A stretch of DNA of 52,849 bases from Elusimicrobia bacterium CG1_02_37_114 (GCA_001871125.1 MNXB01000033.1:371-53219), one strand, 5' to 3'. Positions 1 through 52,849 are shown, counted from the first letter of the stretch. The notes: generated by a model from the sequence alone, not told the origin. Numbers and translations are program-made.

Positions 1-1713
1 ATAATATAAAATACCGAGATTGTTGTGGGCTTGAGCATAATCCGGGTTTATTTTTACGGCTTTTTGATATTCTTGGAAAGTATTATCATATTCTCCACGA
101 TTAAAATATAAAGTTCCAAGATTATTATGCGCTTCGGAATGATTCGGATTTATCTCAATAGTTCTTTTAAATTCCTGTATTGCCCTGTCAAAAATTCTTT
201 GTTCATAATATGCAAGACCTAAATTATAGTGTATTTCAGCACTGTCTGGTTTTAATTCTAAAGCTTTTTGATATTCCTGAACCGCTCTGATATATTCCCC
301 ACGTCCTCGCAAAGAATTACCGAGTTCATTATATAAGTTAGAAGCATTTTGGGTTGCCCTATAATTAGATGGATACATAGAAATTACTTCCTCCCATAAC
401 AGCGCAGGATTCTGATAGAGTCGATTTCTTTTTACTGTTGCAATACAAAGAACTATAATATGAACTCCTAAAAGAAAAATTAAAAATGAATTGAGTAATC
501 GCTTATGTGTAGAAATACCACTTAACTCTAATTGCCTATCAGGGTTAACTCTAAAAATTAGAAAATATACGGATACAATTATAAAGTAAAAACCATACCC
601 TGGAAGATATAGACGATTTTCAGCCATTGCGGTAGTAGTAGGAAAAAAACTGGAAGTCGGGGATATTGTAATAAAGAACCATAAAATAGAAAATAAAAAT
701 ATTTTTGATATATTAGTTTTTCTCCTATAAAATAACCATGTTGCTACAAGTATTAATAGAACAAACAGAACAGATATCATTATCTTGAACTCAAATATAG
801 ATTCTGCCGGGTTAAGATAATGGTCAAAACAAAGTCCTTTTGGGATAAAAAGAAATTTTAAATACCTCAATATAACATAAGGCTGAATGACAAAATAAGT
901 GTAGTGATTCCAGAAGAGAGTACCTCCTGCATCTGCATCTCCAATTGTTCCCAGATAAAAGTATCTAAATAATAAAAATATAACAATTATAACCCAGTAA
1001 GATAGATGGTAATACTTTTTTTTAATAACCTTTGCCAACTCAAAATTACTCAGAAATATATAATCAAAAATCAATAAAATCGCTGGAAGCGTAATGGCAT
1101 CCTGTTTTGAAAATATTCCTAAAATAAAACACAACAACGAGAAAACATAGAATTTTTTCCCTTTTTCAAAAGTCTTTGTGAAAAGCAATAAGGATAATAT
1201 ATAAAAAAATGCTGCCAATTCTCCCGAACGATTAAAAACATATGACACTACAATTGTATTTATTGGATGGGAAGCAAAAAATAATGCTACAAAAAAAGGG
1301 AAAATGTTTGTGCATTTTCCATATGTGTATACAATTATTTTTCTTGTTAAAAAAAATATCAGTATTGATACACATACGTGAAGAAATATATTTACCAAAT
1401 GATACCCAATTATATTCAATTTACCAAAATAATAATTCAGTGTAAAAGTTAAATATGTTACCGGTCTGGAAGGGTCGTTCCTTTCAAAAGTTTTATGTTC
1501 ACCCTGTGGATAAATAAGTTTCGTTTTAATGTTTTTTATTTCTTTTATATCAGGATTATTAACAATTTTTGCTTCATCATCAAATATAAATGGAGCATTC
1601 AGGGAACTGGAATAAATAATTGCTGAAACAAGGATTATTAACCCTATTGCAACCCATTTTTTCTCAAAAAAGGTTTTAGGCTTTTCAGTTGTTTTTGTAT
1701 TAAATTTCGACAA
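1..1713 (-). CDS. Multi-spanning membrane protein with C-terminal TPR repeats (O-mannosyltransferase/TPR type), 3' end beyond window
   Basis: Open minus-strand frame runs off the window edge, so it is absent from the ORF track. Likely TTG start at 1713 overlapping the upstream stop. Hydrophobic N-terminal part, then TPR repeats such as AEIHYNLGLAYYEQRIFDRAIQEFKRTIEINPNHSEAHNNLGTLYFNRGEY. Confidence 0.75.
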   Translation of the reverse strand, partial: MSKFNTKTTEKPKTFFEKKWVAIGLIILVSAIIYSSSLNAPFIFDDEAKIVNNPDIKEIKNIKTKLIYPQGEHKTFERNDPSRPVTYLTFTLNYYFGKLNIIGYHLVNIFLHVCVSILIFFLTRKIIVYTYGKCTNIFPFFVALFFASHPINTIVVSYVFNRSGELAAFFYILSLLLFTKTFEKGKKFYVFSLLCFILGIFSKQDAITLPAILLIFDYIFLSNFELAKVIKKKYYHLSYWVIIVIFLLFRYFYLGTIGDADAGGTLFWNHYTYFVIQPYVILRYLKFLFIPKGLCFDHYLNPAESIFEFKIMISVLFVLLILVATWLFYRRKTNISKIFLFSILWFFITISPTSSFFPTTTAMAENRLYLPGYGFYFIIVSVYFLIFRVNPDRQLELSGISTHKRLLNSFLIFLLGVHIIVLCIATVKRNRLYQNPALLWEEVISMYPSNYRATQNASNLYNELGNSLRGRGEYIRAVQEYQKALELKPDSAEIHYNLGLAYYEQRIFDRAIQEFKRTIEINPNHSEAHNNLGTLYFNRGEYDNTFQEYQKAVKINPDYAQAHNNLGILYY

Positions 1714-2422
1714 GTTTTATATCGCCCCATATAGATATTTTGTTATTTATTATTATAATCATACCCTTAATCCCCTTGATACTTTTAGCAAAATCCGTTC
1801 CTTTAACCAGACTTTCGGGGTCCCGGACAATATTACCCACAGCGGTCGCACAGGCATCTGCCAGTGAAGATGAGTTGGCAATAACTATTGTTGCATCGGT
1901 TTTACCAAAACTCAGTGAATGGCCGACTGTCCCGGAAGAAGTACAGATGCCGAGCGGAGTACTTTCAGGTTTTATTTCCAAACCTATTTTACCGCTGAAC
2001 TTTGATTTACCCGCGTATATACCTATGATTCTCGGTTTTAAAGTCTTTACAAATATATCTCCCCCGTTTTCAATAATTATTTCATCAGAAGATTTTAACA
2101 AATCAAAACCAACGAATTCGGCAATAGCGCCTGCGACAGAAGCCATCGGGCCTACACCTGCTTTCTCGGTTTCCGTTACCATCCTTTTCACAATTTCAGG
2201 TGCAGTGTCTTTAATTTTATAAGGTTTAAACGTGGTTAAAAAAGAAGGGTTGTTTTTTATGTATTTTTCTATGTTGGCACGATATTTCCGGACGAGTTTA
2301 TATGTCTTGCGGGACAAATTCCTGCAGGCAGACACCAGCAAATCCGTCTCTTTTAGAGTTACATTGAATGAAACCAGGTCTTTTTCTCTTGACCATAAGC
2401 GATAAAATCTTGGTTGGTACAT
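1700..2422 (-). CDS. UPF0280 (ApbE-like) family protein
   Basis: Family-like segments GVGPMASVAGAIAEFVG, IIENGGDIFVK, GICTSSGTVGHSLSFGKTDATIVIANSSSLADACATAVGN. Confidence 0.85.
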   Translation of the reverse strand: MYQPRFYRLWSREKDLVSFNVTLKETDLLVSACRNLSRKTYKLVRKYRANIEKYIKNNPSFLTTFKPYKIKDTAPEIVKRMVTETEKAGVGPMASVAGAIAEFVGFDLLKSSDEIIIENGGDIFVKTLKPRIIGIYAGKSKFSGKIGLEIKPESTPLGICTSSGTVGHSLSFGKTDATIVIANSSSLADACATAVGNIVRDPESLVKGTDFAKSIKGIKGMIIIINNKISIWGDIKLVEI

Positions 2423-2443
2423 AATGTGTTTGGAATTGAGAAA

Positions 2444-2851
2444 TTAAAAATGTAATTCCATAGCTCGCGGCGGGCAGGTTTTTATGCATAACTCACATGC
2501 TATACATTTCTCAGCATGGAACAGCACTTTTTTTGTTTTGGGGTCCAGGACAAGCGCACCCGAAGGACATATCGTAACACACGCACCGCAATGCGTGCAT
2601 TTTACTTCGTTACGGGTAACATCCTGGCTCAAGGGTTGTATTTTTACACCTAAATCTTTCAGAAAATCCATAGCCTTATTATAATTTTCTTTTTTGCCGG
2701 AAAGTCCCAGCACAAGCAGACCCTCTTCGTTCGGTGTAATGGAAGCCTTGAGAATATTGAATTCCAGGTCATAATCTTTTACTAATTTACAGACTATCGG
2801 CTTATCAAGCAATTTATGCGAAAATCTTAATACAATTCTTTTAGAAATCAT
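2444..2851 (-). CDS. NIL domain + 4Fe-4S ferredoxin protein
   Basis: N-terminal NIL-like region and two Cys clusters CTHCGACVTICPSGAL and CIACELCIKTCPPRAM; adjacent to UPF0280. Confidence 0.85.
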   Translation of the reverse strand: MISKRIVLRFSHKLLDKPIVCKLVKDYDLEFNILKASITPNEEGLLVLGLSGKKENYNKAMDFLKDLGVKIQPLSQDVTRNEVKCTHCGACVTICPSGALVLDPKTKKVLFHAEKCIACELCIKTCPPRAMELHF

Positions 2852-2863
2852 TTTTAAAAATCT

Positions 2864-4189
<1,326 letters not shown>

Positions 4190-4345
4190 CTAAAGTCAAT
4201 ACAGGGAGATAGGGATGCGTTGAGATTGATAACACCTGCTTAACAATTTTGTGTATTATGTTGAGCCATAGCGAAATCCCGCCTTGAAATTTTTGATTAT
4301 TTTGTGATTTTATCGGTGAGTTTCTCGCCCAGAAAATGCCAAAAT

Positions 4346-4371
4346 TTAACATTTGTCAGAAGAAATGTTAA
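4346..4371 (-). terminator. Hairpin just downstream of the RT gene
   Basis: 9-bp inverted repeat TTAACATTT/AAATGTTAA with 8-nt loop, followed on the minus strand by an AT-rich run. Confidence 0.4.
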
Positions 4372-4385
4372 GTGAGAATCTCATC

Positions 4386-5381
4386 TTAGAAATATAATTC
4401 ATTGAAAAGTTTTGTTCTTAAACCCCAAGTGTCACCCCATGAAACATGAGCAATCCATGAGAGGATAGAATTGCTTATTTTCTGTATATTAATTACTTTT
4501 TTACGATATAGATTTCTTAATTTTACAAGTTTCCTTCTAAAATAAAAAAAGTTTTCTTTTTTCAATAACCTATGAGTTGGGAATATTTTGAATCCAAGAA
4601 AATCAGTCCCTTGTCCAACAGAGAAAACATGCGTTTTATCTGGATGAATTTGTAACTTAATCCCATCAAGATATTTTAAAATTTCAGATTTTATTTCACA
4701 CAATCTTGATTTATCATTATCAAGAATAACAAAATCATCTACATAGCGAATATAATACTTACATCTCAACTGTTCCTTCACAAAATGGTCAAAACCATCA
4801 AGATAAAGGTTGGCAAAAAACTGGCTGGTTAGGTTACCGATTGGAATTCCATATTCATTGTTTGTTGAGTTCAATATTTTTTGAACAAGCCATAAAACTT
4901 TTTCATCTTTAATTTTTCCTGAAATAATGTTAAACAAAATTCCACGGTTAATAGTATCAAAATACTTAACAATGTCACATTTAAGCACATATTTATTTCT
5001 ACGACAGAAATCCTGAAAACACAAAATGGCTTTATGCGTTCCTTTCTCCTTGCGGTTAGCATAAGTATCATAAATGAAACTTTTTTCTAATATTGGTTCA
5101 ATGACATTACATAAAGCGTGATGGACTACCCTGTCACGATAAGGGGCAGCACTGATTATACGTTTCTTAGATTCGTATACGATAAATTGCTTATACCTGC
5201 CAGGCTTATAAGTTTGACTTACTACCTCTTTTTGAAGTTTAAGCAGTTCCTTTTCTAAATTAAAATTAAATCGTGCAGTATTCTCTCTGAACCTTTTACC
5301 TTTCTGTGCTTTTCTTGCTGCCAGAAGTAAGTTTTCAAACGAACAGATTCTTTCGTAGAGATTGTTATATGTTTTTACCAT
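4386..5381 (-). CDS. DGR reverse transcriptase
   Basis: RT motifs KCDIVKYFDTIN, GIPIGNLTSQFFANLYLDGFDHF, RYVDDFVIL, TDFLGF; adjacent to a TR/VR pair with adenine-only differences and an Avd-like ORF. Confidence 0.96.
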   Translation of the reverse strand: MVKTYNNLYERICSFENLLLAARKAQKGKRFRENTARFNFNLEKELLKLQKEVVSQTYKPGRYKQFIVYESKKRIISAAPYRDRVVHHALCNVIEPILEKSFIYDTYANRKEKGTHKAILCFQDFCRRNKYVLKCDIVKYFDTINRGILFNIISGKIKDEKVLWLVQKILNSTNNEYGIPIGNLTSQFFANLYLDGFDHFVKEQLRCKYYIRYVDDFVILDNDKSRLCEIKSEILKYLDGIKLQIHPDKTHVFSVGQGTDFLGFKIFPTHRLLKKENFFYFRRKLVKLRNLYRKKVINIQKISNSILSWIAHVSWGDTWGLRTKLFNELYF

Positions 5382-5581
5382 AATTTTCAGGTGTCAGTGG
5401 CGACATTCGGCACCCCGATAAATCGGGACGATTACCAGCCGCAACTGACAGTTTTTATATTTGCCCCGATAAAAATAATCGGGGACAGGAGACGGGTTTT
5501 AGACTCAATATTTGCACGCTTGGTCCTGCCTTAGCAGGATCAATTCTGGCTTTCCCAGAAATATTTCCGGCTTTGAGACTT
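5382..5581 (-). ncRNA. DGR TR-RT spacer, likely the structured part of the template RNA
   Basis: Several inverted repeats: TCCTGC/GCAGGA (5524-5539), CCCCGAT/ATCGGGG (5464-5484), CCCGAT/ATCGGG (5414-5427), and a long-range TGTCAGT/ACTGACA pairing close to the RT start. Confidence 0.5.
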
Positions 5582-5700
5582 ACAGGCGACACACAACGGA
5601 ACCCATTGTTGTTGTTCCTGTTGTCAGGGTTGTTCCTGTTACGATTAGAGGAACGGCAGTTGTTAGCATTGTTGTTCCAACTACCGCCACGAAGCACCCG
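5582..5700 (-). repeat. DGR template repeat (TR), 119 nt
   Basis: Gapless alignment to 6145-6263. Rich in AAC/AAT codons (would translate as WNNNANNCRSSNRNRNNPDNRNNNNGF). 17 mismatches to VR, all at TR adenines. Confidence 0.98.
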
Positions 5701-5711
5701 AACAGCACCTT

Positions 5712-6065
5712 TTATCCTATCCCCTTTTGATGATGTTGCTGACGCAACCAGCCACCAATTAAATTTCCTATATCGTTTATTTGACGAGATAAATACTCGT
5801 ACCTGTCTATATTTATAAACTTCATATCTTTACAAATCCTGACAAAATATCTGAATTTTTCTAATTGTATATTTGTTCTTGCAAGTATTTCCATTTTATT
5901 TTTTGTATATTTTGCTTCAATTAAATTTCCAAGAATATCAAAAAGCAAATTCTCCAATTTTTCGCCAATAGTAAAGCGATGTGTTTTTGGAAATTTGATT
6001 ATTTGTGGTAGGCACCAAAGGATTAAATCGTAGGTTTTTGTAATAACATCTAAATCATTGCTCAT
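5712..6065 (-). CDS. avd: DGR accessory protein (Avd-like four-helix bundle)
   Basis: 117 aa, predicted helical, located between target and TR/RT as in known DGRs; segment EKLENLLFDILGNLIEAKYTKNK resembles the Avd/four-helix bundle family. Confidence 0.85.
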   Translation of the reverse strand: MSNDLDVITKTYDLILWCLPQIIKFPKTHRFTIGEKLENLLFDILGNLIEAKYTKNKMEILARTNIQLEKFRYFVRICKDMKFINIDRYEYLSRQINDIGNLIGGWLRQQHHQKGIG

Positions 6066-6090
6066 TATGAAAAATCAAAATTTATGGCGA

Positions 6091-6105
6091 CCCGCCTTCG
6101 GCGGG
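6091..6105. promoter_or_regulatory. Hairpin about 40 nt past the 3' end of VR, candidate target-recognition hairpin
   Basis: Perfect 6-bp GC stem CCCGCC-TTC-GGCGGG in the target-avd intergenic gap. Confidence 0.4.
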
Positions 6106-6131
6106 GAAGGTGTAAAAGAATAAAGTGTAAA

Positions 6132-7400
6132 TTATTGAGTCCTCACAGGCGACACACAACGGAACCCATAGCTGAAGTCCCAGACGTCAGGGTTGACCCA
6201 GTAACGATTAGAGGAACGGCAGTTGCTAGCAACGCTGTACCAACTACCGCCACGAAGCACCCGGTAAGAACCCTTATCAGGTCCTTCAGGATTTTTATCA
6301 GGACTAATTCTGTAATACTTCTCATCATACCAGTCAGAACACCATTCCCAGACATTGCCGTGCATGTCATATAAACCATATTGATTTGGTTTTCTCCTAC
6401 CTACAGGGTTTGTCATACCACCTGAATTCTTTTCATACCAGGCATATTCACCTAATTCTGATTCCACATCTCCAAAACAATACTTTGTTGTTGAACCTGC
6501 CCTGCAGGCTTTCTCCCATTCTGCTTCTGTGGGTAATCTTTTACCATAATACCTGGCATACTGGTTTGCACCATACCAGGTTACATTTACTACAGGGTTT
6601 TTCTCATAGCCACTTGCTGGTTGCCATCTACCACCTGATTTTTTCACTCCCCATTTATGTTTATATATCATTTTTTGTCCATTCTCATCCGTGTGTTTAC
6701 CATATTCATTTAAAAACTTTGCATACTGTTCATTTGTTACTTCATATTTATCTATGTAGTATGCATCAAGATACACTTTATGTTGGGGATGTTCGTCTTT
6801 CTCGCCTTCTCCTTCTGGTGAACCCATCATAAATTCCCCTGCCGGGATTAATACCATTTTTACTTCGTCTTTACCGATGATTTCTTCTGAAACATTTTCG
6901 GTTTGAGAAATCTGATTAATTGTTTCCACTTTACCGCTGGTCATTAAAACAGCCAATTCCTCAGACTTATCGGCAAATTCTTCAATAGAATCTGCTTTTA
7001 CTTTTTCGGATTTGATAATTTGTCCTGTCTCCACATCAACTATATTGGCATTTATAAAATACTTTGAACCAAGTTTTGATATAGTGCCAACAACAACTTT
7101 TTGAACATTCAGCAACTTTCCTATTTTAACAGCACATTCTTGAGAAGTGCAACCAGTTATCTGAAATTTTTGTTCTTGAAGTATCAGTTGCATATTATTT
7201 CTATCAATTACTTTATACTTTCCAGTTTTTACGAATCCTGTTCGTATGAAATCAGTAACTACACCTGCATCCATTGCTGAAATACCTTTACCTTCAAATT
7301 CTGCTACTGCTATGTTTGTTTTCTCTTGTGAATAGAGATTATATGTTGATAAAAGAACTATTGAATAAATGATGATTATTTTCTGAAGTGTTTTAACCAT
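6132..7400 (-). CDS. DGR target protein: signal peptide + CsgG-like domain + FGE-sulfatase (C-type lectin fold) domain carrying VR
   Basis: N-terminal hydrophobic signal; TNIAVAEFEGKGIS...VVVGTISKLGSKYFINANIVDVETGQII CsgG-like; VLIPAGEFMMGSPEGEGEKDEHPQHKVYLDAYYIDKYEVTNEQYAKF and LPTEAEWEKACRAG...GLYDMHGNVWEWCSDWY...VLRGGSW FGE motifs; VR at the C-terminus. Confidence 0.93.
   Translation of the reverse strand: MVKTLQKIIIIYSIVLLSTYNLYSQEKTNIAVAEFEGKGISAMDAGVVTDFIRTGFVKTGKYKVIDRNNMQLILQEQKFQITGCTSQECAVKIGKLLNVQKVVVGTISKLGSKYFINANIVDVETGQIIKSEKVKADSIEEFADKSEELAVLMTSGKVETINQISQTENVSEEIIGKDEVKMVLIPAGEFMMGSPEGEGEKDEHPQHKVYLDAYYIDKYEVTNEQYAKFLNEYGKHTDENGQKMIYKHKWGVKKSGGRWQPASGYEKNPVVNVTWYGANQYARYYGKRLPTEAEWEKACRAGSTTKYCFGDVESELGEYAWYEKNSGGMTNPVGRRKPNQYGLYDMHGNVWEWCSDWYDEKYYRISPDKNPEGPDKGSYRVLRGGSWYSVASNCRSSNRYWVNPDVWDFSYGFRCVSPVRTQ
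6145..6263 (-). repeat. DGR variable repeat (VR), 3' end of the target gene
   Basis: 119-nt gapless match to TR 5582-5700 (constant offset 563); encodes VLRGGSWYSVASNCRSSNRYWVNPDVWDFSYGFRCVSPV. Confidence 0.98.
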
Positions 7401-7541
7401 AATTAATAGTATACTATTTTTTTATGTGAATTACAAATGTGGGGTTTTGTATGTGGGGTTTTGTAAATTTGATGTTGTTCTCGGATTTGATTTGTAAAAT
7501 CAATTCTAAAGAAGTTTATAAATCAGCACAGGAGTTAAAAC

Positions 7542-8100
7542 ATGAGATATAAAATATTTGTTAGCGGTGTTCAAAAGGAATTAAAAGAAGAACGCCGTGC
7601 AATAAAATATTTTATCCAGGCTAATTATTTACTGTCAGAATACTTTGACATATTTCTGTTTGAGGATTTACCTGCAAAAAGTGAATCGTCAAAAGAAGTT
7701 TATATAGACGAGATTAACGATTCTGATATTTATATGGGTATTCTGGGAGGTGAATATGGCACTATCGGTAAGGATGGTTTATCCGCTACTGAACGGGAAT
7801 ACCGGCAGGCAAAGAAAAAAAGTAAAACCATCTTCGCATTTATAAAAAATGTTCCGACAAAAGATAAAAAAATAGAAAGTCTCATTGCTACTATCAAGAC
7901 TGGGTTTAAATGAAAGACAATTAAAGGCAGTAAAATATGTGAAAGAAAAAGGTAAGATTACAAACCTAGAATATCAAAAACTGACAGGAGTGTCTAAACC
8001 CACTTCCACCCGTGATCTACTTGAACTTGTTAAAAAATCGGTTTTTAAGAAATTTGGAAAAACAGGTAAGGGGACATTATATAAACTAAAGGGCTCATAA
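7542..8100 (+). pseudogene. Decayed DUF4062 - (AlbA-like ATP-binding, missing) - winged-helix protein
   Basis: ORF 7542-7913 has a DUF4062-like N-terminus (KIFVSGVQKELKEERRAIKYFI...FEDLPA...YMGILGGEYG) but stops abruptly. Another frame carries only the typical C-terminal wHTH (LGLNERQLKAVKYVKEKGKITNLEYQKLTGVSKPTSTRDLLELV). Confidence 0.7.
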
Positions 8101-8285
8101 ACGGCTCAAAGGACTCATAAAGGGCTCAGTATTGGCTCAAAGGGGATATAAAGGGGACAAATTATTAAATATCCTCATCATTAAACAAATCTATAATATT
8201 CAATCAATAATCTTCACATTGAAATAACTATATAAAATTTGTAAAATGATACTTGTTATTCAACACATAACAAAGAGGTGCTATT

Positions 8286-9842
8286 ATGCCAGGCAATCAC
8301 AATGATACTGAAAAACGGCTTTGGGAAGTTGCAGACCAACTCAGAGCAAACTCACACTTAAAATCATCAGAATATTCCGTTCCGGTATTAGGGTTAATTT
8401 TTTTACTCTATGCTGATATAAGATACTCCATAGCAAAAGAAGAAATTGAAAAACAACATCAGAAATCAAAGAGCCGTAAAGGAATATCAAAAACCGATTA
8501 TCAAGCAAAAGGCATATTGTATATCCCAGAGACCAGTCGTTACGGTTACTTAAAAAATCTTCCTGAAAGTGAAGACATCGGAAAAGCCATTAACAATGCA
8601 ATGAAACAGATAGAACCTGAAAATGAAGAACTTAAAGGAATCCTGCCAAAAACATATAACGAGTTTGAAAAAGATGTCTTAATAGCCCTGTTAAAAACAC
8701 TTTCAAGCATTCCTATGGACGCTGAAGGCGACATATTCGGCAAGATTTATGAATATTTTCTTGGCAAATTTGCATTAGCAGAAGGGCAAAAAGGCGGAGA
8801 ATTTTTTACTCCTGCTTCTATTGTCAAACTTATAGTGGAAGTAATTGAACCGTTTCGCGGTAAAATTTATGACCCTGCCTGTGGTTCTGGCGGTATGTTT
8901 GTCCACAGTGCAAAATTTGTAGAAAAACATAAAGCAATCCCGAACAAAGAAATTTCTATATACGGTCAGGAAAAAACCGCTGAGACAATAAAACTATGCA
9001 AGATGAACCTTGCCATATACAATCTATCAGGAGACATAAAACCAGGAAACACCTATTACGATGACCTCCATAATTCAATTGGTAAGTTTGACTTCGTAAT
9101 GGCAAATCCGCCTTTTAATGTTGACAAAGTAGATAAAGAAAAAATCAAAGAAGACAAGCGATTCAGTTATGGAATACCAAAACCCGATAATGCCAATTAC
9201 TTATGGATACAGATATTTCTTAATTCCTTAAATGATAGAGGCAGGGCAGGATTCGTTATGTCAAACGCTGCCGCTGATGCCAGACAATCAGAACAGGAAA
9301 TCAGGAAGAAAATGATTGAAGAAGGGGTGGTAGATGTAATTATTTCTGTTGGTTCAAATTTCTTTTATACCGTAGCACTGCCTTGCACATTGTGGTTTTT
9401 TGATAAAGGGAAACGGAAAGCACTCAATAAAGATAAAGTCCTATTCATTGATACCCGTAATATATATAAACAAATTGACCGTGCACATAGGGAGTTTACT
9501 CCCGCACAAATAGAATTTATTTCAAATATAGTGAGAATGTATAGAGGAAATGAGATTGAAACAAGTAGTGATAGTAAAGAAATGATGAAAGAAACTTTCC
9601 CAGATGGTAAATATAAAGATACCCCTGGACTTTGCAAAGTCGCAAAAATAAAAGAAATTGTGGAACAAGGATATTCCCTTAATCCAGGAAGGTATGTCGG
9701 AGTTGCTGAAAGAGAAGAAGACGACTTTGATTTTAAGGAACAGATTGAAGAATTAAACAAGGAATTGAAATCCTTTAATACCGAAGCACATCAGTTAGAA
9801 AATAATATTTCAAGTAATATAGCAAAATTGTTAGATGAATAA
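8286..9842 (+). CDS. hsdM: Type I restriction-modification system methyltransferase subunit
   Basis: N-terminal [77 protein letters not shown]. Confidence 0.97.
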
Positions 9843-11022
9843 TAATTGGAATACATTAAAACTGCATGATATCTGCAAGTTCAAGTATGGTGCAGGTTTA
9901 CCAAAAAGGAATCGCATAAAAGGAGAATTCCCTGTCTATGGTTCAGGAGGAATTGTTGACTATCATAATGATTATTTAATAAAAGGACCAGGAATAATTA
10001 TTGGAAGAAAAGGAACAATTGGTAGTGTTTATTTTGAGAAAAGAAACTTCTTCCCAATAGATACAGTATTTTATATTGAAGAAAATAAAAAAAAGTATAA
10101 CATTAGATTTCTCTATTTCTTATTAGGGAATCTTGGTTTGGATAGGTTGAATTCTGATGCGGCTGTTCCTGGTCTTAATAGAAATGTTGCACACCTGCAA
10201 AAAATTAATTTACCAAATTGTGCTATACAAAATAAAATTGCCTCTATCCTTTCCGCCTACGATGACCTGATTGAAAATAACAATCGCCGAATTAAGATAT
10301 TAGAGGAAATGGCACAAACAATTTATAAGGAATGGTTTGTCAATTTTCGTTTCCCAGGACACGAAAAAGTAAAAATGGTTGATTCTGAATTAGGCAAAAT
10401 CCCTGAAGGTTGGGATATAAAACAAATAAGTGATATTATTGTCATTAAGTCCGGGTTCGCTTTTAAGAGCGACACATTTAATATAGAAGGAAAATATGGT
10501 ATTGTTACAATAAAGAATGTGCAAGATAGATTATTTATACATAAATGTCAAAACTTCATTGATGTAATTCCCGAGAATATGTCAAAGCACTGTTTATTAA
10601 AATCTGGCGATATTATTCTCTCTTTAACTGGAAATGTAGGAAGAGTATGTTTGGTATTTGGAGATAATTATTTATTGAATCAGCGAGTTGCTAAACTTGT
10701 TCCAAAAAGTGATTCAGATTGGGCATACATATATTTTTTATATCTTAATCCTGACTTCAGAAAAACTCTTGAGAATATTTCAATTGGTGCTGCACAACAA
10801 AACTTAAGTCCTATTGAAATGGGCAAATTAAAAATAAACTATCCTGAAAAATCTATACTTAGCCTTTTTGCGAAAGTATGTAATCCGATATTGGAAAACA
10901 TAGTATTTCTTTTTAGGAAAAATGTTTTATTACAAGAAAGCCGTGACCTTTTACTCCCCAAACTTATTTCGGGTGAAATTGATGTTGAGGATTTAGATAT
11001 TAAAACAGAGGACACAGAATGA
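9835..11022 (+). CDS. hsdS: Type I restriction-modification specificity subunit
   Basis: Two TRD-like halves with conserved central ([31 protein letters not shown]) and C-terminal ([16 protein letters not shown]) regions; overlaps hsdM and hsdR. Confidence 0.96.
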
Positions 11023-14000
11023 CAGGTAATTTCTCGGAACAACAACTCATAGAAAATAGTGCTATTGAGATATTTCAATCTCTTGGGTATTCCCATCAAA
11101 ACTGTTATGAGGAACAGTTTGGGCAGAATTCTACACTCGGCAGAGAAACTCCTATGGATGTTGTCCTTATCCCAAAACTAAAAATTGCTATATCTCGCCT
11201 TAATCCGACATTAAAACCCGAAAGCATAAATCTCGCTGTTGAAGAAATAACCAAAGACCGCAATATACTAAATCCAAGTGTAGCAAACAGGGAGATATAC
11301 AAACTCCTTAAAGACGGAGTAAAAGTTCCTGTCCGTAAAGAAGACGGGAGTGAAGAATTAGAAACCGTTAAAGTCATTGATTTTGCCAATTCAGACAATA
11401 ACGACTTCTTTCTTGCTTCGCAATTCTGGATTAACGGGGATATGTATAAACGCAGGGCAGACCTTGTTGCTTTTGTAAATGGAATGCCGTTAATATTTAT
11501 TGAACTTAAAGCAATTCATAAAAAAATGGAAAATGCTTTCAAAGACAACCTGACTGATTATAAAGATACCATTCCGCAGATTTTCTGGTATAACGCATTT
11601 ATTATTTTATCCAACGGTTCTGAAAGTAACATCGGTTCAATGACTGCCGAATGGGAACACTTCAACGAATGGAAGAAAATCAATAACGAGGGAGAAAAAG
11701 GAATCGTTTCACTTGATACTATAATAAAAGGGACTTGCGAAAAATCAAAGTTCCTTGATATTTTTGAAAACTTTATTCTTTTTCAGAAAAAAGGGGAAGA
11801 AGGTAGTTCTTATATAAAAATACTTGCAAAAAATCATCAATATTTGGGGGTTAATAAAACATTAGAATCGTTCAAAGATATTAAAAACAAAAAAGGGCAA
11901 CTTGGTGTATTCTGGCATACCCAGGGAAGCGGTAAGAGTTTTTCAATGATTTTTTTCTCGCAGAAAATACTGCGGAAATTTTATGGCAATTATACTTTTC
12001 TTGTAGTTACGGACAGAATAGAATTAGACAAGCAGATTTACAATAATTTTGAAAGCACAGGTGCAGTAACGGAAATTGAAGTTCACGCTGATAGTTGTTC
12101 TCACTTAAAACAACTGCTTAAAGAAGACCATAGAAATATATTTACACTAATACATAAATTCAGAACAGAAGAGGAAAAGGAATACCCCATAACTGACCGC
12201 AAAGATATTATTGTAATAACAGATGAGTCCCACCGCACACAATATGACCAATTGGCGATGAATATGCGGAAGGCATTGCCTAATGCTTCCTTCATTGCAT
12301 TTACTGCTACTCCCTTGATAGAAGGTGAAGAAAAAACGAAGGGGACATTTGGCGACTATGTCAGCATTTATAGTTTCAAACAGTCAACTGATGATAATGC
12401 AACAGTTCCATTGTTTTATGAAAACAGGATACCTGAAGTCCAATTGGACAGTAAAGTTTTAAGCACTGGGTTGGAAGAAATTCTTGAAGATGCTATGCTT
12501 GACGATAGGCAGGAAGAAAAACTAATGAGGGAGTTTGAAAGAGCATATCATATAATAACCCGTGATGACCGTTTAGAAAAAATAGCGGAAGATATAGTCA
12601 AGCATTTTACTACAAGAGGTTATCTGGGCAAGGCTATGGTCGTTTCCATTGACAGACCGACTGCTGTTAAAATGTATGATAAAGTTAAAAAATACCTGAA
12701 ATTGGAAATTGAACGCACAAGAAAACTCAAAGCAAAAGATGACAGGGAAAAAGAAATTTTCACAAAGAGAATTGAATATCTTGAAAAGACCGATATAGCG
12801 GTAGTTGTAAGTTGGGGAAACACCCAAAATGAAATTAAAACTTTCAGAGACCTCGGATTGGATATTGTAACGCACCGTAAAAGAATGCTGGATGAAGATT
12901 TAGAAAAGAAATTCAAAGATGCACAAGACCCGTTTAGAATTGTTTTTGTTTGTTCTATGTGGATGACAGGATTTGATGTCCCCTGTCTTTCAACGGTATA
13001 TCTTGACAAACCAATGAAGAATCATACCCTTATGCAGACCATAGCAAGAGCGAACAGAGTGTTCGGAGATAAGCCCAATGGACTGATTGTTGATTATATC
13101 GGCATTTTCAGGAATTTGCAAAAAGCACTTGCCATATATAATCCTGGCGGTAAAGAGATTGACTATCCCGTCAAACCCAAAGAAACACTTATTAAAGAAC
13201 TAAAAGATGTTATTGATAAGGCGACAAAACTTTGCAAACAACAAGGGATTGATATTGAGAAGATTATCAAAGCTAACAAGTTAAACACAATAAAATTGAT
13301 TACTGAAGCGGTTGATATTATAATATCAAATGAAAAAACAAGGAAAGAATTCGTCAGTTTAACAAACCTGATAAAAAAACTGTATAAAGCAATACTTCCC
13401 GACCCCAAGGCGGAAATATTCAGAGTTAAATATTATATGTTCAAAACCATAGCAGATAAGATAGGAGAATTATCTCCTGAAACAGATATTGAAGAAGTAA
13501 AAAAGAAAATGGAAAGATTGCTTGACGATTCCATTGATGCCAAAGGATTTATCATATCAGATATTATTTCTTCTTCCTACGATAATAAGATTGATTTAAG
13601 TAAGATAGATTTTGATATGTTAAAAGAAAAATTCGTTAAAGACAAAAAACACATTGAAGTATCAATGCTTAAAAATAGCATAAATAATTTACTGGTTGCA
13701 TTGGTTAGATTAAACAAACAAAGAACTGGTTTCCTTGAAAAATTTCAAAAATTGGTTGATGAATATAATTCTGGAGCAATGAATGTAGAAATGTTTTTTA
13801 ATGAACTTAAAGAGTTTTCCAAAGAATTAAATGCCGAAGAAAAGAGACATTTATCTGAAAAACTTACCGAAGAACAACTTGCTGTATTTGACCTGTTATA
13901 TAAACCTGACTTAAAGAATACTGAAAAGGATAAAGTTAAACTTGCATCTAAAAAACTTCTTGAAACGCTTAAAAAGGAAAAACTTGTGTTGGACTGGCGA

Positions 14001-14165
14001 AAAAAACAACAGGCAAGAGCGGATGTGTTATTAGCAATACAAAACATTCTTGATAAAGAACTACCTGAAAGTTATCCTAAGCCACTCTATGAAGAAAAAT
14101 GCACTCTTATCTATCAACATATATACGACTCCTATTTTGGGCAGGATAGAAGTATATATCATTAA
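11019..14165 (+). CDS. hsdR: Type I restriction-modification endonuclease/translocase subunit
   Basis: FIELKAI nuclease motif; WHTQGSGKSFSMIFF Walker A; DESHRTQYD; AFTATPL; TGFDVPCLSTVYLDKPMKNHTLMQTIARANRV. Confidence 0.97.
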   Translation: MTGNFSEQQLIENSAIEIFQSLGYSHQNCYEEQFGQNSTLGRETPMDVVLIPKLKIAISRLNPTLKPESINLAVEEITKDRNILNPSVANREIYKLLKDGVKVPVRKEDGSEELETVKVIDFANSDNNDFFLASQFWINGDMYKRRADLVAFVNGMPLIFIELKAIHKKMENAFKDNLTDYKDTIPQIFWYNAFIILSNGSESNIGSMTAEWEHFNEWKKINNEGEKGIVSLDTIIKGTCEKSKFLDIFENFILFQKKGEEGSSYIKILAKNHQYLGVNKTLESFKDIKNKKGQLGVFWHTQGSGKSFSMIFFSQKILRKFYGNYTFLVVTDRIELDKQIYNNFESTGAVTEIEVHADSCSHLKQLLKEDHRNIFTLIHKFRTEEEKEYPITDRKDIIVITDESHRTQYDQLAMNMRKALPNASFIAFTATPLIEGEEKTKGTFGDYVSIYSFKQSTDDNATVPLFYENRIPEVQLDSKVLSTGLEEILEDAMLDDRQEEKLMREFERAYHIITRDDRLEKIAEDIVKHFTTRGYLGKAMVVSIDRPTAVKMYDKVKKYLKLEIERTRKLKAKDDREKEIFTKRIEYLEKTDIAVVVSWGNTQNEIKTFRDLGLDIVTHRKRMLDEDLEKKFKDAQDPFRIVFVCSMWMTGFDVPCLSTVYLDKPMKNHTLMQTIARANRVFGDKPNGLIVDYIGIFRNLQKALAIYNPGGKEIDYPVKPKETLIKELKDVIDKATKLCKQQGIDIEKIIKANKLNTIKLITEAVDIIISNEKTRKEFVSLTNLIKKLYKAILPDPKAEIFRVKYYMFKTIADKIGELSPETDIEEVKKKMERLLDDSIDAKGFIISDIISSSYDNKIDLSKIDFDMLKEKFVKDKKHIEVSMLKNSINNLLVALVRLNKQRTGFLEKFQKLVDEYNSGAMNVEMFFNELKEFSKELNAEEKRHLSEKLTEEQLAVFDLLYKPDLKNTEKDKVKLASKKLLETLKKEKLVLDWRKKQQARADVLLAIQNILDKELPESYPKPLYEEKCTLIYQHIYDSYFGQDRSIYH

Positions 14166-14313
14166 AAACAAGTCAGGTAAATCACCCTTGACTTTTTCAG
14201 ATATTTTAGGTATAGTTATATTCAGCCCATCTATCAATAATTATGTTTATACATGAAATGTGTGCCGCAATGTTCATTCAAGGTTCATAATCTAAGGGGA
14301 GGGATTAAACCTT

Positions 14314-14499
14314 ATGAAAATTCAAGGAAAACTTCAGCGTAATTTTCAGGGTAAAGAAGGATCAGGGGATAAAAATATCCTTAAATCTGTCCAACAGACG
14401 TCAAGGTTTTCCGAAACTGAAAAAAATTATTTTCAGCGTCTTGCAAAATCCAAAAACCAGCCTATCAAAGAACCTGTACTAGTTAGTGGGAAAATTTAA
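14314..14499 (+). CDS. Small hypothetical protein (61 aa)
   Basis: ORF from the track with an upstream purine-rich stretch; no recognised family. Confidence 0.3.
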   Translation: MKIQGKLQRNFQGKEGSGDKNILKSVQQTSRFSETEKNYFQRLAKSKNQPIKEPVLVSGKI

Positions 14500-14741
14500 A
14501 TCTTTCTTGACTAGTCATATTTGTCTTTCTTTATGTTATCCCGCCTATCAATTTGTAAATAACCAAGAGGATATATTATCATGATACACTTCATAGATAT
14601 GGGACAGGGTAGTTCTTTTTTCAAATTCATAGATGTATACTGGAAAGCGGGCCATACGGGTAATAATAGGACTATTCATAGACTGTGCAATTTGATGCGA
14701 AAAATGAATGTGAAATTAGCGGTAGTGGAAGAATATCTTAA

Positions 14742-16279
14742 CCTGAAAAAAGCGTGAAAAACGCATTTTTTGAATCTGATTCAGACGGTAATTGTTTTTT
14801 CAAATTTAAAAATTATTTGCAAAATTTTAAATTTCTCATATTTGCTTCATCTTGTTAATATTTTTCATTGCTTGATTGTATAGATCTTTATAAAAATAAC
14901 TGGCAGGAAATCCTAACTTGTTTTTATGTCCTGTCTTAGTTAATCTTGCTTGAACACATAACAACTGTTCTCTAATAGTTTGTAAAGTTTTGTAACGATA
15001 GTCATCTGGTAAACATAACCATTTAAACCAGTTAACGATATTAAATGCTAACAGAAGTATTTGAAAGTAAGCAATATTTGCTGTATATTCATGAGTAGGA
15101 ATTTTTGCTAATGGATAATTTAGTTTCAGTTCTTTGATATTTTGTTCAGCACCTTGGGCTCTCATTGAGTGAAAGTTCCATATATATCTGGATTTGATTC
15201 TAAGATTAGTTACTACTACACGATAACCATAATTGCTCATCTCAAATAATTTCAATTGAGAACGTTCATCTGGATCTTCTGGTATTGGTCGTCGTTGGAC
15301 TACAAAACGATGTGACTTTTCCCAGTTAGTCGGTTGAAATCTGAATTCTGCCACTTCCCAGTCTCCTTTGTAATGACAATATTTTGCTTGTTCCATTTCT
15401 GAGCGTATCCCTGCTCCTTCTGTGTCTGCTTCTATTGTATAGCAGATATTCTCTTGCTCAAGATAATCTTCTATGAATTTATGACTGTAAAATATTTTAT
15501 CTCCACGTATACGAATACGATATATCGGATATGGCAATTTCTCCAAACATTCCTTGATAATATACGGTGCGACTGTTACTTGTGATACATTGCCTGATTT
15601 CAAACTCCCATACCAGAATTCTCTATCTGACTCAAAACACAACATCGCCATATAACTCCTTGCCCCTCTTCTTTTGGGATTAAATCCAACTTTTGTTCTT
15701 TGCTGTTTGCCAAAAACTGTTAATACTGTTCCGTCTATATCAAGTGTTATACTCGTTTTGGGATGTGAGATGCAAAATATTTTCCCCTGTATTATATTGT
15801 GGACTTTGACTATCTGTCGTATTCCATCTGGAGTGAGCCGATATAGAAAACGTCGTATTGCTGTAGAATGTGGGAATTTCTTTATACCAAGTATCTTTTG
15901 AATTACTCCATTGTATCCAAGAGATTTTGTATTTTCTATTCGCCCTATTCCAGCAATCATTATGTAAATCAAAACTAAAATAAATTCTGCTGTTTGATAT
16001 TCCTGGTTTCTTTGGTGGAATTTTATATAACGCTGTAGTAACCATTTCAGTTTTAATTTTTGACAAAATTTGTGAATTAAGAATAGTCCACCAAAGTGGG
16101 TTATATTCTTTTCTGTGAAGGAAATTTGGATGTTTTTGATACCTTTTGTCATAGTGCATGAACCTCACTAAAAGTGAAACTGGTGCACTACTGCTCTTTT
16201 GATATATATTGTATATTTTTTCAGTCATAAAATCAAGAAAAAACTTTCAAAAAAATGCGTTTTTCACGCTTTTTTCAGG
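14742..16279. mobile_element. IS1380-like insertion sequence
   Basis: Terminal inverted repeats CCTGAAAAAAGCGTGAAAAACGCATTTTTTGA (14742 on) and its complement ending at 16279, flanking one transposase. No obvious target-site duplication. Confidence 0.85.
14836..16152 (-). CDS. IS1380-family transposase
   Basis: 438 aa: SITLDIDGTVLTVFGKQ, GFNPKRRGARSYMAMLCF, IRIRGDKIFYSHKFIEDYLEQENICYTIEADT; DDE transposase group seen in IS1380 elements. Confidence 0.85.
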   Translation of the reverse strand: MTKGIKNIQISFTEKNITHFGGLFLIHKFCQKLKLKWLLQRYIKFHQRNQEYQTAEFILVLIYIMIAGIGRIENTKSLGYNGVIQKILGIKKFPHSTAIRRFLYRLTPDGIRQIVKVHNIIQGKIFCISHPKTSITLDIDGTVLTVFGKQQRTKVGFNPKRRGARSYMAMLCFESDREFWYGSLKSGNVSQVTVAPYIIKECLEKLPYPIYRIRIRGDKIFYSHKFIEDYLEQENICYTIEADTEGAGIRSEMEQAKYCHYKGDWEVAEFRFQPTNWEKSHRFVVQRRPIPEDPDERSQLKLFEMSNYGYRVVVTNLRIKSRYIWNFHSMRAQGAEQNIKELKLNYPLAKIPTHEYTANIAYFQILLLAFNIVNWFKWLCLPDDYRYKTLQTIREQLLCVQARLTKTGHKNKLGFPASYFYKDLYNQAMKNINKMKQI

Positions 16280-16389
16280 TATAGTTAAGTAACCTTGAAT
16301 TATCTGATTTCTGACCCTTGAAATTCCTATCATAAAATAGTATAATTGCAGTGAAGAATCTTGCAACAAATTTATTAAGGAGCAAAAAC

Positions 16390-18204
16390 ATGTATCTTCA
16401 CTTCCCTTTTAGCAGTGCTATGAATTTTATGAAATTAAAAGGTCATGGCAATCTCATCAAATTGGTAAATAAAGTGCTATCTAATTATCCTTCGGGCCAA
16501 CTGAAAAGAAGGGCTAAAAAGTGGTTTATGGTTGAAATAATGAAAGAGAAAGACATGTTCGTAGAATTTATTGCTGAATATTTACCGGATGCTAACCCGG
16601 TAGAGGTTCAGAAAAGGTTAGAACTATGGAGAGATGCGGCAAGGGAGTTGACGGGAACACCGGAGCTTACTTTTATTTACAGTAAAAGCCAAGGAGAAGA
16701 AGACAGTAAAGCCCTTCCTTGTCCCTATTACGAACAATTAATTGTTGTTTGGCCTACCTGGAAAGGTAAATGCAATACAGCCTCCGAATGTAGAGAGAAA
16801 AATGAAATGGATATCGCCTGTCAAAAAAAACTTAACAAGATAGCTAAGAAATCAAATAGCGCTACCTTCATAAACAACGATAGAAGTGAGGAAAAAGAAT
16901 TTTTCGAGTTAGACGACGGGCAGCAACCACTTGAAATTGACGAATCACAACGAAAGATTTTTGCATTACCAAGTGACCCGGCAATAATTGACTTACATCG
17001 TAGATATCTTAGAGGCAAGGTTATACTAAATCCTGAATTTCAACGGTTTCATGTCTGGGACCGCGCTACATCCAGTCGTCTTATAGAATCCGTTTTATTA
17101 AATGTACCAATACCTATAATTTATTTAGCAGAAGAAAATGACGGGAACTATTCTTTAATTGATGGACAACAAAGACTTCGTGCATTTTTTGACTTCTTAG
17201 AAAATAAATTAGAATTACATGGGTTAACCGTATTGCAAGAATTGAATGGAAAAGAATTTAATCAGATTTCACCTGATTATCAGGACAAACTTGAAAATTC
17301 CACAATCCATACAATTGAAATTAAAAAGGAATCTTCTATCGACATAAAATTTGAAATATTTGAACGATTAAATAGAGGCTCCATGAAACTTAACGACCAA
17401 GAACTAAGAAATTGCATTTATAGGGGTAAATATAATCAACTTATAAATACATTGGCCTTAAACAAAGATTTCTTGGGTCTATTAGGATTAAAAGAGCCAC
17501 ATAAGAGAATGTTTGACAGAGAACTGGTTTTAAGATTTTTTTCTATGTACCATGCAACTTATTTAAAGTACAAACCTCCTGCGAAGCAATTTATGAATAG
17601 CGACATGGAAAAATATCGCAATGTAACAGAAGAGGACGAAAAAGAGCTTACGGAAACATTTAAGAAAACTGTCCAGATGACAAAAACCGTTTTCGCAGAT
17701 AATGCTTTCAAAAGATTTGTCGTAGGCACCGATAAAAATCCAAATGGGGAATGGGAGAGAAGAAGAATAAATCAAGCACTTTTTGATGTTATTATGTTTG
17801 GTTTTTCACAATATGGGCAAAATCAAGTTATACCTAATAGTGATGCTATTAGAGAAGAACTTATATGGTTGATGAGCCATGATACAGAATTTATTGAATC
17901 AATTATTATTGGAACAAGTGATAGGCCAAAGGTATACTCAAGGTTTGAGAAATGGCTTCATGCACTAAAGTCTATAGTAGGGTCACCTCGAACAGAACCA
18001 AGAAATTTTAGTTTAGACATCAAAGAAAAACTATTTAAAAATAATCCAACATGTGCGATATGCCAGCAAAGAATACACAATTTAGATGACTCAGAGGTTG
18101 ACCATATAGAGCATTACTGGAGAGGTGGCAAGACAATACCTGAAAATGCAAGATTAACACACCGTTATTGCAATAGGGCTAGAGGTGGTTCAAATAATAT
18201 CTAA
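16390..18204 (+). CDS. DUF262 domain + C-terminal HNH protein (GmrSD-like) with an unusual N-terminal extension
   Basis: RBS AAGGAG before ATG 16390; NPEFQRFHVWDRATSSRLIESVLLNVPIPIIYLAEENDGNYSLIDGQQRLRAFFDFL (DUF262); C-terminal CAICQQRI..EVDHIEHYWRGGKTIPENARLTHRYCNRARG (HNH). Confidence 0.88.
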   Translation: MYLHFPFSSAMNFMKLKGHGNLIKLVNKVLSNYPSGQLKRRAKKWFMVEIMKEKDMFVEFIAEYLPDANPVEVQKRLELWRDAARELTGTPELTFIYSKSQGEEDSKALPCPYYEQLIVVWPTWKGKCNTASECREKNEMDIACQKKLNKIAKKSNSATFINNDRSEEKEFFELDDGQQPLEIDESQRKIFALPSDPAIIDLHRRYLRGKVILNPEFQRFHVWDRATSSRLIESVLLNVPIPIIYLAEENDGNYSLIDGQQRLRAFFDFLENKLELHGLTVLQELNGKEFNQISPDYQDKLENSTIHTIEIKKESSIDIKFEIFERLNRGSMKLNDQELRNCIYRGKYNQLINTLALNKDFLGLLGLKEPHKRMFDRELVLRFFSMYHATYLKYKPPAKQFMNSDMEKYRNVTEEDEKELTETFKKTVQMTKTVFADNAFKRFVVGTDKNPNGEWERRRINQALFDVIMFGFSQYGQNQVIPNSDAIREELIWLMSHDTEFIESIIIGTSDRPKVYSRFEKWLHALKSIVGSPRTEPRNFSLDIKEKLFKNNPTCAICQQRIHNLDDSEVDHIEHYWRGGKTIPENARLTHRYCNRARGGSNNI

Positions 18205-18624
18205 AACGCCAGCACGTTGCTCATCCATTCATCATCAAGAGTCTGATTAACCTTCAACAAACAATTGGTTGATATAAGGTTCAATATATTGGCAGGGGTG
18301 CATCTATCCAGACGTTACCGTTACACATACAGCAGGGGTGGAGGTCGTCGAAGTCGAGTGTTCCAATACCTTTGCAAAATGAACAGCGTTCCTGCCTACG
18401 GCAAAGTTTCCATCCGACTGAGTCTTTCCTGATAGTATACCGCATAATGCGGGAATGTGCTTCTCTGAAAGTAAAGCGTAAAGTGCAATGAAATTTGACC
18501 CCAGTTGCCGAAGTAGGTTCCTTAGGAACAATTCTGATGAAAAGGGGTCAAATAATGATTGCAGAACACAGTGTTGCAATTTGAAAAATTATATAGAAAA
18601 ATGTATAATCAGTTGGAGGGAACT

Positions 18625-18771
18625 ATGTTTGGTTTAGGATTTCAGGAAATGTTGCTTATTCTATTGGTCGCTCTGGTAATATATGGGACTGCTAAATTTC
18701 CGGAGATAGTTAAAGCCCTGGGAAACATAATAAAAAAATCACCCCGGAAAGATAAAAGATCGTCCAGTTAA
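18625..18771 (+). CDS. tatA: Sec-independent translocase protein TatA/E-like
   Basis: GGAGGG RBS before ATG; MFGLGFQEMLLILLVALVIYGTAKFPEIVKALGNIIK; short (48 aa). Confidence 0.85.
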   Translation: MFGLGFQEMLLILLVALVIYGTAKFPEIVKALGNIIKKSPRKDKRSSS

Positions 18772-18836
18772 AACTGGACGCTACTGGGATTCCCCAATTT
18801 ATTGGGACGGACTGTTTTATGATTACGTTTAAAAAT

Positions 18837-18908
18837 GCCGCATTAGACTAGTGGTTAGGTCACCAGCCTCTCAAGTTGGTAACACCGGTTCGAATCCGGT
18901 ATGCGGCA
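18837..18908 (+). tRNA. tRNA-Glu(CTC)
   Basis: Acceptor stem GCCGCAT/ATGCGGC, anticodon arm CCAGC-CTCTCAA-GTTGG (anticodon CTC), T arm CCGGTTCGAATCCGG. Confidence 0.93.
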
Positions 18909-18912
18909 TATT

Positions 18913-20160
18913 TTATTCCTTCAGGATTGCGTTTATCTTCTTAGTGGCGGATTCAAGCCCTTCTTTAACAGTCTTCTTCTTGAGCCATATTAAATCAAGT
19001 TCCTGCTGTAGGACTAACTCAATTTCGCTGTATTTCATCAGGTTCGGCGGGAGCAATCCGTATTCCAGAGTATCCGTAAGGACTTTCCTGTCATAACTTT
19101 TTTTTCCTTCTGCAAATATTTTCCCGGCTTCTACCAGGGACGGCTGTTTGTCAAGTTTCTCAGCCATTAAAAGTTGGGACTCTTTGCCCAGGATAAATTC
19201 CAGGAATTTATATGACAGTTCTTTGTTTTTCGTCCTGCTGGAAATAGCATAATTTTCCATCCCCAGCATTGTAGCCTTCTTTTTATTTTTGGGGAGAGGG
19301 CCTATATTCCACGGGATTGCCTTTTCGGACCTTAACCCCTGGATATCCCAGGCGCCTGAAATAAACATCCCGATCTTGCCTGTCCTGAACATCTCTACGT
19401 TGGATTTATATTCAACCGGTAAAACCAGCGGGACAACTTTGTGCCTGTAACGTAAATCCACCAAAAATTGAATCGCCTCAACGGTATTCTTATCGTTCAG
19501 CAGACACAAATTATTTTCTGTGTCAAAAATCCTGCCGTTATTCTGCCATATCCACGGATAAATCCTTGCCCCCCAGAAATCCATTGTACTCCCGAACTGG
19601 TCAATAACGCCATCGTTATTTGTGTCCTTCGTCAATCTTTTTGCAGCATTTAGAAAATCATCCCAGGTGAAATTTTCTCCGGGATAAGTCAGTCCTTCTC
19701 CATCAAACAAATTCCTGTTGTAGAAAAGCACATATACGGACGTATATCTGGGAAGAGAATATAGTGTCCCCCTGTATTTACAGCCATTGATAAGTTTGGG
19801 GTAAAAGTCAGATAATTTCAGCTCCCTGCATTTATCAATGAATTCATCAAGCGGCAATAAAAAACCCCTGGATGCAAAAGGTAAAAAATAAGCGCCGTGG
19901 ATAGACATTATATCAGGCGATTCGTTGCCGGCAAACATCACCTGCAATTTTTGCATTGCCTGCCTGTCGGGGTCATTAATGTATTCAATTTTTGTACCGG
20001 GATTTTGTGTTTCAAATTCCTTTATAAGGGATTTATTGACCCTTTCCTCTTCCAGCGGGACCCAGGTAAAAAAAGTTATTTTACTACCGGCAGGAGTCCT
20101 GGCGGTGCAGCCGTAGATGAAAAATAAGACTATCAGCGGATAGAAAATGTAGTTTCTCAT
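18913..20160 (-). CDS. ABC transporter extracellular (sugar) solute-binding protein, family 1
   Basis: Lipoprotein-like N-terminus (FFIYGCTA), ITFFTWVPLEEERVNKSLIKEFETQNPGTKIEYI, RYTSVYVLFYNRNLFDGEGL, ISGAWDIQG. Confidence 0.92.
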   Translation of the reverse strand: MRNYIFYPLIVLFFIYGCTARTPAGSKITFFTWVPLEEERVNKSLIKEFETQNPGTKIEYINDPDRQAMQKLQVMFAGNESPDIMSIHGAYFLPFASRGFLLPLDEFIDKCRELKLSDFYPKLINGCKYRGTLYSLPRYTSVYVLFYNRNLFDGEGLTYPGENFTWDDFLNAAKRLTKDTNNDGVIDQFGSTMDFWGARIYPWIWQNNGRIFDTENNLCLLNDKNTVEAIQFLVDLRYRHKVVPLVLPVEYKSNVEMFRTGKIGMFISGAWDIQGLRSEKAIPWNIGPLPKNKKKATMLGMENYAISSRTKNKELSYKFLEFILGKESQLLMAEKLDKQPSLVEAGKIFAEGKKSYDRKVLTDTLEYGLLPPNLMKYSEIELVLQQELDLIWLKKKTVKEGLESATKKINAILKE

Positions 20161-20228
20161 AGGTATATTATATAAAATAAAAATGAATTTTTTGATTATT
20201 TTTCAAAAATTTGGTATGATTTCAGATT

Positions 20229-23033
20229 ATGAAACAAAATTATTCCAGCACCGTTAATTTACCGCAGACGAAGTTTCCGATGAAGGCAAACCTGCCTGTC
20301 AGAGAACAGGATATAATCTCTTTTTGGTCAAATATAGATGTATATTCAAAAATGTGCCAGAACAACAGAGAGAAGGAGAAATTTGTATTTCATGACGGTC
20401 CCCCTTATGCAAACGGTCACATACATATGGGACATGCACTGAACAAAGTCCTCAAGGATATAATCGTAAAATATAAATCTATGAAAGGTCATTATACTTA
20501 TTTCATACCAGGTTGGGATTGTCACGGACTGCCTATTGAATATCAGTTATTCAAGGAACTGAAAGTCAATAAAAGTGAAATTAATATACTGGACTTTCGC
20601 AAAAAAGCAAAGGAGTTTGCTGAAAAATTTGCGTCAGTCCAGAAAGATGAGTTTATACGACTTGGAACATTTGCTGACTGGGAAAATCCATATTTGACAA
20701 TGACCCCGGAGTATGAACTCGGGATAGTTCATGTTTTCAAAGAACTGGTTAAAGCAGGATATATATACCGTGCAAAAAAACCAATCTACTGGTGTATGTA
20801 CTGCGAGACTGCACTGGCAGAAGCAGAAGTGGAATATGCCGACCATATTTCGCCGTCAATATATGTTAAGTTTCCTGTGGTTAATCTGCCGGAATCACTG
20901 AAAAGCCTATCCGCCCCGTCTCTTTCTGTTGTGATATGGACTACCACTCCCTGGACCCTACCTGCAAACGTGGCATTAGCATTCCACCCGGAATATGAAT
21001 ATGTTGTTTTAGAGTGCGATTCCGGAGACGGCAAAAAAGAGAACTTGATTTTTGCAAAAGCTCTTTTAGAAAACGTCACAAACAAACTCGGGATTAAAAA
21101 TTACAAGATACTTAAAACACTCAAAGGCAAAGAATTAGAGAAAATAAAGTGTAAAAACCCCGTAGTTGACCGTGAATCAGTCGGGATACTTGCTGAATTC
21201 GTGCAGTTAGACGAGGGTAGCGGTGTGGTCCACATTGCGCCGGGACATGGACAGGAAGATTACCAGATCGGTCTGAAATACAGGTTACCCGTCCTTTCTC
21301 CCGTGAATGAAAAGGGAATTTTTACAGAAGAAGTCTCCGAATTTTCGGGACACAAGGTTTTTGCGGCAAATGAACTGATTGTCAATAAACTCAAAGAGAA
21401 CAGCCTGCTGTTGTTTGAAGAAAAAGTTTCGCATTCGTACCCGCACTGCTGGCGGTGTAAACACGCCATTATTTTCCGTGCAACCGAACAGTGGTTTATG
21501 AGCGTTGAACACAACAATCTCAGGAACAGGTTATGCGAGTCAATTAAAAAAGTCAAATGGGTTCCGGAATACGGAGAAAACAGGATAACAAGCATGGTAG
21601 AGTTGAGACCTGACTGGTGTTTATCAAGGCAGAGATACTGGGGAGTCCCCATCCCGGCGGTTTACTGCAGTAAATGCGGTAAGTCAATGCTGAACCTTGA
21701 AATAATAGAAAAATTTGAAAAATTTATCTCCAAAGAAAGCACCGATGCATGGTATATTCATCCTGTGGAAGATTTCATCCCTGCAGGATTAAAATGCAGT
21801 TGCGGTAACAATGAGTTCAGAAAAGAGAACGATATTTTAGATGTATGGTTTGATTCCGGCTCATCACACGAGGCAGTTTTAAAATCACGGCAGGGGGTCA
21901 ACTGGCCCTCGGATATGTATTTAGAGGGAAGCGACCAGCACCGGGGATGGTTTCAGACATCACTGATTACTGCTGTAGCGTTATATGACAGGGCACCGTA
22001 TAATATTGTGCTGACACACGGGTTTATTGTTGACGGCGAAGGTAAGAAAATGTCAAAATCCACGGGTAACGTTGTTGCCCCTCAGGAAATTATAAAGAAA
22101 TACGGTGCCGATATATTGAGATTGTGGGTGAGCGCAAGCGATTATTCGGAAGACATAAGAATCTCAAATGAAATTGTTGAAAGGATTGTTGAATCATACA
22201 GGAAGATAAGAAATACAATAAGATATCTCCTGGCAAACCTGCATGAATTTGATTGCAGTAAAGATAAAATAAGTTATTCTGATTTGATGGAAATAGACAG
22301 GTGGATGCTGCACAGGGGACAGAAACTCATAGAGAAGGTAAACAATGCATACGATAATTATGCGTTCCACACGGTCGTGTTTGAAATAAATAATTTCTGC
22401 GTTCTGGATTTGTCGGGTTTTTATTTAGATATATTGAAAGACAGGCTCTATGTTTTTAAAAAGAAGTCAAAAGAACGGCTTTCTGCACAGACAACATTGT
22501 TTGAAATACTGCATACGATTCTGCGGTTGATTGCACCCGTGCTTTCCTTTACTGCCGAAGAATCCTGGCAGTATCTAAAAGAATTAACGGACGGCGAAAA
22601 ATACAATAAAGACGACAGCGTATTTTTTAACGGGTTCCCGTTAGTAAACAAATCAATGATTGACAGCGGATTAGACAGTAAATGGACTGAAATTGTCCAA
22701 GTTAGAGAAAAAGTATACAATGCGCTTGAACAGGCAAGAAAAAACGGTTTAATACACAGTTCTTTAGAGGCGAAAGTAAAATTAACTGTCCACGACAAAG
22801 AACTTCATCAACTGCTTAAAAAATACGAAGACATGCCGATGGGAACGAACCTGAAGACGGTTTTTATTGTTTCGCAGATAGAACTGAACCTTGATGCAAA
22901 TCTTAAAGACACGGCTGTTTCCATAGACCATGCAGACGGAGAAAAATGTGAACGCTGCTGGAACTGGTCTGTTGATGTTGACAGTGCAGGGCTGTGCGGC
23001 AGATGCAGAAATATATTAGAGACGAAGGCTTAA
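20229..23033 (+). CDS. ileS: Isoleucyl-tRNA synthetase
   Basis: HDGPPYANGHIHMGHALNKVLKDIIVKYKSMKG, PGWDCHGLPIE, GKKMSKSTGNVV, C-terminal zinc site CERCWNW..CGRCR. Confidence 0.98.
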   Translation: MKQNYSSTVNLPQTKFPMKANLPVREQDIISFWSNIDVYSKMCQNNREKEKFVFHDGPPYANGHIHMGHALNKVLKDIIVKYKSMKGHYTYFIPGWDCHGLPIEYQLFKELKVNKSEINILDFRKKAKEFAEKFASVQKDEFIRLGTFADWENPYLTMTPEYELGIVHVFKELVKAGYIYRAKKPIYWCMYCETALAEAEVEYADHISPSIYVKFPVVNLPESLKSLSAPSLSVVIWTTTPWTLPANVALAFHPEYEYVVLECDSGDGKKENLIFAKALLENVTNKLGIKNYKILKTLKGKELEKIKCKNPVVDRESVGILAEFVQLDEGSGVVHIAPGHGQEDYQIGLKYRLPVLSPVNEKGIFTEEVSEFSGHKVFAANELIVNKLKENSLLLFEEKVSHSYPHCWRCKHAIIFRATEQWFMSVEHNNLRNRLCESIKKVKWVPEYGENRITSMVELRPDWCLSRQRYWGVPIPAVYCSKCGKSMLNLEIIEKFEKFISKESTDAWYIHPVEDFIPAGLKCSCGNNEFRKENDILDVWFDSGSSHEAVLKSRQGVNWPSDMYLEGSDQHRGWFQTSLITAVALYDRAPYNIVLTHGFIVDGEGKKMSKSTGNVVAPQEIIKKYGADILRLWVSASDYSEDIRISNEIVERIVESYRKIRNTIRYLLANLHEFDCSKDKISYSDLMEIDRWMLHRGQKLIEKVNNAYDNYAFHTVVFEINNFCVLDLSGFYLDILKDRLYVFKKKSKERLSAQTTLFEILHTILRLIAPVLSFTAEESWQYLKELTDGEKYNKDDSVFFNGFPLVNKSMIDSGLDSKWTEIVQVREKVYNALEQARKNGLIHSSLEAKVKLTVHDKELHQLLKKYEDMPMGTNLKTVFIVSQIELNLDANLKDTAVSIDHADGEKCERCWNWSVDVDSAGLCGRCRNILETKA

Positions 23034-23561
23034 ATGAATAGATTATCCGTCATAATGAGTAGATTATCCGTCATTCTGAGTCCCGATAAAATCGGGACGA
23101 AGAATCTCTATTACTGGTTGGCTCTATTAATCGTACTTACAGACCAGATAACAAAATTTATTGTCAGAAAGAATCTCATTCTGGGGGATAGTATATATGT
23201 TCTACCTTTCTTTTATATAACGCATATAGAAAATACGGGTATTGCTTTTGGTATGTTTCAGGGGAATAATTTACTTTTTATAATTGTTTCACTGATAATA
23301 ATCGCATTTATATTTACCAACAGAAAACAAATCATATCCTGCGGGAATAACCTGACTAAAATCAGTATACTATTGATTCTTTGCGGTGCTATAGGCAATT
23401 TAATTGACAGGGTTGTCCGCGGAAAAATTACTGATTTTCTGGATTTTGGAATTTCTTACCAGCGTTTTCCTGCATTCAATGTCGCTGATTCCTGTATAAC
23501 AATCGGAGGGATTCTTCTGTGTATATCCTTTCTAACAGCCCGTAAATTAGGGACCCCTTGA
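23034..23561 (+). CDS. lspA: Lipoprotein signal peptidase (signal peptidase II)
   Basis: LTDQITKFIVRKNL, FFYITHIENTGIAFGMFQGNN, GAIGNLIDRVVRGKITDFLDF, FPAFNVADSCITIG. Confidence 0.95.
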   Translation: MNRLSVIMSRLSVILSPDKIGTKNLYYWLALLIVLTDQITKFIVRKNLILGDSIYVLPFFYITHIENTGIAFGMFQGNNLLFIIVSLIIIAFIFTNRKQIISCGNNLTKISILLILCGAIGNLIDRVVRGKITDFLDFGISYQRFPAFNVADSCITIGGILLCISFLTARKLGTP

Positions 23562-23609
23562 CTTTCTGCAATATATGTGTTACAATGTATTACGTAATAG
23601 GAGGCTGAT

Positions 23610-23828
23610 ATGACTACATTTACAATTAGACTACCGGATAACCTAAAAACGGAAATTGAGAAAGTGGCAAAAGAAGAAAAAATACCTGCTGGACAGCTGG
23701 TAAGGGAATCTATTGACAGGTATGTTTCGATTCTCAGATTTAAAAGAATCAGAAAAAAAGTCCTTCCATTTGCCGAATCTCAGGGATTGATAACGGATGA
23801 AGATGTATTCAAAACATTAAAGAGATGA
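23610..23828 (+). CDS. Ribbon-helix-helix antitoxin-like protein
   Basis: MTTFTIRLPDNLKTEIEKVAKEEKIPAGQLVRESIDRYV; overlaps a downstream PIN gene. Confidence 0.8.
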   Translation: MTTFTIRLPDNLKTEIEKVAKEEKIPAGQLVRESIDRYVSILRFKRIRKKVLPFAESQGLITDEDVFKTLKR

Positions 23829-24235
23829 AAATCGTCATCGATTCAAACGTGTATATTTCTGCATTTGCAACTCGTGGCTTGTGTAGTGAGGTATTTGAAC
23901 TGTGTCTGGCAGAACATAATATTTATATTTGTAATGAAATAATTAGTGAAATTGAAAGGATATTGATAAATAAAATAAAAGTACCAGATAAGATAGCCAA
24001 AGAGACTGTTGAATATTTGAATCAACATATACATAAAGTAAAACCAGTAAAAGTGAGCAAAGAAGTATGCAGGGACAGAAAAGATTTGATGGTTTTAGGC
24101 ACAGCAGAGGAAGTTGGTGCAGATATTATTATCACAGGAGACAACGATTTGTTAGTACTTGAAAAATATAAGAATACAAAAATAGTAAATCCTTCCGGAT
24201 TTTGGAAATTATCAAGTAAAATCCTGAAGGATTAA
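23825..24235 (+). CDS. PIN-domain toxin (VapC-like)
   Basis: MKIVIDSNVYISAFATRG ... RDRKDLMVLGTAEEVGADIIITGDNDLL. Confidence 0.88.
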   Translation: MKIVIDSNVYISAFATRGLCSEVFELCLAEHNIYICNEIISEIERILINKIKVPDKIAKETVEYLNQHIHKVKPVKVSKEVCRDRKDLMVLGTAEEVGADIIITGDNDLLVLEKYKNTKIVNPSGFWKLSSKILKD

Positions 24236-24259
24236 CTCCAGGAATTAAGGGTTTACCCT

Positions 24260-24285
24260 TTTATCCGCAGGATTATCTTATTTAT
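24260..24285 (+). repeat. 26-nt inverted-repeat partner (with 27489-27514)
   Basis: TTTATCCGCAGGATTATCTTATTTAT, perfect reverse complement at 27489-27514. Confidence 0.85.
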
Positions 24286-24336
24286 TAGGACGGATTGTTT
24301 TAAAAGTATAATAATATTAAAGGGGTTATATAAATT

Positions 24337-25104
24337 ATGTTTCCGGAACTTTTGAGATTAGGACCGATATCCATTAAGACTTACGGATTTTTTGTAGCGG
24401 TGGGTTTTCTTGTCGGGATGAACTATATCAGGAGGCAGGCAAAGGAATATAACTTTAATCCGGAAGTTGTGTTTGACCTGGGGTTATACATTCTTGTAAC
24501 CGGTATAGCCGGGGCACGAATATTTTATGTCCTGTTCAACTGGTCATTTTATAAAGACAATTTACTTTCAGTATTTGAAATATGGAGTGGAGGTCTGGTC
24601 CTGTACGGCGGGATATTATTTTCTACTGTATTCGTTATCCTCTATACAAGGATAAAAAAACTTGACCTGTGGAGGATTGCTGATTTGATTGCACCTGCAC
24701 TGTTTTTAGGGATTGCCATCGGCAGGGTAGGCTGTCTTTCTGCGGGTTGCTGTTACGGCAAACCTACCGATTTAATCTGGGGTATTACTTTCACAAACCC
24801 GCAGTCATTAGTAGCACCTGAATTAATCAATGTCAAACTCCATCCCGTTCAGGTCTATGAGTCAATATTTTGTTTCGGGTTGTTTTTATCAGCACATATA
24901 TTTAATAAAGACAGAAAAACAGCAGGAAAAACTTTTTTCATTTCAGTAATGGCGTACAGCATTTTCAGGTTTTTGATAGAATTTCTACGCGGGGATAATC
25001 CCGAAACTGTGGTTGCAAAACTGCATCATTCACAGCTGATAGCAATTTTTGTTGTTTTAATTTCTCTGGTAATCTTATGGCTGTTATGGAAAAAGAAATC
25101 GTAG
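24337..25104 (+). CDS. lgt: Prolipoprotein diacylglyceryl transferase
   Basis: ARIFYVLFNW, WSGGLVLYGGIL, AIGRVGCLSAGCCYGKPT, LHPVQVYES, FRFLIEFLRGDNP. Confidence 0.97.
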   Translation: MFPELLRLGPISIKTYGFFVAVGFLVGMNYIRRQAKEYNFNPEVVFDLGLYILVTGIAGARIFYVLFNWSFYKDNLLSVFEIWSGGLVLYGGILFSTVFVILYTRIKKLDLWRIADLIAPALFLGIAIGRVGCLSAGCCYGKPTDLIWGITFTNPQSLVAPELINVKLHPVQVYESIFCFGLFLSAHIFNKDRKTAGKTFFISVMAYSIFRFLIEFLRGDNPETVVAKLHHSQLIAIFVVLISLVILWLLWKKKS

Positions 25105-26000
25105 TCAATACAGAGAGTGAACGGTTAGACAAATATTTAGCAGGAGTGTCCCCCGACTATTCCAGGAGTTTCTTTCAGAAATTAATTAAATCCTGCAATG
25201 TCGTTGTAGAAGATAAGAATGTCGTTGACTGTGACTTTGAGGTTCATGCCGGGGATAAAATAAGAATATCTTTTCCTGAAATTAATAATCTATCCTTTGA
25301 TTCCATTGGACTGGATATTATTTATGAAGATAAGTCAGTATTAGTCATAAATAAACCGTCGGGCGTAATTGTGCATCCCGCGGGATACAAACCAGGACAG
25401 AATACGATATTTGATATCCTTATGAGCAGGTACGGTATTTATAAAAAAGAAGGTTTTGCCGATAGACCTTTTATTGTCCACCGGCTTGATAAAGATACTT
25501 CAGGCATAATGTTAATAGCAAAAACGCCCAAAGCTCAACTGAATTTAATGAAACAATTTAAAGACCGTAAAGTAAAAAAGGTATATTTTGTTCTCGTCTA
25601 TGGAAAATTTAATGAAAAAAAAGGTATAATAGAAGCACCGCTGGCAAGGAACCAGCAGCATAGAAGACAAATCAACGTTGGCTACGGACGGGACGCAGTA
25701 ACAGATTTTGAAGTTCTCCAGAATTTAGGAGATTACGCTTTGCTGGAAGTGAAACCGCAAACAGGCAGGACGCATCAAATCAGGGTGCATTTAGCATATA
25801 TCGGACATCCTGTTTTAGGTGATAATGTTTATGGCACAAACACACAGAAACCAATACCGGAGATTTGTGAAAGACAGATGCTCCATTCTTATAAAATTAC
25901 ATTCTGCCATCCGGTGAAAAATAAGTCAGTGACCTTTAAGGCAGATTTGCCGGAAGATTTCCGGTCAGTATTGAAATTGCTGAAAAAAAATGTTAACTAA
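25077..26000 (+). CDS. RluA/RluD-family pseudouridine synthase
   Basis: S4-like N-terminus; VHRLDKDTSGIMLIAKT; QTGRTHQIRVHLAYIGHPVLGDNVYG. Confidence 0.96.
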   Translation: MAVMEKEIVVNTESERLDKYLAGVSPDYSRSFFQKLIKSCNVVVEDKNVVDCDFEVHAGDKIRISFPEINNLSFDSIGLDIIYEDKSVLVINKPSGVIVHPAGYKPGQNTIFDILMSRYGIYKKEGFADRPFIVHRLDKDTSGIMLIAKTPKAQLNLMKQFKDRKVKKVYFVLVYGKFNEKKGIIEAPLARNQQHRRQINVGYGRDAVTDFEVLQNLGDYALLEVKPQTGRTHQIRVHLAYIGHPVLGDNVYGTNTQKPIPEICERQMLHSYKITFCHPVKNKSVTFKADLPEDFRSVLKLLKKNVN

Positions 26001-26556
26001 AAGAAAAAAAAGTCGTCGGTTCTCTGCGTTATTTCTGATTTTACTTTGTGTCGTTATAATGGCCGGAAGCGAGGAAGTGAAGAAAAACGGAACTGCGGCT
26101 ACCACGGGTACTGCGGGCATTGACGAACTGTCAGTTAGGATAAATAAATTAGAAAAAGAGATTGAAAAATATTCTGAAACCGAACTGCGCACAAAAGAAA
26201 TGAATAATGCACTGGCAGATTTAAACAGGAGCCTTAATGAAATCAAAAGTGAACTGGATATTATTAAACTTGATGTTGACAGCCTTAGGTCATCGCAGAA
26301 AAAAATTATGGACAGTCATTACGGAGGCGGCTCAGAGAGAGATACTGCGGATATAAAAACGGAAATAGAATTCCTTAGAAAAGAAATTGCAAGACTGCAG
26401 GAGAAAACAGCACTCGCAGCGGTAATCAGGGAGAATACCGAAGAAACTGAGTCCGACGGCGAAAACAGGTTTAAGCAAATAATCGCCTCGCCTTATGTGG
26501 GGATGACCGCGTTCTTTGTATCTTTAATGGCATTAATAATTGCTGCCTCGCGTTAA
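25990..26556 (+). CDS. Hypothetical coiled-coil protein with terminal hydrophobic segments
   Basis: N- and C-terminal TM-like segments flank a charged coiled coil (ELSVRINKLEKEIEKYSETELR...). Confidence 0.65.
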   Translation: MLTKRKKSRRFSALFLILLCVVIMAGSEEVKKNGTAATTGTAGIDELSVRINKLEKEIEKYSETELRTKEMNNALADLNRSLNEIKSELDIIKLDVDSLRSSQKKIMDSHYGGGSERDTADIKTEIEFLRKEIARLQEKTALAAVIRENTEETESDGENRFKQIIASPYVGMTAFFVSLMALIIAASR

Positions 26557-26558
26557 TT

Positions 26559-27443
26559 ATGAAACCTTCATATGCACTCGGCGTGGATTTGGGCGGGACC
26601 AAAATCAGTGCCGGCATTGTATCCAGATCAGGGGAAATCACAGGCGATATCACAAAAATACCAACAGAACCCGAAAAACCTGCTGAAGGAATTGTCAGCA
26701 ATATATGTTTTGCTATTGAAAAAACCCTGAAAACAGCCGGATGTTCGCTGGATAATCTTGACGGTATCGGGATTGGTTCACCCGGACCATTAGATATTGA
26801 CAACGGCATAATACTCACGCCGCGTAATTTACCTTCCTTACACAATTTTGCTCTAAAAGAAGCAATTTCAAAAAGGTTAAATACTCCTGTCTATATCAAT
26901 AATGATGGCAACTTATTTGTCCTGGGAGAAAGCTGGTTTGGCGGAGGCAGGGATGCAAATATTGTGTACGGCGTAACCCTGGGTACCGGGTTTGGCAGTG
27001 GTTTTGTAATTAATAAAAAAATATTTAATGGTTCTACCGGCACAGCAGCAGAAATATGGTGTTTCCCTTATAGAGACGGGATAATTGAAGATTATGTATC
27101 AGGTCGAGGAATAACAAAGAGTTATAAGGACAAGACCGGCAAAGAAATAGAGCCAAAAGAAATTGCTGATAATGCTCTTAAGGGTGATTTGGCAGCAGTA
27201 AAAGTATGGATAGAATTCGGTGAGCATTTAGGTGTTGCCCTTTCTTATGCAGTGAATGTGGTTGACCCGGAAATAATAATAATCGGTGGTTCAATAAGTA
27301 AGAATTTCAACCTTTTTTCTGAGAGTTTGGATAAAACATTGCGAAAACACATAAATCCAATCCCGGCACAGAGATTAAAGGTTGTCCCGGCACAATTAGG
27401 TGATAATGCCGGACTTATAGGTGCCGCCTGTCTTGTCCTGTAG
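26559..27443 (+). CDS. ROK-family kinase (glucokinase-like)
   Basis: ALGVDLGGTKISAGIV, GIGSPGPLD, NNDGNLFVLGE, GVTLGTGFGSGFV, VDPEIIIIGGSIS. Confidence 0.93.
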   Translation: MKPSYALGVDLGGTKISAGIVSRSGEITGDITKIPTEPEKPAEGIVSNICFAIEKTLKTAGCSLDNLDGIGIGSPGPLDIDNGIILTPRNLPSLHNFALKEAISKRLNTPVYINNDGNLFVLGESWFGGGRDANIVYGVTLGTGFGSGFVINKKIFNGSTGTAAEIWCFPYRDGIIEDYVSGRGITKSYKDKTGKEIEPKEIADNALKGDLAAVKVWIEFGEHLGVALSYAVNVVDPEIIIIGGSISKNFNLFSESLDKTLRKHINPIPAQRLKVVPAQLGDNAGLIGAACLVL

Positions 27444-27488
27444 ATTATCTTTTGACAAACTATGTTTTGTTTTTGTAAAATAATATAG

Positions 27489-27514
27489 ATAAATAAGATA
27501 ATCCTGCGGATAAA
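27489..27514 (-). repeat. 26-nt inverted-repeat partner (with 24260-24285)
   Basis: ATAAATAAGATAATCCTGCGGATAAA. Confidence 0.85.
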
Positions 27515-27535
27515 TATTATTGGAGTTTTTGAACT

Positions 27536-28303
27536 ATGAAATGGATAAAGTCAATATTGCTGATTTTTGGGATTTGTGGATGCATGGTAAATAGCCTGTC
27601 TGGCCTGACAATGACAATAAGCACCTGGGTTGTTGACGGTATATATAACAACCGGGAGGTAATAATCAATGACAGAGTTCCGCTTTTTTCCTGGGAGTGT
27701 GACACTGATATAAGCAGTTTTACGGTAACAGTAGCAACGCACACAGGACTTTCAAACGGTGCAATTATATGGTGGTATGATAATCAAGACCCTGCGAAAA
27801 GCGGGAACGAACGTGAGTTAGAGGATGGATACAGGTATTTTATAAAGTATGGAGGGGAAAAGAGTTACCTGATAGTCGGCAATACATATTACTGGAGAGT
27901 AGAAGTGTGCGGGACTGTATCTGGCGATCCTTTAATAGGGACAGCGACAGGCGAGTTTACTATAGTATATTCAGAAATAGAACTTCCAAAAGCAAACTTT
28001 GACCTGCAGGTAGATTACAACAATCCTTTTAATCCTCTTAAAGGTCAGAAAACAAAATTCCGTTATATGGTAAAGGGTGCGGGTGGTATGGCTGTTAATG
28101 TGAAAGTGACTATTTACACTTTCTCGGGTGAATATGTCAGGGTGCTGGCGAACCATCCGGCTATGCAAGATGCTGAATACACTGCAGAGTGGGACGGCTG
28201 TGATGAATCCGGTGAGATAATGTCTTCAGGGATTTATCTCGTGCATCTCTGGGTTGAAGGTGAATCTACGGGTGTAACACGGCGAGTGGCTTTAACTAAA
28301 TGA
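27536..28303 (+). CDS. Secreted protein with FlgD-like Ig C-terminal domain
   Basis: N-terminal signal; NPFNPLKGQKTKFRYMVKGAGGMAVNVKVTIYTFSGEYVRVL ... AEWDGCDESGEIMSSGIYLVHLWVEGE. Confidence 0.8.
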   Translation: MKWIKSILLIFGICGCMVNSLSGLTMTISTWVVDGIYNNREVIINDRVPLFSWECDTDISSFTVTVATHTGLSNGAIIWWYDNQDPAKSGNERELEDGYRYFIKYGGEKSYLIVGNTYYWRVEVCGTVSGDPLIGTATGEFTIVYSEIELPKANFDLQVDYNNPFNPLKGQKTKFRYMVKGAGGMAVNVKVTIYTFSGEYVRVLANHPAMQDAEYTAEWDGCDESGEIMSSGIYLVHLWVEGESTGVTRRVALTK

Positions 28304-30336
28304 AAAAAATATTCATTCTTTATATATTATTCTGGTTTATTGCTCTTTTATCTTCTGCGCCTTCCATTGCCGGGGAACATACCGGTCTTGAATTTCTTAA
28401 AATTTCTCCTTCAGCCCGGGCAAATGCTCTTGCTGAAGCATTCTGCGGGTTAGCGGACGACATAAATGCCCTACGTTATAATCCCGGTGGACTGGGGTTT
28501 ATATCGGAACCTGAAATACAGAATTCTAATATGACTTATTTAGCAGAGACTTCCTATAATTCTCTTGGATACCTGCATCCATTAACAAATGGAACTTTTG
28601 CAGTTGATATTCACTATTTATCCGGTCCTGCCATGACCAGGATTGAAGAAGGAACTGTAAAAGAAGAATTCTCGCCGTACACCGGCAGTCTTGATATGGG
28701 ATTTGGCAGGAAGGTTTCCCCCACTTTAGGATGGGGAGTTAATTTCGGTTATGTCCAGGACCAGATTACGAATGACTATAAAGCAGGTCAACCTTATTAC
28801 AATGGAGGATTATTATACCGTACTAAAGACGAAATTTTTTCTTTTGGTATATCCGCACAGAATGTCGGAAACAATTTTAATTATACAGAGTCAACAATAA
28901 TGGAAAAAATGCCGAGTTTATACCGTGCAGGTATAGCCCTGAAATTCGTTCTGGCAGAACAGGATTCTGATATCAACATATTGATGGAAGGCGGTAAATA
29001 TGATTACGGTCCCGGTTATTATGCTTTCGGTATAGAACACTGGGGCGCAAAAGTATTTTCGCTGAAGGTGGGCTACAGGTATGTTCTGGACGAAAAAATT
29101 CGTAGCGGGCTCGGTGGTTTATCCGCCTGGCGGGGCGGTCTTGGAGTGAGGATAAAACGTATCGGGATTGATTATGCATTCCAGCCGTTTGATACCATGG
29201 GCAACACGCACAGGGTAACGCTTTCATACAGGTTTACCGGCTGGGTAGTTAAACCGAAAGAAGTATCGGCAACGCTTAAAGTAGACCCGACAATTTTCTC
29301 GCCAAACGGCGACGGTATAAAAGACAACACGTTCATCTTCCCGGAAGTAACCGAAATTAAACGAAAACTTAATTCCTGGGAACTGGGCATTTACGATTCA
29401 ACAGGTGCAATCATACAAAAATACGCCAACACTAAAAAAGACGAAAAGTTACCGAAGATAATTTCCTGGGACGGCAAGGATACGGACGGTTACTTTGTCT
29501 ATGAAGGGACCTATACCGCCCAGTTTATTGCATCAGGCGAAGGTAAACTGGCAAAGTCGTCAAAAGAATCAATAGTGGTTGACAATACACCGCCCAGGGT
29601 AAGCATAACCCTTTCTGCGGATACTTTCTCACCCGACGGTGACGGGACTGATGACAACGTTACCCTTTACTATGCCCTGACTGACAGGTACAATATTGAC
29701 CGCTGGCAGATATACCTGATGAATGAAGGCAAAAAAGTCATATATAAAATAAAATCCACCGAAACAATAACTATATCGGTAGTTACCGGGGATCACACCT
29801 GGGACGGCGTTGACGATATATACAGCACAACAGTCCCCAACGGTTTATACTCTGCTGAACTGACCTGCTGGGATATAGCCGGCAACAGGGCTTCCACACA
29901 GACATTTATAAATGTATATATCCCGCCGAAAGTAGTGGAAAAAATCATTGAGAGAAAGGTAGAAGTAAAAGAAGAAGCACGCGGGCTGGTGGTATCTTTA
30001 TCTTCAGAAGTCCTATTTAAAACAGGTAAATCTGAATTAGGACCTGAATCAAAAGAATCATTAGATGAAGTGGTGGATATATTAAAGGCATACCCGGAAA
30101 ATAATGTCCTGATTGAAGGATACACCGATAGTTCCGGTTCAAGGGACAGGAATGTTTTTATATCAAGCAAACGTGCCTGGTCTGTTTACAGTTACCTGGT
30201 GAAAAACGGGGCTAACCCTGCAAAATTAAAACCCAAAGGTTATGGTCCGGATAGGCCAATAGCGTCAAACAAGACAAAGGCAGGCAGAGCGAAAAACAGA
30301 CGTGTTGAGATAATCATTCAAAAAAGCGGGGAGTAA
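28300..30336 (+). CDS. PorV/PorQ-like outer-membrane protein with Ig-like repeats and C-terminal OmpA domain
   Basis: FLKISPSARANALAEAFCGLADDINALRYNPGGLGF; DPTIFSPNGDGIKDNTFIFPEV; C-terminal VLIEGYTDSSGSRDRNVFISSKRAWSVYSYLVKNG (OmpA). Confidence 0.88.
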   Translation: MKKIFILYILFWFIALLSSAPSIAGEHTGLEFLKISPSARANALAEAFCGLADDINALRYNPGGLGFISEPEIQNSNMTYLAETSYNSLGYLHPLTNGTFAVDIHYLSGPAMTRIEEGTVKEEFSPYTGSLDMGFGRKVSPTLGWGVNFGYVQDQITNDYKAGQPYYNGGLLYRTKDEIFSFGISAQNVGNNFNYTESTIMEKMPSLYRAGIALKFVLAEQDSDINILMEGGKYDYGPGYYAFGIEHWGAKVFSLKVGYRYVLDEKIRSGLGGLSAWRGGLGVRIKRIGIDYAFQPFDTMGNTHRVTLSYRFTGWVVKPKEVSATLKVDPTIFSPNGDGIKDNTFIFPEVTEIKRKLNSWELGIYDSTGAIIQKYANTKKDEKLPKIISWDGKDTDGYFVYEGTYTAQFIASGEGKLAKSSKESIVVDNTPPRVSITLSADTFSPDGDGTDDNVTLYYALTDRYNIDRWQIYLMNEGKKVIYKIKSTETITISVVTGDHTWDGVDDIYSTTVPNGLYSAELTCWDIAGNRASTQTFINVYIPPKVVEKIIERKVEVKEEARGLVVSLSSEVLFKTGKSELGPESKESLDEVVDILKAYPENNVLIEGYTDSSGSRDRNVFISSKRAWSVYSYLVKNGANPAKLKPKGYGPDRPIASNKTKAGRAKNRRVEIIIQKSGE

Positions 30337-30349
30337 CACATAAACAAGA

Positions 30350-31243
30350 TTGCTAAAGAAACTGTTAACCATATTAGGAATAATAGCAGCCATAGTAGTT
30401 ACCCTCCTGGTTATCCTTGTGGTTGTCTTAAGGACTACCTTCCCTCCTGAAAAAATAAAATCCATTGTAGAAGGACAGTTCAGGCATTTATTTAACCGCG
30501 AGATTAGCATAAAGTCCATTTCGCTGAATTTTCCCGGTGAAATAAAAATATCAGGTATAAAAATTTCTGATAAACCTGATTTTAATTCAGGTATCTTTGT
30601 AGAGTCGGAATATATTTCATTAAAACTGAAACTTAAACCGCTGTTAAAAGGTATGCTGAAAATAGATAAAATAGAAATCTCAAAGCCTAAAATAAAATTA
30701 ATAAAGGAGGCCGGCAAGAACTTCAATTTCTCCCTGAAAGAACTGTCAGGAATGCAGAAGACAGGTTTTATACCAGATACAAGTTTCATACTCAACAGAA
30801 TTGAACTAAAAGACGGCGAACTGTCCTTCAGCGATGCAGGTAAAAAGGACAGCGTCTCAATCTCTGTTAAAGATATAGATTTAATTTTCAATAATTTTAA
30901 TTTAAACGGTCCCTTCCCCGGGAGAATCTCGGGGAATTTAGATTGGCATAAGGGCAGGAAGGAATTCTCCGGTTATATCGCATTCAACAGCAAGATCAAC
31001 ATTGCCAGGGAGAGCATAGAAATAGTTAAGTTCAACGTAAAAATGAAATCAGGAGAAACGCAGGTTACGGGAAAACTTGAAGGTTTTAGTAAACCGAAGT
31101 TTGATATAAGGATAGTTACTGACCCCAAAACAATCAAGGAATATCAAAAGCTACTTCCTGGCTTAAAATGGTTTGACTTTGATACCAGAAAACCGGCTGA
31201 ATTAAACATAAAAGGCACCCCAGAACATCTTAAAATATCTTAA
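30350..31243 (+). CDS. AsmA-like protein
   Basis: N-terminal TM; FNREISIKSISLNFPGEIKISGIKISDKPDFNSGIFVESEYISLKLKLKPLLKGMLKIDKIEISKPKIKL. TTG start. Confidence 0.75.
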   Translation: MLKKLLTILGIIAAIVVTLLVILVVVLRTTFPPEKIKSIVEGQFRHLFNREISIKSISLNFPGEIKISGIKISDKPDFNSGIFVESEYISLKLKLKPLLKGMLKIDKIEISKPKIKLIKEAGKNFNFSLKELSGMQKTGFIPDTSFILNRIELKDGELSFSDAGKKDSVSISVKDIDLIFNNFNLNGPFPGRISGNLDWHKGRKEFSGYIAFNSKINIARESIEIVKFNVKMKSGETQVTGKLEGFSKPKFDIRIVTDPKTIKEYQKLLPGLKWFDFDTRKPAELNIKGTPEHLKIS

Positions 31244-31273
31244 AAGTATGGGGACGGTTCTGATTCTTTTTGA
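31242..31273 (+). repeat. 32-nt direct repeat, copy 1
   Basis: AAAAGTATGGGGACGGTTCTGATTCTTTTTGA, identical to 31548-31579. Confidence 0.9.
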
Positions 31274-31324
31274 CATTATTTAATAATTTTTGTAATATAT
31301 TTAGAAATAAGGAAACTGAAAATT

Positions 31325-31537
31325 ATGCCGCAAAGAAACGCCCAAAATCCGACCAGACAAGTAAAAAGTTTTGACAGAAGTTTCAGCGGAAACTTTAATG
31401 GACAAGGCAATAAATCAAAAACAATGGGTATTGCCGGTATTTGCAGCGCCTGCAAAACAGAAATCCCGCTAAAACCCGGCTTTAGACCCTCATCATTAAC
31501 ATGCCCAAAATGCAATAGACCCATTGCTAAGAAATAA
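31325..31537 (+). CDS. Small zinc-ribbon-like protein (70 aa)
   Basis: CSACKTE...CPKCNRP spaced Cys pairs. Confidence 0.6.
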   Translation: MPQRNAQNPTRQVKSFDRSFSGNFNGQGNKSKTMGIAGICSACKTEIPLKPGFRPSSLTCPKCNRPIAKK

Positions 31538-31547
31538 AAAGTATGGG

Positions 31548-31579
31548 AAAAGTATGGGGACGGTTCTGATTCTTTTTGA
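31548..31579 (+). repeat. 32-nt direct repeat, copy 2
   Basis: Identical to 31242-31273. Confidence 0.9.
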
Positions 31580-31756
31580 GATTGCCACAGTCATTTCATT
31601 CCTTCGCAATGACATAGGAGATTTGAATTGTGAAAAACGTAGGTAAGGGCGACACTCTTTACATATTTATAGTAGTCGGGTGAACTTTGCGACAGACTTT
31701 ATTTTTTAACCCTTAACAATACAACATATATGATGTATAATATATCAGAGGATTAA

Positions 31757-31852
31757 GTGCATAAAGTATTATTTTATACAACTAATCGAGGAGATGCTCC
31801 TGTAAAGGATTTTATTTATACTCTTCAAATTAAGGTAAGAGCAAAGGCATGA
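31757..31852 (+). pseudogene. Truncated HigB/RelE-like toxin remnant (31 aa)
   Basis: VHKVLFYTTNRGDAPVKDFIYTLQIKVRAKA* resembles only the N-terminus of HigB-like toxins; stop overlaps the antitoxin start (ATGA). Confidence 0.6.
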
Positions 31853-32130
31853 AAAAATATATTACTTTAAAGTCTATATTAGATAAAGAGCTAAAAAACC
31901 CTGGATTTAAAAAAGAATTCAATAAGCAAGAGATACTGATAAGAACAGCTATAAATATAGCTAAATTAAGAGAAAAGCATCATATGACACAGAAACAGTT
32001 TGCAGATAAACTCCACACATCACAACAGGCAGTATCAAGAATTGAGAAAGGCAATTATAACCCTTCTTTAGTCACACTCGAAAGTATAGCCGAAGCATTC
32101 CATAAGAGAGTAGTTGTTAGGTTTGTATAA
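31849..32130 (+). CDS. XRE-family HTH antitoxin (HigA-like)
   Basis: IRTAINIAKLREKHHMTQKQFADKLHTSQQAVSRIEKGNYNPSLVTLESIAEAFHKRVVV. Confidence 0.9.
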   Translation: MKKYITLKSILDKELKNPGFKKEFNKQEILIRTAINIAKLREKHHMTQKQFADKLHTSQQAVSRIEKGNYNPSLVTLESIAEAFHKRVVVRFV

Positions 32131-32166
32131 AAAGACAATTATAAAAATTCCGGGGGTGGAGTTAAA

Positions 32167-32694
32167 ATGAAGACAATGTTTGCGGTTTTTTTATTAAGTT
32201 TGGCATTGAATTTTTCATATGCAGAGATGGCTGAAATGAAGACAGTAGATTCCGTTGATTTAAACAGGTACCTTGGAAAATGGTATGAAATAGCCAAGTA
32301 TCCTAACTGGTTTGAAAAGAATCTTACTGCAGTTACTGCTGCTTATTCGCTCAGGGATGACGGTAAAATTAAAGTCCTGAATGCAGGAAGAAAAGGTTCG
32401 CCGGACGGCAAGGAAAAAACAGCATTAGGTAAAGCATGGGTGGCTGATAAAAAAACAAATGCAAAACTTAAGGTGCAGTTCTTCTGGCCGTTCAGCGGTA
32501 ACTACTGGATTATTGAACTGGGAAGTAATTATGAATATGCGGTTGTAGGAGAACCTAAACGCAAATACCTGTGGATACTCGGCAGAACACCGGAGATGAA
32601 TGAAAAATTATACAATGAATTACTGAAAAGAATAGAAAAACACGGGTATGATTTAAATAAAATAGAAAAGACATTTTACTCCAGGGTTAACTGA
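32167..32694 (+). CDS. Lipocalin-family protein (Blc-like)
   Basis: VDLNRYLGKWYEIAKYPNWFEKNLTAVTAAYSLRDDGKIKVLN; FFWPFSGNYWIIEL; YLWILGRTPEMNE. Confidence 0.93.
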   Translation: MKTMFAVFLLSLALNFSYAEMAEMKTVDSVDLNRYLGKWYEIAKYPNWFEKNLTAVTAAYSLRDDGKIKVLNAGRKGSPDGKEKTALGKAWVADKKTNAKLKVQFFWPFSGNYWIIELGSNYEYAVVGEPKRKYLWILGRTPEMNEKLYNELLKRIEKHGYDLNKIEKTFYSRVN

Positions 32695-33713
32695 CCGCAG
32701 GCAGCGCCTATGTCCGTCCCTCTGGGTTCGCGGACAATAGTCAGTAATTTATGCCTTAACAGGTAATCTTTAAATTCCTGTACATTTTCTTTAGCCGGGG
32801 TTTTAGTGTCTTTGAGTCCCGTGGGATTATAAGGTATAAGATTGACCTGTATCTGGTCTTTATAGACGGTTCCTCTCTGTATTAATTTCAACAGTTTCCG
32901 GGCTGACGCTAAATTATCGTTTATACCGGGGATTAATACGTATTCTATTGTCAGTCGGGATTTTGTATCACGGCTGTAATTTATTCCTGCTTTTAATATT
33001 TCTTTAACGGAATACGGCACTTCCTCAGGAACAATTTTTTCCCTTATATTATCATCCGGCGAATGCAGGGATAAAGCCAGCCGGACACCGATTTTTTCTT
33101 CTGCAAGTTTCCGTATCTGGGGGACAATACCGACTGTTGATATTATAATATGCCTGCGGCTATATCCAAACTGGTTCTCGTCAGCGAACGATTTTATTGA
33201 ACTGACGACGTTTTGGTAATTCAGCAGGGGTTCCCCCATACCCATAAAAAGTATGCTGTCCAGTTTGATGCCTCTATCTTCTTCAATCCGGATAACCTGT
33301 TCCAGGATTTCCCCTCGTGTCAGATTCCGCCTGAACTTCACCCTGCCTGAAGCACAGAAAGAACATCCTATGGGACAGCCGATTTGTGCGGATAAGCAGA
33401 CGGAATTCCTGTCTTTTTGGGGTAAGAAGACAGTATTTACAACAAATCCGTCGTAGGATTCAAAAGCATATTTGACCGACGAATCTAATTTTGATGCTTT
33501 TTTATCTTTTTTCCGGAATGAACGCAGGAGGAAACGCTCTTCTAAATTTTTCTGTAAATCAAGGGGTAAGTCACTGCAATCAGTAAAACTGCGGACACGC
33601 TTTTTATATACCCATTTTGTTATCTGGCTGGCCCTGTAACGGCTGAACCCGTTTTTAACTATATATTCTTCAAGCAGGGGAGGTTCTAAATCAAGAAAAA
33701 ATGTTTTTGACAT
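32676..33713 (-). CDS. rlmN: 23S rRNA/tRNA adenine C2-methyltransferase
   Basis: VCLSAQIGCPIGCSFCASGR radical-SAM cluster; MGMGEPLLNYQNVV; PGINDNLASA; REPRGTDIGAACGQL. Confidence 0.97.
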   Translation of the reverse strand: MSKTFFLDLEPPLLEEYIVKNGFSRYRASQITKWVYKKRVRSFTDCSDLPLDLQKNLEERFLLRSFRKKDKKASKLDSSVKYAFESYDGFVVNTVFLPQKDRNSVCLSAQIGCPIGCSFCASGRVKFRRNLTRGEILEQVIRIEEDRGIKLDSILFMGMGEPLLNYQNVVSSIKSFADENQFGYSRRHIIISTVGIVPQIRKLAEEKIGVRLALSLHSPDDNIREKIVPEEVPYSVKEILKAGINYSRDTKSRLTIEYVLIPGINDNLASARKLLKLIQRGTVYKDQIQVNLIPYNPTGLKDTKTPAKENVQEFKDYLLRHKLLTIVREPRGTDIGAACGQLTLE

Positions 33714-33951
33714 TACTTCTGTGATTTTACATATTTAATAATCCGAAGTCAATTTTTTGACAATTTCTGATAAATATTGTATGATTTTTAACAGAGTAGG
33801 ATTTTGTTAACAGACCTCGACAACTTTATTAATACATGCTATAATAAAGTATGACTTTATAAATACAGGTAAATAAATCATGTATGCAAGGCTCCAAAAA
33901 CTCAGATTCTTCATAAACTTTGGGCTGGTGATATTATCAAATAACACGTGC

Positions 33952-34054
33952 AATCGGAGAGGTTGCCCCCTACAGTTTTGATTCTAAAGACAAATCAAAA
34001 CTAGACGTTGGGGCAGGCGAGTTGGTTTAAGGCGTACGCCTGGAGAGCGTATAT
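33952..34054 (+). pseudogene. Disrupted tRNA-Ser 5' half with about 52-bp hairpin insertion
   Basis: AATCGGAGAGGT (33952-33963) and a 37-nt exact match (34018-34054 = 35478-35514) to the intact tRNA-Ser, separated by an imperfect palindrome (TGCCCC...GGGGCA; AGTTTTGATT...AATCAAAACT). The 3' half of the tRNA is absent. Confidence 0.8.
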
Positions 34055-34342
34055 ATTGGAAGTATCTTTCCGACTATAACCAATCTTACCTTTTGGAGTT
34101 AAAAATACATTGGCATTCAAGTCCTTTATAATATCTTCAGATAACTTTTTCTTGATAATATAGACACCAGTTTCTTTTTCAATATCGGCACTTATGATTA
34201 CCTCAATTCTCGGTTTGACATTGATTTGGGGTGAAATGGAGTATTCTGATTTATATCTAATATAATGTAAGCTACACCCACAAAAAAGTATAGATATACA
34301 GATTAGAAATAATATATTCCTTATCAGTCTCGAAACTTCCAT
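34001..34342 (-). CDS. Truncated putative lipoprotein
   Basis: Lipobox-like FLICISILFCGCS. C-terminus (NIYALQAYALNQLACPNV) is antisense of the tRNA-Ser fragment, so probably a truncated gene. Confidence 0.5.
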   Translation of the reverse strand: MEVSRLIRNILFLICISILFCGCSLHYIRYKSEYSISPQINVKPRIEVIISADIEKETGVYIIKKKLSEDIIKDLNANVFLTPKGKIGYSRKDTSNIYALQAYALNQLACPNV

Positions 34343-34644
34343 TTGTTTTACTTACTTTGTTCCTTCGACTACGCTCAGGATAACCAAACCACGGGTTACT
34401 TATCCCGATAAAATACATCAGTACTATTCTTTTACGTTTCCAGTTGGGAACGCAAAAGAATGAGCAATACTCTTTACTCTGATTATACTCTTTTGGAAGG
34501 CAATTTCAAGCGATGCAAAGGTAGACGGTGCAGTCAACCTTGCTATGAATATTAAAAACCTAGTTTATCTACGGTTTGTTTGCGGGGGCTTTTGAAAGAT
34601 GTGCATATAGCATTGTAGTTTCTGTATGGACATTGTGTATTAAA

Positions 34645-34821
34645 CTATTTAACTAAAACTTTCTTTTCAGTACTAACCAGATTCAAATTGAGTTTTTTTA
34701 CTATTTCTTTTGCTGATTTGCTGATATCGTTCACTACTTCTTTATCGCTTTTATTTTTCCATTTTTCATATAAATTTTCTCTTATTTTATGTATTTCCTT
34801 CATGCTTTTGGATTCATTCAT
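34645..34821 (-). CDS. Small antitoxin-like protein partnered with PIN toxin
   Basis: 58-aa ORF (MNESKSMKEIHKIRENLYEKWKNKSDKEVVNDISKSAKEIVKKLNLNLVSTEKKVLVK); ATG overlaps the PIN gene stop. Confidence 0.6.
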   Translation of the reverse strand: MNESKSMKEIHKIRENLYEKWKNKSDKEVVNDISKSAKEIVKKLNLNLVSTEKKVLVK

Positions 34822-35288
34822 GATTCAACCACCTCCTCAGGTGTACAAATTTCTATTTCCTTGTAACCAAGCAATTTATTTACACCATTTGCTTCTATCT
34901 TAGTTTTTAGTTTAACAATATGCTTAAAATTCCAACTGATTATAACATCTAAATCATTTACAGAAGTCACTGCTATGTGTAATGCATCTGCAATAAATTT
35001 TTCAGGAATAATTCCTTCTGAAATATATTTGTTAGCTAATAATTTTGTTTCTTCATCTATAGGTATAACATATGGTTTGTATTTTTTTATTAAGCTCAAT
35101 AATTTGTTTTTAATATCTTCTGGAGCATCATTTATTTCAGTAATTACAACTTCAGAAATATATATTTCAACATTATCTCCTTGAACTTTCTGAAACAAAT
35201 ATTTTGTTAAATCTCTCCTGGAAGGTTCGTCATCAGCAAAAACAAAGTTGAACACGCTTGTTTCTATATAATATTTCAATTTCTTCAT
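34818..35288 (-). CDS. PIN-domain protein (VapC-like toxin)
   Basis: KYYIETSVFNFVFADDEPSRRDLT ... FIADALHIAVTSVNDLDVIISWNFKHIV. Confidence 0.85.
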   Translation of the reverse strand: MKKLKYYIETSVFNFVFADDEPSRRDLTKYLFQKVQGDNVEIYISEVVITEINDAPEDIKNKLLSLIKKYKPYVIPIDEETKLLANKYISEGIIPEKFIADALHIAVTSVNDLDVIISWNFKHIVKLKTKIEANGVNKLLGYKEIEICTPEEVVES

Positions 35289-35466
35289 ATTAGCACTTAC
35301 CTACCAATATTATATAATATTTTCAAACAAAAATACAATCAATTTACATCGGAGTATTTTGACAAGGACAATGAAATTATGTTATTATTGATAACGCTAG
35401 CCCCACGATGTTTTATCCACCCAAGGCGGACAAAACAATACTCGGGGGCGATTTGCAGGGCAAATC

Positions 35467-35554
35467 GGAGAGGTGGCCGAGTTGGTTTAAGGCGTACGCC
35501 TGGAGAGCGTATATCCGCGAAAGCGGATCAAGGGTTCGAATCCCTTCCTCTCCG
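35467..35554 (+). tRNA. tRNA-Ser(GGA)
   Basis: Acceptor GGAGAGG/CCTCTCC, anticodon arm TACGC-CTGGAGA-GCGTA (GGA), long variable arm CCGCGAAAGCGG, T arm AAGGGTTCGAATCCCTT, then T6. Confidence 0.95.
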
Positions 35555-35892
35555 TTTTTTAATTTTAAGGAAGAATCAAGTAAATACAATCGCCCCCGCA
35601 GATTATACCAAAGACAGTGAATTAAGTTCTCAAGTTGAATTAATAATAGATAATATTATACAACAGTATAAATTCAGCAAACAATTTATAAAATGATGAA
35701 GAATAGAGACACTTTGTATTTGCCTTACTAGTTAAGAAACCATATCCGAGGCTATAGACATCTAAAATATTGTGTATATTTATGAAACCTAAATTAATGT
35801 TACACTTAAATAATGCGGGAAAACGACATTTTTTACTATGACTAAATTCCGATTGAAGTTTACGGGTTATAGTAAATACTTGTGATCTTAAT

Positions 35893-37335
35893 TCAACATC
35901 CAAGTTTTTCAAGCGTTTCGTGTAATTTTACCATGGCCCAGGTGTCGCGTTTGCAATAGGCGAGCAGGTTTTTGCGTATCTTTGCGATTTCAGCGGTATC
36001 CGTAATCTTTCCCTTCGCCATGTAGGCAAATAAAACCATGGCGCTGCCGCCTCCCTGAATTTCCAAATCGCTGTAGTCTAGACCCGGAACAATTACGGGC
36101 AATACATTTTTTATGGAATAACTGCCTTTAAAATCCTTATGGCTATAATTATTTCTTAAAAAATCGCAAAAGTCCACCAGCCTGTCAACAAGCTTGCTCA
36201 AGGACTCCGCAAGGTCAGGGAAAGTTTTAGCAAGCCCATTAATAATTCCTTGTTCATATGTTGAATACACGATGATACTGCCTTTGCCTTTCAGTATTTT
36301 TATCAATTTTTCGGCTATATCCCTGCGGCAGTCGCGGGCGGGGTCAGCCAGATATTCAAAATGCTCTTCTTCAACGCCCGGTGCGGAACATTTATGAATG
36401 GAATACTGGGTAACCATTCTTTCATAAGGGGCAATATTATCATAAAGAGGTACTGCGGTTGTGCAGGTTTCAAAATCCAGATACCACGCGGGCAAGACAA
36501 TATCTTTTAGTTCTTCTTTGAAATCAGGCGAAATGACCGGTTTTTTTGTACATATTGCCTGCCATACCCGCTTTTGCGGGTCAGATAAATCAAAATCAGG
36601 CGGAATGTCTTCAATTTTGTACAGGCATTCTGCGTCTAATTTTGCCAGAAGTTTGGCTGAGATGCGCGGTAATATTAATATATGATTTTTAACGCCTTTA
36701 CCTGTACATTCGTCAAAGACAGAGCAGCCCTTGCAATTCATTGTAAGTTTCGGGTCAGACGGTTTTGAGGTGTTAAGAGTGGTTGCTAATGAGTCAGCCA
36801 TTGAATTAAACTTCGTAACCTGTTCTTTAACTTCTTCTGTAACATCTTCTTTATGAAACAACTTCTTATCGGGCATGCCTTTTCTGTAGTCATCCGAAAC
36901 AAGCATTAGCGAAATGGTTTTAATTTTTAGGCCTGCGCGAATTAGTACCATAGCCGTATATGCCGCATCTTCAACATACTTTTCTTTAGCGTCTTTACCT
37001 GACTTTACTTCGATAAGGTTCCATCCATTTTCGTCTTTACACAGGATATCAGCCCGGGATCCAAACCCTTCGGCTGAAAATGCGGGTTCAAAGAGTATAG
37101 AGGTTTTTTTAATCGCCGAACTTGTTTCAATTATTGCTTTTTGCATGAGTCCCGTTATTAGCAAACCTGAAGGAAATAACTTCCGGGCGCATTCAGTTAT
37201 TTCAGTGCCTTCCATGTACCGGAATTCAGCGTCAAGCGAGTCATCCGCAGGCAGTTGCCCATGCTGCGCAAGCCAGCCTAATCTGAGACAATTTGTAGCG
37301 GTTAGAAATGTGTTCTTAGTTATCAGTTTTTGCAT
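35893..37335 (-). CDS. DUF2779 domain protein with RecB/Cas4-like N-terminal region
   Basis: GSRADILCKDENGWNLIEVKSGKDAKEKYVEDAAYTAMVL nuclease-like; C-rich CKGCSVFDEC; AWYLDFETCTTAVPLYDNIAPYERMVTQYSIH DUF2779. Confidence 0.85.
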   Translation of the reverse strand: MQKLITKNTFLTATNCLRLGWLAQHGQLPADDSLDAEFRYMEGTEITECARKLFPSGLLITGLMQKAIIETSSAIKKTSILFEPAFSAEGFGSRADILCKDENGWNLIEVKSGKDAKEKYVEDAAYTAMVLIRAGLKIKTISLMLVSDDYRKGMPDKKLFHKEDVTEEVKEQVTKFNSMADSLATTLNTSKPSDPKLTMNCKGCSVFDECTGKGVKNHILILPRISAKLLAKLDAECLYKIEDIPPDFDLSDPQKRVWQAICTKKPVISPDFKEELKDIVLPAWYLDFETCTTAVPLYDNIAPYERMVTQYSIHKCSAPGVEEEHFEYLADPARDCRRDIAEKLIKILKGKGSIIVYSTYEQGIINGLAKTFPDLAESLSKLVDRLVDFCDFLRNNYSHKDFKGSYSIKNVLPVIVPGLDYSDLEIQGGGSAMVLFAYMAKGKITDTAEIAKIRKNLLAYCKRDTWAMVKLHETLEKLGC

Positions 37336-37402
37336 TTTCTGTCCTCTATTAATTCCATAGTTATTTGTATATTCTACTAAAAATAGATTTTATTTTCACT
37401 AT

Positions 37403-38218
37403 TTAATTAACTTGGCTATTTTGACTTAGTTTTTCCTTTGCGAATTTCTGGGTTTTTCTTAAGTTGCACTTTTGTACAGTAGTTCTTCCTTCATCGCAAA
37501 TTGTTTTCAACGCGTCAGTGGGTTTTAATGAGAGTATTTTTTTCCAGCAAGATTTTGCGCCTGTTTTATCCCCAAGTTTTTCATAGCACAAACCAAGGTT
37601 TTTCCATACCGTGCTTTCATTGGGGTCGAATTTTAATACAGTTTTATAAAGGTTCTTGCATTTTTGATATTCACCTATATCAAGGTAATTTTGAGCGATA
37701 TCAGATAGAAAAGGAGCGTTAATCCTTGTTTTGCAATCTTTAAGATATGGTTCAAGTATTTTTAATAACAACCGCGATTCATCAGTTCTTTTCTGTTCTA
37801 TAAGGATTGAGGTAAGAGCGCTTGTATCAATTATAAAGTCCTTTATATCCCTTTTATATTTGGCAATCCCTGAATCCTGGACCGTGACGCTATTCTTTAT
37901 AATTTTTATCATTAAAAGGAAAAAGACAATATACGAACACGGGTCAGCACTTAAATCCTGTCCCAGGTCCTTATCTTTTAGAAAAGCCGTTAATATCTTT
38001 TCTGACTTGTCCAGAATATCGGAAGAATGGTTGTCATTTATAATACTTAACAGTATATGTAATAAATCGCTATCCAGGTAATAATAATTGGTTTCAGAGA
38101 AATAATCGCAAAGGATATTAAACAACCCATCCATTTCCCTGTCTTTTAACATCCACGAATAAATCTTTTGTTTTACTTCAAACGCTTTCTTTTCTGCTGC
38201 TTTTACTCTTTTGTCCAT
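37403..38218 (-). CDS. TPR-containing protein
   Basis: YLDIGEYQKCKNLYKTVLKFDPNESTVWKNLGLCYEKLGDKTGAKSCWKKILSLKPTD. Confidence 0.75.
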   Translation of the reverse strand: MDKRVKAAEKKAFEVKQKIYSWMLKDREMDGLFNILCDYFSETNYYYLDSDLLHILLSIINDNHSSDILDKSEKILTAFLKDKDLGQDLSADPCSYIVFFLLMIKIIKNSVTVQDSGIAKYKRDIKDFIIDTSALTSILIEQKRTDESRLLLKILEPYLKDCKTRINAPFLSDIAQNYLDIGEYQKCKNLYKTVLKFDPNESTVWKNLGLCYEKLGDKTGAKSCWKKILSLKPTDALKTICDEGRTTVQKCNLRKTQKFAKEKLSQNSQVN

Positions 38219-38266
38219 TTTGCTCTCCTTTTACTCGTAAATTTTACACCCAGCTATTTAGATTTA

Positions 38267-38300
38267 CATATATATACGAATAGTTTGCTGATTTGTTTAA
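38267..38300 (-). promoter_or_regulatory. Promoter-like motif TTAAAC-N16-CGTATATATATG (site A-left)
   Basis: Minus strand TTAAACAAATCAGCAAACTATTCGTATATATATG, upstream of the TPR gene. Confidence 0.7.
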
Positions 38301-38332
38301 AGAGACATTTGTCCGCCCTAATAAAAGGGAGT

Positions 38333-38364
38333 TTAAACAAATGTGATATATTTTCGTATATATG
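38333..38364 (+). promoter_or_regulatory. Promoter-like motif TTAAAC-N16-CGTATATATG (site A-right)
   Basis: TTAAACAAATGTGATATATTTTCGTATATATG, divergent to A-left, upstream of the small ORF/ClpX-like genes. Confidence 0.7.
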
Positions 38365-38394
38365 GGTATGGAGGAAGACCTTGAAAAGGGAATA

Positions 38395-38532
38395 ATGAAG
38401 GCATCGGGTTTATTAAAGGATTTAAAAAAACTTCCGAAAAATCTCCCGTCCAATTTAAAAGGTATGGTAAATATGTTGAAAGACACAGCAATTGAAGTAA
38501 TCAATACCGGTGAATCTGCTTATATTTTTTAG
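38395..38532 (+). CDS. Small protein (45 aa; longer alternative start at 38362/38368)
   Basis: MKASGLLKDLKKLPKNLPSNLKGMVNMLKDTAIEVINTGESAYIF, preceded by AAAAGGGA and a promoter-like motif. Confidence 0.45.
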   Translation: MKASGLLKDLKKLPKNLPSNLKGMVNMLKDTAIEVINTGESAYIF

Positions 38533-38570
38533 GATAGAATGAAGAGATAACCGGACTTAGGAGGTATCAA

Positions 38571-40136
38571 ATGCCACAAGATATTAAGGTTCACAATAAT
38601 GACAGTGAATTGCTTGCTGATTACTTTAATCTAATTGAAATTATTAATAGAGATAGTCGTGCCGATTCGGAATCAAAGAAACTATATCTTGAAATTCAGG
38701 ATTTGATGAGTCGTATAAACAATACTCTTTCAAATAAAAATACGGAACTCAGGTTTGTAAAATATGTCAGAAAAAATCATCTTGATACAACGGAAACATT
38801 TATAATTACAATTCTTTTATACGCTGATTTATACGATAAACGTCACTATGCGTCAAAAGGAGATATAATCAAGATTATTTCAATGGGAGACAAAGAAAAA
38901 TCAATTCAAAATGCAAAATATTTGTCAGAATATTCCAAGTTATTTGAAAAACATATAATTTACAAAAACAGATCAGATTATTATTTGGAAAGTAAGATTT
39001 CGTCATATTTATTAGGAATAAGTAAGCTTAAACAAAAAAAGAATAAAGCAATAAAAACCGGCAAAATTAAATCCATAAACTCTCCAAGATTACTCAAAAC
39101 CAAACTTGATGAATATATTGTAGGGCAGGAGGATGCAAAATGCATAATTTCAACCGCTATATTTAATCATTTCAAGCGAATTGCCCTTAGAAAAGACGGT
39201 AAGAATATTGGAAAAACTAATATTCTTTTAATAGGTCCTACAGGTTGTGGCAAAACACATCTTTGCAGGACAATCTCAAATATATTGAATATGCCATTTG
39301 TAGTAACTGATGCGACATTATACACCGAAACAGGTTATGTAGGTAAAGATGTTACGGATATGTTGAGACTTATTATAAAAGCTGCCGGTAATAATATTGA
39401 ACTTGCCAGTAAAGGAATAATTTACATAGACGAGATTGACAAGATTGCAAGGCGGGATCCGGGTGGCGGGCATTATACCGGGAGAGACGTATCCGGAGAA
39501 AGCGTCCAGCAGGAACTGCTCAAGTTACTTGAGGGCGATACCTTAAGTTTAGAAAGTATGAGAGCATCTATCTTTGATGAGTATTCTTCAAAAAATATAA
39601 ACATACGTGACCTGCTTTTTATTGCCGGAGGTGTTTTTGAAGGACTGGAAAATATTATCGCTAATAGACTGAAAAAACAGAGTTCAATAGGATTTACAAC
39701 GGAAAATCTAATAGGCAATAATGAAAAAGCAGATTTTCCATTACTTAAACACCTAATTACAGATGACCTTATAGAATTTGGAATGATACCAGAGTTTATC
39801 GGCCGTTTCCCGGTGATAGTTGTACTTGACTCGCTGGATAAGGACTCACTTGTAAGAATACTTACAGAACCTAAAGATGCCATAGCGGGACAGTACAGGC
39901 ACCTTATGAAGGCAAGTGGTATCAATATGACTATGGATAAAGGAGTTTTCTATCATGTAGCTGAAGAGGCTCTAAAACTAGGCACAGGGGCAAGAGGGTT
40001 ACGGTCGATTTTTGAAAAGATTGTTTCTCCTATTATTTATAAATATGCAAGTAATTCAGAACCACCAGAAAGTGTAAAATTAACTGTTGAGGATTTTTAT
40101 AAGGAGATAAAAAAGGATGAGAGCAAAGTTGCCTGA
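38571..40136 (+). CDS. ClpX-like AAA+ ATPase with non-canonical N-terminal domain
   Basis: LLIGPTGCGKTHLCRTIS; TGYVGKDVTDMLRLIIKAA; IIYIDEIDKIARRD; GRDVSGESVQQELLKLLEGD; SSIGF (IGF-loop-like); GARGLRSIFEKI. No N-terminal C4 zinc finger. Confidence 0.9.
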   Translation: MPQDIKVHNNDSELLADYFNLIEIINRDSRADSESKKLYLEIQDLMSRINNTLSNKNTELRFVKYVRKNHLDTTETFIITILLYADLYDKRHYASKGDIIKIISMGDKEKSIQNAKYLSEYSKLFEKHIIYKNRSDYYLESKISSYLLGISKLKQKKNKAIKTGKIKSINSPRLLKTKLDEYIVGQEDAKCIISTAIFNHFKRIALRKDGKNIGKTNILLIGPTGCGKTHLCRTISNILNMPFVVTDATLYTETGYVGKDVTDMLRLIIKAAGNNIELASKGIIYIDEIDKIARRDPGGGHYTGRDVSGESVQQELLKLLEGDTLSLESMRASIFDEYSSKNINIRDLLFIAGGVFEGLENIIANRLKKQSSIGFTTENLIGNNEKADFPLLKHLITDDLIEFGMIPEFIGRFPVIVVLDSLDKDSLVRILTEPKDAIAGQYRHLMKASGINMTMDKGVFYHVAEEALKLGTGARGLRSIFEKIVSPIIYKYASNSEPPESVKLTVEDFYKEIKKDESKVA

Positions 40137-40215
40137 ATCAAGCGATGTAAATTTGAGTTCAATAAATCATTCCGATAGATCGGGACGCTACAGATTATTT
40201 GGATAAAGGGGACAT

Positions 40216-41562
40216 ATGCGTGAGATAGTTAGAGTACCGCCTCATTCCAGTGAGGCTGAAATTGCAGTATTGGGTTCAATGCTGATTGAAATATCTGCTA
40301 TTGAAAAAGCCCTTGAAATACTTGAGGATAAGCATTTTTATGACAATAAAAATAGAAAACTATTCCAGGTAATCAGCAAACTATACGCCGATAACATACC
40401 GGTAGATTTAGTCAGCGTGACAGAGCAATTAAAAAAGGAGAAAATACTTGAGGATATTGGCGGTGCGGGATATTTAACCGAATTAATTAATATCGTTTCC
40501 ACATCGGCAAATATTGAACACTATGCGAAAATTGTTCGCGAGAAAGCCGTTTTGCGTGAATTGATACAGGTTTCCACGCGGATTGCCGAAGAAGGATATA
40601 ACGGGCCGGAAAATATAGATGCGTACCTTGACCATGCGGAAGAATCAGTATTCTCCGTAGCAAGAGTCAAAAGTCAGTCCGGGTTTATAAAAGTTAAGGA
40701 TTTGGTGCATCCCGCTATTGACCATCTACATTCGTTAATTGTCAACAAGGAGAATCCTACCGGTGTACCGACAGGATATAAAAGCATTGATGCGAAAATC
40801 GGCAGATTACAACCGGGCGACCTTATAATCGTCGCAGGCAGGCCTTCAATGGGTAAAACTTCTTTTTGCATGAATTTACTGAGTAACGCCGCTATTAAAC
40901 ACAAATGTCCTGTCGGCATTTTCTCAATGGAGATGTCCAGAGAAAGTATAATGGTCAGGCTTTTATGTTCAGAAGCTCGTATAAGCTCACACGATTTTCG
41001 CCAGGGGACCATGTCCAATAAATTATGGTCAAAGGTGACTACTATCGTCGAACGCATTTATGAAGCGCCTATATGGATAGACGACACTCGCAATCTCTCA
41101 GTGCTTGATATACGCGCAAGGGCGCGGCGTCTTGCGTCCGAGATGAAAGCGAGCGGGATGAAACTCAGCGTAATAGCGATAGATTATATCCAGCAAATAC
41201 GCGGCTCATATAGAGCCGAGTCAAGACAGCAGGAAGTATCGGAGATTTCACGGTCGCTTAAAGCGTTGGCGGGCGAACTGGGGATACCAATTATTGCAGT
41301 ATCCCAGCTTTCAAGAAAAACTGAAGAACGGGGACGTGAAGGACGGCCGGTATTATCCGACTTGCGGGAATCGGGCGCGCTTGAACAGGATGCGGACATT
41401 GTTATGTTTATCTGGCAAGAAAGTAAGTATAAGCACGACAGGGAAGATTTGAAAAACAAAGCGACAATTATAGTAGCCAAACACAGAAACGGACCAACAG
41501 GCGATGTGGAACTTGCGTTTATTGAAGAATATACAAGATTTGAAGAACTTGCAAAAGAGTGA
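40216..41562 (+). CDS. dnaB: Replicative DNA helicase DnaB-like
   Basis: PPHSSEAEIAVLGSMLIE; GDLIIVAGRPSMGKTSFCMNLL; AIDYIQQIRG; RREV-like SRQQEVSEISRSLKALAGELGIPIIAVSQLSR. Confidence 0.95.
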   Translation: MREIVRVPPHSSEAEIAVLGSMLIEISAIEKALEILEDKHFYDNKNRKLFQVISKLYADNIPVDLVSVTEQLKKEKILEDIGGAGYLTELINIVSTSANIEHYAKIVREKAVLRELIQVSTRIAEEGYNGPENIDAYLDHAEESVFSVARVKSQSGFIKVKDLVHPAIDHLHSLIVNKENPTGVPTGYKSIDAKIGRLQPGDLIIVAGRPSMGKTSFCMNLLSNAAIKHKCPVGIFSMEMSRESIMVRLLCSEARISSHDFRQGTMSNKLWSKVTTIVERIYEAPIWIDDTRNLSVLDIRARARRLASEMKASGMKLSVIAIDYIQQIRGSYRAESRQQEVSEISRSLKALAGELGIPIIAVSQLSRKTEERGREGRPVLSDLRESGALEQDADIVMFIWQESKYKHDREDLKNKATIIVAKHRNGPTGDVELAFIEEYTRFEELAKE

Positions 41563-41643
41563 AAATGAGTTAACCAGAAGAATTAATTGGAAATTTCTCT
41601 AAAATATATGTAGAATTAGAACCGGGATAGAGGTAAAAAACAA

Positions 41644-43059
41644 ATGCTAAATAGTCAGCAAGAATATTCAGATGAACAAATAGTTGAACAAATACAAAAA
41701 GGCGAAAATGAGCTTTTTGAAATACTGTATAACAGGCATGTAAATTATATAGCCGGAATAGTGGCATATCAAATTCATAAGTGTTCTGATAAAGGCGGAG
41801 CGGATATTGAAGACCTTGTTAGTGAAATCGTTACAAAGATATTCAAAAATATTGACCAATATGACCGCAATAGAGGAGCTACATTTAAAACCTGGATATC
41901 CAACATTACCAAGTACTACTTGATTGATGAATTGGTAAAAAAGAAAAAAGAACAAATAGTTTCTATTTATGAAAATGAGTCGGGAATTGATGACGAAGAT
42001 GAAAGTGCAGGCAGAAGCATTATTGATAAAAAATCAGCAAAAGAAGCAGAACACGACGAAAAACTCGTGATTCAAGATGCATGTGAAACGATTTTTAACG
42101 CTATTCAGGGGTTGAAGAATGAAACTTTCAAAAACATTTTGATAAGCAGGTTTATCCTTAATATTCCCGATGATGAAATAGCGCAATCGCAAGGTGTCAC
42201 AGAAGGTTGCATCAGGAGCCAGGCATGCTCGGCGGTACAGAAATTTGCCGAGGAGTTTATAAGTGCCAATGATGACTGCCCGGGTATCTTAGAAGCGATG
42301 GCGGATAAACTCAGGGGCGAACTGAACCTTACTGAAAAACAACTTGAATCAATTAGTAACGAAAAAGCCAAAGAAGCAATCCACTTGCGTGTATTTCACA
42401 AAATGCCTGTTGAAGATATAATCAAAAAATTGAAAATCCCAAGAAAAGCGTACTACGAGTTAATAAAAACCGGATTATCAGAACTTGGCAGGGGAGGGTT
42501 GACAAGAAAAATGAAAGAACCCAAAATCGAAGAGAAAATGTCTGATGAGGAAGTAAATACTGTTGCCGATTATATCGATTTAGTGCTTTCAAGCGATGAG
42601 TTGCCGAAAAAGACCCGGGCAATAAATGAATCGGACAAAATACGAAATATGAAAGCGGCTGTTGACCTACTGGCTATTGCCACAAAGCCCCTGCGAAACC
42701 CTTGCGGGGATATTCCGGATACGTTGGGAGCTATGGTTCAAAAGAAGATGAAGGAAAAAAATATCGATTTTGATAAACTATGCGAAAAGTTAGGGCTGGA
42801 TATACACAGGTTTGCCTCGCTGATAAATGACAGGTTAAGTCCAAAATTGAAATCAAAAACGCCTTTAGTAGAGAAAATAGCGGATTTTTTGGAGATGTCC
42901 GCTGATAAGGTAATTGCGCTTGCCGGGGTATCATTTCATTCAGGGACCCCTAAAAATAAAACCAGACAGGGCATTAATTTAGACACAGATTTCCACAAAA
43001 GAACCAAAGAAAAAATAGCAAAAATACTCAAGGTAAAAACAAACACAAATCATGCCTGA
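41644..43059 (+). CDS. ECF-like sigma-70 family factor with long C-terminal extension
   Basis: NELFEILYNRHVNYIAGIVA...DIEDLVSEIVTKIFKNIDQYDRNRGATFKTWISNITKYYLIDELVKKK (sigma2) and NILISRFILNIPDDEIAQSQGVTEGCIRSQACSAVQKF (sigma4-like); about 260-aa C-terminal extension. Confidence 0.8.
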   Translation: MLNSQQEYSDEQIVEQIQKGENELFEILYNRHVNYIAGIVAYQIHKCSDKGGADIEDLVSEIVTKIFKNIDQYDRNRGATFKTWISNITKYYLIDELVKKKKEQIVSIYENESGIDDEDESAGRSIIDKKSAKEAEHDEKLVIQDACETIFNAIQGLKNETFKNILISRFILNIPDDEIAQSQGVTEGCIRSQACSAVQKFAEEFISANDDCPGILEAMADKLRGELNLTEKQLESISNEKAKEAIHLRVFHKMPVEDIIKKLKIPRKAYYELIKTGLSELGRGGLTRKMKEPKIEEKMSDEEVNTVADYIDLVLSSDELPKKTRAINESDKIRNMKAAVDLLAIATKPLRNPCGDIPDTLGAMVQKKMKEKNIDFDKLCEKLGLDIHRFASLINDRLSPKLKSKTPLVEKIADFLEMSADKVIALAGVSFHSGTPKNKTRQGINLDTDFHKRTKEKIAKILKVKTNTNHA

Positions 43060-45085
43060 TTTAGCCAACCTGTTAGTAAAAGCTGACCTTTGCTTCAAGA
43101 ACAAAGACTACGGAAATGCCGCGCGCCTATATATGCAACTCTTAAAAGAATCCCCGAAAGAAGTAACTTCCATAAAACCCAAACTTGCCGGATTATTCTG
43201 GAATTATGGAAATATCTTATGCCATGAAGGAAAAGGGGAGCCGGCAATTAAATATATCAAAGAAGCTATAAAACTGTATAAAGAGATGGACATGCCGTAT
43301 AAGATATTTATGGCAACACGGAGATTAGGCCATGCGGAAGGAATGCTGGGTAACCACGACGAGTCTATAAGAATATATAATTCGCTTGTAAAGGATTTCA
43401 AAAAAATAATGAGCAAAATAGGGACTGATCACCCAAAAGGTTTTAACAAAACACTTGAATACGCAAAGATAATTTATTACCTGTCTATATCCTGGGCAAA
43501 AAAGGCAAACTGGCATAAAGCGAGATTTTATACGGCACTGGCAAAAAGATATTTTAAAAAAATCGGAGATTTAGATTATTATAATTCTTGTATTTACGGA
43601 GAGGGGATATCTCTTATCGAACTTGGAAAATGTGAACAAGCTATGAAGACATTGACTGAATGCCGTGCATTTTTTAAAGGGAGAGACAAGAAAAGAGTAG
43701 CGTTTATAGATGAATATGTGTCCGAGTGCCTGTATAAGTTTAAAAAATACGATGAAGCGATAAGTATAATTGATGGGGCGATTAAGGTATTTACAGCAAA
43801 TAAAATAGAACGCTCAAGGCCGTACTTCCTGAAAGGGAAAAATTATGAAAAATTAGACGAGCCCCAAAAAGCATATAACGAATATTCAATTGCCATAAAA
43901 ATCGTTGAAAACAAGCGGTCTGAATTGGAAGATATGGAATTCAGGACGACATTCTTTGCCGAAAAAATGGATATTTATAACCACGCTATATTAAATAGAA
44001 TCAAACTTGATAAGATAGAAGAAGCGTATGACCTTGTCCAGCGGGCTAAAGCCCGGTGTTTTAATGAAATAATGGAAGGTGATGTGGTAACGCTCGCTTC
44101 AATGCCTGTAAATGGAATTCAAGTTCTTATTGATTCTAAATCTGCAGTGGTGGAGTACTATTGCATTGGAAAAGAACTTGTAATATTCTTGATAACAAAA
44201 ACTTCATTTAATTTTATTATGGTTCCTTATAAAAAAGAAGATATTATTGAAACACCCGCAAACCTGAACGAATTCATAAAATGTTTTGATAAGGAATCAC
44301 TTACCTGGTACATAGTCAAAATATCGGATTTGATATTTGGCCCCGTTGAAGCTAAATTAAACGGTACGAAGAAAATCATATTTATACCACACCTTGCCCT
44401 GCACCATATACCGTTTGCGTTGCTGGTTGATAATAACGGTAATAAAATTATAGAGAAATATGAAATTATCAACTTGCCCAGCCCAAGATTATTAAAAATA
44501 TTAAAGGCCCGTTCATTTAACGAGAAAACAAACTGTCTTATAGTTGCAGACCCGACTGGAGATTTAATATATTCCGATAAAGAAGCGGAATATATAAAAG
44601 ACATTCTGCCCGATTCAGAAGTAATATTTGGAAAAAGCGCTGCAAGAGAGGTTGTTCTTGAACTTATACCCGATTATTCCATACTGCATTTTGCCTGTCA
44701 TCTCGGGATAGATAAGGAAAACCCTATTTTATCACATATGTGCATGTCTAAATCATATATTGAAGTTAGAGATATTTTAAAGGAAAAATTATGCGCGAAT
44801 ATGGTAGTTTTAGGCGGATGTGAGTCGGCATTAGGAAAGGTTGTCCCGGGAGATGAAATCACCTGTTTCGCAAGGGCTTTCCTTCGTGCCGGGGCGAACA
44901 GCGTCATAGTAACCTTATGGGAAATTGACGACGAATCCACCGCAGAATTCATGAAAGAATTTTACGGAAGGATATACAAGCAAAAAGAAAGCCGCTCCGA
45001 AGCCCTGAGAAACACCCAGCTGGATTTCATAAGCAAAGGTTTTGAACCGTACCACTGGGCCGCCTTTCAGCTGGTCGGTGGATAA
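43052..45085 (+). CDS. TPR-CHAT (caspase-like protease) protein
   Basis: N-terminal TPR-like helices; C-terminal SILHFACHLGIDKENPILSHMCM...VVLGGCESALGKVVPGDEITCFARAFLRAGANSVIVTLWEIDDEST...PYHWAAFQLVG (CHAT, candidate His/Cys dyad). Confidence 0.9.
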   Translation: MPDLANLLVKADLCFKNKDYGNAARLYMQLLKESPKEVTSIKPKLAGLFWNYGNILCHEGKGEPAIKYIKEAIKLYKEMDMPYKIFMATRRLGHAEGMLGNHDESIRIYNSLVKDFKKIMSKIGTDHPKGFNKTLEYAKIIYYLSISWAKKANWHKARFYTALAKRYFKKIGDLDYYNSCIYGEGISLIELGKCEQAMKTLTECRAFFKGRDKKRVAFIDEYVSECLYKFKKYDEAISIIDGAIKVFTANKIERSRPYFLKGKNYEKLDEPQKAYNEYSIAIKIVENKRSELEDMEFRTTFFAEKMDIYNHAILNRIKLDKIEEAYDLVQRAKARCFNEIMEGDVVTLASMPVNGIQVLIDSKSAVVEYYCIGKELVIFLITKTSFNFIMVPYKKEDIIETPANLNEFIKCFDKESLTWYIVKISDLIFGPVEAKLNGTKKIIFIPHLALHHIPFALLVDNNGNKIIEKYEIINLPSPRLLKILKARSFNEKTNCLIVADPTGDLIYSDKEAEYIKDILPDSEVIFGKSAAREVVLELIPDYSILHFACHLGIDKENPILSHMCMSKSYIEVRDILKEKLCANMVVLGGCESALGKVVPGDEITCFARAFLRAGANSVIVTLWEIDDESTAEFMKEFYGRIYKQKESRSEALRNTQLDFISKGFEPYHWAAFQLVGG

Positions 45086-45113
45086 AACAATTATTTAAAA
45101 AGGATGTTTCTAT

Positions 45114-45722
45114 ATGGAAAACACTACATTCGAAACAGCAAAAAAATTAGCAAGTAAATATTTAAAAATGTGGAAAGATATGGGTTACGAATCTGGTAAA
45201 GATAATTACAGTAAAGTAGGAAAAGGTATTTTTGGAGACTTTTTTGAAGATTTTATTAGGGAATTTATTAAAGAGCATACTAATAAGGACAATGTTGAAG
45301 TTATTAAAGGATTCATATTATCAGGAAAGGATGCAAGCCCTCAAATAGACATAATTGTTTGTAATGAAGGCAGCTGTATAATGCAAGCACCTAGTAAATA
45401 TTATGGTGTAGTAAAAAAACAAGATGTGAGATTGGCTATAGAAGTTAAAGCATATTTAGATAAACCGACCTTTGATGGGGCGAAAAACCAGATAATGGAA
45501 ATAAAACGATACAGTGATAAAACCTGTTTGTTTTCACATCGTACTATTTTAAATTATAAAAAGCAATATAATATAAAAGCCCCCGAAGAGCTAAAAATGC
45601 TTTTTAGTAGGTTTACTGATTATTTTGTAATTCTAGAAAAGTGGGAAAGAGGGAAAGACGAACCCAAATATGATTACGGTGATGGTATGGGTCAATTAAT
45701 TCAATATTTAGAGTCATTATAA
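45114..45722 (+). CDS. DUF6602-like PD-(D/E)XK nuclease-fold protein
   Basis: KGIFGDFFEDFIREFIKEH...SPQIDIIVCNEGSCIM...VRLAIEVKAYLDKPTFDGAKNQI. Confidence 0.7.
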   Translation: MENTTFETAKKLASKYLKMWKDMGYESGKDNYSKVGKGIFGDFFEDFIREFIKEHTNKDNVEVIKGFILSGKDASPQIDIIVCNEGSCIMQAPSKYYGVVKKQDVRLAIEVKAYLDKPTFDGAKNQIMEIKRYSDKTCLFSHRTILNYKKQYNIKAPEELKMLFSRFTDYFVILEKWERGKDEPKYDYGDGMGQLIQYLESL

Positions 45723-46066
45723 ATTTTTAAGGAGCCTATAATCGGCAAATCAATTCTTTTCAATTGACAGGCTGATAATGTTTTAAGTATCACATACAAT
45801 CTCTTGATATACGCTATTATTTCCGGTTCAAATAATCCGACCGATTTCTCTCCCCGTTCTTGACCCTTGGGTGTCAAACGTAAATAATATTTTCTTGCTG
45901 TTTCTACGTGTCCCTCTTCTTCAAGATTTTTCAGCAACTGATGAATATCCCCGTAAGAATCCGGTTCGAAATCAAAGAATGACAGTAAGGCTCTAATATG
46001 AAATTTGTCTTTAATTTCCCCTTTTAAAACCGCTAGCACTGCTAAAACGAATTCTTTTCTGTCCAT
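45701..46066 (-). CDS. Winged-helix-like transcriptional regulator (start revised to ATG 46066)
   Basis: MDRKEFVLAVLAVLKGEIKDKFHIRALLSFFDFEPDSYGDIHQLLKNLEEEGHVETARKYYLRLTPKGQERG; wing-like LEEEGHVET...YYLRLTPKG. Confidence 0.6.
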   Translation of the reverse strand: MDRKEFVLAVLAVLKGEIKDKFHIRALLSFFDFEPDSYGDIHQLLKNLEEEGHVETARKYYLRLTPKGQERGEKSVGLFEPEIIAYIKRLYVILKTLSACQLKRIDLPIIGSLKIYNDSKY

Positions 46067-46069
46067 GTA

Positions 46070-46102
46070 CATAATATACGAAAATAAATTAAATATGTTT
46101 AA
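46070..46102 (-). promoter_or_regulatory. Promoter-like motif TTAAAC-N16-CGTATATTATG (site B-left)
   Basis: Minus strand TTAAACATATTTAATTTATTTTCGTATATTATG, ending 3 nt before ATG 46066. Confidence 0.65.
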
Positions 46103-46118
46103 AAACGACCCCTGCCAG

Positions 46119-46152
46119 TTAAACAAATTGGCATATGTTTCGTATATATATG
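46119..46152 (+). promoter_or_regulatory. Promoter-like motif TTAAAC-N16-CGTATATATATG (site B-right)
   Basis: TTAAACAAATTGGCATATGTTTCGTATATATATG followed by AGGAGG RBS and ATG 46165. Confidence 0.7.
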
Positions 46153-46164
46153 TAGGAGGCGCTT

Positions 46165-46641
46165 ATGACAGGTATTAAAAAGACAAAGAAAGTTGTTGGT
46201 TTCTACAAAGATGTATATAAATCAGAAGCAATTAAGACCTTTAAGAAATTCTGGGGCTTTTTAGGAAAAAGAGACGCAGAAGAAAGAAAAAAGTATTATT
46301 ATTGCATCAAGGCCCAAATAAGTAAGTATGCGTTATATTTAGATGAAAAAGTAATTGCTCGGAAGAAAAAGTGTTTTCATTTAAGAAAAAGATTCTTCAA
46401 GCCAGTAATAGTAAAAGCAGAATATCTGGGAGACGATATCGTCTGTTTAACAGTATCACGGGATTACTTTTTGAGCGAACCAGTAAGATATCTTTTAATT
46501 AAAGATAAAACAAAAAAATGGAAAATATTTAAAAAAGAGCGATGGTGCTTTTATTGCAATGGAGAAGTTTCGGACTGGCAGCATTATTGCGAAGAATGTC
46601 ATGGGGCAGGTTGGATAAGGGATAAAATTTACTTAATTTAG
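46165..46641 (+). CDS. Hypothetical protein with C-terminal zinc-ribbon-like motif
   Basis: RBS AGGAGG; C-terminal CFYCNGEVSDWQHYCEECHGAGW. Confidence 0.7.
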   Translation: MTGIKKTKKVVGFYKDVYKSEAIKTFKKFWGFLGKRDAEERKKYYYCIKAQISKYALYLDEKVIARKKKCFHLRKRFFKPVIVKAEYLGDDIVCLTVSRDYFLSEPVRYLLIKDKTKKWKIFKKERWCFYCNGEVSDWQHYCEECHGAGWIRDKIYLI

Positions 46642-46657
46642 CTTTATAGGATACAAT

Positions 46658-46924
46658 ATGAAACAATTAGGATATTTTGTAACAGAAAATGATAAATTAT
46701 ACTTTAGAAAATCAGTAGAAAAGAAGAAACCCGATATTCCAAAATCGGCAATAAATCCACTAGGGGTAGTAAAGTCACTGTTTGAACTATTATTGGCTAT
46801 TATAGCGATTGTATGTTCTCTTGTGTTTTTACCTTTATCTGTAGTTCTGCTGCTGGGATTACTTGTCAGGGCTGAAAACATTAATAATAACCCCACGCTG
46901 TTTTATCCCAAACACATGAGATAA
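46658..46924 (+). CDS. Small membrane protein
   Basis: Hydrophobic segment SLFELLLAIIAIVCSLVFLPLSVVLLLGLLV. Confidence 0.5.
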   Translation: MKQLGYFVTENDKLYFRKSVEKKKPDIPKSAINPLGVVKSLFELLLAIIAIVCSLVFLPLSVVLLLGLLVRAENINNNPTLFYPKHMR

Positions 46925-46978
46925 AACAATTCACGGGGGTAAACGACGACACGCTTTGCAGTCGTTTAGGGGGATTAA

Positions 46979-49408
46979 ATGGTAAAACCACAATTTGTGC
47001 ATTTACACAATCACACTGAATATTCACTGAACCGCAGCACTAGTCGTATTCTTGACAGGTTCGGCAGGCCATCCGGCATTGTTAAACAGACAGTTGATTT
47101 TGGAATGCCTGCTGTTGCTATTACAGACAAAGGCAATATGTACGGCGTGATAGAGTTTTATTGTGCGTGTCGGGATATCGGGGTAAAACCGATTATAGGG
47201 TGTGAGATATATTTGCCGAGAATGTCACAAGTAACTCTGCTTGCTGAAAACAATGAAGGCTATAGAAACCTGATGCATATAGTCACATCAAGTAATCTTG
47301 ATAGGGATGGGTTTGTTGACAAAGAATTTCTTGCGCAATATAGTAAGGGATTAATATGTTTATCCGGTGGTTTAAACGGTGAAATAGAAAAGGCGCTGCT
47401 TTGCAACAATAGAGAATTAGCGGACAAATTGGTTGAAGAATATAAAAGTATTTTTGGTAATGAAAATTTCTATCTTGAAATTATGGATAACGGCATTGTA
47501 GAACAAAAAACGCTCATACCACTAATGATTGATTTGGGTAAACGAACAAATACCCCCCTGGTTGTGACAAACAATTGTCATTATTTATCAAAAGAAGACG
47601 CTTTTTCGCATGACGTTTTATTATGTATCGGGGAAAGCGTTACTGTTGACAATCCCAAACGATTAAAATTTCCTACGGATGAATTTTATTACAAATCTCC
47701 GGAAGAGATGGTGAGTCTTTTTAGTTATCTGCCCGAAGCGGTCAATAACACGGTTAAAATTGCTGACAGGTGCAATGTAGAGATAGAGTTTAACAAATTG
47801 AAGTTGCCTGATTTTGAAGTTCCCGCTGGGGAAACCCCTGAGAGTTATCTCAAGCATTTGTGTTACGAAGGTTTGAAGAAACGTTATCCCGCAATTACTC
47901 AGGAAATAGTTGACCGGATTGAACATGAACTCGCAATGATTAATAAATCAGGTCTTGCTTCGCTTTTCCTTATGGTATGGGATTTTGTTAAAAATGCCAA
48001 GGTGAATAATATCCCGGTAGGTCCAGGCCGGGGGGCGGCAGCAAGTTCCCTCGTGTTATATTCGCTGGAAATAACAAATATTTGTCCGTTAAAATACGGG
48101 CTAATCTTCGAGCGGTTTTTCAATCCTGAGAGGCATTTGATACCTGATTTAGATATAGATTTTGCCGGCTATCGCAGGGATGAAGTAATAGATTATATCA
48201 GGCGGAAATACGGTAAAAACAATGTTGCGCAGATTATTGTTTTTGCTTCACTACATGCGAAACTTGTTATAAAAGACATTGCACGTGCGATTGGTTTTCC
48301 TGTAACTGAAGCGGACGGGATAGCAAAACTCATTCCGTTTGGGGGCTCAATATTCAATTCAACAAACACTATTCCGGAGTTAAATCAATTATACAAGAAA
48401 GATGAAAGAGTTAAACGGTTACTGGATGTAACACAGAAACTTGAAGGATTAAAGGGTTTCCAGGGATTACACGGAGCAGGCTTGGTTATTGCAAATGACG
48501 AGATTACTAATTTTACTCCGCTTACCAAAACAGCAAAAAAAGATGTCAAGGGGAAAGAAATCACGATTACACAGCACAATGATGATACATTGATTAAGTT
48601 AGGATTAATTAAAATAGATTTGCTCAATCTACAAATACTCACGATTATTCAAGACACTATAAAGTTTATAAATGATAAAACCGGTAAGCGTATCGATTTG
48701 GATAAAATACCGCTTGATGATAGAAAGACCTTTAATTTATTGAAGAAAGCAGAAACCACGGATATATTTAGTCTTGGAGCCGGTGGCATGAAAGACTTTA
48801 TTATAAGGGCAAAGCCCAATATGTTTGAAGAAATAATAGCGATAATATCGCTTTACAGGCCGGGGCCTATGGGGTCCGGCATGCTTGACGAATTTATATT
48901 ATGCAAGTGTCAGAAAACAAAGATTAAATATGACCACCCGTTGCTTGAACCGATACTTAAAGAAACTTATGGCTTAATAGTTTATCAGGAACAGGTTATG
49001 AGAATTGCCATGGAACTTGCCGGTTTTACCGCGGGTCAGGCGGATATTTTTCGCAGTGTAATGGGCAAAAAGATAAATGAGGAAATAATTCAGCAGGAAG
49101 CGCTTTTCTTAAGCGGTGCCCTTAAAAATAATATCAATGGAAAAATCAGCAAAAAAATATTTGACCAACTTGTCCAATTTGGCGGCTATGGGTTTAATAA
49201 AGCGCATGCCGTCTCTTATGCTTTACTTGCATACCAGTCAGCCTACCTGAAGGCGAATTATCCAAAAGAACACAAAAAAGCAATCAAAGCAGACAAAAAC
49301 ATTCATAAAGCAAATCAATCTAAATATAGTATTATGGAAAACAAAGATTTTTATGACCTTCTTGATAAAACTATAAATAATATTTTGGGATTTGATGAGT
49401 TAAGATAA
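46979..49408 (+). CDS. DNA polymerase III alpha-like protein lacking C-terminal domains
   Basis: PHP FVHLHNHTEYSL; GPGRGAAASSLV; PDLDIDF; IKIDLLNLQILTII; ISLYRPGPMGSGM; QFGGYGFNKAHAVSYALLAYQSAYLKANYP, ending about 55 aa later. Confidence 0.92.
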   Translation: MVKPQFVHLHNHTEYSLNRSTSRILDRFGRPSGIVKQTVDFGMPAVAITDKGNMYGVIEFYCACRDIGVKPIIGCEIYLPRMSQVTLLAENNEGYRNLMHIVTSSNLDRDGFVDKEFLAQYSKGLICLSGGLNGEIEKALLCNNRELADKLVEEYKSIFGNENFYLEIMDNGIVEQKTLIPLMIDLGKRTNTPLVVTNNCHYLSKEDAFSHDVLLCIGESVTVDNPKRLKFPTDEFYYKSPEEMVSLFSYLPEAVNNTVKIADRCNVEIEFNKLKLPDFEVPAGETPESYLKHLCYEGLKKRYPAITQEIVDRIEHELAMINKSGLASLFLMVWDFVKNAKVNNIPVGPGRGAAASSLVLYSLEITNICPLKYGLIFERFFNPERHLIPDLDIDFAGYRRDEVIDYIRRKYGKNNVAQIIVFASLHAKLVIKDIARAIGFPVTEADGIAKLIPFGGSIFNSTNTIPELNQLYKKDERVKRLLDVTQKLEGLKGFQGLHGAGLVIANDEITNFTPLTKTAKKDVKGKEITITQHNDDTLIKLGLIKIDLLNLQILTIIQDTIKFINDKTGKRIDLDKIPLDDRKTFNLLKKAETTDIFSLGAGGMKDFIIRAKPNMFEEIIAIISLYRPGPMGSGMLDEFILCKCQKTKIKYDHPLLEPILKETYGLIVYQEQVMRIAMELAGFTAGQADIFRSVMGKKINEEIIQQEALFLSGALKNNINGKISKKIFDQLVQFGGYGFNKAHAVSYALLAYQSAYLKANYPKEHKKAIKADKNIHKANQSKYSIMENKDFYDLLDKTINNILGFDELR

Positions 49409-49437
49409 TAACCAAACAAGATAAAGAGAAACTGAAA

Positions 49438-49665
49438 ACAGATTTAATTAAAGCATTAAGGTTTATTCTTAAAAAGAAGAAAATATCCTACCCTTTACTT
49501 AAAACAGAGGATTATAAGCCGGTAATGGCACCTGTTTCATATAAATTACTTGAAGAAAAAGGATTTGTACATATATACAATAGAAAAAAGGAATGGAAAA
49601 TACACTTCGATAAAATTGAAAAATATATAAAAATGCAACAAAAAACGAATAGTGGAAATATCTAA
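49438..49665 (+). CDS. Possible small protein without ATG start
   Basis: Open frame LIKALRFILKKKKISYPLLKTEDYKPVMAPVSYKLLEEKGFVHIYNRKKEWKIHFDKIEKYIKMQQKTNSGNI*; start codon unclear, so boundaries are approximate. Confidence 0.3.
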   Translation, partial: TDLIKALRFILKKKKISYPLLKTEDYKPVMAPVSYKLLEEKGFVHIYNRKKEWKIHFDKIEKYIKMQQKTNSGNI

Positions 49666-49710
49666 AAATAAGATGTATAATGTAACAGAAAACTATAAAA
49701 GGATGAATTT

Positions 49711-50352
49711 ATGGCAGAAGAAAATCAATTAATCAATGATTTATTTGCTAAGCTAGATAAATGGAGACTTTTTCCTAGTTATCAGTTAGAAAGAAGATCT
49801 GATATATTTTTTGCAGTTTACTTGCCTGATATTATTAAAAAAGTTTTAAAATACGAAGTGACTTGTATTATCCCTGAATTTCCCATTAGAATCGGTGAAT
49901 TAAATAATAAAGAATTGAATCGTTCATTCAAAATAGATTATCTTGTTTATTGTAAAAAAGCCAACAGGGTTCTATTTATAGAATTAAAGACTGATATAAC
50001 TTCAAGGAAACCCAAACAGGATAAGTATTTAGAAAAAGCAAAGGAAATAAATATAAAACAGTTAATTGAAGGTTTTATTAAAATTAGTAAAGCAACAAAA
50101 TCAACTAAATATTTTAATTTAATTCAGGAGTTAGTAGGTATTAACTGGATTAAAATGGAAAGAAATGCTCCCGAGAATTCAAGCATTGATTATGAAATTG
50201 AAATTGTTTACATACAACCCAAAGAAGAGATAAGTCCTGGTAAAACAATAATATCTTTTGACGATATTATTGATACTCTTTCAAGTTATGAAGACATAAT
50301 TACCAAAAGGTTTGTTGAGTCTTTAAGAAATTGGAGAACAAATCCGAATTGA
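49711..50352 (+). CDS. Putative PD-(D/E)XK nuclease-fold protein
   Basis: FKIDYLVYCKKANRVLFIELKTDITSRKPKQDKYLEKAKEI. Confidence 0.6.
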   Translation: MAEENQLINDLFAKLDKWRLFPSYQLERRSDIFFAVYLPDIIKKVLKYEVTCIIPEFPIRIGELNNKELNRSFKIDYLVYCKKANRVLFIELKTDITSRKPKQDKYLEKAKEINIKQLIEGFIKISKATKSTKYFNLIQELVGINWIKMERNAPENSSIDYEIEIVYIQPKEEISPGKTIISFDDIIDTLSSYEDIITKRFVESLRNWRTNPN

Positions 50353-50469
50353 TTTTTAATATGATCAATATATTTGATACGAGAAAATCATGAACCTCAT
50401 CGTCATACATTGTAGGGCCGAATAAATCGATAGGAATTAAGTTGTAAAATAAAATCATAGAGGTGCACA

Positions 50470-51318
50470 ATGGAAAGCATTATTAGTAAAAATGGAATTG
50501 AAATACCAAAGAAAAGAATTAATTGGCAATCATTGAGAGGTACTAGCAGCGTAAATAGTGTAAAGGGCGGTTGGAATTTCAAAAAAAACCAGTTACATGT
50601 AAAAGCTCTTAAACAGATTCTGGAATGGAATAATTTGAATGAAATAGGAGAAAACACTGAGAAAAGTGCTCATCGTAGAAACCAATCTCAAAAAACCTAT
50701 TTTTAAGACATTGAAACCGATCGAAAAATAAGTAAAAACAATGGATCCAATAGCGAAACAGTATTAGAGACCTCTATTTGGAATGCTTTTAAAAATAAAA
50801 AAATATCAATAGATACTTGCATTAATTTTCAGCTTATCAACTATCAAACTCCTTTAGCATCTCAAAAGGGAGCAGCAGAAAGAGCAATAGATTTACTAGG
50901 ATTCTCTTCTGATAAAAAAATAGTAATAATTGAGTTAAAAAGAGAAGATAATATTAATGACAGCCCCTTTTATGCGATAATAGAATCTTTAGTATATTAT
51001 TACACATTGAAAAAGAACGGGAGCAATTTTATCAAATCCCTAGATAAACAAAGAAATATTAAGTGTGACAAAAATATATTTAATGATGGATATATTATAA
51101 TTATGGCTCCCAATGAATACTGGAATCATTGGTTAAATCCTCCCGAAATATTGACTGAATACAAGAAATTACAGGAATCATTATTAAAGATAACTAAGAC
51201 TGAATTGCTATTTGTGACTTTTAAACCCCCTAAAATTAGTCGAAGCATACCAGATAAAAATGAAGAAATAATTTGCAAAATAATAGATAAGGAACTTGAG
51301 TTTAAAATAAAATTATGA
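50470..51318 (+). pseudogene. PD-(D/E)XK-like gene with single in-frame TAA (50704-50706)
   Basis: ORFs 50470-50706 and 51007-51318 share a frame, and the stretch between is open except for one TAA. Contains AAERAIDLLGFSSDKKIVIIELKRED. Confidence 0.6.
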
Positions 51319-52634
51319 TACTAATCATACATCGCGGGGCCGGAGAAAGTGGTAAAGGGGAAATCGGCGGGAACTGCATTGAACTGCAGTCAAGCAAGTC
51401 AAGAATATTGCTTGATTACGGCGCGCCGCTTCCTAAAAGAAATGAAAAACAGGATAAGAATACCTTAAAAGGAATATTAAATATTCCGGGGCTTTATACT
51501 GAAACAACGAAGGAACTTCCTTTAACTGATATAATTATATCTCATTCACACCAGGATCATTATGGCGTTTTACTTGAAAAAGCCGTAAAGCCAAAAATAC
51601 GGGTTTCCCGACTTCTGGAAGATTTTATTCGTATTTCTGCATCAAATCGGTATAAAACCATACCCAAAGAAGATAAAACAGACTACTTTACAAGATACGT
51701 TTCTTTTAATGCAGGAATAAACGATGAATTCCAGATATATCCATACCCGATGGATCATTCCGCGGCAGAGGCGTTTTCTTTCGAGATAAAAGTAGATGGG
51801 AAAACAATACTTTATACCGGTGATTTCAGGAATCACGGGCATAAAGGAGACACACTATTCAAACGTTTTAAAGAAAGAGTGGGTAAAGCAGACATTCTTT
51901 TAACTGAAGGTACAATGATGGGAAGGGACGATACAAGGATAAAAACCGAGAAAGAGTTGATGTCAAAGATAGAAAAAATATCAGCAAATTATTCTGGTCA
52001 CATTTTTGTCTTGTGCTCGTTCCAAAATATAGACCTTATCACGTCTCTGATCGCCATAGCCAAAAACACGCAAAGGGAGCTCCTTCTCGGGCCTTACGCC
52101 ACATTAATTCTTGATGTGATGCAGACCAGAATGGGATGGAAATCAAAGATCCCTTCAAGCAAGATTCCGTACTTAAAAATATTGCCTTTAAGAGAAGAGT
52201 TCAAACGTCTTAGAATTATGTTCAGCAAAGATAAGGATTACAAAGAAATATTAGACAGTTTTAAACCGGGCTCATGGGATAGTACTTTAAGTAGTAAAAA
52301 CAAATATATTATACCAATCACTTCAAGTTATTTACGCTGGATAGCGCCCAAAATTAAAAGTTTCAAAGACAGCATTTTGGTTTACTCAATGTGGGAAGGA
52401 TACCTTGAAGATCCCAAATTTTATGAAATAATCGAGTATTTTGAAGAAAAGGGCGTTGCTAAAACAAATCTGCATGTCTCCGGTCATGCGTATATAAAAA
52501 CATTAAAAGAGGTTGTTGATAAAACAGACCCGGATATTATTATCCCAATCCATACGGAATACCCGGAGAAGTTTAAGGAATTATTCGGCGATAAAGTTCA
52601 CACAGTAAAAAACGGAGAAGAAATTAAATCGTGA
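51315..52634 (+). CDS. MBL-fold metallo-hydrolase (RNase J-like)
   Basis: IIISHSHQDHYGVL (HxHxDH), TILYTGDFRNHG, LLTEGTMMGR, HVSGHA, IIPIHTEYPEKF. Confidence 0.9.
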   Translation: MILIIHRGAGESGKGEIGGNCIELQSSKSRILLDYGAPLPKRNEKQDKNTLKGILNIPGLYTETTKELPLTDIIISHSHQDHYGVLLEKAVKPKIRVSRLLEDFIRISASNRYKTIPKEDKTDYFTRYVSFNAGINDEFQIYPYPMDHSAAEAFSFEIKVDGKTILYTGDFRNHGHKGDTLFKRFKERVGKADILLTEGTMMGRDDTRIKTEKELMSKIEKISANYSGHIFVLCSFQNIDLITSLIAIAKNTQRELLLGPYATLILDVMQTRMGWKSKIPSSKIPYLKILPLREEFKRLRIMFSKDKDYKEILDSFKPGSWDSTLSSKNKYIIPITSSYLRWIAPKIKSFKDSILVYSMWEGYLEDPKFYEIIEYFEEKGVAKTNLHVSGHAYIKTLKEVVDKTDPDIIIPIHTEYPEKFKELFGDKVHTVKNGEEIKS

Positions 52635-52653
52635 AGAACTTGGGAGAAAAATT

Positions 52654-52849
52654 ATGTTAAATCAAGAACAAGTGGATAAAGAAATTAAAAGCATAGAAGA
52701 ATGTTTTCGGATAGATGAATATCTTAAAGGTAAAAATGTAAACAAAAAACTATTTGGGGATGTTTTTGAAATAGCTTTAAGAAAAACATTAAGAAACTTG
52801 TTTAATCAGTACAAATTCAGTTACGGTATTATTATAAAAAATGAAAAAG
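52654..52849 (+). CDS. Hypothetical protein, truncated by window end
   Basis: MLNQEQVDKEIKSIEECFRIDEYLKGKNVNKKLFGDVFEIALRKTLRNLFNQYKFSYGIIIKNEK; RBS GGGAGA. Confidence 0.55.
   Translation, partial: MLNQEQVDKEIKSIEECFRIDEYLKGKNVNKKLFGDVFEIALRKTLRNLFNQYKFSYGIIIKNEK

What the first reader, a model, noticed from the sequence alone, without database searches (positions are those of the whole stretch)
4346..7400. Complete DGR with adenine-only TR/VR divergence (17 of 17)
TR 5582-5700 and VR 6145-6263 align over 119 nt with no gaps. In the coding orientation there are 17 mismatches, all at TR adenines: 10 A-to-T, 7 A-to-G, none to C. The other 87 TR positions are unchanged. Of 32 TR adenines, 17 are altered. 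Examples are AAC to TAC, AAT to GTT, AAC to GTC, AAC to TTC and AGG to TGG. Together with the RT (YVDD) and an Avd-like ORF in the order target-avd-TR-RT, this is the established DGR signature of adenine mutagenesis by mutagenic retrohoming.
Basis: partly seen in the sequence, partly recalled or inferred. Interest (0 to 1): 0.88.

Follow-up and report, generated by a model that had tools for sequence, protein, structure and literature searches.

The report
Self-mutating surface-protein cassette (DGR)
This stretch of an uncultured Elusimicrobia-type bacterium carries a complete diversity-generating retroelement, a known kind of cassette that rewrites the tip of one exported binding protein by copying a template badly at its A's; it is a clear but ordinary new member, with a few details a specialist could follow up.

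Summary
TR 5582-5700 and VR 6145-6263 (minus-strand sense) differ at 17 of 119 positions, all TR adenines (10 A>T, 7 A>G). Homology runs three bases further, with an 18th A>G at the 3' edge. The RT (4386-5381) best matches the solved BPP-1 DGR RT and keeps YVDD and IGNLTSQ. The Avd (5712-6065) passes NCBIfam's DGR-Avd cutoff. The target (6132-7400) has a likely signal peptide, a CsgG/LpoB-like domain and an FGE-type C-type-lectin domain with the VR at its C-terminus. I added independent tests. In 48 distinct TR/VR pairs, mostly from related loci, 50% of TR adenines are changed against at most 2% of other bases. The sister genome carries a second, distant target changed at 23 TR adenines. A GC-rich hairpin sits 36 nt after the VR, where relatives have theirs. 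The TR-RT spacer folds like other DGR spacer RNAs and covaries with the sister genome's. This is a new member of a known kind. Less ordinary: in this RT lineage A>C is almost absent (1 of 39 adenine changes against 20% in relatives), and the hairpin loop is GAA, not the described four-base GRNA. Activity is inferred, not shown.

The parts
6132..7400 (-). Target (variable protein) gene, 422 aa: likely N-terminal signal peptide, CsgG/LpoB-like domain (about residues 30-133), FGE-sulfatase (FGE-type C-type lectin) domain (180-416) with the VR at the C-terminus
   Evidence: Pfam FGE-sulfatase 1.6e-66, CsgG 3.7e-10, LpoB 5e-05; PDB hits to FGE 1e-36 and to DGR protein TvpA 2y3c 8e-30. Signal peptide read by eye from the N-terminus (MVKTLQKIIIIYSIVLLSTYNLYSQ), not predicted by a tool
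6145..6263 (-). Variable repeat (VR); homology reaches 6142
   Evidence: 119 nt ungapped match to TR, 17 mismatches all at TR adenines
6145..6168 (-). Putative IMH: adenine-free 24-nt 3' end of the VR (TGGGTTCCGTTGTGTGTCGCCTGT)
   Evidence: Read from the alignment; assignment by analogy with BPP-1 (PMC3240598)
6091..6105 (-). Hairpin/cruciform element 36 nt after the VR: CCCGCC-GAA-GGCGGG
   Evidence: Only match in the window, 0.03 expected, and only 4 such palindromes in the 2.09-Mb genome; relatives have GC-rich hairpins at +34 to +38 and the sister genome has CACCGCC-GAA-GGCGGTG after both of its VRs
5712..6065 (-). avd, accessory variability determinant, 117 aa
   Evidence: NCBIfam NF033474 DivGenRetAVD 111.9 bits, cutoff 80; Pfam bAvd 72.2 bits, cutoff 40
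5582..5700 (-). Template repeat (TR); homology reaches 5579
   Evidence: read in the target frame it encodes 14 Asn, and no codon can become a stop by adenine mutation
5582..5605 (-). Putative IMH*: adenine-free 3' end of the TR
5382..5578 (-). TR-RT spacer, structured RNA (expected bRT-Avd docking and cDNA priming scaffold)
   Evidence: MFE -65.9 kcal/mol, z = -4.0; 12 both-side compensatory pairs against the sister genome, 0-2 when partners are slid; best hit in 15 kb of a covariance model built without it, 12.0 bits, E 0.01; Rfam RT-14 aligns full-length but below threshold, 20.6 bits
4386..5381 (-). DGR reverse transcriptase, 331 aa, motifs IGNLTSQ and YVDD
   Evidence: Best PDB match the BPP-1 DGR RT 8ub7, 8e-58; next best 6.5e-18; 73% identical to an Elusimicrobia RT

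Best explanation
A complete, probably functional, chromosomal diversity-generating retroelement of the BPP-1 layout (target-avd-TR-RT) in an Elusimicrobiota genome. Inferred mechanism: a transcript covering the avd end, the TR and the structured spacer is bound by RT and Avd. The spacer primes cDNA synthesis at the 3' end of the TR. The RT misincorporates opposite template adenines. The mutated cDNA replaces the VR of the target gene, guided by the adenine-free 3' end (IMH) and the hairpin 36 nt downstream. The product is an exported protein with a CsgG/LpoB-like N-terminal domain whose FGE-type C-type-lectin tip varies at up to 18 codons, presumably to bind changing ligands (phage, particles or other cells). 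Shown here: the anatomy, the adenine-only divergence, the conserved RNA and DNA elements, and the same pattern in relatives. Inferred: activity, the priming site, the ligand and the benefit.
For: Adenine-only TR/VR divergence, P 3.5e-12. RT closest to the BPP-1 DGR RT by 130 bits over any other solved RT. Avd over the curated cutoff. FGE/CLec target with C-terminal VR. 48 distinct TR/VR pairs with the same bias. The sister genome G001 (same order, RT 73% identical) has a second target on another contig with the same CsgG-like plus FGE architecture and 23 changes at TR adenines; its only other mismatch is at the 3' edge. Hairpin after the VR at the position relatives use, with a stem change that keeps pairing and an unchanged loop in the sister genome. 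Structured, covarying spacer RNA. No non-adenine TR/VR difference at 87 positions, which implies recent copying.
Against: No reads or population data, so current activity is not shown. The hairpin loop (3-nt GAA) departs from the GRNA tetraloop described for phage DGRs in PMC3240598. The match to known DGR spacer RNA models is weak in score (12.0 and 20.6 bits). Only one TR/VR pair exists in this genome.
Confidence: 0.96

Rival explanations
1. A former DGR, now inactive: the cassette is intact by sequence but no longer expressed or no longer homing.
For: No activity data. The only other FGE-domain gene in the genome is cut by a contig end, so further targets are unseen. The flanks show decay: a truncated DUF4062 gene and a transposase.
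Against: RT, Avd and target frames are open with catalytic motifs intact. There are no non-adenine TR/VR differences in 87 positions, whereas a dead element should drift. Spacer RNA and hairpin are conserved against a different family of the order.
Confidence: 0.15
2. Two ordinary diverged repeats (gene conversion or duplication of an FGE-domain end) with chance bias toward A.
For: The TR reads as part of an FGE domain (30.8 bits), as any DGR TR for such a target must.
Against: P 3.5e-12 for 17 of 17 at A; RT plus Avd adjacent; the same one-letter bias in 48 distinct pairs.
Confidence: 0.005
3. The RT belongs to another RT system (group II intron, retron, DRT or abortive infection) and the repeats are unrelated to it.
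For: NCBIfam and PADLOC give group II, DRT and retron RT models as hits.
Against: All NCBIfam hits are below their curated cutoffs (156.8 against 300 bits for the best). The BPP-1 DGR RT is far ahead in PDB (199 against 68 bits). The Avd gene and TR lie directly upstream.
Confidence: 0.01

Closest known systems
Bordetella phage BPP-1 DGR (mtd-avd-TR-brt)
   Same: Gene order, RT and Avd, adenine-only TR/VR divergence, structured spacer before the RT, hairpin after the VR, CLec-type target
   Different: Chromosomal, next to purA and restriction genes with no phage genes recognised; target is an exported CsgG/LpoB-like plus FGE protein, not a tail fibre; hairpin loop GAA (3 nt) instead of GRNA (4 nt)
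Treponema denticola TvpA DGR
   Same: Bacterial chromosome, FGE-type CLec variable protein; TvpA (2y3c) matches the target at 8e-30
   Different: The N-terminal domain here is CsgG/LpoB-like; the signal sequence shows no lipobox by eye
Elusimicrobia bacterium OS_PC_MetaG.mb.21 DGR (L004/L006; G001)
   Same: RT 73% identical, same TR design, covarying spacer RNA, hairpin with the same GAA loop, target with the same domains
   Different: Two targets (one by the RT, one on another contig); the distant target has an extra stretch, read by eye as PEGA-like repeats, between its CsgG-like and FGE domains
Other Elusimicrobiota DGRs (L112-L119)
   Same: Same phylum, mostly FGE targets, adenine-biased TR/VR
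   Different: Order target-avd-RT-TR: the TR and its RNA follow the RT
Rfam RT-14 RNA (RF02921)
   Same: The spacer aligns over all 144 positions; a related DGR spacer passes the family threshold (L011)
   Different: Window score 20.6, below the gathering score 48.1

Membership tests
Diversity-generating retroelement | Reverse transcriptase of the DGR class with intact YxDD and the [IVL]GxxTSQ motif | tested here: met
   IGNLTSQ and YVDD present; best PDB hit the BPP-1 DGR RT, 8e-58. The class motif is cited from general knowledge
Diversity-generating retroelement | TR/VR near-repeat with mismatches at TR adenines | tested here: met
   17 of 17 at A, P 3.5e-12
Diversity-generating retroelement | VR in the 3' end of a target gene, CLec fold | tested here: met
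   The VR is codons 380-418 of 422; FGE-type domain by sequence. No structure was solved or predicted here
Diversity-generating retroelement | Accessory protein (Avd or other) | tested here: met
   NF033474 111.9 bits, cutoff 80
Diversity-generating retroelement | Structured TR-flanking RNA that recruits the RT and primes cDNA | tested here: met
   Structure: z -4.0, covariation, best hit of an independent model. Priming not tested
Diversity-generating retroelement | Hairpin/cruciform after the VR with a 4-nt GRNA loop | tested here: inconclusive
   Hairpin present at the usual distance, but with a 6-bp stem and 3-nt GAA loop; only 23 of 61 DGRs pass the same search and the TR-side control gave 18, so the search alone is weak; positional clustering and the GATA-type loops carry the argument
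Diversity-generating retroelement | Adenine mutagenesis and homing shown by VR variants in a population or assay | not testable with these tools
   No reads or strains of this species; sister genome and relatives only
Rfam RT-14 RNA (RF02921) | Score at or above the gathering threshold 48.1 bits | tested here: not met
   20.6 bits, E 1.3 in a 361-base search
Active formylglycine-generating enzyme | Ser-Cys-Cys triad (hFGE S333, C336, C341) | tested here: not met
   By alignment the Ser and second Cys are kept (S386, C394) but the first Cys is S389, at a variable codon (AAC to AGC); triad as given in PMC6328139

The most novel reading that the evidence does not exclude
The RT of this Elusimicrobiota DGR lineage has a restricted error spectrum: it turns template A into G or T but hardly ever into C (dG is rarely put opposite A). 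Window and sister genome together show 1 A>C in 39 adenine changes, against 121 in 601 in relatives (Fisher P 0.005). Three further Elusimicrobiota DGRs of the same gene order have 0 in 50, even at AAC codons, where the BPP-1 RT puts in G most often (PMC12875486). Test: measure cDNA errors of this RT against bRT on one template.
Probability: 0.2. Interest if true: 0.45.

Novelty: new member of a known kind. Interest (0 to 1): 0.27.

Why it matters
DGRs are an established system, so the find itself is mainly a well-supported new example from a little-studied phylum. It matters more for what hangs on it: a lineage with cis and trans FGE targets, a TR-linked RNA scaffold recognisable across phages, bacteria and an archaeon, and a hint that the A>N spectrum differs between RT lineages, which would help explain how DGR RTs choose the wrong base.

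Tried and rejected
(2) A second VR in the own genome: DNA and pattern searches found only the TR and the VR; the one other FGE-domain gene is cut by a contig end, so a second target is not excluded. (3) Close relatives for VR comparison: the family holds no other genome. (4) The idea that zero A>C marks a clade: rejected as stated. The RT tree does not group the zero-C loci (L106 lies elsewhere, and L107 with 5 A>C lies among them), and 6 of 47 other loci also have none; kept only as a weak lead. (5) Rfam at its own threshold shows only tRNAs in the window. (6) The covariance model did not recover the sister genome's spacer convincingly (2.6 bits); direct covariation with the window did. (7) A literature search for DGRs in Elusimicrobia gave one apparently unrelated paper, judged from its title and abstract, so whether this DGR is already catalogued (for example in the supplement of PMC8144416) is unknown. 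(8) No structure prediction was run: the permitted inputs would not have given a useful alignment for the target.

Full report
The observation. The alignment of TR 5582-5700 with VR 6145-6263 was recomputed on the minus (coding) strand: 119 columns, no gap, 17 mismatches, all at TR adenines, 10 A>T and 7 A>G, 15 of 32 adenines unchanged and all 87 other positions identical. Given the base make-up, the chance of all 17 falling on A is 3.5e-12. The repeat continues to 5579/6142, where one more A>G occurs. Both VRs of the sister genome show a similar A>G at their 3' edge, so this last one may mark the IMH/IMH* boundary rather than mutagenesis. Read in the target's frame the TR encodes RVLRGGSWNNNANNCRSSNRNRNNPDNRNNNNGFRCVSP. 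Thirteen codons are changed in the VR, mutated bases are at codon positions 1 and 2 only, no codon can become a stop by adenine mutation, and the TR can in principle give about 4e18 proteins.

The proteins. The RT (331 aa) matches the solved BPP-1 DGR reverse transcriptase (8ub7) at 8e-58 and 199 bits, against 68 bits for the next structure, a group II maturase; YVDD and IGNLTSQ are present. That 8ub7 is the BPP-1 enzyme is my own knowledge; the record calls it only a reverse transcriptase. Group II, retron and DRT models are hit only below their curated cutoffs in NCBIfam. The Avd scores 111.9 bits against NCBIfam's DGR-Avd model, cutoff 80. The target has FGE-sulfatase (1.6e-66) and CsgG (3.7e-10) Pfam domains and matches formylglycine-generating enzymes and the DGR variable protein TvpA in PDB. 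The enzyme triad given for human FGE in PMC6328139 (Ser333, Cys336, Cys341) corresponds by spacing to S386, S389 and C394. The middle position is a variable codon, AAC in the TR and AGC in the VR, so the enzyme is not intact. In the sister genome's distant target the first of the three positions has itself been mutated, Ser to Cys. This speaks for binding rather than catalysis, as PMC6328139 argues for other FGE-type DGR proteins.

Relatives. The RT's closest named relative is in an Elusimicrobia MAG (73% identity), which is the same contig as genome G001 of the window's own order. No other genome of the family is held. Eighteen of 342 genomes of the phylum carry an RT at this level. Across the loci first fetched, 48 distinct TR/VR pairs (the window included) were scored with an unbiased extension: 611 of 1221 TR adenines are changed, against 37 of 1817 C, 14 of 1041 T and 4 of 1589 G. 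The pairs themselves were found with a scoring that tolerates mismatches at A, on both strands and in both roles; in every fetched related locus of that run the pair came out on the RT's sense strand. In G001 the TR lies beside avd and the RT. The VR of the nearby target is cut by the contig end after its last 22 matching bases, and a second target on contig C174 has 23 changes at TR adenines (14 A>G, 8 A>T, 1 A>C) and one other difference at the 3' edge. That second target has the same CsgG-like start and FGE end as the window's target. This sister DGR therefore appears to serve at least two genes, one in trans.

Cis elements. After the VR, at +36, the window has CCCGCC-GAA-GGCGGG. It is the only such palindrome in the window (0.03 expected) and one of four in the genome. 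Among relatives the hairpins cluster at +34 to +38 with GATA, GAGA, GGTA or GACA loops, in line with the GRNA rule of PMC3240598. The sister genome has CACCGCC-GAA-GGCGGTG after both of its VRs, a stem change that keeps pairing and the same three-base loop. The mechanical hairpin search is not strong evidence alone: 23 of 61 loci passed it and 18 passed on the TR side. Its position and loop are what make it persuasive.

Spacer RNA. The 197-nt TR-RT spacer folds far better than shuffles (z -4.0), as does the sister's (z -3.3). On the window's own predicted structure, 12 of 51 pairs change on both sides and stay paired in the sister, none change on one side only and 12 break; sliding the partners leaves 0 to 2. 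This structure came from the window itself, so the percentage paired is favoured, but compensatory changes are not. A covariance model built from 32 other DGR spacers, without window or sister, finds the window spacer as its best match in 15 kb, full length, 12.0 bits, E 0.01, with the next hit at 4.9 bits. The score is low and the placement is the argument. The model also finds the element in an Altiarchaeales archaeon (44.7 bits). In Elusimicrobiota DGRs whose TR lies after the RT, it finds matches just after the TR, so the RNA goes with the TR. One relative's spacer passes Rfam's RT-14 threshold; the window's does not (20.6 against 48.1). PMC12875486 states that the BPP-1 spacer folds into a structure that recruits bRT-Avd and that an adenine within it primes cDNA synthesis.

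Error spectrum. The window shows no A>C. Alone this is weak (Fisher P 0.055), and 6 of 47 relatives also have none. With the sister's distant target (edge change left out) it is 1 in 39 against 121 in 601 (P 0.005). Adding three Elusimicrobiota DGRs of the same order gives 1 in 89, but these were picked after seeing their zeros and do not form a clade with the window, so that P value should not be taken at face value. VRs are also filtered by selection. It is a lead, not a result.

Setting. The cassette lies between purA (2864-4153, named from its sequence) and a truncated DUF4062 gene followed by a type I restriction system, a DDE transposase and a GmrSD-like gene. No phage genes were recognised around it, so it appears chromosomal; no prophage tool was run.

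Verdict. It is a new member of a known kind, with modest extra interest from the trans target in the sister genome, the GAA-loop hairpin and the possible restricted spectrum.

Noticed in passing
window 7542-8100 (+): Truncated DUF4062 gene: the DUF4062 N-terminal part (77 bits) stops at 7913 and a winged-helix-like C-terminal piece follows in the next frame, as left by an internal deletion.
   Followed up: partly
window 8286-18204 (+/-): Defence-type block beside the DGR: hsdM, hsdS, hsdR (type I restriction), a DDE transposase (14836-16152) and a GmrSD_N/HNH gene that also matches PADLOC NsnA (299 bits).
   Followed up: partly
own genome G000 contig C121:61547-61766 (L078): The only other FGE-domain gene of the genome runs off the contig end, so its C-terminus, where a second VR would lie, is missing from the assembly.
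   Followed up: partly
G001 contig C174:5632-5756 (L130): Trans target of the sister genome's DGR: 23 of 24 mismatches at TR adenines, with the same downstream hairpin as its cis VR.
   Followed up: yes
L112-L119 (Elusimicrobiota): A second DGR layout in the phylum, target-avd-RT-TR, with the spacer-type hairpin following the TR rather than preceding the RT.
   Followed up: partly
L007 330-605 and 1506-2540 (Altiarchaeales archaeon A3): Archaeal DGR whose avd-TR-spacer unit is separated from its RT (51% identical to the window's) by about 900 nt holding other reading frames.
   Followed up: no
L102 (G309 C28): RT 52% identical to the window's sits in a 620-codon open frame with no Avd or TR/VR pair found within about 5 kb.
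   Followed up: no
window 8087-8168 (+): Short imperfect tandem repeats (units like AAAGGGCTCAT) between the DUF4062 remnant and hsdM.
   Followed up: no
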